Of a stretch of DNA of 28,948 nucleotides, positions 1-28,948 are shown one piece after another. The position numbers were made by a program, and so were the translations under genes. The stretch is from a virus. The stretch is taken from the IMG/VR virus record IMGVR_UViG_3300031972_000708, positions 1 through 28,948 of that record; one strand, written 5' to 3'. Position 1 is the first letter of the stretch. Every line of letters begins with the position of its first letter. Below the pieces are notes generated by a model. The model worked only from the letters and a program-made list of their open reading frames with translations, searched no databases and had not been told where the DNA came from.

Positions 1-2
1 AC

Positions 3-44
3 AAATCAGCAAAGAATTTAGATGTTAAGGTTTTATATGTGTAG
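3..44 (+). CDS. possible 3' end of an upstream gene cut by the window edge
   Basis: One frame is open from the window edge to a TAG at 42-44 and ends in the residues NLDVKVLYV. The next short ORF starts inside its last codons, which is the overlap style seen throughout this region. Only 13 codons are visible, so neither family nor reality can be judged; the other two frames stop earlier. Confidence 0.25.
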   Translation, partial: KSAKNLDVKVLYV

Positions 45-108
45 AATGTCGGATGCCAAAAAACACCCGACATATGAAGGTGAGAAGATAGCTACTAAAA
101 TAAATTAA
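37..108 (+). CDS. possible 23-aa peptide
   Basis: A 23-codon ORF begins with an ATG that overlaps the preceding stop and has AAGG about 9 bases upstream. The peptide is polar and lysine-rich (starts MCRMSDAKKHP). Most of it overlaps the 46-73 inverted repeat. I do not recognise it. It could equally be non-coding leader between two transcripts, because a strong promoter lies just downstream. Confidence 0.25.
   Translation: MCRMSDAKKHPTYEGEKIATKIN
46..73 (+). other. inverted repeat, weak terminator-like hairpin
   Basis: ATGTCGG at 46-52 pairs perfectly with CCGACAT at 67-73 across a 14-base A-rich loop. There is no T-run after it, so it is not a canonical intrinsic terminator. It separates the end of the upstream gene from the promoter at 118-147. 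Confidence 0.35.
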
Positions 109-117
109 AATAAACTC

Positions 118-147
118 TTGTCAAATATTATATTTACACTATATAAT
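118..147 (+). promoter_or_regulatory. sigma70-type promoter for the left operon
   Basis: TTGTCA at 118-123 and a perfect TATAAT at 142-147 are separated by 18 bases in very AT-rich DNA. A start site near 154 would give a leader of about 25 bases carrying AAGGAG ahead of the ATG at 180. It is the best promoter match in the first 6 kb and probably drives the dense overlapping gene run that follows. Confidence 0.6.
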
Positions 148-179
148 CCCATAGAATAATACAACAAGGAGAAAGAAAC

Positions 180-344
180 ATGCCAGATACAAGCAGTTTT
201 AAATCAGTGTCAGTCTCTGTGACTACACACAACCAATTGAAAACATTAGCAGAAAACCGTTTTGAGGTTCCTGTTAGTATACAGAAAGTCATAGACTTTA
301 TGTTAGAGAAAGAATTAAAAAAGAAAAATGGTAAAACTCGTTGA
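180..344 (+). CDS. small ribbon-helix-helix-like protein
   Basis: This 54-aa ORF has a good ribosome-binding site (AAGGAGAAAG) and is the first gene after the promoter at 118-147. Residues 8-14 (KSVSVSV) could form the beta strand of an Arc/MetJ/CopG-type ribbon-helix-helix fold, followed by two predicted helices (HNQLKTLAEN and SIQKVIDFMLEKELKKK). Such proteins usually dimerise and bind operator DNA, so an early regulator is a reasonable inference. The fold is inferred from pattern alone. Its stop overlaps the start of the next gene by 17 bases, which suggests translational coupling. Confidence 0.6.
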   Translation: MPDTSSFKSVSVSVTTHNQLKTLAENRFEVPVSIQKVIDFMLEKELKKKNGKTR

Positions 345-567
345 GACAATATGCCCGCGCTGTAATGGCAACGGCTATATTGTAGTACAAAAACAAGACA
401 TAGACTGTCCTATGTGTGAAGAAGAATTTATGCATATGGGTGGTAAAGTGACGACTCACAATGGCTATGTAATGCTACCGATAGAGCAGACACGCAAGAA
501 CGTTGAGGGTGGTCGTGAGTCAATAGCAAAATGGTCAGGGGAAACCCTGCCAGAAAAGGGTAAATAA
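328..567 (+). CDS. zinc-ribbon protein (DnaJ-like CxxCxGxG)
   Basis: This 79-aa protein starts inside the end of the upstream gene. Residues 9-16 read CPRCNGNG, close to the CxxCxGxG knuckle of DnaJ central domains, and a second pair, CPMC, lies at 27-30. The two pairs probably bind one zinc ion. The C-terminal 45 residues are polar and unrecognised. DnaJ central domains carry two such zinc sites; here there is only one and no J-domain, so this is a mini zinc ribbon rather than a chaperone. Role unknown. Confidence 0.65.
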   Translation: MVKLVETICPRCNGNGYIVVQKQDIDCPMCEEEFMHMGGKVTTHNGYVMLPIEQTRKNVEGGRESIAKWSGETLPEKGK

Positions 568-589
568 TGGACCCAGAACAGGAGTACGG

Positions 590-1618
590 ATGGTAAACAA
601 ACGGCCTGATATAAAGGTTGAAAAAAGAATTGCGAAAATAATAAAAAAAACACAAAAATTAGAAAAAGAAAGAGATAAAGCGCTTGAATATGTTGGAAGG
701 CAAAAGTTATTTGGTTTGAGGTCGCAAGACTCAGTTTTTACAAAGGCAGGGCACTTAGTAGATATGTTTCAAATCCGTAATTGGAATATTAGCAACAAGC
801 GCAAGTTTGGAGTCAGCGACCAGTTGTGTGATTTTATGTCTAACGCACAAAAAGCTGAAAAATTTAGAATGGATCAAATTAATTGGTCAGAAAAAGCCCT
901 ACACGACAATTTACACTGTATTGAAAAACACAAAAAAGAAGGTTTAGGTGTTTTACCTTTTAATAAAATATTATTTCAAACTAGATTTTATAATAGCCCA
1001 AATGTAATTTATTTAAATTTATTTGAATACAAAAACAAAGACATTGAAAATAATGCAATAGAATATGACTATCGTTCAATAAAAGTTAAAAATAATTCTT
1101 TGAGTTGGCATAAATTAAACAAAAGCACAATTACTATTCCTATAGATTTTTCAAAGAAAAATTGGGGCAGGGTTTCCCCTGACCATACTGCAAAAAAATC
1201 AGTTGCTATGAGAAGTTTTTTACAACTTAATAGTCACACAGACAAAAATACAAATATTGGTGTTTTTGATATTAAACCTAAAACAGACAACGGCATAGGT
1301 TCTTTTAAAGTTAAGGGTGATATTGTAAATAAAAAAAATTTTGTTCCTGTTTGGAAAAGCAAAACAATTTATGTTAGGCCAGAACAATATAAACCAGAAC
1401 GCGATACTACTTACACGACAGACGTAGAAAAAGATGATGATTCTGAGCCAAGGTATGTTCCTTATCACTCAGTTAGAGGTCATGTGCGCAGATTACAAAA
1501 AGGCGATATAACTAGTGTAAGATCACATTTTAGAGGTAGAAAAGAATACGGGGCTATTTTTAAAAATTACGTTTTAGCACAACCTCGGTTAATTAGGAAA
1601 GGTAAAGAAATATGGTAG
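590..1618 (+). CDS. hypothetical protein with C-terminal HSVRGHxRR motif
   Basis: This 342-aa protein starts at an ATG with CAGGAG upstream. The N-terminal 35 residues are Lys/Glu-rich and probably helical (KRIAKIIKKTQKLEKERDK). The middle is Asn/Lys-rich with beta-like stretches. Near the C terminus there is a conserved-looking block, YHSVRGHVRRLQKGD followed by VRSHFRGRKEYG, which I associate with uncharacterised phage proteins having a His/Arg-rich end; this could bind nucleic acid or metal. The base composition is even more AT-rich than the neighbours. Function unknown. Confidence 0.7.
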   Translation: MVNKRPDIKVEKRIAKIIKKTQKLEKERDKALEYVGRQKLFGLRSQDSVFTKAGHLVDMFQIRNWNISNKRKFGVSDQLCDFMSNAQKAEKFRMDQINWSEKALHDNLHCIEKHKKEGLGVLPFNKILFQTRFYNSPNVIYLNLFEYKNKDIENNAIEYDYRSIKVKNNSLSWHKLNKSTITIPIDFSKKNWGRVSPDHTAKKSVAMRSFLQLNSHTDKNTNIGVFDIKPKTDNGIGSFKVKGDIVNKKNFVPVWKSKTIYVRPEQYKPERDTTYTTDVEKDDDSEPRYVPYHSVRGHVRRLQKGDITSVRSHFRGRKEYGAIFKNYVLAQPRLIRKGKEIW

Positions 1619-1779
1619 GAATGTTAATGCAAAAAAGAATATCTAATATAGAATGGGTCATGACGCGTTGTAGCCCGGAGTTTAAAGAAGTCTGGGAGCG
1701 TAAACTAGAACAACTTATAAACAGAAGGGTGGAGATGGCTTATGAAAGAATGGTTGAAAACGCTCGAAGCGTACATTAG
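1612..1779 (+). CDS. hypothetical 55-aa protein
   Basis: The ATG at 1612 overlaps the end of the 342-aa gene and has AGGAAAGG about 9 bases upstream, a better site than those of the two later Met codons (1621, 1627). The protein is helical and charged (SPEFKEVWERKLEQLINRRVEMAYERMVENA), suggesting a small coiled coil or DNA-associated helix bundle. Its 3' 38 bases overlap the next gene in another frame. No family recognised. Confidence 0.5.
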   Translation: MVGMLMQKRISNIEWVMTRCSPEFKEVWERKLEQLINRRVEMAYERMVENARSVH

Positions 1780-1957
1780 TTTTTCTATACTTGGGTTCAC
1801 TATTTTTATTTGTCTAATAGTTATAGTTGTAAATTGTAAATATATCATTAAACTAGAAAGCACTATTGACACAATGTGGCACGAGATAGAACAGGTGAAG
1901 GAGACGAATATCGACTTGTATCAATTTATCGAGGAACACAAAAATGACTTTGATTAA
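1742..1957 (+). CDS. small single-span membrane protein with coiled coil
   Basis: This 71-aa protein is preceded by GGAG. Residues 13-31 form one strongly hydrophobic segment (SFSILGFTIFICLIVIVV), with Lys on both sides. The tail from about 36 to 71 is Glu-rich and heptad-like, ending in EEHKNDFD. This N-terminal anchor plus coiled coil is common in phage inner-membrane accessory or lysis-timing proteins, but nothing here proves lysis. It overlaps both neighbours, so it is part of the same polycistron. Confidence 0.65.
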   Translation: MKEWLKTLEAYISFSILGFTIFICLIVIVVNCKYIIKLESTIDTMWHEIEQVKETNIDLYQFIEEHKNDFD

Positions 1958-2339
1958 GGAAAACAATAAGGTGAGAAAAGAAATCCCTAACAGGATGATG
2001 AGTGCAACTTTCGCTCTACCAATCGATGGTAGACGGGTTGTTGGCATTGTTAATTACACAGCGACAGACTCTGGGTTAATGCCTCTTGCCTTTTGGATAA
2101 AACTAAAACCAACAGATTCTTATTTAGATAGAGAACTACGCGCAAGCGGCAAACTTATATCTAGGTGTCTGCAGCACGGTGAGTCATTGAAAGAACTTGT
2201 CGACACACTATCACAGGATAACGTTATCGGTCAGATGGCAAACTATCTACATAAAAACATGGAAGATATAATTATGGGCAAGCAGCCGGAAAAGAAACAA
2301 CGAGAGTTGTCTACTGATCCGTATGCAATGAAAGAATGA
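1944..2339 (+). CDS. stand-alone TSCPD-domain protein
   Basis: Residues 18-86 of this 131-aa protein resemble the TSCPD domain found at the C terminus of B12-dependent (class II, NrdJ) ribonucleotide reductases: a strand pair (MSATFALPIDGRRVVGIV), then PLAFWIKLKP, then GKLISRCLQHGESLKELV, which matches the family's hydrophobic helix before GxPLExLV. The family's TSCPD cysteine tetrad is absent. No reductase catalytic gene is in the window. It may modulate nucleotide metabolism or be a repurposed fold. The start overlaps the preceding gene by 14 bases. Confidence 0.65.
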   Translation: MTLIKENNKVRKEIPNRMMSATFALPIDGRRVVGIVNYTATDSGLMPLAFWIKLKPTDSYLDRELRASGKLISRCLQHGESLKELVDTLSQDNVIGQMANYLHKNMEDIIMGKQPEKKQRELSTDPYAMKE

Positions 2340-2488
2340 ACAAATTTTTTACAGACGCTGATGTCGAATACATCAAAGAACACACTGAACGAGTGTTCAA
2401 TCTTAAACAAGTGCGTGACGATAAAATAAAACAAATGGAACGCAAAAACGAGAAAGAACTAGAGCAATGTTTGACGAAATTGAAATAG
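2336..2488 (+). CDS. hypothetical 50-aa helical protein
   Basis: The ATG overlaps the previous stop (ATGA arrangement), so translation is probably coupled. The protein begins MNKFFTDADVEYIKEHTERV and continues as an almost uninterrupted Lys/Glu/Arg helix (KQVRDDKIKQMERKNEKELE), likely a short coiled coil. It overlaps the next gene by 22 bases. No family recognised. Confidence 0.5.
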   Translation: MNKFFTDADVEYIKEHTERVFNLKQVRDDKIKQMERKNEKELEQCLTKLK

Positions 2489-2709
2489 AGTGGATACCAG
2501 AAGATACGGGAGCACCGTACGAGGTGGACATGAAAAGTGTAGAAATGGATACACCAGCACACATAGTGGACAAGTGGTGTAAAGAAAAATATGGACACAC
2601 AAATTGGGCGCGTATGGGGGTAATGTCGCCTGAAGAACTAATAGGTAACCCCCACGATTTTGATTTTGATGAGGGGATAATATACTTTAAGAATGCTCAT
2701 TTGGTATGA
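2467..2709 (+). CDS. hypothetical acidic 80-aa protein
   Basis: The ORF starts with AGAACTAGAG upstream and encodes an acidic, Trp-containing protein (EIEIEWIPEDTGAPYEVD, then WCKEKYGHTNWARMG). It overlaps both the preceding gene and, by 4 bases, the nuclease that follows. Compact globular fold is likely. No motif I can assign; position next to a PD-(D/E)XK nuclease suggests, but does not show, a link with DNA metabolism. Confidence 0.6.
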   Translation: MFDEIEIEWIPEDTGAPYEVDMKSVEMDTPAHIVDKWCKEKYGHTNWARMGVMSPEELIGNPHDFDFDEGIIYFKNAHLV

Positions 2710-3398
2710 GGCAGGTTCATAAGTATGCTTATCCCAGTTCTACTAGAGCTAGTATTAAAGGTCTGCGACACTATTCTCTTGCAGGCGATATTCACGGACA
2801 GCGCCTACCATCGGTCACGACGGTTCTTGGCCAAACTCAGCCGAAAAGTAAAGCAGATTCTCTTCAACGATGGCGAGACAAAGTAGGTGTTGAGGAGGCT
2901 AAGCGAATCACACAAGAAGCCGCGGCGCGCGGTACGGCGATGCATTTGTACCTGGAGAAGTATTGTCTAGGTGAAGGGTACCTTGATCTAACTGATGTTG
3001 GTAACACAGCCAAGCATATGGCAGAAAAGATCGTGGACCGCGGGATTGATAACAGACTTACAGAGATATACGGGAATGAGGCTACGCTTTATTATCCAGG
3101 ATTATACGCAGGGTCAGTCGATTTAGTTGGACAACACGACGGATCTATGGCTATCATCGACTTCAAGCAGACAAATAAACCAAAACAACGAGAGTGGATT
3201 GGCGATTATTTTCTGCAGATGGCGGCGTATGGCATGGCTCATGATGCAGTTTACGGTACAACAATTGAGAAAGGGGTGATTTTGATGTGCTCAAAGGACC
3301 TTTACTATCAGGAGTTTACGATAGAAGGCGAGGAGTACAGGCAAGCTAAACATGACTTCCTACGTCGCCTCGACCAATTTTACAAGGAGAACGGATAG
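2706..3398 (+). CDS. PD-(D/E)XK exonuclease, RecB/Cas4-like
   Basis: This 230-aa protein has the catalytic signature of the RecB-family nuclease fold: GTAMH with His80, a likely metal-binding Glu near 125, GSVD with Asp139, IIDFK with Asp152 and Lys154, and the QMAAY motif with Gln171 and Tyr175 that typifies RecB/lambda-exo/Cas4-type enzymes. These residues bind Mg2+ and cut DNA ends. No four-cysteine iron-sulfur cluster is visible, so it is not a canonical Cas4 or AddB. A role in end processing, recombination or host DNA degradation is expected. ATGA overlap with the gene before and TAGTG overlap with the gene after. Confidence 0.85.
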   Translation: MRQVHKYAYPSSTRASIKGLRHYSLAGDIHGQRLPSVTTVLGQTQPKSKADSLQRWRDKVGVEEAKRITQEAAARGTAMHLYLEKYCLGEGYLDLTDVGNTAKHMAEKIVDRGIDNRLTEIYGNEATLYYPGLYAGSVDLVGQHDGSMAIIDFKQTNKPKQREWIGDYFLQMAAYGMAHDAVYGTTIEKGVILMCSKDLYYQEFTIEGEEYRQAKHDFLRRLDQFYKENG

Positions 3399-3622
3399 TG
3401 TATTTTGTAATTACAATATATTTACTAGTAGCGGGGACCGACGAAGCAATATTAAAAGAATACACAGCAAAGTCTTTCAGGGATACTTGGCAATGTCATA
3501 GTTTTATACATAGAAACAAAATGGAGCTATTGACACCACATATACTTAAATACGCGGATAAGTTAAAAAGTTGGGAAATGTTCTGTGAGTCAAGATATTT
3601 AAAGGATTTGGAAGAAGCATGA
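3398..3622 (+). CDS. hypothetical small protein with hydrophobic N terminus
   Basis: A GTG start overlaps the nuclease stop (TAGTG) and has AAGGAG about 8 bases upstream. Residues 2-13 (YFVITIYLLVAG) form a short hydrophobic segment like a signal peptide or beta-rich start, followed by a polar body with two Cys (33 and 63). This layout resembles the protein at 5879-6112 (hydrophobic start, two spaced cysteines). Possibly an exported, disulfide-bonded protein. Function unknown. Confidence 0.55.
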   Translation: MYFVITIYLLVAGTDEAILKEYTAKSFRDTWQCHSFIHRNKMELLTPHILKYADKLKSWEMFCESRYLKDLEEA

Positions 3623-3879
3623 TAGGCTGTGCTATAGTGGAGATTAGACCCAACGATGTTTATTTTGTACGAACTTGCAGAACAGGCGGTAGTGGTGGTA
3701 ATTGAGGTAAATGTATGATATTATTAAGGAAACAGTCTACCACAGGGTGTTTTTGCAACGGTAGAGGCGGTAGAGTAGGTCAATTTTTGGCAGTTTTACG
3801 TTCTAACCCGTGTGAGAGGGGTAGTTGTGTCAAATTTCTGACACTAGGGGGTCAAATCCCTACTATATAGGAGAATAGA
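3623..3879 (+). other. intergenic region with no convincing gene
   Basis: Only short reading frames occur here: 28 aa from ATG 3619, 17 aa from ATG 3711 and 51 aa from ATG 3715 (MILLRKQSTTGCFCNGRGG start). None has a good ribosome-binding site or recognisable composition, though the 51-codon frame cannot be ruled out. The most notable content is the pair of abutting hairpins at 3827-3862 just before the metallopeptidase gene. The interruption of an otherwise gene-dense region suggests a regulatory leader or an undetected small RNA. Confidence 0.4.
3827..3862 (+). other. two abutting hairpins in the leader of the metallopeptidase gene
   Basis: GTGTCA (3827-3832) pairs with TGACAC (3839-3844) around AATTTC. 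Directly adjoining it, TAGGG (3845-3849) pairs with CCCTA (3858-3862) around GGTCAAAT. Both loops contain CAAAT or similar, and the second hairpin resembles a tRNA T-arm (GGGGGTCAAATCCC). The ribosome-binding site TAGGAG follows at 3868-3873. No T-run follows, so these are not intrinsic terminators. Confidence 0.4.
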
Positions 3880-4284
3880 ATGATTAGAAAAAAACAAACA
3901 CTAACAGAAGCACACGAGGTACCAGCAAACGGCAGGCCTACTGAAGTTAAGGTTGGTTATAGAACTATAAAGATCAAGTATGTAAATCCTAGTTTTGTAT
4001 TGGACGACATGACAGACAGCTACGGTGAGTACCGGGCTAGAGAAGGTGTTATCTATATACAAGATGCGTTAGTAGGACAAGAGCGCTGCAATACTACGTG
4101 GCATGAAATTCTACATGCGGTGGTGTATATATCTAGTCTTAACCAAGCAAACGGCCCACTTAAAGAAGATGATGCAGAAGAATTAACTGTAAATACTATC
4201 AGTAATTTTATGATGGGTGTGTATAGAGATAATCCTTGGCTGCTAGACATGCTTAAAAAACATTTAAATGAAATCGATAACTGA
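3880..4284 (+). CDS. HExxH zinc metallopeptidase
   Basis: This 134-aa protein is preceded by TAGGAG. Residues 75-79 read HEILH, the zincin active-site motif in the context WHEILHAVVY, and a glutamate pair (EE at 100-101, in DDAEELTVNTISNF) lies about 22 residues downstream, fitting the third zinc ligand of gluzincins/IrrE-like peptidases. It is short and has no DNA-binding domain. Related stand-alone domains in phages may cleave a host or phage regulator; the substrate here is unknown. It overlaps the following gene by 17 bases. Confidence 0.75.
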   Translation: MIRKKQTLTEAHEVPANGRPTEVKVGYRTIKIKYVNPSFVLDDMTDSYGEYRAREGVIYIQDALVGQERCNTTWHEILHAVVYISSLNQANGPLKEDDAEELTVNTISNFMMGVYRDNPWLLDMLKKHLNEIDN

Positions 4285-4807
4285 AGATATACTTGATTGG
4301 TCTAAAAACTACATAGAACAACCAAGTGAAGCCCTGGGCAACGTTCCTGTATGCCCGTATGCAAAGAAAGCTAGAGAAACCAAAGCACTAAAGATCCTGG
4401 AAGTAACAGACCACAAGAAACTTATAGATAGTATTGTAGAAGGTACAGAACTTATCAAGGATCCTGCTACAGATATAGTGATTGTAGGTTGCAGCGACAT
4501 AAAAATTACAGTTGATGAGCTAAATGCTACAATACATGCCTACAATGTAATATTTGTGCCTCAAGATATATACCTGATGGCATCTCACCCCTACGACGAT
4601 GAGGAGGACGAGCCAGTAGAGTTTTTAGAGACCGGTGACTGGGAACCAGATAATGAGTTCTTAATGGTGCTAATACAAAATTTTGATAAACTAGAAAAGT
4701 CTAGTGACATGATGAATAAAAAAGGATATTATTCGGCATGGCCTCGTGACTATTATGAGGGCACAGTTTTAAAACGACAATCTTATAGGAGATACAAACA
4801 TGGCTAA
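4268..4807 (+). CDS. CPYAK-motif protein, possibly DUF1415-like
   Basis: This 179-aa protein begins inside the metallopeptidase gene. Its N-terminal part contains NVPVCPYAKKARE (CPYAK at 29-33), followed by an alternating beta/helix region (TDIVIVGCSDIKITVDELNA, then NVIFVPQD). The order 'helix, LN/VP-CPxAK, then alpha/beta domain' resembles DUF1415, whose biochemical role is unknown to me. The C-terminal third is acidic and aromatic (YDDEEDEPVEF, PRDYYEG). Coupled expression with the peptidase is likely; substrate or partner relation is inference. Confidence 0.55.
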   Translation: MKSITEDILDWSKNYIEQPSEALGNVPVCPYAKKARETKALKILEVTDHKKLIDSIVEGTELIKDPATDIVIVGCSDIKITVDELNATIHAYNVIFVPQDIYLMASHPYDDEEDEPVEFLETGDWEPDNEFLMVLIQNFDKLEKSSDMMNKKGYYSAWPRDYYEGTVLKRQSYRRYKHG

Positions 4808-5024
4808 AAAATTTCCAGATCTTACAGGTGATGGTAAAGTCACTAAAAAAGACATCTTAAAAGGTAGAGGTGTTAAATTAAGCCGAGGCGGAAAAGCTAA
4901 AAAGAAAAGAGCTAAAAAAATGGGCGGCGGCATGATGAAAAAAAGAATGAAACGTGGTGGACGCGCAGGTAAAATGGGCGGCGGCATGATGAAAAAAAGA
5001 ATGAAACGTGGAGGTAAAGCATAA
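4800..5024 (+). CDS. basic repeat protein with EF-hand/dockerin-like loop
   Basis: This 74-aa protein begins MAKKFPDLTGDGKVTKKDIL. Residues 7-18 match a calcium-binding loop: Asp7, Thr9, Asp11, Gly12, Lys13 and Asp18 at loop positions 1, 3, 5, 6, 7 and 12. The rest is Lys/Arg/Gly/Met-rich, with an 18-residue unit (MGGGMMKKRMKRGG core) present twice, encoded by an exact 41-base DNA repeat. Net charge is very high. It may bind nucleic acid or membrane; calcium binding is inferred from the loop only. It overlaps the upstream gene by 8 bases and touches the next start. Confidence 0.65.
   Translation: MAKKFPDLTGDGKVTKKDILKGRGVKLSRGGKAKKKRAKKMGGGMMKKRMKRGGRAGKMGGGMMKKRMKRGGKA
4917..5011 (+). repeat. 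two identical 41-base direct repeats, period 54
   Basis: The copies are at 4917-4957 and 4971-5011 and are identical by eye over 41 bases. The 54-base period equals 18 codons, so the repeat keeps the reading frame and duplicates the MGGGMMKKRMKRGG unit. Perfect identity, with no silent changes, points to a recent in-frame duplication. Confidence 0.85.
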
Positions 5025-5212
5025 TGGCTAAAGACACACACGTCACTAAAGACGGTAGAACAGTTAAAAAAGGTTTATACTATTATATGAACCGAGCTAA
5101 AAAAAGAGGTACTAGTAAACCCGGTAAAGGTTCTGTATCTGACAAAGCTTTAAAAGCATCTGCTAAAACTGCAAAGAAACCAGTTAAGAAGAAAAAGAAA
5201 AAGAGTAGCTAA
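5024..5212 (+). CDS. small Lys-rich histone H1-like protein
   Basis: This 62-aa protein starts on the last base of the previous stop (TAATG). An N-terminal block with a Tyr cluster (KKGLYYYMNRAKKRGTSKPG) precedes an Ala/Lys tail typical of histone H1-like or nucleoid-binding proteins (ASAKTAKKPVKKKKKKSS). It probably binds DNA or RNA through charge. Middle one of three consecutive basic small proteins. A packaged DNA-condensing or late regulatory role is possible but not shown. Confidence 0.6.
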   Translation: MAKDTHVTKDGRTVKKGLYYYMNRAKKRGTSKPGKGSVSDKALKASAKTAKKPVKKKKKKSS

Positions 5213-5508
5213 TGGCTACCAGCAGGGGGAACATACCTAAAACCACAACTGGTAAAGGTGCGAATTATCGCAAGACCAAAGCCGGTGCTGGTATGACACG
5301 TAAAGGTGTTGCAGCCTATAGACGTGCAAACCCCGGAAGTAAATTAAAAACAGCAGTTACTGGTAAAGTTAAACCTGGTAGCAAAGCTGCAAAGAGACGT
5401 AAGTCTTATTGCGCACGTTCTGCTGGTCAATTAAAAAGATCATCAGCAAAAACAAGAAACGATCCTAATTCTAGAATTAGACAGGCGCGTAGAAGATGGA
5501 AGTGTTAA
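5212..5508 (+). CDS. basic DUF6321-like protein
   Basis: This 98-aa protein again begins on the previous stop (TAATG). It carries the block TRKGVAAYRRANPGSKLKTAV and, later, RRKSYCARSAGQLK and RIRQARRRWKC, an order I associate with DUF6321 proteins of marine phages and cyanobacteria; the DUF number is from memory. Two cysteines (67 and 98) are conserved-looking. Strongly basic, probably nucleic-acid binding. Function of the family is unknown. Confidence 0.65.
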   Translation: MATSRGNIPKTTTGKGANYRKTKAGAGMTRKGVAAYRRANPGSKLKTAVTGKVKPGSKAAKRRKSYCARSAGQLKRSSAKTRNDPNSRIRQARRRWKC

Positions 5509-5892
5509 ATGAAAAGATTAGATGTAGATGAAAACACCTCCGTCTCGATGCCGGTACGTAACTTACTCACTATTATTGGCAGTTTGCTTGTGGGCGCTTG
5601 GTTCGCCTTTGGTGTCATTGAAAGACTTAATAGTATAGAGTCAGATTTAAGATTGATGTCTAAAGACTTAGAAGCTGCAAATGCTTTTATTGATTCTGTT
5701 CCTAAAGGGGGCATGGTCAGTCCACAAGTCCAAGAGCTCTACATGTTGGTCGAGTACCTTGGCGAGAATGTAGACAAACTAAAAGAACAGATGGAATCAG
5801 AGATACCTATGATACTAAAGAACGACATGGTTATACAATTCCACGAAGAACGATTAATAGACTTGGAGGCAAAAACAAATGGAAACCATTAA
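5509..5892 (+). CDS. membrane-anchored coiled-coil protein
   Basis: This 127-aa protein starts one base after the previous stop. Residues 19-37 (LLTIIGSLLVGAWFAFGVI) form a single transmembrane segment with a short basic N-terminal tail, followed by heptad-rich stretches (IERLNSIESDLRLMSKDLEAANAF and ELYMLVEYLGENVDKLKEQME). This inner-membrane anchor plus periplasmic coiled coil resembles an i-spanin (Rz type), which would act in outer-membrane disruption at lysis. No o-spanin lipoprotein or endolysin is next to it, so the spanin reading is only a hypothesis. Confidence 0.6.
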   Translation: MKRLDVDENTSVSMPVRNLLTIIGSLLVGAWFAFGVIERLNSIESDLRLMSKDLEAANAFIDSVPKGGMVSPQVQELYMLVEYLGENVDKLKEQMESEIPMILKNDMVIQFHEERLIDLEAKTNGNH

Positions 5893-6112
5893 AGTTGTAT
5901 TTGCAATACTCATGATACAAAACGGTTCGACAGTAGAAATGGTGCCAACTGATGGTCTTAGCGATTGTCTCAAACAAAAACGTTTAATCACCAGAAATAT
6001 TGGAGAAGATCAAGAAGGTATTTATATGCAATGCAAAGAAGTAAAAGCAGAAGTATACGAAGACATGGGGAGACTAAAAATTGCTAAAATACTTACGGAA
6101 GATCCGGAATAA
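5879..6112 (+). CDS. hypothetical small two-cysteine protein
   Basis: This 77-aa protein starts 14 bases inside the coiled-coil gene with TTGGAGG upstream. It has a hydrophobic start (IKVVFAILMIQNG), then Cys at about 30 and 52 in a context (SDCLKQKRL and MQCKEVKAEVYED) suggesting a disulfide-bonded exported fold. Layout resembles the protein at 3398-3622. No function assigned. It overlaps the following TTG-started ORF. Confidence 0.55.
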   Translation: METIKVVFAILMIQNGSTVEMVPTDGLSDCLKQKRLITRNIGEDQEGIYMQCKEVKAEVYEDMGRLKIAKILTEDPE

Positions 6113-6296
6113 ATATATTACCGTAGACAATTCAGTTGATACAGGAGTTGATGTAGCACTCGTTTTGTTTAATGTTACGCCTAGTCCAATATTAATTGTT
6201 ATGCGTGTAATAAGGTGGTTCCTAAACGAATTTGTAATTAATCACATAAAAAGATTTATCAAATACATAATAAAACGCTTCATAAAAAACTTGTAA
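6081..6296 (+). CDS. hypothetical small hydrophobic/basic protein
   Basis: A TTG start at 6081 with GGGGAGA upstream gives 71 aa. The middle (VDVALVLFNVTPSPILIVMRVIRWFL) is hydrophobic and could be a hairpin or single membrane segment, and the tail is Lys/Arg-rich (HIKRFIKYIIKRFIKNL), like an amphipathic membrane-active helix. It overlaps the previous gene by 32 bases. The non-ATG start makes it less certain, but there is no other gene in the 214 bases before the terminase gene. A holin-like or membrane-disturbing role is only a guess. Confidence 0.45.
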   Translation: MLKYLRKIRNKYITVDNSVDTGVDVALVLFNVTPSPILIVMRVIRWFLNEFVINHIKRFIKYIIKRFIKNL

Positions 6297-6319
6297 TCAC
6301 AAGTAAACTTACTTATATT
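6291..6319 (+). promoter_or_regulatory. putative promoter directly before terS
   Basis: TTGTAA (6291-6296) and TATATT (6314-6319) are 17 bases apart. The -10 ends only 7 bases before the ATG at 6327, and no Shine-Dalgarno sequence lies between, so the transcript could be leaderless. A small inverted repeat, CTTGT-AATC-ACAAG, overlaps the -35. Confidence 0.4.
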
Positions 6320-6326
6320 TACATCC

Positions 6327-6803
6327 ATGGGATTACCCAAACTATTAACTGAACAGCAAAAGAAATTTGCAGAGCTATTGGTATACAATGAGGGACGTAA
6401 GACACCTACTGAATGTGCTAAAGAAGCAGGCTATGCCGAAGGTTCGTGCCATGTGCGCGCGTCTGAGCTGCGCAATCCAAACAAGTTTCCTCTCGTCGTC
6501 AAATACATTGGCGAACTCAGATCAGAAATACAGAAGAAGTATGAGGTTAGCTTTGAACGGCACATCACAGAACTCGGTCGTATACGCCAAGAAGCTCTTG
6601 CAAAGGGAGCTTTCTCGGCAGCTACAAATGCGGAGGTTGCGCGAGGCAAAGCAGCAGGACTATACATCGAGCAGAAAATAATCAGAACAGGTAAGCTAGA
6701 GGACATGTCTATCGAAGACTTGGAAGCTAAGATGAAAAAGATATACCAAGAGAATGAAGTATTGATAAAAGGAGACTATACACTCGTCGATGAGAAAAGC
6801 TAA
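6327..6803 (+). CDS. terS: terminase small subunit
   Basis: This 158-aa protein has the Terminase_2-type N terminus: LTEQQKKFAELLVYNEGRKT, then TECAKEAGY, an HTH that recognises the packaging site, with a helical oligomerisation region after residue 60 and an Ile/Glu-rich C-terminal end (IEDLEAKMKKIYQEN). It should form a ring that binds phage DNA and stimulates the large subunit at 11661-13127. Unusually, the partner gene is 4.9 kb away, behind a minus-strand module. The start has no Shine-Dalgarno sequence but directly follows a promoter-like sequence. Confidence 0.8.
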   Translation: MGLPKLLTEQQKKFAELLVYNEGRKTPTECAKEAGYAEGSCHVRASELRNPNKFPLVVKYIGELRSEIQKKYEVSFERHITELGRIRQEALAKGAFSAATNAEVARGKAAGLYIEQKIIRTGKLEDMSIEDLEAKMKKIYQENEVLIKGDYTLVDEKS

Positions 6804-6933
6804 ATCATATCAAGAGCACACTCCTGGTCCAAAAAAGCGGACATCAATAGGGAATAGCATACGCTCGCGTCCCAAGAATAAACACAAGCGTAGGGGGCAT
6901 AAAAAATATAGAGGTCAAGGAAAAAGGAGATAA
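6790..6933 (+). CDS. small basic protein (GPKKRTSIG family)
   Basis: This 47-aa ORF starts 14 bases before the terS stop. It reads MRKAKSYQEHTPGPKKRTS, then IGNSIRSRPKNKHKRR and GHKKYRGQGKRR, an arrangement I recognise as recurring in marine phage genomes near terminase genes, function unknown. With about 18 Lys/Arg in 47 residues it probably binds nucleic acid. It ends 1 base before the next start, with AAAAGGAG serving the following gene. Confidence 0.7.
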   Translation: MRKAKSYQEHTPGPKKRTSIGNSIRSRPKNKHKRRGHKKYRGQGKRR

Positions 6934-6934
6934 T

Positions 6935-7321
6935 ATGACTGACAAAATAGATAAACAACAAAAGAAAAAAGAAGCTGATCAAGCTATTAGAGACATACTA
7001 GACAAACCAACCGCAGAAAAAACATTTGATGAAATGAGCATTAATGAGTTAGTTGAAACTAATGCCATTCTTAATGACAATAACGACGCTGTTGCTAAAC
7101 AATTAAAGACAGCACACAATTATTATGACGTTAAGAACTTGATAACCGTGCTTACTAGGTTTGCTACTGCTGAAGTTGGGTCAAATGCAAAAGTTATGAT
7201 GGTGTTGCCAGAAGGTCGTAACCCTTTACAAAAAGAATTTAACATTAAAGAAATTACTCTTGTTGAGAACAAAATAATAGGTTCAAGAGAGAAGTATCGT
7301 TGCGTTATTTTGGTACAATAA
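6935..7321 (+). CDS. hypothetical 128-aa protein
   Basis: Preceded by AAAAGGAGATAAT. The N-terminal 60 residues are charged and helical (DKQQKKKEADQAIRDILDKP, then ELVETNAILNDNNDAVAKQL). The C-terminal part is beta-rich (AKVMMVLPEGR, ITLVENKIIG, YRCVILVQ). No family recognised. The nuclease gene that follows is in the same frame, separated by one TAA codon and two sense codons, so the two could be coupled by reinitiation. Confidence 0.65.
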   Translation: MTDKIDKQQKKKEADQAIRDILDKPTAEKTFDEMSINELVETNAILNDNNDAVAKQLKTAHNYYDVKNLITVLTRFATAEVGSNAKVMMVLPEGRNPLQKEFNIKEITLVENKIIGSREKYRCVILVQ

Positions 7322-7327
7322 ATTACT

Positions 7328-7696
7328 TTGAAAGAAGAATCAAAACTTTGGCAAAAAGTTAAGAAAAATACACCAGGAATTACATGGACACGTGTTGAAT
7401 CTTGGGCATCTTTTGGCTTTCCTGATCTAGTTGGATACACTGTAAAGCATGGCTTTTTTACAGTTGAGCTAAAAGTAACGAAAAGTAATAAAGTTGCCAT
7501 GTCACCACACCAAATAGCGTTCCATGTAACGCATCCCACAAAAACATTTATCTTGGTCCAGCCCCACGGTCAACGATCCGTGATACTTTGTCCAGGGACC
7601 ATGGTCCGTGAGCTTGCGGACTCTGGCTTGAGCGCTTGCACGCTTGCGCCTGTGCCCTTCAGCTCGCTTGAGACCCAATTGCTTGCGCGCTTGTGA
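7328..7696 (+). CDS. VRR-NUC-like PD-(D/E)XK nuclease
   Basis: This 122-aa protein needs a TTG start: an in-frame TAA lies only 9 bases upstream and there is no ATG. Visible motifs are the N-terminal Glu (RVESWASFGFPDLVGY, with the catalytic Asp of PDL), FTVELK (Glu-x-Lys) and MSPHQIAFH, the usual order in VRR-NUC/Holliday-junction-resolvase-like nucleases. It should cleave branched or nicked DNA, for example during replication or packaging. The last 28 codons run into the CTTGCG repeat array, so the native C terminus may be shorter. No clear Shine-Dalgarno sequence. Confidence 0.7.
   Translation: MKEESKLWQKVKKNTPGITWTRVESWASFGFPDLVGYTVKHGFFTVELKVTKSNKVAMSPHQIAFHVTHPTKTFILVQPHGQRSVILCPGTMVRELADSGLSACTLAPVPFSSLETQLLARL
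7596..7607. other. 12-base palindrome GGACCATGGTCC
   Basis: A perfect 12-base palindrome lies at the left edge of repeat array A, within the 3' part of the nuclease gene. A related perfect palindrome, GGACCGCGGTCC, is at 9884-9895 and a 10-base one, GTCCGCGGAC, at 8472-8481. All lie in the GC-rich island. Confidence 0.6.
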
Positions 7697-7703
7697 GCTT
7701 GAG
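7613..7703 (+). repeat. CTTGCG repeat array A
   Basis: Three exact CTTGCG hexamers (7613, 7643, 7682) are mixed with degenerate copies CTTGAG, CTTGCA and CTTGTG. The array covers the 3' end of the VRR-NUC-like gene and runs to 7703, the left boundary of the minus-strand module. It is the most degenerate of five arrays. Confidence 0.65.
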
Positions 7704-7725
7704 GCCTGACTCTTTATAGGGGGAT

Positions 7726-7741
7726 GGGGCCCGAAGGCCCC
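7726..7741. terminator. GGGGCC-CGAA-GGCCCC hairpin between convergent genes
   Basis: A perfect 6-bp GC stem with a CGAA loop (TTCG on the minus strand) sits between the plus-strand nuclease gene and the minus-strand coiled-coil gene. T-runs are weak on both sides (GGTTAGTTATT on plus). The same stem with TTCG loop and a strong T-run terminates the capsid gene at 23353. Probably a bidirectional transcription end. Confidence 0.55.
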
Positions 7742-7747
7742 GGTTAG

Positions 7748-8092
7748 TTATTCGTCGTCTTCTGGATCGAAGTTGATTGGCGTCTCCAGCTGGGACCTGA
7801 GGTCGTCGATGACCTCGCTCTGCCCCTGCATGATGCCTCTCCTGAGCTCTTTGTCTGCCTGCAGCTTCTCCACCTCTTCCTTGTATTCCCGGATAGATGC
7901 GCGGTGCCCTTTCACCAGGATTTCCAGGTCGTTGATCTTTTCGTCGCGCTTCGCTACCATGAGCAGCAGCTTTTCGCTTTTCTCCTGTAGCAGGGTGCGC
8001 TTCGCATCGGCTTCTTTGTAGAGATGCTCCCAGTAATCTGCCCTTGTTCCGGCATCGTGGTCCAGTTGTTTCTCCGCGTGTGGTATTGTCAT
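7748..8092 (-). CDS. coiled-coil protein of the minus-strand module
   Basis: This 114-aa protein has the module's shared leader GAAAGGATA 4-12 bases before its ATG. From about residue 20 to 100 it is almost continuous helix with heptads (EADAKRTLLQEKSEKLLLMV, then RASIREYKEEVEKLQADKEL), and it ends in the acidic tail NFDPEDDE. No transmembrane segment. Codon use is GC-rich, unlike the virion genes (34 of 60 bases G/C at 7861-7920). Probably a small structural or adaptor protein; no family recognised. Last gene of the module, ending just before the hairpin at 7726-7741. Confidence 0.7.
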   Translation of the reverse strand: MTIPHAEKQLDHDAGTRADYWEHLYKEADAKRTLLQEKSEKLLLMVAKRDEKINDLEILVKGHRASIREYKEEVEKLQADKELRRGIMQGQSEVIDDLRSQLETPINFDPEDDE

Positions 8093-8120
8093 AAGTATCC
8101 TTTCTGTTAATTGTTATCAC

Positions 8121-8149
8121 TTTATCCCATATATCAGGTTCAAAGTCAA
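8121..8149 (-). promoter_or_regulatory. minus-strand promoter for the coiled-coil gene
   Basis: On the minus strand TTGACT (8144-8149) and GATAAA (8121-8126) are 17 bases apart, with TATGG directly before the -10, as at 9181-9209 and about 9772-9800. The leader ends in the shared GAAAGGATA block (8096-8104). A perfect DnaA-box sequence and the Irr-like dyad lie just upstream. Confidence 0.55.
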
Positions 8150-8170
8150 CCTTTCTTGTGACCTGGATCC

Positions 8171-8179
8171 TGTGGATAA
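8171..8179 (-). promoter_or_regulatory. DnaA-box-like TTATCCACA
   Basis: The minus strand reads TTATCCACA, a perfect match to the TTATNCACA DnaA-box consensus. It lies between the minus-strand promoter at 8121-8149 and the dyad at 8198-8213. One match to this consensus is expected by chance in a window of this size, so only its setting makes it notable. Confidence 0.35.
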
Positions 8180-8197
8180 CTTTCTTGACTATGCGAC

Positions 8198-8213
8198 TTA
8201 GAATCATTCTAAA
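8198..8213 (-). promoter_or_regulatory. Irr/ICE-like dyad, copy 1
   Basis: The minus strand reads TTTAGAATGATTCTAA; its TTAGAAT-N-ATTCTAA core is a perfect dyad. It closely matches the iron-control element bound by Irr, a Fur-family regulator, in alphaproteobacteria (TTTAGAA-N3-TTCTAAA). It lies 48 bases upstream of the minus-strand -35 at 8144-8149 and directly adjoins repeat array B. A second copy with one change is at 11442-11457. Binding by Irr is inference. Confidence 0.5.
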
Positions 8214-8217
8214 CTGC

Positions 8218-8300
8218 CTTGCGCCCTTGCGTCTCGCTTGCGGCCCTTGCGCGCTTGCGCCCGTACTCACGCATTTGCTTGCGCCTCAGGTCCGCTTGTA
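8218..8300 (+). repeat. CTTGCG repeat array B
   Basis: Six exact CTTGCG hexamers start at 8218, 8226, 8237, 8246, 8254 and 8278, several at 8-base spacing, plus CTTGTA at 8295. The array lies upstream (in minus-strand terms) of the promoter at 8121-8149 and immediately next to the Irr-like dyad. It has the most exact copies of the five arrays and is very GC-rich. Confidence 0.8.
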
Positions 8301-8354
8301 TCCTATTCTTAATCGGGTACGCCCGTGGCGTACCCAGAGGGAAGGTCCGGCCCA

Positions 8355-8513
8355 TTATTGTTTGATCTCTTTTAATTTTACTTTTGTAATACCCAGCATG
8401 CGCAGCTGGCTCTTGCTCAGCGTGCGCCCCTTGTTTATATTCAAGAAGCTTTCAGGGCGCATCAGGTGCCCGTCCGCGGACCGGTATAAGAACGTGTATC
8501 TAGTGTTTGCCAT
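8355..8513 (-). CDS. hypothetical basic 52-aa protein
   Basis: The minus-strand ORF starts at an ATG inside the last codons of the Gp88-like gene (14-base overlap) and ends in TAA at 8355. It reads MANTRYTFLYRSADGHLMRP, then INKGRTLSKSQLRMLGITKVKLKEIKQ. The second half looks like a basic helix. No good ribosome-binding site, so translation is probably coupled to the gene before. It contains the GTCCGCGGAC palindrome. No family recognised. Confidence 0.55.
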   Translation of the reverse strand: MANTRYTFLYRSADGHLMRPESFLNINKGRTLSKSQLRMLGITKVKLKEIKQ

Positions 8514-9105
8514 ATGCTATATTTGGTATTGACTGGTCCCAGCAGGCGCGGCAATCGTTGCACGCGTTCCCCTGATCAGGGGCCGGGCACGTGCGGCCAC
8601 TGGATACAACGGTACTTGTCAGGGCCCAGCTCTTAGGCGCGCTGCCGTCTACCATCGTAGCGCTTAATCTAATCGTTAGATTGCCCGGCACTTCGTCCGG
8701 GTCAATCTTAGAAAGGATCCCAGATTCCCGGGTGGGTATCCAGTGCGCGATGTCAGGCGTAAGCCTGCATACATCGAATATTTTCCTCAAGTGTTCTATT
8801 GTTTGGATGTCGCCACTGTCATGCCATCTAAAATACTTAGACTTGCGGGCGTTAATGTCCGCTGCCATAGTCTCAACCCATCGCGGGTCCTGGATGCTTG
8901 CCAGCCGGCGGTGCATTGCTTCTTTAACGTTTGGAAACCTGTAGCGTCCCTTCAGGGCGTAGCAGCCATGACACACAGAGCCGGGGACCTTGGCAAGCTT
9001 TGCGCCTACCTTGCATTCTGTCGCCGGTAAGTTGTAAGCATAGCCAGGCATCTTAGAGGGCTTGCTTAGCCCCCCAGTGATTATTTTTCTATTCTGCGCG
9101 TTCAT
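8500..9105 (-). CDS. Gp88-like cysteine-rich phage protein
   Basis: This 201-aa protein carries the GAAAGGATA leader. The N-terminal half has KMPGYAYNLPATECK, then VPGSVCHGCYALKG and FRWHDSGDI, followed by HWIPTRE, a pattern I associate with the 'Gene product 88' phage family of unknown function (name from memory). Eight cysteines include C45/C48 and a C-terminal cluster C173, C182, C185, C188, which could bind zinc or an iron-sulfur cluster. GC-rich (40 of 60 bases at 8581-8640). It is transcribed from the promoter at 9181-9209 through a hairpin-bearing leader. Confidence 0.7.
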   Translation of the reverse strand: MNAQNRKIITGGLSKPSKMPGYAYNLPATECKVGAKLAKVPGSVCHGCYALKGRYRFPNVKEAMHRRLASIQDPRWVETMAADINARKSKYFRWHDSGDIQTIEHLRKIFDVCRLTPDIAHWIPTRESGILSKIDPDEVPGNLTIRLSATMVDGSAPKSWALTSTVVSSGRTCPAPDQGNACNDCRACWDQSIPNIAYGKH

Positions 9106-9126
9106 GTATTATCCTTTCTTATTAGC

Positions 9127-9159
9127 GGCGGGCCCGAGTTTCAGACATAAAGGCCCGCC
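9127..9159 (-). promoter_or_regulatory. perfect 8-bp hairpin in the Gp88-like leader
   Basis: GGCGGGCC (9127-9134) pairs with GGCCCGCC (9152-9159) around a 17-base loop, between the promoter at 9181-9209 and the ribosome-binding block at 9110-9118. There is no T-run after it in the minus direction, so it is more likely a leader structure, stabiliser or binding site than a terminator. No other leader of the module has it. Confidence 0.5.
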
Positions 9160-9180
9160 TGTACATTAATGTATTATCAT

Positions 9181-9209
9181 GTTATCCCATACTATTTAAA
9201 TAATGTCAA
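9181..9209 (-). promoter_or_regulatory. minus-strand promoter for the Gp88-like gene
   Basis: TTGACA (9204-9209) and GATAAC (9181-9186) on the minus strand are 17 bases apart, with TATGG before the -10. It is the strongest -35 match of the module and is followed by a 70-base leader. Repeat array C lies 12 bases upstream. Confidence 0.6.
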
Positions 9210-9389
9210 TGTTTTTTTTGCTTGTGCGCTTGCGAGCTTGCGCCTTGCGGCCTCGCGTTGCTTGCGCCTTTGAACCCAGTACGGATGCACTGTACCTATA
9301 ACCCCGGTCCGCGGAGCAGGTGCCCCGGAGCTTTCGCCCCGAAGCATCTTGCTATTGTACCTGGACCGGTTCAATTGGTTGTCTCCCAT
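9192..9389 (-). CDS. possible 65-aa basic protein
   Basis: This ORF overlaps the end of the DUF3846-like gene by 19 bases and has no Shine-Dalgarno sequence, so coupling would be needed. It reads MGDNQLNRSRYNSKMLRG, then APRTGVIGTVHPYWVQRRKQ and a basic tail encoded by repeat array C. The middle looks protein-like, but the tail is repeat-derived and the ORF also covers the promoter at 9181-9209. Could be a spurious frame in GC-rich DNA. Confidence 0.35.
   Translation of the reverse strand: MGDNQLNRSRYNSKMLRGESSGAPAPRTGVIGTVHPYWVQRRKQREAARRKLASAQAKKTLTLFK
9221..9268 (+). repeat. CTTGCG repeat array C
   Basis: Exact copies start at 9229, 9237, 9244 and 9261, with a CTTGTG variant at 9221. Spacings are 8, 7 and 17 bases. 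The array lies directly upstream (minus strand) of the promoter at 9181-9209, separated by an eight-T run. Confidence 0.8.
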
Positions 9390-9742
9390 TGCAGGTCGGG
9401 ATTTTCTTCCACAACCATGGCAACGTCGCCGTTAATGTTGCAATAGTCGCGCCAGTTGTCCATCAGCTGGCCTTCCATACTCTTAAGTTTATTGTATCGC
9501 AGTTGGGATGCTCTCCAGTTGTGCGGCTTATTTGTTAACTTAGCTTCTTCGTCACAGTATAGATCGCAATCAAAGACAATATTGTCTTTGGTGTCGTTCC
9601 ATTTTCCCTGGACTATTTCTATTGTTGATGCATTGATCAGCGGGTAGATAGTCTCGAATGAAACACCGTCTTCACCTTCGATAGTTTGTAGTTTAACTGG
9701 ACCATCTCCAGCAGGTATTATTGCTACTTTAAAGTTTGGCAT
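9371..9742 (-). CDS. DUF3846-like protein
   Basis: This 123-aa protein has the shared GAAAGGATA leader (9747-9755). The order YPLINASTIEIVQG, then VFDCDLYCDEEAKLTNKPHN and finally YCNINGDVAMV matches the layout of DUF3846: a beta start, a central (C)DEEAKL-x-PxN block and a C-terminal GDVxxV. Its molecular function is unknown; such proteins occur in phages and plasmids and are often called anti-restriction-like by neighbourhood only. GC content is lower than for the Gp88-like gene. Confidence 0.65.
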   Translation of the reverse strand: MPNFKVAIIPAGDGPVKLQTIEGEDGVSFETIYPLINASTIEIVQGKWNDTKDNIVFDCDLYCDEEAKLTNKPHNWRASQLRYNKLKSMEGQLMDNWRDYCNINGDVAMVVEENPDLQWETTN

Positions 9743-9771
9743 ATTATATCCTTTCTGTTATTAATTATCAT

Positions 9772-9800
9772 AATGTCCCATATTCATGACACATTGTCAA
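9772..9800 (-). promoter_or_regulatory. minus-strand promoter for the DUF3846-like gene
   Basis: TTGACA (9795-9800) is followed 17 bases later by GACATT (9772-9777), again with TATGG before it. The -10 is weak; TATGAT a few bases further is an alternative at a longer spacing. The leader carries GAAAGGATA. Repeat array D starts 11 bases upstream. Confidence 0.5.
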
Positions 9801-9991
9801 ATAAAAAATGCTTGCGGCCTTGCGACCTTGCGCCCTGGCCTAGGGAATCGCACCCGTCTGTTTATGTCTTTGACACCAGGGCTGGACCGCGGTCCGGAGA
9901 CAAGACAGGGCAGTTGCACTTGTTTACTCTTAGAGCCATATCTTGTCACCGCACCGCGGTTTATACTTGGGCTTACAGATATAACTACCAT
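9797..9991 (-). CDS. doubtful 64-aa reading frame in the 266-base gap
   Basis: The gap 9743-10008 holds a promoter, array D, the GGACCGCGGTCC palindrome and this frame. It starts 17 bases after the stop of the 317-aa gene without a Shine-Dalgarno sequence, and its end is encoded by array D (RKVARPQAFFI). The middle is Pro/Arg/Ser-rich (SGPRSSPGVKDINRRVRFPR). It covers the promoter of the next gene. I consider it more likely non-coding. Confidence 0.25.
   Translation of the reverse strand: MVVISVSPSINRGAVTRYGSKSKQVQLPCLVSGPRSSPGVKDINRRVRFPRPGRKVARPQAFFI
9811..9832 (+). repeat. CTTGCG repeat array D
   Basis: Three tandem octamers of the form CTTGCGNC begin at 9811, 9819 and 9827, giving an exact 8-base period. 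It is the cleanest array. It lies just upstream (minus strand) of the promoter of the DUF3846-like gene. Confidence 0.8.
9884..9895. other. 12-base palindrome GGACCGCGGTCC
   Basis: A perfect palindrome with a SacII-type core lies in the intergenic gap between the 317-aa gene and the DUF3846-like gene. It differs only in the central two bases from the palindrome at 7596-7607. Confidence 0.6.
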
Positions 9992-10008
9992 GCCAAGTAT
10001 TAGAAGTA

Positions 10009-10962
10009 TTAATTTACTAACGCAAATCCTTGCGTTGGCACAACAACTTCAACTTCTTTTGGTTGCTGTTCTCTTGCAGTCTGTCTTACTGCAAGGGAAT
10101 GTTTTAGTCTCTCTTTTGTATCGTCTGATACAATAGACAACTCTCTTGATAGATCACTTGTCTCAAAAGAAACACACTCTTGAACATCTGGCCAATACTC
10201 TTTGACATCAGATAAGAATTTAGCTTGGTCAATAATACTATTCATATCTTTGACTAGCTCGTATTTCATTTGCCACAACTCTCGGTGTGCGTTGGTCAAA
10301 CCACTTTGTGCCTTTGCATACATCTTAAGTTGTTCCCAATGTGTTTCGCCACACATCATTGTACGAGAATGACAGCCACCAGTATTGGGTACGATACGAC
10401 TGAAAGCAGATATGTCATCATTATATTTATCGCCTCTATGATAGCCATGCTTATTCCATAAACCACGATCAAGACCTGCTGATATGGAATTTAAATCTTC
10501 TTCCATAGCTTTTGTTTTTTCGTGGTAGTGAGGGTTGCGATCTCTTTGAGTTTCACAATACTCAACTTCTAGTGTCGCTTGGTGTCCTTTCTCTTGCAAC
10601 TCGAAGTGATACAATGCTCTCATCTCATCATCACTAATAGTCCACTTGTATTGAGCCTCGCTACTATCAGTATGTGATGGCTTAAAATAAAAGCATTGGT
10701 CTACTTCTGTGAAACATCTGTAAGAACCACTATTCCTATCGTACTTGGCTAATATGTGCATATCCTCTAGTGGAAACTTATCGTCCATTAGTGGGGTGAT
10801 TACATTATCCCAAGTTTGTTGTTTTACTGTTCTGTAATTTTCTATGGCAAGTTTTAGATTGTCCTCAACTTCCATAGGTGTCTTATTCCAAACAGTCGAA
10901 GCCCACTCTCTTTTGAGTAGCTGTCGCTTCTGTTGGTTTAGTCTTAGTTTATTAGCTTCCAT
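10009..10962 (-). CDS. unknown 317-aa protein of the minus-strand module
   Basis: The ATG is preceded by the shared GAAAGGATA block (10967-10975) and begins 3 bases after the upstream stop, so it is co-transcribed with the zinc-finger gene. The protein is soluble, with a basic N terminus (RLNQQKRQLLKREW), a central His/Cys-containing part (NTGGCHSRTMMCGETHWEQL) and long helices at 220-300. I recognise no catalytic motif or family. Base composition is intermediate (27 of 60 G/C at 10561-10620), unlike the GC-rich left part of the module. Largest unexplained gene of the module. Confidence 0.7.
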   Translation of the reverse strand: MEANKLRLNQQKRQLLKREWASTVWNKTPMEVEDNLKLAIENYRTVKQQTWDNVITPLMDDKFPLEDMHILAKYDRNSGSYRCFTEVDQCFYFKPSHTDSSEAQYKWTISDDEMRALYHFELQEKGHQATLEVEYCETQRDRNPHYHEKTKAMEEDLNSISAGLDRGLWNKHGYHRGDKYNDDISAFSRIVPNTGGCHSRTMMCGETHWEQLKMYAKAQSGLTNAHRELWQMKYELVKDMNSIIDQAKFLSDVKEYWPDVQECVSFETSDLSRELSIVSDDTKERLKHSLAVRQTAREQQPKEVEVVVPTQGFALVN

Positions 10963-10965
10963 AAA

Positions 10966-11220
10966 TTATCCTTTCTCTTGGTTGCTAGTTTCTTCTATCA
11001 CATTATGTGATATGTTGTCAACTAAATTTGAGAACTCTCTCGAGTATCTTGCAATCCACTCTTTCATACAGCTTTGTGAATGAAAGTGCTTGTGGCTTGG
11101 CTCCACTTCATATCGTGTTGGATAATCTGTGTAAGAATAATCATCTTGAGGGTATGCTGAGTATGACTTGGGGTAAAACTTCTTACCACAAGTCACACAG
11201 TATCTAGCTGACTTACTCAT
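10966..11220 (-). CDS. small zinc-finger-like protein
   Basis: The best start is the ATG at 11220, which overlaps the upstream stop (GATGAGTAA) and has AAGGAAG before it; a longer form starting at 11301 would overlap the 48-aa gene almost completely. The 84-aa product has CVTCGKKF near its N terminus (Cys8, Cys11) and, 40 residues later, HKHFHSQSC, which together could bind zinc. The middle is Tyr/Asp-rich (SAYPQDDYSYTDYPTRYE). Possibly a DNA- or protein-binding adaptor. Third position in the rightmost minus operon is the 317-aa gene. Confidence 0.6.
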   Translation of the reverse strand: MSKSARYCVTCGKKFYPKSYSAYPQDDYSYTDYPTRYEVEPSHKHFHSQSCMKEWIARYSREFSNLVDNISHNVIEETSNQEKG

Positions 11221-11359
11221 CTTCCTTATAACACAAGTTGCTTTGCACTTGCTCATAGTAGTCAAGATATTGTTGACCATGCTCTTGTATAAATTCTCCA
11301 AGTGTCATGATTTCTGCGTCTTGTACAATCTTATGATGATTAATTAATTGTTCGTTCAT
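11213..11359 (-). CDS. hypothetical 48-aa protein, first gene of the right minus operon
   Basis: The ATG at 11359 follows the shared GAAAGGATA block (11364-11372), which decides the start. The protein reads MNEQLINHHKIVQDAEIMTL, then GEFIQEHGQQYLDYYEQVQS and ends NLCYKEDE; it looks helical, with an acidic-aromatic second half. It overlaps the zinc-finger gene by 8 bases, so translation is probably coupled. No family recognised. Confidence 0.6.
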   Translation of the reverse strand: MNEQLINHHKIVQDAEIMTLGEFIQEHGQQYLDYYEQVQSNLCYKEDE

Positions 11360-11376
11360 ATATTATCCTTTCTATT

Positions 11377-11416
11377 ATTATCCCACAATATTGTAGTATT
11401 TGTAAAAACCTGTCAA
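11377..11416 (-). promoter_or_regulatory. minus-strand promoter for the right operon
   Basis: On the minus strand GATAAT (11377-11382) is preceded 18 bases upstream by TTTACA (11401-11406); a perfect TTGACA lies at 11411-11416, 28 bases from GATAAT, and could instead pair with CAATAT at 17 bases. The -10 is preceded by TGTGG, related to the TATGG of the other promoters. Confidence 0.5.
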
Positions 11417-11441
11417 CACTTATTATAATTATCTTTGCAAC

Positions 11442-11457
11442 TTAGACTCATTCTAAA
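11442..11457 (-). promoter_or_regulatory. Irr/ICE-like dyad, copy 2
   Basis: The minus strand reads TTTAGAATGAGTCTAA, one base different from copy 1 at 8198-8213. Similarity extends beyond the dyad: CATTCTAAACTGC on the plus strand is shared exactly, and TxTGCxAC precedes both. It lies 25 bases upstream of TTGACA at 11411-11416. Confidence 0.5.
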
Positions 11458-11465
11458 CTGCGCCC

Positions 11466-11520
11466 CTTGCGCGTTCGCTGCATTTTAGGGGACCCTTGCG
11501 CATTTGCTGCCAAACTTGCG
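11466..11520 (+). repeat. CTTGCG repeat array E
   Basis: Exact copies start at 11466, 11495 and 11515, in GC-rich DNA with related TTCGCTGC and TTTGCTGC words. As at array B, the array follows directly after the dyad repeat and its CTAAACTGC flank. Confidence 0.65.
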
Positions 11521-11634
11521 ACCCTACCCCCGTACCCCGGATTTTGTATAACAGGGGTCCCAATGCCAGCACTATATGCTTGATCTGCAAATAGATATGG
11601 TCTAAAATCGTTTTCACTCTAAAAAGTAAAGGTG

Positions 11635-11657
11635 CAAAATTTTTTATAAAATTTTTT
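11635..11657. promoter_or_regulatory. A/T-tract element before terL
   Basis: Two tracts, AAAATTTTTT, are separated by ATA so that TATAAA lies at 11645-11650, 10 bases before the terL ATG. Such phased A/T tracts bend DNA and could serve as a -10 element, protein binding site or part of the packaging region. No convincing -35 lies 16-18 bases upstream, and no Shine-Dalgarno sequence lies between this element and the ATG. Confidence 0.4.
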
Positions 11658-11660
11658 CGA

Positions 11661-13127
11661 ATGCTAACCCCTGATCAATTAAAAAACTTACCTGAAGATA
11701 CACGCAAAGAATATTTGCAAACATTATTGTTGCTTGATGAAAAGAAAAAAGAACAAGCAATCAAAGATGACTTTCTTGCTTTTGTAAAACACATGTGGCC
11801 AGATTTTATTGAAGGTGAACACCATAAGATAATGGCTGAGAAGTTTAACCGCGTTGCGCGAGGCGAGCTCAAGCGATTAATTATCAATATGGCACCAAGA
11901 CATACAAAATCAGAATTTGCATCTAACTTCTTGCCTGCATGGATGATCGGTAACAAACCTGATCTAAAAATAATCCAAGCAACAAACAACGCGGAACTTG
12001 CAGTACGATTTGGTCGTAAAGCAAAAACGTTAATGGAGCAGGATGACTTTAAAAAAATATTTAATACAAGACTAAGAGAAGATTCTAAAGCTGCAGGTAA
12101 ATGGGAAACGGATCAGGGCGGCGAATATTATGCAGCGGGTGTTGGCGGAAGTATCACGGGCCGTGGAGCGGATTTATTGATTATTGATGACCCGCATTCG
12201 GAACAGGACGCAATGAACATGGCCAGTTACGATCGAGTGTATGAGTGGTATACTTCTGGACCGCGGCAGCGTTTGCAACCTGGAGGCAGGATAATTGTGG
12301 TGATGACTCGTTGGAATGTTGCTGACCTAACTGGTAAATTGATGAAAGCACAAGCAGAACCAAAAGCAGATCAATGGGAAGTGATAGAATTCCCAGCCAT
12401 ACTTCCCAGCGGGAAACCGGTTTGGCCTGGTTATTGGAAGCTCGAAGAACTGGAAGCGGTAAAAGCATCCGTAAGTATACTAAAATGGAATGCACAATAC
12501 CAACAAAATCCGACAGCAGCTGAAGGTAGTATTATAAAACGTGAATGGTGGAACGTGTGGGAGAAAGAAGAATTACCACCACTGCAACATGTTATACAAA
12601 GTTATGATACAGCGTTTATGAAAAAAGAAACTGCTGACTATTCTGCTATTACAACATGGGGCGTATTTACACCAGACGAGGACAGCGGACCGCAGTTAAT
12701 ACTAATTGACATGGTAAAAGACAGATTTGAGTTTCCAGAACTGCGTAGAATAGCAAAAGAACAATACGACTATTGGAAGCCAGAAACGGTGATTGTGGAG
12801 GCAAAAGCATCAGGTTTGCCATTAACCTATGAATTACGTAAACTTGGCATACCAGTTATTAACTTTACACCTAGCAAGGGAAATGATAAACATACTAGAA
12901 TAAACTCGGTTGCACCTTTATTTGAATCTGGTATGATTTGGGCACCAGAAAAAAAATGGGCAGAAGAGGTAATTGAGGAATGCGCTGCATTCCCGCTAGG
13001 CGAACACGATGACTTAGTGGATAGCATGACTCAAGCAGTAATGAGATTTAGACAAGGTGGTTTTGTAGAACATCCCGACGATTACGAAGATGAGCCTTTA
13101 CCACAACAACAAAGGACGTACTATTAA
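11661..13127 (+). CDS. terL: terminase large subunit
   Basis: This 488-aa protein is the ATPase/nuclease of the packaging motor. Residues 78-84 (APRHTKS) are the Walker A-like motif with adenine-proximal residues just before, LLIIDD at 172-177 is Walker B, and VMTRWN at 214-219 is the coupling motif. The C-terminal RNase H-like nuclease shows SYDTA with Asp316, IVEAKASG with Glu380 and HDDLVDS with Asp450, Asp451 and Asp454. Full length for the Terminase_6 type. It packages DNA through the portal at 15193. No Shine-Dalgarno sequence precedes the start. Its stop overlaps the next ATG (TAATG). Confidence 0.95.
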   Translation: MLTPDQLKNLPEDTRKEYLQTLLLLDEKKKEQAIKDDFLAFVKHMWPDFIEGEHHKIMAEKFNRVARGELKRLIINMAPRHTKSEFASNFLPAWMIGNKPDLKIIQATNNAELAVRFGRKAKTLMEQDDFKKIFNTRLREDSKAAGKWETDQGGEYYAAGVGGSITGRGADLLIIDDPHSEQDAMNMASYDRVYEWYTSGPRQRLQPGGRIIVVMTRWNVADLTGKLMKAQAEPKADQWEVIEFPAILPSGKPVWPGYWKLEELEAVKASVSILKWNAQYQQNPTAAEGSIIKREWWNVWEKEELPPLQHVIQSYDTAFMKKETADYSAITTWGVFTPDEDSGPQLILIDMVKDRFEFPELRRIAKEQYDYWKPETVIVEAKASGLPLTYELRKLGIPVINFTPSKGNDKHTRINSVAPLFESGMIWAPEKKWAEEVIEECAAFPLGEHDDLVDSMTQAVMRFRQGGFVEHPDDYEDEPLPQQQRTYY

Positions 13128-15193
13128 TGAAAAAAGAATTACTGAAAAGAATTCTAGGAGGACTTGGTTCTTTATTTAAAGACCGAGGCCAATACTTCAA
13201 TCCAACAAGTCAGAACTTTGGTGAAGTATCAACTCTATTAAAAGGCGCTCCTAAAAACAAAATCGCAACAGACAGACAATTACTAGAAGCTCAAGTCATG
13301 CAACGAATGATGGCTGATCCAAAATATACTTCATTTAGAAAATCAGTATTAGGTGAAACAGCAGAAGACGACGCGTTAGAAAACTTACAAACAATGATCT
13401 TGGGTAAAGACCCTGCAGTGATAAATCCAAATTCTGCACGAGGACGAAAAATGATGAGAGAGATGCAATTCTTTCCAAAACAAAAAGAAGGCATCACTTC
13501 AGCAAAAGCTGTTGAAGAAGAATCAGATAGAATTTTAAAAGCAATGCGTGATATGGAAACACAGTCAAAAAATATGTTGACTGAGTCTACGTTCTTACTT
13601 GACGAACAAAAACTAAAGAACGAAGCAGTTGATATGTTTATGCGTGAAATAGATGACGGCTTTGAGCCAACTGCAGCACTAGAAAGAATGATTAGAAAAA
13701 TTAAATTAGCTAGAACTAAACAAGCAGATGGTGGACGTGTTGGAATGAAGTTTGGAGGATTATCTAGCAAAGGTTTAAACTATTTATTAGATCCAAAACT
13801 AAGACAAGACATAAAAGAATTATTATTAATGAGACCAAAAGCAAACATGGGTATGGACCCAGCTAAAACTGCTGACGTGCAACAAGCTGTAAATGTTATT
13901 AGAGATCCGCGCACAGATCTTGAGCGAATACTAAAAGACAGAGCAGATGGTACAAAAGCTACACCGCTAGACACAATGACAATTCGTGAACTAGAACAAA
14001 TGGTGCAAGACTCACCACGATATACAGACGAACAAAAAGCTGTGTTCTTTAAACTAATTGACAAAGAAAAAATAAGAGCAAATCATTTTTATAATACAGG
14101 TGAAGAATTACCTGATGATATGCTTGAAATGTTATACCAACAAGGCGAAGGTAATTTTAATCAAGGCGGACGTGTGGGTATGGATTCGGGAGGTCATATT
14201 AGTGAAGAAGAGTATAAAGCTATGATGAAAAAAGCAGCCGAACAAAATAGAGAGGACATGGCCCTAGCTGGATTTAAAGCTTTTCAAGAACACGCAAAAA
14301 GACCAATTCAAGTTAATCCACCTCCTCAAGGGTTTTATGGCAACATAAACGAAGACATGTCTAGCTATAATATTGGAAAAGAAATAGCTGATGATTTATA
14401 TTTAAACATGGGTATGTTTGATCCAGATCAAGGAGATCCTTCTTATTTTTTAAGAATAGCAAAACAATTTAACCAAGGCGGACGTGTGGGTATGTTTGCA
14501 GGTGGTAGTTTAATTGGTAAAGGTATTATGGAAGCCGCTAAACTTGCAAAACGTGGTGTAAAACCATTTGGTGCAAAACAAACTTACAAACAAAATGTAA
14601 CAATGAAAGGCGTTTCTGACGATCAATTTGACGAAATATTTAAAAAAGAACTAGCGAAAGTTCCTGACGAGGTTGTAGACCAAGCAACAGCAAGCGGTCT
14701 TAACCAAAGTCTAAGAGAAGCAGAAGCAATAATAACAGGTCAAAAACTTGGTTTGTTAAGTCAACCACAAAGAACAAAAATTGCAACTGCTATGACAAAA
14801 AAAGTTAGTAAACAAATTTATGGAGATAATTCACGTTTTAGCAATGATTATTTAGAATACATGGATGATGTTGTAGGTAGAATGGAAGATATTCTTAAAA
14901 TAGAAAGGTTAGGAGGAGACTTAACACCAAAACCAATTCTTGATGGTACAGAAATAATTGGAGCTGAAATAGATTTTGGTCAATTAACTAATTTAATAAA
15001 AAAACAAAGAAAAGAATCATCTTTAGACTTAATTAAAAAAGGTATTGATAAAGGTCAGATAAATGTAGTAAATCCAAAATCAGCAGACATAATACCATTT
15101 AAACCAAAGACAAAAAAAGCAAACGGTGGTACAGTACCGCCATTAAAAGGCCCAGCGTCAGACGGCATGGGAAGTTTATTTAGGAGAAAATAA
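13127..15193 (+). CDS. large GGRVG-repeat protein between terL and portal
   Basis: This 688-aa protein is mostly helical and Lys/Glu-rich. It contains three copies of a GGRVGM-x2-GG motif at about residues 202, 347 and 451 and a related NGG near the C terminus (KANGGTVPPLKGP). Copies two and three share 21 identical bases. A fourth motif copy is in the protein at 17712. Proteins with such motifs are, to my knowledge, common and uncharacterised in marine phages. Its place between terL and portal, with one-base overlaps on both sides, suggests a virion or head-assembly role, perhaps an internal or ejected protein. Function inferred only from position. Confidence 0.7.
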   Translation: MKKELLKRILGGLGSLFKDRGQYFNPTSQNFGEVSTLLKGAPKNKIATDRQLLEAQVMQRMMADPKYTSFRKSVLGETAEDDALENLQTMILGKDPAVINPNSARGRKMMREMQFFPKQKEGITSAKAVEEESDRILKAMRDMETQSKNMLTESTFLLDEQKLKNEAVDMFMREIDDGFEPTAALERMIRKIKLARTKQADGGRVGMKFGGLSSKGLNYLLDPKLRQDIKELLLMRPKANMGMDPAKTADVQQAVNVIRDPRTDLERILKDRADGTKATPLDTMTIRELEQMVQDSPRYTDEQKAVFFKLIDKEKIRANHFYNTGEELPDDMLEMLYQQGEGNFNQGGRVGMDSGGHISEEEYKAMMKKAAEQNREDMALAGFKAFQEHAKRPIQVNPPPQGFYGNINEDMSSYNIGKEIADDLYLNMGMFDPDQGDPSYFLRIAKQFNQGGRVGMFAGGSLIGKGIMEAAKLAKRGVKPFGAKQTYKQNVTMKGVSDDQFDEIFKKELAKVPDEVVDQATASGLNQSLREAEAIITGQKLGLLSQPQRTKIATAMTKKVSKQIYGDNSRFSNDYLEYMDDVVGRMEDILKIERLGGDLTPKPILDGTEIIGAEIDFGQLTNLIKKQRKESSLDLIKKGIDKGQINVVNPKSADIIPFKPKTKKANGGTVPPLKGPASDGMGSLFRRK
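14162..14494 (+). repeat. 21-base identical repeat pair encoding QGGRVGM
   Basis: Identical copies lie at 14162-14182 and 14474-14494, each followed by a codon run ending in GG. A diverged copy is at 13730-13747. The nucleotide identity, with no silent differences, contrasts with the diverged first copy. Confidence 0.7.
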
Positions 15194-17712
15194 TGGCTAT
15201 AGATAAAGCACTAGAAAACCAACTCAAAGTTCCACAAACAGTCTACGACGAAGAAGTAGAACTAATGGCAGAACAACCACAAGAATTTCAAGAGGGTGGT
15301 GAAGTTGATGTAGAAATGACTGAAGATGGTGGAGCAGAAATAAATTTTGATCCTGCTGCAGAAATGATGACAGGCGCACAAGAGCACGATGCTAACTTAG
15401 CAGATTATTTAGACGAAGGAGTGTTAACTGAAATTGCAGCTGACCTAGAAGAAAATTATGATGAGTATAAAAGCTCAAGAGCAGACTGGGAAGATGCGTA
15501 CACAAAAGGTTTAGACCTGTTAGGTTTTAAATACGAAAACAGATCAGAACCATTCCAAGGTGCATCGGGTGCAACACACCCTGTACTAGCAGAAGCAGTT
15601 ACACAATTTCAATCACTAGCATACAAAGAATTATTACCTGCAGACGGACCTGTAAGAACAAAAGTTGTAGGCATGATAAACGCCGACAGACAAAGACAAG
15701 CAGACAGAGTTAGAGATTACATGAACTATCAAATCATGTGCGAGATGAAAGAGTACGAGCCAGAGTTTGATCAAATGTTATTTAACTTACCGTTGTCAGG
15801 TTCTACATTTAAAAAAGTTTATTACGATGCATCTCTTGGACGTTGTGTGTCTAAGTTTGTACCTGCAGAAGATTTAGTTGTACCATACAACGCAACTTCA
15901 CTAGAAGACGCAGAAGTTATTATTCACACAATTAAAATGTCAGGTAACGAATTGCGTAGACAGCAGTTAGCAGGTTTTTATAAAGACGTTGACATTGGCG
16001 AAGGATCACTGTCAGACACTGGTGATGTAAAAGATACAAAAGATAAAATAGAAGGAACATCAAGAGGCAACAACGAAGAAGTACACACTCTGTTAGAATG
16101 TCACCTTAATTTAGATCTTGAAGGGTTTGAGGACATGAACCCACAGACTGGAGAACCAACAGGACTAAAACTTCCGTACATCGTAACGATTGACGAAGAG
16201 ACAAGCACTGTTCTTGCAGTCAGAAGAAATTTTGAACAAAACAACCCGTCAAAAAGACGTAAAGAATATTTTGTTCATTTCAAATTCCTACCAGGACTCG
16301 GATTTTACGGGTTCGGCCTAATACACATGATAGGCGGTCTATCAAGAACCGCTACAGCTGCGCTAAGACAACTCTTAGACGCCGGCACCTTGTCAAATCT
16401 ACCGGCCGGATTTAAAATGCGAGGCATCCGCGTTAGAGACGAAGCTCAACCGTTGCAGCCGGGAGAGTTCCGTGACGTAGATGCACCTGGTGGAAACCTA
16501 AAAGATGCATTTATGCCGTTACCATTTAACGGTCCTAACCAAACACTATTGTCACTACTAAGTACAGTTGTACAATCCGGTCAGCGGTTCGCGAGCATCG
16601 CTGATATGCAAGTGGGCGACGGCAACCAATCGGCAGCCGTGGGCACTACAGTTGCGCTCTTGGAGCGTGGATCGCGGGTTATGTCAGCTATACACAAGCG
16701 TTTATACGCATCAATGAAAAACGAATTTATGCTTTTGGCTAATTGTTTTGTAACTTACCTGCCACCAGCATACCCATACGACATTGTAGGTGGTAGAAGA
16801 GAGATTTTTGCAGCTGATTTTGACCAAAGAGTCGATATTATACCGATTGCAGACCCAAATATCTTTTCACAGACGCAAAGAATCAGTATTGCGCAATCAG
16901 AATTACAATTAGCACAGTCAAATCCTAAAATGCACAACATTTATCATGCATACAGACACATGTATGAGGCATTAGGGGTCAAAGATATTGATGTTTTACT
17001 ACCACCACCGACTCCACCGCAACCTTTAGACCCTGCAACGGAGAATATTATGGCTTTAGGTGGTAAAAAGTTCCAAGCATTTCCAAAACAAGACCATCAA
17101 GCACACATGAAGTCGCATTTACAGTTTATGGGTACACTTGTGGTTAGAAATAACCCAGCCGCACTTACTGCACTGCAAACAAACTGCATGCAACACATAC
17201 AATTGATGGCACAAGAGCAAATTGAGATGGAATTTGCAGAAGAAATACAAAAAATGCAGATGTTGCAGCAACAGTTACAACAGTTACAACAACAAATGCA
17301 ACAAGACCCACAGGCTATGCAACAGATGCAGCAAAATCCACAAATGATGGAAATACAGAAAACTATGCAAGAAGAAACGCAGAAAATGGAAGCTAGAAAA
17401 GCTGTTTTGATTTCTGAGTTTATGGCTGAGTATGCAGTGGCTGAAAAAGAAGTCTTGAATACTATTGAAAATGATCCATTATTGAAACTTAAGGACAGAG
17501 AGTTAGATTTAAAAGCTCGTGAAAACCAACGTAAAGAAGAAGAGGATGAAAACAAATTAAATCTAGAACGAGCTAAAATGTTACAAAACAGAGAGCTTGC
17601 AGAAGAAAAAATGGAACAAAATGACGACCATCAGAAACTTAGGGCTAGTGTATCACTAGCAAAAGATGGTATAAAGAATATGCAAGCGACAATTAAGTCA
17701 GGGGAATTTTAA
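15193..17712 (+). CDS. portal protein, P22-like
   Basis: This 839-aa protein has TAGGAGAAAATA before its ATG. After an acidic N-terminal extension (EFQEGGEVDVEMTEDGG) it shows LADYLDEGVLTEIAADLEEN, then RADWEDAYTKGLDLLGFKYE and FQGASGATHPVLAEAV, typical of the large portal proteins of P22-type podoviruses. It should form the dodecameric ring that docks terminase and connector. Residues about 675-740 are Gln/Met-rich low complexity (MLQQQLQQLQQQMQQ), followed by a long coiled coil to the C terminus, matching the barrel found in long P22-type portals. Confidence 0.9.
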   Translation: MAIDKALENQLKVPQTVYDEEVELMAEQPQEFQEGGEVDVEMTEDGGAEINFDPAAEMMTGAQEHDANLADYLDEGVLTEIAADLEENYDEYKSSRADWEDAYTKGLDLLGFKYENRSEPFQGASGATHPVLAEAVTQFQSLAYKELLPADGPVRTKVVGMINADRQRQADRVRDYMNYQIMCEMKEYEPEFDQMLFNLPLSGSTFKKVYYDASLGRCVSKFVPAEDLVVPYNATSLEDAEVIIHTIKMSGNELRRQQLAGFYKDVDIGEGSLSDTGDVKDTKDKIEGTSRGNNEEVHTLLECHLNLDLEGFEDMNPQTGEPTGLKLPYIVTIDEETSTVLAVRRNFEQNNPSKRRKEYFVHFKFLPGLGFYGFGLIHMIGGLSRTATAALRQLLDAGTLSNLPAGFKMRGIRVRDEAQPLQPGEFRDVDAPGGNLKDAFMPLPFNGPNQTLLSLLSTVVQSGQRFASIADMQVGDGNQSAAVGTTVALLERGSRVMSAIHKRLYASMKNEFMLLANCFVTYLPPAYPYDIVGGRREIFAADFDQRVDIIPIADPNIFSQTQRISIAQSELQLAQSNPKMHNIYHAYRHMYEALGVKDIDVLLPPPTPPQPLDPATENIMALGGKKFQAFPKQDHQAHMKSHLQFMGTLVVRNNPAALTALQTNCMQHIQLMAQEQIEMEFAEEIQKMQMLQQQLQQLQQQMQQDPQAMQQMQQNPQMMEIQKTMQEETQKMEARKAVLISEFMAEYAVAEKEVLNTIENDPLLKLKDRELDLKARENQRKEEEDENKLNLERAKMLQNRELAEEKMEQNDDHQKLRASVSLAKDGIKNMQATIKSGEF

Positions 17713-18872
17713 TGGATAAGTCAGACATAGCAGGCATACTAGGCTTACTTCTTGGTGGCGCTGGCGGATACTACGGTGGTAAAAGACGTGGTGAACGTGA
17801 AGATAAAAAACTAGCAGACTACTTTGACATGATGAAAGAGTTACAAGGTGGCTCTGATGGCACTACTAATACCGTTCCTGAAGTTGATTTAGGTCCTACA
17901 GAAGCTGTTAAAGTTTTAGACCCAGACTATGGCTACACGGGTGAAACTATGAATATGTTAATAGATAATTTACCTAATACACGGTTTGGTTCTACAGCAG
18001 ATACGTATGATGATCCTTTAGCTGAGTATTTTAGAGATGACGACAAGGCTATAAACACTGAAGACCTAGCTCCTTTGCTAGAACTTGAAGAAAATAATTC
18101 TAGTTTATCAGACATCCCTGTTGACCCCCTTAGTGCCATAATCGGTGCTTTTACAAATCAACCAACATATGAAGACCAAAAATATAACCCTTTTTTTGAA
18201 AATCCAGATGGCACACCTAAAACACAATTTAATGACGGCGGCCGAGTAGGTTTAGCGAACGGCGGTCTAGGTTACTCTTACAAAAATAATATATTCAGCG
18301 CAGATCCAAGCACCGGAATCCCCGCAATTGTAGACGCGGGTGGTGATGATGGTGTTGCTGATGATACGTTTATCGATTTATTTCCAGGTTTGTTTCCTCC
18401 AGTAGAAACGCCAGCAGAAAATATATTGGATACGCCTGTCATGCCTATGGGCGGTGGCGGTGGTGATGGATTTAAATTTGGTGATTTAGATAACTATGGA
18501 ATCAACCCAATGTACGGTGAAGGTTCTGGATATGATCCAGATGACCCAGAAAATAGTTTTTTAGATAAACTTGGTTATGGCTTCTATAGTAACGTAATGA
18601 AACCTGGCGCTATGCTTGCAAAAAAACTTCCTACCCCTATGAACATCGTATCTAATTTACTTGGTGATCAAGATTTTAAACTTTCAGATTTATTCTCAAA
18701 TTTAGACACAGGCAAAGGCGATCCCGATCCAAAACCTGGACCAAAAACACCTTCAGTAAACTCAACAGGTGGTATTGGTGATAAACAGAAAAAATCAGGC
18801 GGAGGCGGAGGCGGAGGATATTCTGGTAAAGGTACAAAGGATCCAGGTGGACAAGAAGCAAGAGGTGTCTAA
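17712..18872 (+). CDS. Gly/Asp-rich hypothetical protein with GGRVG motif
   Basis: The ATG overlaps the portal stop (TAATG). Residues 8-24 (GILGLLLGGAGGYYGGKRR) form a small glycine-zipper-like hydrophobic segment that could insert in a membrane. The middle is acidic and low-complexity; NDGGRVGLANGG lies at about 174-185, a fourth copy of the motif in the 13127 protein. The C terminus is a Gly run (SGGGGGGGYSGKGTKDPGG). Probably a virion or ejection protein that shares processing or binding with the 13127 protein; this is inference. Confidence 0.65.
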   Translation: MDKSDIAGILGLLLGGAGGYYGGKRRGEREDKKLADYFDMMKELQGGSDGTTNTVPEVDLGPTEAVKVLDPDYGYTGETMNMLIDNLPNTRFGSTADTYDDPLAEYFRDDDKAINTEDLAPLLELEENNSSLSDIPVDPLSAIIGAFTNQPTYEDQKYNPFFENPDGTPKTQFNDGGRVGLANGGLGYSYKNNIFSADPSTGIPAIVDAGGDDGVADDTFIDLFPGLFPPVETPAENILDTPVMPMGGGGGDGFKFGDLDNYGINPMYGEGSGYDPDDPENSFLDKLGYGFYSNVMKPGAMLAKKLPTPMNIVSNLLGDQDFKLSDLFSNLDTGKGDPDPKPGPKTPSVNSTGGIGDKQKKSGGGGGGGYSGKGTKDPGGQEARGV

Positions 18873-18875
18873 TCA

Positions 18876-19034
18876 ATGAAAAAAGACGCTAAAATCAGTA
18901 AGGTAATGCGTGAATATAAATCTGGTAAACTTAAATCTGGTAAATCTAAGAAAAAAGTGGTAAACAAAAAACAAGCTATAGCTATCGCGCTCAGCGAAGC
19001 AGGTGTAAAAAAGAAAAAAAGGAGGTCATCATGA
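18876..19034 (+). CDS. DUF6496-like small basic protein
   Basis: This 52-aa ORF starts 3 bases after the previous stop. It reads MKKDAKISKVMREYKSGKLK, then KKKVVNKKQAIAIALSEAGV and a Lys/Arg tail, the pattern I associate with DUF6496 (KVMxEYKxGxLKSG, KQAIAIALSEA). Such proteins are frequent in phages and soil/marine bacteria and have no known function; the charge suggests nucleic-acid binding. The end supplies the GGAGG for the next gene, which it overlaps by 4 bases. Confidence 0.75.
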   Translation: MKKDAKISKVMREYKSGKLKSGKSKKKVVNKKQAIAIALSEAGVKKKKRRSS

Positions 19035-19144
19035 TCGAATCTTTAAAAGAAAAAGTTATGGATAAGTGGGAAGAAACGAGTTGGAAGACAAAACTCATTG
19101 CAGCCGCTATCATCGTAGCAGTAATAATTACAATCATAAAATAA
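19031..19144 (+). CDS. 37-aa single-span membrane protein
   Basis: Preceded by AAAGGAGGTCATC, an excellent ribosome-binding site, and overlapping the gene before by 4 bases. Residues 1-20 are amphipathic (MIESLKEKVMDKWEETSWKT) and 22-36 are a pure Ile/Val/Ala hydrophobic segment ending in Lys. Too short for a classical holin, but its position right before a 3TM holin-like gene suggests a pinholin, antiholin or membrane accessory role. Function not shown. Confidence 0.6.
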   Translation: MIESLKEKVMDKWEETSWKTKLIAAAIIVAVIITIIK

Positions 19145-19147
19145 TTA

Positions 19148-19531
19148 ATGGGACCATTACTCTCACTTCTACCTACGGTATTGAAAACCGGCTCAGCTAT
19201 TTTTGCTAATAAACAAAAAGCAAAGATACTTATGTCGGAGGCTGCTTTATTGCATTCTCAGAAGATGGCCAACGGGGAAGTGGAGTACCAACAAGCGGTA
19301 AGACAATCAAACGACAAAGGATGGAAAGACGAGTTCGTGCTTTTGCTTGTAAGTGCCCCAGTGATTTTATTGATATGGAGTGTCTTTAGTGAGGATCCGG
19401 ACATACAGGCCAAACTGCACATGTTCTTTGAGCAGTTTAATAATCTGCCTTTTTGGTACCAGACGCTATTTGTAGGGGTCGTCGCTAGTATATACGGCCT
19501 CAAGGGAGCCGATATTTTCAAGAAAAAGTAA
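19148..19531 (+). CDS. 3TM holin-like membrane protein
   Basis: This 127-aa protein has an N-terminal amphipathic/hydrophobic stretch (1-20), a middle helix, and two clear hydrophobic spans at about 63-80 (FVLLLVSAPVILLIWSVF) and 102-118 (FWYQTLFVGVVASIYGL), with a Lys-rich C terminus. The order MGPLLSLLPTVLKTG, then GWKDEF and the two spans matches the '3TM holin' family known from gene-transfer-agent and alphaproteobacterial phage clusters. It would open the inner membrane at lysis. No endolysin gene is adjacent. Confidence 0.7.
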   Translation: MGPLLSLLPTVLKTGSAIFANKQKAKILMSEAALLHSQKMANGEVEYQQAVRQSNDKGWKDEFVLLLVSAPVILLIWSVFSEDPDIQAKLHMFFEQFNNLPFWYQTLFVGVVASIYGLKGADIFKKK

Positions 19532-19542
19532 GGGGGACTTAC

Positions 19543-19704
19543 ATGGGGGAAGATAAAACGTGTGATTGTCACACGGAAGAAAAAGTACGTTCGGGGGAAT
19601 GCTGTAAACAAAAAGCTAATCCTCTTGATGAGTTTTGGCATAAACTAGGAGATAAGTATAAAAAATATGTCAGAAGTTATAGACCCAATAAACGTAATAT
19701 ATAA
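19543..19704 (+). CDS. 53-aa Cys-rich small protein
   Basis: The ATG follows TAAGGGGGACTTAC. The N-terminal half has CDCH and, ten residues later, ECC, enough for a zinc-binding knuckle. The second half is Trp/Tyr/Lys-rich (DEFWHKLGDKYKKYVRSYRP). It overlaps the next gene by 38 bases, in a different frame. No family recognised. Confidence 0.55.
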   Translation: MGEDKTCDCHTEEKVRSGECCKQKANPLDEFWHKLGDKYKKYVRSYRPNKRNI

Positions 19705-19906
19705 ACTACAAAGATTACTCGACGAAGATATAAACAACAACGGCCAAGTTTTAATGGGCGGTGGTGTTGACAGTATGGAGAAATACAACTATATTCTCGG
19801 TAAGATTCACACGTTGGATCAAATTAAACAGGAACTCTCTAACCTGCTAAACCCTAAGGAGCCAGAACCAGATGACGAAACAAACATCACACGCATTAGA
19901 AGATAA
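19667..19906 (+). CDS. conserved phage protein with IYKLQRLLDEDI motif
   Basis: This 79-aa protein reads VIYKLQRLLDEDINNNGQVL, then MGGGVDSMEKYNYILGKIHT and ends in LNPKEPEPDDETNITRIRR. I recall this helical pattern as recurrent next to head genes of marine podoviruses, without known function. It probably forms a small alpha-hairpin structural or assembly protein. It overlaps the co-chaperonin gene by 35 bases, suggesting coupling. Confidence 0.65.
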   Translation: MSEVIDPINVIYKLQRLLDEDINNNGQVLMGGGVDSMEKYNYILGKIHTLDQIKQELSNLLNPKEPEPDDETNITRIRR

Positions 19907-20312
19907 ATATAACGCAGAAGAAGACGCAAAAAAGATTGCGGAACACGAAGCAAAAAAAGAACCTTCACAGACAAATTTAGAAAAATTACCGAACCCTACT
20001 GGGTGGCGTATACTTGTTATGCCTTTTAGAGTTAAAGAAAAAACTGAAGGCGGAATTATTATAGCACAAGAATCATTAGACAGAGCAAGAGCCGCGGTCC
20101 AAGTTGGATACGTATTGAAGATGGGTCCGCTTTGTTATGAGGATAAAGATAGATATCCTACAGGTCCTTGGTGCAAAGAAAAAGAGTGGGTGATATTTGC
20201 ACGATACGCAGGATCACGCATGGATATTGATGGTGGTGAGATAAGAATGTTAAACGATGATGAGATTTTAGGAACAATTGAAGATCCTACAAATCTTATT
20301 CACGCAATGTAA
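19872..20312 (+). CDS. GroES-like co-chaperonin
   Basis: Residues 38-138 of this 146-aa protein follow the Cpn10 layout: NPTGWRILVMPFRVKEKTEG starts the barrel, GGIIIAQ is the mobile-loop region that contacts GroEL, and VLKMGP, EKEWVIFARYAGSRMDIDG and LNDDEILGTIEDP match the C-terminal barrel strands (GroES: DEVLAIVE). The N-terminal 35 residues are an extra charged helix. It would cap host GroEL and assist folding of capsid proteins, like T4 gp31. No phage GroEL is present. It lies immediately before the scaffold gene. Confidence 0.85.
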   Translation: MTKQTSHALEDKYNAEEDAKKIAEHEAKKEPSQTNLEKLPNPTGWRILVMPFRVKEKTEGGIIIAQESLDRARAAVQVGYVLKMGPLCYEDKDRYPTGPWCKEKEWVIFARYAGSRMDIDGGEIRMLNDDEILGTIEDPTNLIHAM

Positions 20313-20331
20313 TCATAGAGGAGGATAATCT

Positions 20332-21315
20332 ATGCAAGACGAAGAAAAAACAATAGACGTTGGTGATGCTGATGAGCAAGCACAAGAGATTGATCTTGAC
20401 GCACCTACACCAGAACAATCACTAGAAGAGGAACAAGTTAATGTTGAAGAAACAAAAGATCAACCCGCTGACGCATCTGCGGAACCTGACGAGCAAACTA
20501 ATGTTCAAAAAGAAGAACTCAACGAATACTCAGAAGGTGTTAACAAGAGAATAGCAAAACTTACACGCAAGATGCGTGAAGCTGAAAGGCAAAAAGAAGA
20601 AGCTATTGCGTATGCACAAAGTGTTCAACAACAAGCCGACACTCAAAAGAAACAATACGATCAACTTGGTGGTCAATACACAAAAGAACTAGAAGGCAAA
20701 GTGACTGCTGGTATGGCCGCTGCAAAAGCTGCATACAAAGAGGCAATCGATGCTAATGATATTGATAAGCAAGTTGAAGCACAACAAGCAATAGCACACC
20801 TTTCTATGGAGAATGCTAGACTTGGTCAGCTTAAACAAAGACAAGAACAGAGGATGGAAAAAGCATCAAACCCACAAGAAAACTATGCTCAAATGGCTCA
20901 AAACATGCCAAACCAGCAAGACATTAGTCAAGCTGCACAGCAAATTGACCCAAAAGCAGAAGATTGGGCGAGTAGAAATACGTGGTTTGGTACTGATAAT
21001 GCAATGACTTACACTGCATTTGACATACACAGAAAGCTTGTCGAAGAAGAAGGATTTGATCCACAAACACAGGAATATTATTCTGAAGTAGATAAGAGAA
21101 TAAGACTTGAATTCCCACACAAATTTGGTACAGTGGAGCAATCTGCAGAAGCACCGAGCCAAGCTCCGGTGCAAAATGTAGCAAGTGCCAAACGTCCGGC
21201 CGCAAAGGGACGCAGAAAAACTGTGAAACTCACACCATCACAGGTAGCAATTTCTAAAAGATTAGGTGTGCCACTCGAAGAGTATGCGAAACAATTAGCC
21301 GCGAAGGAGGTATAA
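20332..21315 (+). CDS. capsid scaffolding protein
   Basis: This 327-aa protein has GAGGAGGAT upstream. The N-terminal 70 residues are highly acidic and disordered, 75-170 is a long coiled coil (VNKRIAKLTRKMREAERQKE, then MENARLGQLKQRQEQRME), and the C terminus is basic (KRPAAKGRRKTVKLTPSQVA) with a helix-turn-helix-like end, fitting the capsid-binding tail of P22-type scaffolds. Position between portal/chaperonin and coat supports the call. It would direct coat assembly and exit before packaging. Confidence 0.75.
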   Translation: MQDEEKTIDVGDADEQAQEIDLDAPTPEQSLEEEQVNVEETKDQPADASAEPDEQTNVQKEELNEYSEGVNKRIAKLTRKMREAERQKEEAIAYAQSVQQQADTQKKQYDQLGGQYTKELEGKVTAGMAAAKAAYKEAIDANDIDKQVEAQQAIAHLSMENARLGQLKQRQEQRMEKASNPQENYAQMAQNMPNQQDISQAAQQIDPKAEDWASRNTWFGTDNAMTYTAFDIHRKLVEEEGFDPQTQEYYSEVDKRIRLEFPHKFGTVEQSAEAPSQAPVQNVASAKRPAAKGRRKTVKLTPSQVAISKRLGVPLEEYAKQLAAKEV

Positions 21316-21319
21316 GCAT

Positions 21320-21796
21320 ATGACAAAAAAAGATACAGGAACTAAAACTGTTAAAACTTCCCGCGTGAGCCAAACTAGGGTTAAAGAAGAAAAACCTAAA
21401 GTATGGGCTCCTCCATCTTCTCTAGATGCACCCCCTGCGCCCGATGGATTCAGGCACAGATGGATAAGAGCTGAAAGTATGGGCTTTGATGATACAAAGA
21501 ACATAACAGGCAAAATAAGATCAGGTTGGGAATTGGTGAGAGCCGATGAATATCCAGATCATGATTATCCAACTGTACATGACGGAAAATACGCAGGAGT
21601 GATTGGGGTTGGTGGCCTTGTGCTGGCAAGGATATCCGAAGAGCTCGCAAAGTCTCGTGAAGAATATCACCGTAAAATAACGGAAGATAGAAACGAAGCT
21701 TTAGAAACCGATGTCTTAAAGGAACAGCACCCAAGTATGCCGATCAATCAAGAAAGGCAGACTCGTGTAACTTTTGGTGGCTCAAAAAAGAACTAA
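21320..21796 (+). CDS. head-region protein of unknown function
   Basis: This 158-aa protein starts with AAGGAGGTATAAGCAT upstream, 4 bases after the scaffold stop. It begins with a Lys/Thr-rich tail, then PPAPDGFRHRWIRAESMGFD, RSGWELVRADEYPDHDYP and GKYAGVIGVGGLVLARISEE. I recall this order from marine podovirus head clusters. Position between scaffold and cement protein suggests a minor capsid or assembly factor. Function not established. Confidence 0.65.
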   Translation: MTKKDTGTKTVKTSRVSQTRVKEEKPKVWAPPSSLDAPPAPDGFRHRWIRAESMGFDDTKNITGKIRSGWELVRADEYPDHDYPTVHDGKYAGVIGVGGLVLARISEELAKSREEYHRKITEDRNEALETDVLKEQHPSMPINQERQTRVTFGGSKKN

Positions 21797-21846
21797 TCTT
21801 TTTAACCTCCAATTTAACAACTTAACCCTTTAAGGAGGAAACAAAT
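21797..21846 (+). promoter_or_regulatory. leader with complementary CCTCC and GGAGG
   Basis: CCTCC (21808-21812) is complementary to the Shine-Dalgarno GGAGG (21834-21838) of the cement-protein gene. Pairing over 5 bp with a 21-base loop is weak but could reduce initiation. The ribosome-binding site itself (AAGGAGGA) is near perfect. Confidence 0.3.
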
Positions 21847-22395
21847 ATGGCAAATATAGATGCCCCTTTTGGTTTTAGACCTTCAGGAAAAGTTGGTGGA
21901 AACCCAGACAATGGTGCTTTATCACAATATCATATTGATGATGGTAACAGCACGGCAATGTTCCAGGGCGACATGGTAGAATTTGCAAGTGGCTATATTA
22001 TTAAAGCTGCTGTAGCAGATGCCGGTCTAATGGTTTTTGCAGGTCACACTTTCACTGACCAGACTACAGGCAAACCAACATTTAAAAACTTCTATGCCGG
22101 CAACGATCTAGATGTCGACTCAGAATGTTTTGTTTATGACGATCCGTACCAAGTGTACGAAGCTCAAGGCGACACCGCAGCAACACAAGCTATGGTAGGT
22201 ACTTACATGGACCACGATGCAACTCAATCAGGAAGTACTACAACAGGTATTTCTGGAGAAGAGATTGACGTGTCTGATACAGGTACTACTCTAACTGGTG
22301 TAAAAATGCTAGGTCTCGCTAAAACCCCAGGCAACGCGTTCGGCGTCCGCAATGTACTAAGATGTTTCATTGCTGAACCTGCGCATGTCGTATAA
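21847..22395 (+). CDS. capsid cement/decoration protein
   Basis: This 182-aa protein starts ANIDAPFGFRPSGKVGGNPD, the typical start of small capsid-stabilising proteins in marine podoviruses (N-terminal PFGFRP). It is beta-rich, acidic and Gly/Asp/Thr-rich, with a C-terminal NVLRCFIAEPAHVV. It lies right before the major capsid gene, the usual position of a head-decoration gene, and has a near-perfect ribosome-binding site. It should bind the expanded shell and stabilise it against DNA pressure. Confidence 0.75.
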   Translation: MANIDAPFGFRPSGKVGGNPDNGALSQYHIDDGNSTAMFQGDMVEFASGYIIKAAVADAGLMVFAGHTFTDQTTGKPTFKNFYAGNDLDVDSECFVYDDPYQVYEAQGDTAATQAMVGTYMDHDATQSGSTTTGISGEEIDVSDTGTTLTGVKMLGLAKTPGNAFGVRNVLRCFIAEPAHVV

Positions 22396-22414
22396 TAGCA
22401 GGAGGATTTAAACT

Positions 22415-23326
22415 ATGGCTATATCAAGACAACAACTAGCGAAAGAGCTAGAGCCAGGTCTGAATGCATTATTCGGACTTGAGTATAAATCATACGAAAA
22501 CCAACATGCAGAAATCTTCGACACAGAGACTTCTGATAGAGCTTTTGAAGAAGAAGTAATGCTAAGTGGTTTCGGTGAAGCAGCAGTTAAGGCAGAAGGT
22601 TCTGCAGTTTCTTTTGACAGCGCGAACGAATCTTTCACAGCACGTTATAATCACGAGACAATTGCTCTCGCTTTCTCTATCACTGAGGAAGCTGTTGAAG
22701 ATAACTTGTATGATAGTATCGCAAAGCGTTATACAAAAGCACTTGCAAGATCTATGGCTCAAACGAAACAAATCAAAGCAGCAAACATTTTAAATAATGC
22801 ATTTACTGCTACAGGTGTTTCTGGAGACAGTCAGTTCTTAATTGATAATGACCACCCAACTATTGGTGGCGGAAACCAGTCAAACAGACCAACTACATTG
22901 GCTGACTTATCTGAAACTTCTTTAGAGCAAGCAATGATCGACATTGCAGCATTTAAAGACGAAAGAGGATTAAAGATCGCAGCTAGAGGAATGAAACTAA
23001 TCGTTCCTTCTGCTAATCAGTTTAACGCTGAAAGAATCTTAAAGTCTAACCAAAGAGTTGGAACTTCTGACAATGATCTAAACGCATTATCTTCAAAAGG
23101 AATGCTTCCACAAGGATACGTGGTAAACAACTTCCTAACAGATAGTGATGCTTTCTTCATTAAAACAGACGTTCCTAATGGACTAAAACACTTCCAAAGA
23201 GCAGCTTTAAAAACTGCAATGGAAGGTGATTTTGACACAGGAAACATGAGATACAAAGCTAGAGAAAGATACAGCTTCGGCGCATCTGACTGGCGTGGTA
23301 TTTATGGTTCTGATGGATCTGCTTAA
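22415..23326 (+). CDS. major capsid protein, HK97 fold
   Basis: This 303-aa protein has GCAGGAGGATT upstream. The order ALFGLEYKSYENQHAEIF, then RYNHETIALAFSITEEAVED, KQIKAANILNNAFT, LSETSLEQAMIDIAAFKDER, ARGMKLIVPSANQFNAERIL and a C-terminal YSFGASDWRGIYG fits HK97-type coat proteins of the Mu/podovirus class, with no N-terminal delta domain. It builds the icosahedral shell on the scaffold. The gene is followed by a strong intrinsic terminator at 23353, so its transcripts end here in part. Confidence 0.9.
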   Translation: MAISRQQLAKELEPGLNALFGLEYKSYENQHAEIFDTETSDRAFEEEVMLSGFGEAAVKAEGSAVSFDSANESFTARYNHETIALAFSITEEAVEDNLYDSIAKRYTKALARSMAQTKQIKAANILNNAFTATGVSGDSQFLIDNDHPTIGGGNQSNRPTTLADLSETSLEQAMIDIAAFKDERGLKIAARGMKLIVPSANQFNAERILKSNQRVGTSDNDLNALSSKGMLPQGYVVNNFLTDSDAFFIKTDVPNGLKHFQRAALKTAMEGDFDTGNMRYKARERYSFGASDWRGIYGSDGSA

Positions 23327-23352
23327 GATTCACTAAATCAATAAGTAATTAA

Positions 23353-23373
23353 GGGGCCTTCGGGCCCCTTTTT
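23353..23373 (+). terminator. strong intrinsic terminator after the capsid gene
   Basis: GGGGCC-TTCG-GGCCCC forms a perfect 6-bp GC stem with the very stable TTCG loop, followed by five T and then ATTT. It lies 27 bases after the capsid stop and matches, in the opposite orientation, the hairpin at 7726-7741. Confidence 0.9.
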
Positions 23374-23375
23374 AT

Positions 23376-23404
23376 TTGCACATTTACATTTAAAAGCGTA
23401 TAAT
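23376..23404 (+). promoter_or_regulatory. sigma70-type promoter after the capsid terminator
   Basis: TTGCAC (23376-23381) and a perfect TATAAT (23399-23404) are 17 bases apart. It starts right after the terminator, so the next gene has its own transcript with a leader of about 80 bases. Confidence 0.7.
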
Positions 23405-23429
23405 CGACGCACTGCATATATAAAACAGT

Positions 23430-23471
23430 CAACATAGACTCATGCAGTAGACACAGTCTCAGACTATGTTG
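23430..23471 (+). promoter_or_regulatory. leader hairpin before the 206-aa structural gene
   Basis: CAACATAG (23430-23437) pairs perfectly with CTATGTTG (23464-23471) around 26 bases, which themselves contain short GACT/AGTC-type matches. The ribosome-binding site AAAAGGAGA follows directly at about 23477. A 5' stem-loop of this kind often stabilises a strongly expressed mRNA; a regulatory role is inference. Confidence 0.5.
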
Positions 23472-23490
23472 GCGGAAAAGGAGACCAATT

Positions 23491-24111
23491 ATGGCAAATT
23501 CAACTTTTAGCGGTCCGGTCAGATCAGAAGGTGGTTTTAAAACTATTAATAAAAGCTCTACGACTGGCGTGATCACAGAAACTGGTTTTTCAGTTAACTC
23601 AACTGGACAATTAGTATCAATGGGAACTAGAAAGATTCAATCTTTCGCTGGTACATTGGCTAGCACTAACGCAGCAGCAACTGCATACGCAGATAATGAC
23701 TGTCTTGTAGAGCTAGGAACACTTAACGTTGATGCACCTGACGCTTTAGTAACACCTTCAAAAATCTTTATACATAGAGCTTTGATCGGTATTACAACTG
23801 CAGCAGGGCAAACTTTGGTAGGTAATTTAGCACTAAGTGAAGATTCAGGAACAGCAACAAACGCTGCTGTATCTGGAACAGAAATTGTTGGTGCTGGTGT
23901 TACATCATTTAACGAGCAGTTAAGTGCTACACAATCTATTACTGAGGTTGATGTAAACTTTAACAATACTGCTGGTAATTATCATATCTTTGTACCAAAC
24001 GTAACTGCAGCTGTTGCAAACGTACACTTGTACGCAAGAGCAACTACTACAGTTAATGCTGATATTACAGCTGGTAGATTTACAGTTGAACTAGAATACT
24101 CAGTATATTAA
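23491..24111 (+). CDS. virion structural protein, probably decoration/fibre-like
   Basis: This 206-aa protein begins MANSTFSGPVRSEGGFKTIN and is rich in Thr, Ala, Asn and Val in beta-type patterns to the end (AGRFTVELEYSVY). The start, with SGPVRSEGGF, resembles beta-rich proteins encoded directly after the capsid gene in marine podoviruses. It has its own promoter and terminator, which points to high copy number. Probably a head-surface or tail-associated protein; the exact site is not known. Confidence 0.65.
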   Translation: MANSTFSGPVRSEGGFKTINKSSTTGVITETGFSVNSTGQLVSMGTRKIQSFAGTLASTNAAATAYADNDCLVELGTLNVDAPDALVTPSKIFIHRALIGITTAAGQTLVGNLALSEDSGTATNAAVSGTEIVGAGVTSFNEQLSATQSITEVDVNFNNTAGNYHIFVPNVTAAVANVHLYARATTTVNADITAGRFTVELEYSVY

Positions 24112-24133
24112 AAAATAAACTTTATGTGGAGCG

Positions 24134-24155
24134 GGGGCTTCGGCCCCTTCTCTCT
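24134..24155 (+). terminator. intrinsic terminator after the 206-aa gene
   Basis: GGGGC-TTCG-GCCCC (24134-24147) with a TTCTCTCT run behind forms a second TTCG-loop terminator. The pyrimidine run is interrupted by C, so read-through is likely, which allows downstream gene expression at lower level. The next gene begins 26 bases after the stem. Confidence 0.75.
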
Positions 24156-24172
24156 AACGGAGGAAAAATAAA

Positions 24173-24589
24173 ATGGCAGACGCAGTAACAAGTCAAACAT
24201 TAGTAGACGGCGAAAGAACCGCTGTTATAAAACTTACAAACATATCTGATGGAAGCGGTGAAGCTTCGGTTAAAAAGATAGATGTAGATACATTAGTAAG
24301 CAACGCATCTGGGGACAATTGTTCTAGAGTTGCAATTAGTCAAGTATGGTATGATATTGGCGGAATGAGAGTTGCATTAGAATTTAACGCTTCTTCTAAC
24401 GTAGTTGGATTAGTATTAGGTGGCAGTGCAGCAGCAGGACCTGTTTCAGGTTACATGGATTTTAGATCTTTTGGAGGCATTAAAAATAATGCTGGGTCAG
24501 GTATTGATGGCGATATTGATTTAACAACTCATGGCCACACAGCACATGATCACTACACTATTATATTAGAGCTGATTAAATCTTATTAA
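24173..24589 (+). CDS. virion structural protein of unknown position
   Basis: This 138-aa protein has ACGGAGGAAAAATAAA before its ATG. It is beta-rich and polar (TAVIKLTNISDGSGEASVKK, then RVAISQVWYDIGGMRVALEF), with a His-rich near-end (THGHTAHDHYTIILELIKSY). The build is like a small jelly-roll or head-attached protein. Located between the decoration-like gene and the connector genes. No specific family recognised. Confidence 0.6.
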   Translation: MADAVTSQTLVDGERTAVIKLTNISDGSGEASVKKIDVDTLVSNASGDNCSRVAISQVWYDIGGMRVALEFNASSNVVGLVLGGSAAAGPVSGYMDFRSFGGIKNNAGSGIDGDIDLTTHGHTAHDHYTIILELIKSY

Positions 24590-24602
24590 TAAGGAGTAGC
24601 AC

Positions 24603-25376
24603 ATGCCAAACACTACTTCAGGAACATCAACGTTCGATAGCACTTTCTATATTGATGAAATAATGGAAGAAGCCTATGAACGACTAGGTGTTCAAGACCT
24701 CAACGGATACAGACTAAAATCTGCTAGACGTTCTTTAAACATAATGTTTCAAGAATGGGGCAATAGAGGTTTGCATTATTGGGAACTAAAAGAAACAAAT
24801 ATAAATCTTGTTGAAGGACAAGCTGAATATCATTTTTTTAGAAGTGCTGCAGATGACACGGCTGACACAAACAGAGCTCAAGCTACAACAGTACAAACAG
24901 ACTCTACAATTTTTGGCATGGACGATGTACTTGAGGCAACATACAGAACAAGCAGAGGAACCACATCACAAACAGATGTAGCATTAACAAAAATAGACAG
25001 GTCAACATATTCTGCGTTGTCTAACAAATTAACTAAAAGTCAACCGACACAGTATTACGTGCAACGTTTTATTGATCGTGTGACTGTAAGTGTATACCCA
25101 ACACCAGACGCTACAGCCGCTGCATCAGAAGTTCATTTATACTATGTAAAAAGAATAGAAGATGCTGGAGATTACACAAATGCGAGCGATGTTCCTTATC
25201 GTTTTGTACCGTGCATGGTATCAGGTTTATCTTATTATTTAGCGTTAAAAGAAAAACCAGAACTAGTTCCACAACTAAAAATGATTTACGAAGATGAATT
25301 AAATCGTGCATTAGTAGAAGACGGTTCTTCTACAAGTACACATATAACACCGAAAGCGTATTACCCAAATGTCTAA
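24603..25376 (+). CDS. head-tail connector, P22 gp4-like
   Basis: This 257-aa protein has AAGGAGTAGCAC upstream. Residues 15-65 (YIDEIMEEAYERLGVQDLNG, then RLKSARRSLNIMFQEWGNRG) form the helical start typical of P22 gp4-type tail accessory factors, followed by a beta domain (HLYYVKRIEDAGDYT). In P22 this protein binds under the portal and starts the tail. It overlaps the next gene by 8 bases. Confidence 0.75.
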   Translation: MPNTTSGTSTFDSTFYIDEIMEEAYERLGVQDLNGYRLKSARRSLNIMFQEWGNRGLHYWELKETNINLVEGQAEYHFFRSAADDTADTNRAQATTVQTDSTIFGMDDVLEATYRTSRGTTSQTDVALTKIDRSTYSALSNKLTKSQPTQYYVQRFIDRVTVSVYPTPDATAAASEVHLYYVKRIEDAGDYTNASDVPYRFVPCMVSGLSYYLALKEKPELVPQLKMIYEDELNRALVEDGSSTSTHITPKAYYPNV

Positions 25377-25872
25377 CTTTGCAACAGGAAGAAAAGCAAA
25401 AGCAATATCAGATCGTAGCGGTATGGCATTTCCATACAATGAAATGGTAAAAGAATGGAATGGTTCGTTTGTGCATAGTTCTGAGTTTGAAGCAAAACAC
25501 CCACAACTTGAACCAAGGCCACATAAAGCTGATGCCCAAGCTTTACAAGACGCAAGACCAGATAGAACAGAAACAGCAGCACCTAATTTATTAAAAACAG
25601 ATTCTTTTAAAACAGGGTCTGCTAGTTCTTCAACAATCACGGTAACAGAACCAAGTCATGGTAGATCAACAAGTGACACTGTTCGTTTTTATGCTGCAAC
25701 TAGTTTTGACGGTATTACAGCTACAAACATAAACGCATCTGCAGGTTACACAATAACTGTGGTAGACACGGATACATATACATTCTCAGTGTCGACAGAT
25801 ACTGCAACAACTGGTAATATAAGAGGAGGAGGGTTCCGCGCTTATGCAGGACCTACAACGATAACACCATGA
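25369..25872 (+). CDS. connector-region virion protein
   Basis: This 167-aa protein overlaps both neighbours. The N-terminal 65 residues are conserved-looking: AKAISDRSGMAFPYNEMVKE, then WNGSFVHSSEFEAKHPQLEP and ADAQALQDARPDR. The C-terminal half (SSSTITVTEPSHGRSTSDTV, then VVDTDTYTFSVSTDTA) is Ser/Thr-rich beta and fibre- or collar-like. I recall the N-terminal block from marine phage connector genes, function unknown. Likely neck or collar. Confidence 0.65.
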   Translation: MSNFATGRKAKAISDRSGMAFPYNEMVKEWNGSFVHSSEFEAKHPQLEPRPHKADAQALQDARPDRTETAAPNLLKTDSFKTGSASSSTITVTEPSHGRSTSDTVRFYAATSFDGITATNINASAGYTITVVDTDTYTFSVSTDTATTGNIRGGGFRAYAGPTTITP

Positions 25873-26561
25873 CAACATACGCAGAACTAGTAACACAGAT
25901 AAGAGATTATACAGAAACAGATAGTAATGTTTTAACAACTACTATTGTTAATGATTTTATAGAACACGCTGAAATGAGACTGTACAGGGAGTTAGACCTT
26001 GACGTATATAAGAAAAATGCAAGTGCTGTATTAACAGCCAGCACGCCGTTTGTAACATTGCCTGGTACAACACCTGCTTTATTTAGTGCAATTAGATTTG
26101 TGTCTATATTTAGTTCGGCAGGAGCATTAGGTGGTTTGACAAATAATGAAAGAATAGTTTTACAGAAAAAAGACCCTTCGTTTATATCAGAATATTGGCC
26201 AAACAGAACTAGCACAGGTATTCCAAAATACTTTGCAACATATGATGAAGACTCATTAATTGTTGCACCTACACCAAATGCGGCTTATACTATGGACATT
26301 GAGTATTATGCTCAACCAACAGGATTATCTTCAAGTACTACCTCAACGTGGGTTAGTACAAATGCTCCAACAGCATTGTTGTATGCCTGCCTAATCGAAG
26401 CTTTTAAATTTTTAAAAGGACCTGATAACATGTTAGCTTTGTATGAAGCGTCTTATAAAAACGCTGTCAAAACACTAGCAACAGAACAAATGGGTCAAAA
26501 ACGACGTGAAGAATATAGAGATGGAGCGGTAAGAATACCAATTCCATCTGTAAACCCGTAA
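25869..26561 (+). CDS. phage adaptor protein (head-tail joining)
   Basis: This 230-aa protein overlaps the previous gene by 4 bases. Its start, TTYAELVTQIRDYTETDSNV, then IVNDFIEHAEMRLYRELDLD, is the helical hallmark of adaptor proteins of podovirus connectors, followed by a beta domain (IVLQKKDPSFISEYWPNR, then YTMDIEYYAQP) and a final helix pair (LLYACLIEAFKFLKG). It probably joins the portal-gp4 complex to the tail or fibres. Confidence 0.7.
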   Translation: MTTYAELVTQIRDYTETDSNVLTTTIVNDFIEHAEMRLYRELDLDVYKKNASAVLTASTPFVTLPGTTPALFSAIRFVSIFSSAGALGGLTNNERIVLQKKDPSFISEYWPNRTSTGIPKYFATYDEDSLIVAPTPNAAYTMDIEYYAQPTGLSSSTTSTWVSTNAPTALLYACLIEAFKFLKGPDNMLALYEASYKNAVKTLATEQMGQKRREEYRDGAVRIPIPSVNP

Positions 26562-26570
26562 GGAGAAAAT

Positions 26571-27038
26571 ATGGCAAACGTAATATGTAATGTTTTTAAA
26601 GAGCACCTTCTAAAAGGTAATCACAATTTTAGTGCATCGGGCGGAGACACATATAAACTTGCTCTTTACACATCTTCTAAAACAGTTTCTGCATCAGCGA
26701 TAACTGGTTACAACACAACTAACGAAGCAACAAATGCATCGGGTTCTGGTTACACTGCAGCGGGTAACACACTAACTAATAACGGCGTTACAGGTAGTTC
26801 TTCTACATCTATAGTGTTTGCAGATTTTGCTGACACTTCTTTTACAACAGTTTCTACAACAGCGCGGTACGCGCTCATTTATCAATCATCAGGTGGTGCA
26901 GCAACAGCAGGACTTGCTACTGATTCAGCAGTATGCATGTTAGATTTTGGTGGTGATTTTTCTACTACAGCAGGCACCTTTACAATACAATTTCCAGCCG
27001 CAGATACGAGTAGTGCTATTATAAGAATATCGGGGTAA
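26571..27038 (+). CDS. tail/virion structural protein
   Basis: This 155-aa protein starts after TAAGGAGAAAAT. It opens with NVICNVFKEHLLKGNHNFSA and then becomes Thr/Ser/Ala/Gly-rich beta sequence ending in IQFPAADTSSAIIRISG. I associate this start with a family found before fibre genes in marine podoviruses. Likely a tail-surface or fibre-adaptor protein. Function inferred from position. Confidence 0.6.
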   Translation: MANVICNVFKEHLLKGNHNFSASGGDTYKLALYTSSKTVSASAITGYNTTNEATNASGSGYTAAGNTLTNNGVTGSSSTSIVFADFADTSFTTVSTTARYALIYQSSGGAATAGLATDSAVCMLDFGGDFSTTAGTFTIQFPAADTSSAIIRISG

Positions 27039-27044
27039 GGTTTT

Positions 27045-28850
27045 ATGGCATTAGTTCTCAACGATAGAGTCAAAGAAACCACAACGACAACTGGACAGGG
27101 TACCATATCTTTAGGTGGTGCTGCAACTGGTTTTGAGACATTTGTAACCGGTGTTGGTGACACAAATACAACTTATTATATTATTGTACACGAGTCAGAC
27201 GGCACGTGGGAAATAGGTATTGGAACTGTAGCTGACGCGTCTCCCGACACTCTTGCACGAACCACGGTAATCGATACATCAGCAGGTAACACAACTAAAA
27301 TAGATTTTGCAGCCGGTAGTAAAACAGTATTTTGTACACTACCTTCAAGCAAAGCTGTATTCCTGGACGCAGATGGTGACGTTACATTAGGAGCTAATTT
27401 AGATGTTGGTGGTAATCTAACAGTTACTGGTACAACAACATTTAATGGTGGCACACTAACTCTTGGTGATGCTAACACAGACAACATTGTATTTGGTGGT
27501 GAGGTTGATTCTAATATTATACCTGACGATGACAATACATATGATTTAGGTAGTTCGTCAAAAGAATGGAAAGATATTTATATTGATGGTACTGCATATT
27601 TAGATGCCATCAACTTCGATGGCACGGCTATTACATCAACAGCTGCAGAATTAAATATACTTGATGGGGTTACTGCAAGTGCAACAGATATTAATCTTAT
27701 TGATGGAATAACAAACGGAACAGTAATAGCAAGCAAAGCTATTATAACAGATTCAAATAAAGATATAACCGGTGGTAGAAATATTACCATTAGTGGTGAA
27801 CTTGATGCAGCTACTTTAGATATTAGTGGTGATGCAGATATTGATGGTACATTAGAAGCAGATGCAATAACAGTTAATGGCACTGCTTTATCTAGTGTAA
27901 TATCAGGAACAACAGTGTCGAACGCAACATTAGCGGCGACAGTAACAGTTACAGACAGCACAGCTAACACAAATTTTCCTGTTGTATTTCACGATGAATC
28001 AAACGCTTTATTAGATGACACAGGTGCACTAAGATATAATCCAAGCACAGGAGAATTACTTGTACCCAAACTAACTGTAGCAGGAACAACTACGACTGTA
28101 GATACAGTTACAATGAATGCACAAAACGCAGTGATATTTGAGGGCGCTACCGCTGACGCACATGAAACTACACTTACAATTGTAGATCCTACTGATGATA
28201 GAACAATTAATCTACCAAACGTTTCAGGTACAATACCTGTATTGGCAGCTGTAAGCGCAACACAAATTACATCTACACCTGAAGAACTAAACGTGCTTGA
28301 TGGCATTACAGCAGTGGTAGGTGAATTGAATGCTCTAGATTTAGGTAGCACAGCTGTTGGAACAGCGATTGCTTCTAAAGCAGTTATTTTAGACTCTAAT
28401 AAAGATTACACTGGTATTAGAAATTTAACAATTACTGGTGAACTAGATGGAGCAACATTAGATATTTCCGGTGATGCAGACATTGATGGTACTTTAGAGA
28501 CTGATGCCTTGTCTATTAATGGAACAGCGGTAACTTCTACTGCAGCAGAACTAAATGTACTTGATGGTATTACCGCAGTAGTTGGTGAGCTTAATGCACT
28601 AGATTTAGGCAGTACAGCAGTCGGTACGGCTATTGCTTCTAAGGCAGTTATTTTAGATTCAAACAAAGATTATACAGGTATTAGAAATTTAACTATTACA
28701 GGTGAACTAGATGGAGCTACATTAGACATATCTGGAAACGCTGATATAGATGGCACATTAGAGGCAGATGCCATCACAATAGGCGGTACATCAACAGATA
28801 CACTATATGCATCACCAGGGTTCGCGGTTGCGATGGCGATCGCTCTGTGA
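27045..28850 (+). CDS. repetitive tail fibre protein
   Basis: This 601-aa protein follows after 6 bases. Residues 1-100 (VKETTTTTGQGTISLGGAAT) form an attachment domain typical of marine fibres. From about 115 the protein consists of beta-helix-like repeats: ELNxLDGIT, GTAIASKAxIxDSNKD, RNxTIxGELDxATLDISG and ADIDGTLEADAI recur. Two 88-aa copies, starting with ELNVLDGIT at 28284 and 28548, are identical in protein over the first 63 residues but differ silently in 29 codons. Fibre trimers should bind host receptors. The C terminus is short (ASPGFAVAMAIAL) without a recognisable chaperone or receptor domain. Confidence 0.8.
   Translation: MALVLNDRVKETTTTTGQGTISLGGAATGFETFVTGVGDTNTTYYIIVHESDGTWEIGIGTVADASPDTLARTTVIDTSAGNTTKIDFAAGSKTVFCTLPSSKAVFLDADGDVTLGANLDVGGNLTVTGTTTFNGGTLTLGDANTDNIVFGGEVDSNIIPDDDNTYDLGSSSKEWKDIYIDGTAYLDAINFDGTAITSTAAELNILDGVTASATDINLIDGITNGTVIASKAIITDSNKDITGGRNITISGELDAATLDISGDADIDGTLEADAITVNGTALSSVISGTTVSNATLAATVTVTDSTANTNFPVVFHDESNALLDDTGALRYNPSTGELLVPKLTVAGTTTTVDTVTMNAQNAVIFEGATADAHETTLTIVDPTDDRTINLPNVSGTIPVLAAVSATQITSTPEELNVLDGITAVVGELNALDLGSTAVGTAIASKAVILDSNKDYTGIRNLTITGELDGATLDISGDADIDGTLETDALSINGTAVTSTAAELNVLDGITAVVGELNALDLGSTAVGTAIASKAVILDSNKDYTGIRNLTITGELDGATLDISGNADIDGTLEADAITIGGTSTDTLYASPGFAVAMAIAL
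28284..28811 (+). repeat. 264-base (88-codon) tandem fibre repeat
   Basis: Copy one starts at 28284 and copy two at 28548, a distance of 264 bases. A third, more diverged copy with ELNILDGVT lies upstream at about 27649. Between the first two, the 63-residue stretch from ELNVLDG to DISG is identical in protein while 29 of 63 codons differ by synonymous changes; downstream, D to N and T to A changes appear. Confidence 0.85.
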
Positions 28851-28872
28851 TATAACGAAATAGGAGAAAAAT

Positions 28873-28948
28873 ATGGCACAAGATTTTGAATCAAATGGTA
28901 AAAGAATAACAAATTCTGCTACCACTATCTTTACAGCGGACAGCGATG
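28873..28948 (+). CDS. start of a further virion protein, cut by window end
   Basis: The ATG has TAGGAGAAAAAT before it, 22 bases after the fibre stop. The visible 25 residues read MAQDFESNGKRITNSATTIF and then TADSD. This resembles starts of small structural proteins after fibre genes in marine podoviruses. Frame stays open to the window edge, so length and function cannot be judged. Confidence 0.65.
   Translation, partial: MAQDFESNGKRITNSATTIFTADSD

Follow-up and report, generated by a model that had tools for sequence, protein, structure and literature searches.

The stretch of DNA analyzed here (the window, 28,948 bases) is an IMG/VR viral record; its TerL shares 71% identity with the TerL of Pelagibacter phage HTVC027P. 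A module of minus-strand genes (7748-11617) sits between terS (6327..6803, plus strand, phrog_51) on its far side and terL (11661..13127, plus strand), which forms the other boundary. The module comprises a gene of 317 amino acids with no family match (10009..10962), a DUF3846-like gene of 123 amino acids (9371..9742; E 4e-4, below the Pfam cut-off), a GP88-family gene (PF17338, 8500..9105; E 5e-31), which is the constant gene of the array module, and a gene of 114 amino acids without a convincing family match that reads as a coiled coil (7748..8092). A VRR-NUC-like gene on the plus strand (7328-7696) runs convergently to the module. The predicted structure of the GP88 protein has a mean confidence of 68 and gave no significant fold match.

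An earlier sequence-only reading of this DNA had described 19 CTTGCG words in five clusters tied to the minus-strand promoters, with scattered copies outside the module. CTTGCG occurs 21 times on the plus strand of the window, 19 times inside the five clusters, and the remaining two words (8842 and 10029) likewise lie within the module. In the region 7600-11540 these 21 words compare with 1.45 expected (maximum 6 in 1000 dinucleotide shuffles), six pairs of neighbours stand 7-8 nt apart (0.002 expected), and CTTG shows ten 8-nt spacings (0.18 expected). CGCAAG is absent from this region, and all of its eight copies in the window lie outside the module. The clustering is therefore far above that of shuffled sequence and the density elsewhere is not equal; the scattered outside copies exist for CGCAAG, while CTTGCG has none on the plus strand. 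Seen from the strand that carries the module genes, each word is CGCAAG and the unit is CAAG(C); the octamer of this genome is CAAG(C/G)NNN, an 8-nt type. The arrays all point the same way relative to transcription, as had been noted.

All arrays and promoters described in the following are on the minus strand, and promoters, in the window as well as in relatives, are consensus-based predictions. Array A (7613..7703) marks the module edge, as proposed, at its 3' end; it is a degenerate 8-nt array (CTTG spacings 14, 8, 8, 24, 15, 8 and 8) whose sequence overlaps the convergent VRR-NUC-like gene at the 3' end of that gene, and no promoter follows it. Array B (8218..8300; CAAG units at 8, 11, 9, 8, 24 and 17 nt) extends through the terminal part of a small ORF (8355-8209), and the promoter of the 114-amino-acid gene (8121..8149, TTGACT-N17-GATAAA) follows downstream. 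Array C (9221..9268; 8, 8, 7 and 17 nt) is located about 10-11 bp from the -35 box (9209) of the GP88 gene promoter (9182..9209, TTGACA .. GGATAA). Array D (9811..9832) consists of the three tandem octamers already reported at 9811 and lies about 10 bp upstream of the -35 box (9800) of the DUF3846-like gene (promoter 9772..9800, TTGACA-N17-GACATT). Cluster E (11466..11520) precedes the module's first promoter (11388..11416, TTGACA .. TACAAT/CAATAT); its three CGCAAG words (11466, 11495 and 11515) are dense, with spacings of 29 and 20 nt, and have no period. The reported 8-base period thus holds for arrays A to D and not for cluster E.

A position directly upstream of the promoter, claimed for B to E, was found for C and D. 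Array B and cluster E are separated from the -35 box by about 70 and about 50 bp, respectively, and a TTTAGAATGA(T/G)TCTAA palindrome is located in the gap: TTTAGAATGATTCTAA (8198..8213, minus strand; Fur-family or Irr-box-like) after array B and TTTAGAATGAGTCTAA (11442..11457, minus strand) after cluster E. The sequence TTATCCACA (8171..8179, minus strand) matches the consensus DnaA box exactly; such DnaA-box-like sites were found in some relatives and are absent from HTVC027P. The minus strand also carries an intragenic promoter-like site without an array (TTGACA at 11021).

Relatives were collected with two module proteins as queries and with sequence patterns, the pattern scans giving lower bounds; most of these loci are metagenomic fragments, and the counts given below take no account of phylogenetic non-independence except where stated. 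The 228 fetched stretches contain 631 distinct arrays, in which the commonest unit is CAAGCNN with near-uniform NN. In the protein-fetched loci the distance from one CAAG word to the next is 7 nt in 995 cases and 8 nt in 213, compared with about 11-16 in a crude shuffle. Of 1569 units with an exact core on either side, 89% have exactly CAAGC themselves, and synonymous core variants are nearly absent among them (CAAGT once, CAAAC never). Since CAAAC, which changes AAG to AAA, is never seen, the constraint acts on nucleotides. Adjacent NN are identical at a frequency of 0.070 (0.074 expected), so that each heptad has five constrained and two free positions. Tandem repeats of the CAAGCNN heptad in bacterial chromosomes share the unit, but they consist of near-identical copies (neighbour identity 0.756) and occur in both orientations, often with an inverted mate, unlike the phage arrays. 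The longest common substring of two arrays is barely longer within a genome (12.3) than across genomes (11.5), which shows that the arrays are not recent copies of one another. For most arrays the chance-level NN identity and the substring comparison rule out slippage and mobility. The earlier suggestion of mobile repeats that carry promoters is not supported, in view of the substring lengths and of a period that can change beside an unchanged promoter.

The relatives form a group of marine phages akin to those infecting SAR11. Their arrays are restricted to a single GP88 module flanked by terS and terL, and in complete or near-complete records (HTVC027P, G001, G002 and others) they fall within one short region. 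The heptad pattern alone recovers at least 120 loci; a GP88 homologue was found in the fetched stretch for 89 of the 120 listed, and several of those without one look like pieces of this module. No comparable periodic core was seen at the GP88 loci of Roseobacter and Caulobacter phages. Heptad matches in bacterial genomes were mainly slippage-type repeats, with no SAR11 genome among the matches listed; a host origin of the arrays was rejected, the listed matches being slippage-type repeats in other bacteria. A search for genes exclusive to array-bearing phages yielded no clear single candidate besides the TerS type.

The uniform orientation extends to the relatives: arrays of at least three units are co-directional with the module genes in 294 cases and opposite in nine, and these nine represent one conserved coding stretch. 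The period is a property of the genome. Some relatives carry 8-nt arrays, as the window does, others 7-nt arrays, and pairs of arrays in one genome agree in 98.3% of cases (76.8% when permuted). A tree of 141 GP88 proteins shows seven changes of period, at least five of them forced by well-supported branches. At array B, the relative L071 and the window share the stretch from the palindrome to the -10 box, yet the array has a 7-nt period in L071 and an 8-nt period in the window. Arrays before the same promoters are thus found in relatives for array B of L071; the counterpart of cluster E in L049 and L050 is not an array.

Two positional classes can be distinguished among the approximately 390 array clusters of relatives. 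Recognisable -35 and -10 boxes follow 81 clusters. The 144 clusters at the module end, which are the longest (median of 13 CAAG), face the convergent VRR-NUC-like gene, and no promoter comes after them; the proposed tie to promoters is incomplete. Inter-gene arrays end at most 26 nt from TTGAC[AT] in 181 cases, and 70 of these abut it directly, CAAGC being followed immediately by TTGACA; the distance from array to -35 box varies (5, 7, 8 and 14-19). Where no TTGAC[AT] lies downstream of an array, mostly at the module end, its spacers repeat every 21 nt (z=9.0), corresponding to three units or seven codons, a signal missing in promoter-type arrays (z=-1.2). In 17 non-redundant module-end ORFs that start with F[KR]HPKYY, the spacer bases also vary with codon phase (p=0.0005). 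Codon-phase dependence and the 21-nt repeat together indicate that the module-end arrays are translated, as KxQAxSx tails. Array-encoded tails end several small ORFs unrelated to one another, and units of 7 and 8 nt give the same tail in every frame without stop codons. Because the cores reject synonymous change, a nucleotide-level function is primary.

HTVC027P allows a comparison with expression data. Its arrays are all found at 16.5-17.7 kb. Those inside gp32 are joined by heptad arrays upstream of gp34 and of gp33 (GP88), which end in CAAGCTTGACA. A published time course of infection places gp33 and gp34, and no other gene, in an extra expression cluster that peaks at 6-9 hpi; the clusters were defined without regard to arrays, and gp32, directly behind gp33, is outside the extra cluster (PMC12753301). 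The phage has no RNA polymerase, and its early genes are all without known function (PMC12753301). The link between arrays and expression in HTVC027P is a correlation of two genes.

A strict step, a constrained core and a free spacer are what is expected of a multimeric protein bound along nucleic acid. We propose that the arrays are tandem double-stranded DNA sites for a putative multimeric DNA-binding regulator, and we give this reading a probability of about 0.4; that its reader is a protein, binds DNA and not RNA, and regulates transcription are all predictions. Each CAAGC core would be the site of a single subunit or dimer of a small DNA-binding protein, which would assemble cooperatively along the array with a fixed step of 7 or 8 bp. 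At inter-gene arrays this filament would control the promoter that follows, in the simplest case by occluding it, and the GP88 module would then be a series of separate promoter-gene-array units, each timed on its own. At the module end, the long array may serve as an anchor, boundary or roadblock. Counted against this model are the longest arrays, which have no promoter, the variable distance to the -35 box, the position of gp32 outside the expression cluster, and that an omega-like protein would not require strict orientation. No ribbon-helix-helix (RHH) or other regulator stood out among the 25 listed of 48 Pfam families for the 52 mostly small or uncharacterised HTVC027P proteins scanned. 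The sequence-only reading had also offered iterons for a regulator or a replication initiator. This is partly supported: core, strict spacing, free spacers, one period and orientation fit a regulator, and family searches recognised no replication-initiator gene among the module genes.

Several known systems are similar in part. The omega/ParB protein of pSM19035 binds unspaced 7-bp repeats (WATCACW) that overlap promoters (PMC9499535). Like pSM19035 parS, the arrays have contiguous 7-bp units with about five fixed bases, many units per array, several arrays per replicon and, for part of the arrays, promoter contact. They differ in that omega heptads (5'-WATCACW-3') have another core and occur in both orientations, while here the step is 7 or 8 by genome, some arrays are translated, no RHH protein is among the families listed, and the carrier is a lytic phage without known partition need. 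MetJ is an RHH protein whose met boxes, like the arrays, are tandem 8-bp units at promoters; met boxes are palindromic operators with a metabolic role, and their core is unrelated to CAAGC. RHH proteins thus step by 7 bp (omega) and 8 bp (MetJ), both of which are seen here. The repeats of the Streptomyces SARP regulators are spaced about one helical turn. These heptameric direct repeats at promoters are reported to be required for binding (PMC5930380); the arrays are heptameric direct repeats as well, but spacing, sequence and organisms differ.

A broader and clearly more tentative proposal is that the arrays represent a dual nucleic-acid code of a new kind: a 5-nt core with a genome-specific period of 7 or 8 nt, co-directional with genes and stop-free in all three frames, which would serve as a protein-binding array and, at gene ends, also as a translated tail, and whose reader would be a putative multimeric protein that switches its step between close relatives.

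Among the alternatives, an RNA element fares best, and we consider it improbable, though by a slightly smaller degree than the others: a multimeric RNA binder would act on sense CAAGC repeats in a TRAP-like manner, or the repeats would affect termination or mRNA stability. The arrays are always sense to the module genes, they follow genes, some with no promoter behind, and spacers of 2 or 3 nt would suit a ring-shaped RNA binder. This reading is weakened by the translation of the module-end arrays, which would clear bound proteins, and by the many arrays touching the -35 box, which is needless for an RNA element; in addition, no Rfam family reached its gathering score (one chance match, E 3.2).

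That the arrays are pac- or cos-type binding sites for TerS, their orientation mirroring the direction of packaging, seems less likely still. The location of the module between terS and terL fits, and in the GP88 phages 023Pt and L133, which lack arrays, TerS is different (34-38% identity; the TerL of 023Pt has 74%). In the clade of the window, the switch of period is accompanied by a TerS change restricted to the HTH region (11% difference in the N-terminal part, 0% in the C-terminal part). In the wider clade, however, period shows no association with N-terminal TerS distance (p=0.4), and phages that share one TerS HTH can have either period; the idea that TerS sets the period, although striking in the clade of the window, was therefore rejected as unsupported overall. 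The SPP1 and SF6 pac sites are also direct repeats near terminase genes and are bound by a multimeric HTH ring, but the arrays have many units at a fixed step of 7 or 8 and several arrays, and their distribution over about 3 kb is unusual for pac. SF6 TerS is largely sequence-independent, and the repeats mattered little for it (PMC4737164).

We regard it as quite unlikely that the arrays serve only to encode basic KxQAxSx tails on small proteins. The tails shared by unrelated small ORFs and the codon-phase and 21-nt signals of the module-end spacers are in favour of such a role; the promoter-type arrays without the 21-nt signal and the near absence of synonymous core changes argue against it as the sole one. 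Functionless repeats made by mobility or slippage, for which the simple tandem repeats of the heptad in bacterial chromosomes provide a precedent, are highly improbable given an intact core with a free spacer, no slippage signature and no sequence shared between the arrays of a genome.

No description of these arrays was found in the open-access literature, which is weak evidence of novelty. SAR11 are the commonest bacteria of the ocean and their phages are among the most abundant biological entities; to our knowledge, little is known of gene timing in SAR11 phages. If the arrays are operators of the kind proposed, they would mark a regulon and could be used as bait for its regulator in a cultured phage-host pair. 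The relatives with different periods would then provide a natural experiment on how a tandem DNA-binding protein moves from a 7-bp to an 8-bp step.

Near the promoters of the module, the minus-strand GP88 gene set between terS and terL, the palindrome TTTAGAATGA(T/G)TCTAA occurs twice on the minus strand of the window, at 8198-8213 and 11442-11457. This palindrome resembles a Fur-family or Irr (ICE) box. Relatives contain 71 copies, 50 of which are located no more than 130 nt upstream of TTGAC. The Pelagibacter phage HTVC027P upregulates host irr (PMC12753301), yet the palindrome is absent from HTVC027P itself. A consensus DnaA box, TTATCCACA, is also found close to a module promoter (8171-8179, minus strand), with 33 distinct sense copies among relatives; in the relative L058 such boxes likewise lie close to module promoters.

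Two hairpins are encoded on the minus strand of the window: a GC-rich one in the 5' leader of the GP88 gene, directly ahead of the ribosome-binding site (9127-9159), and the perfect hairpin GGGGCC-TTCG-GGCCCC, 3' of the last module gene (7726-7741). In HTVC027P (L153), the unannotated stretch upstream of gp34 (17740-18200) shows apparent hairpins after the promoter-like site TTGACA-N17-TATATA, and may possibly represent a structured RNA.

The positions that CAAGC arrays hold in other phages can be occupied by a G-rich element, GGGTGGGCCC, which replaces the arrays in 023Pt_psg01 (L155; 15431, 16244, 17001, 17784 and 17839) and in L133. It is also present in L104 and L058. Between sister phages with 8-nt and 7-nt array periods, the TerS difference is almost confined to the N-terminal HTH region (window 6327-6803; L079, L071, L062).

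Among the matches listed (L279-L358), CAAGCNN slippage arrays are present in many bacterial chromosomes, where about one quarter have an inverted mate within 250 nt and convergent gene pairs exceed divergent ones as their location.
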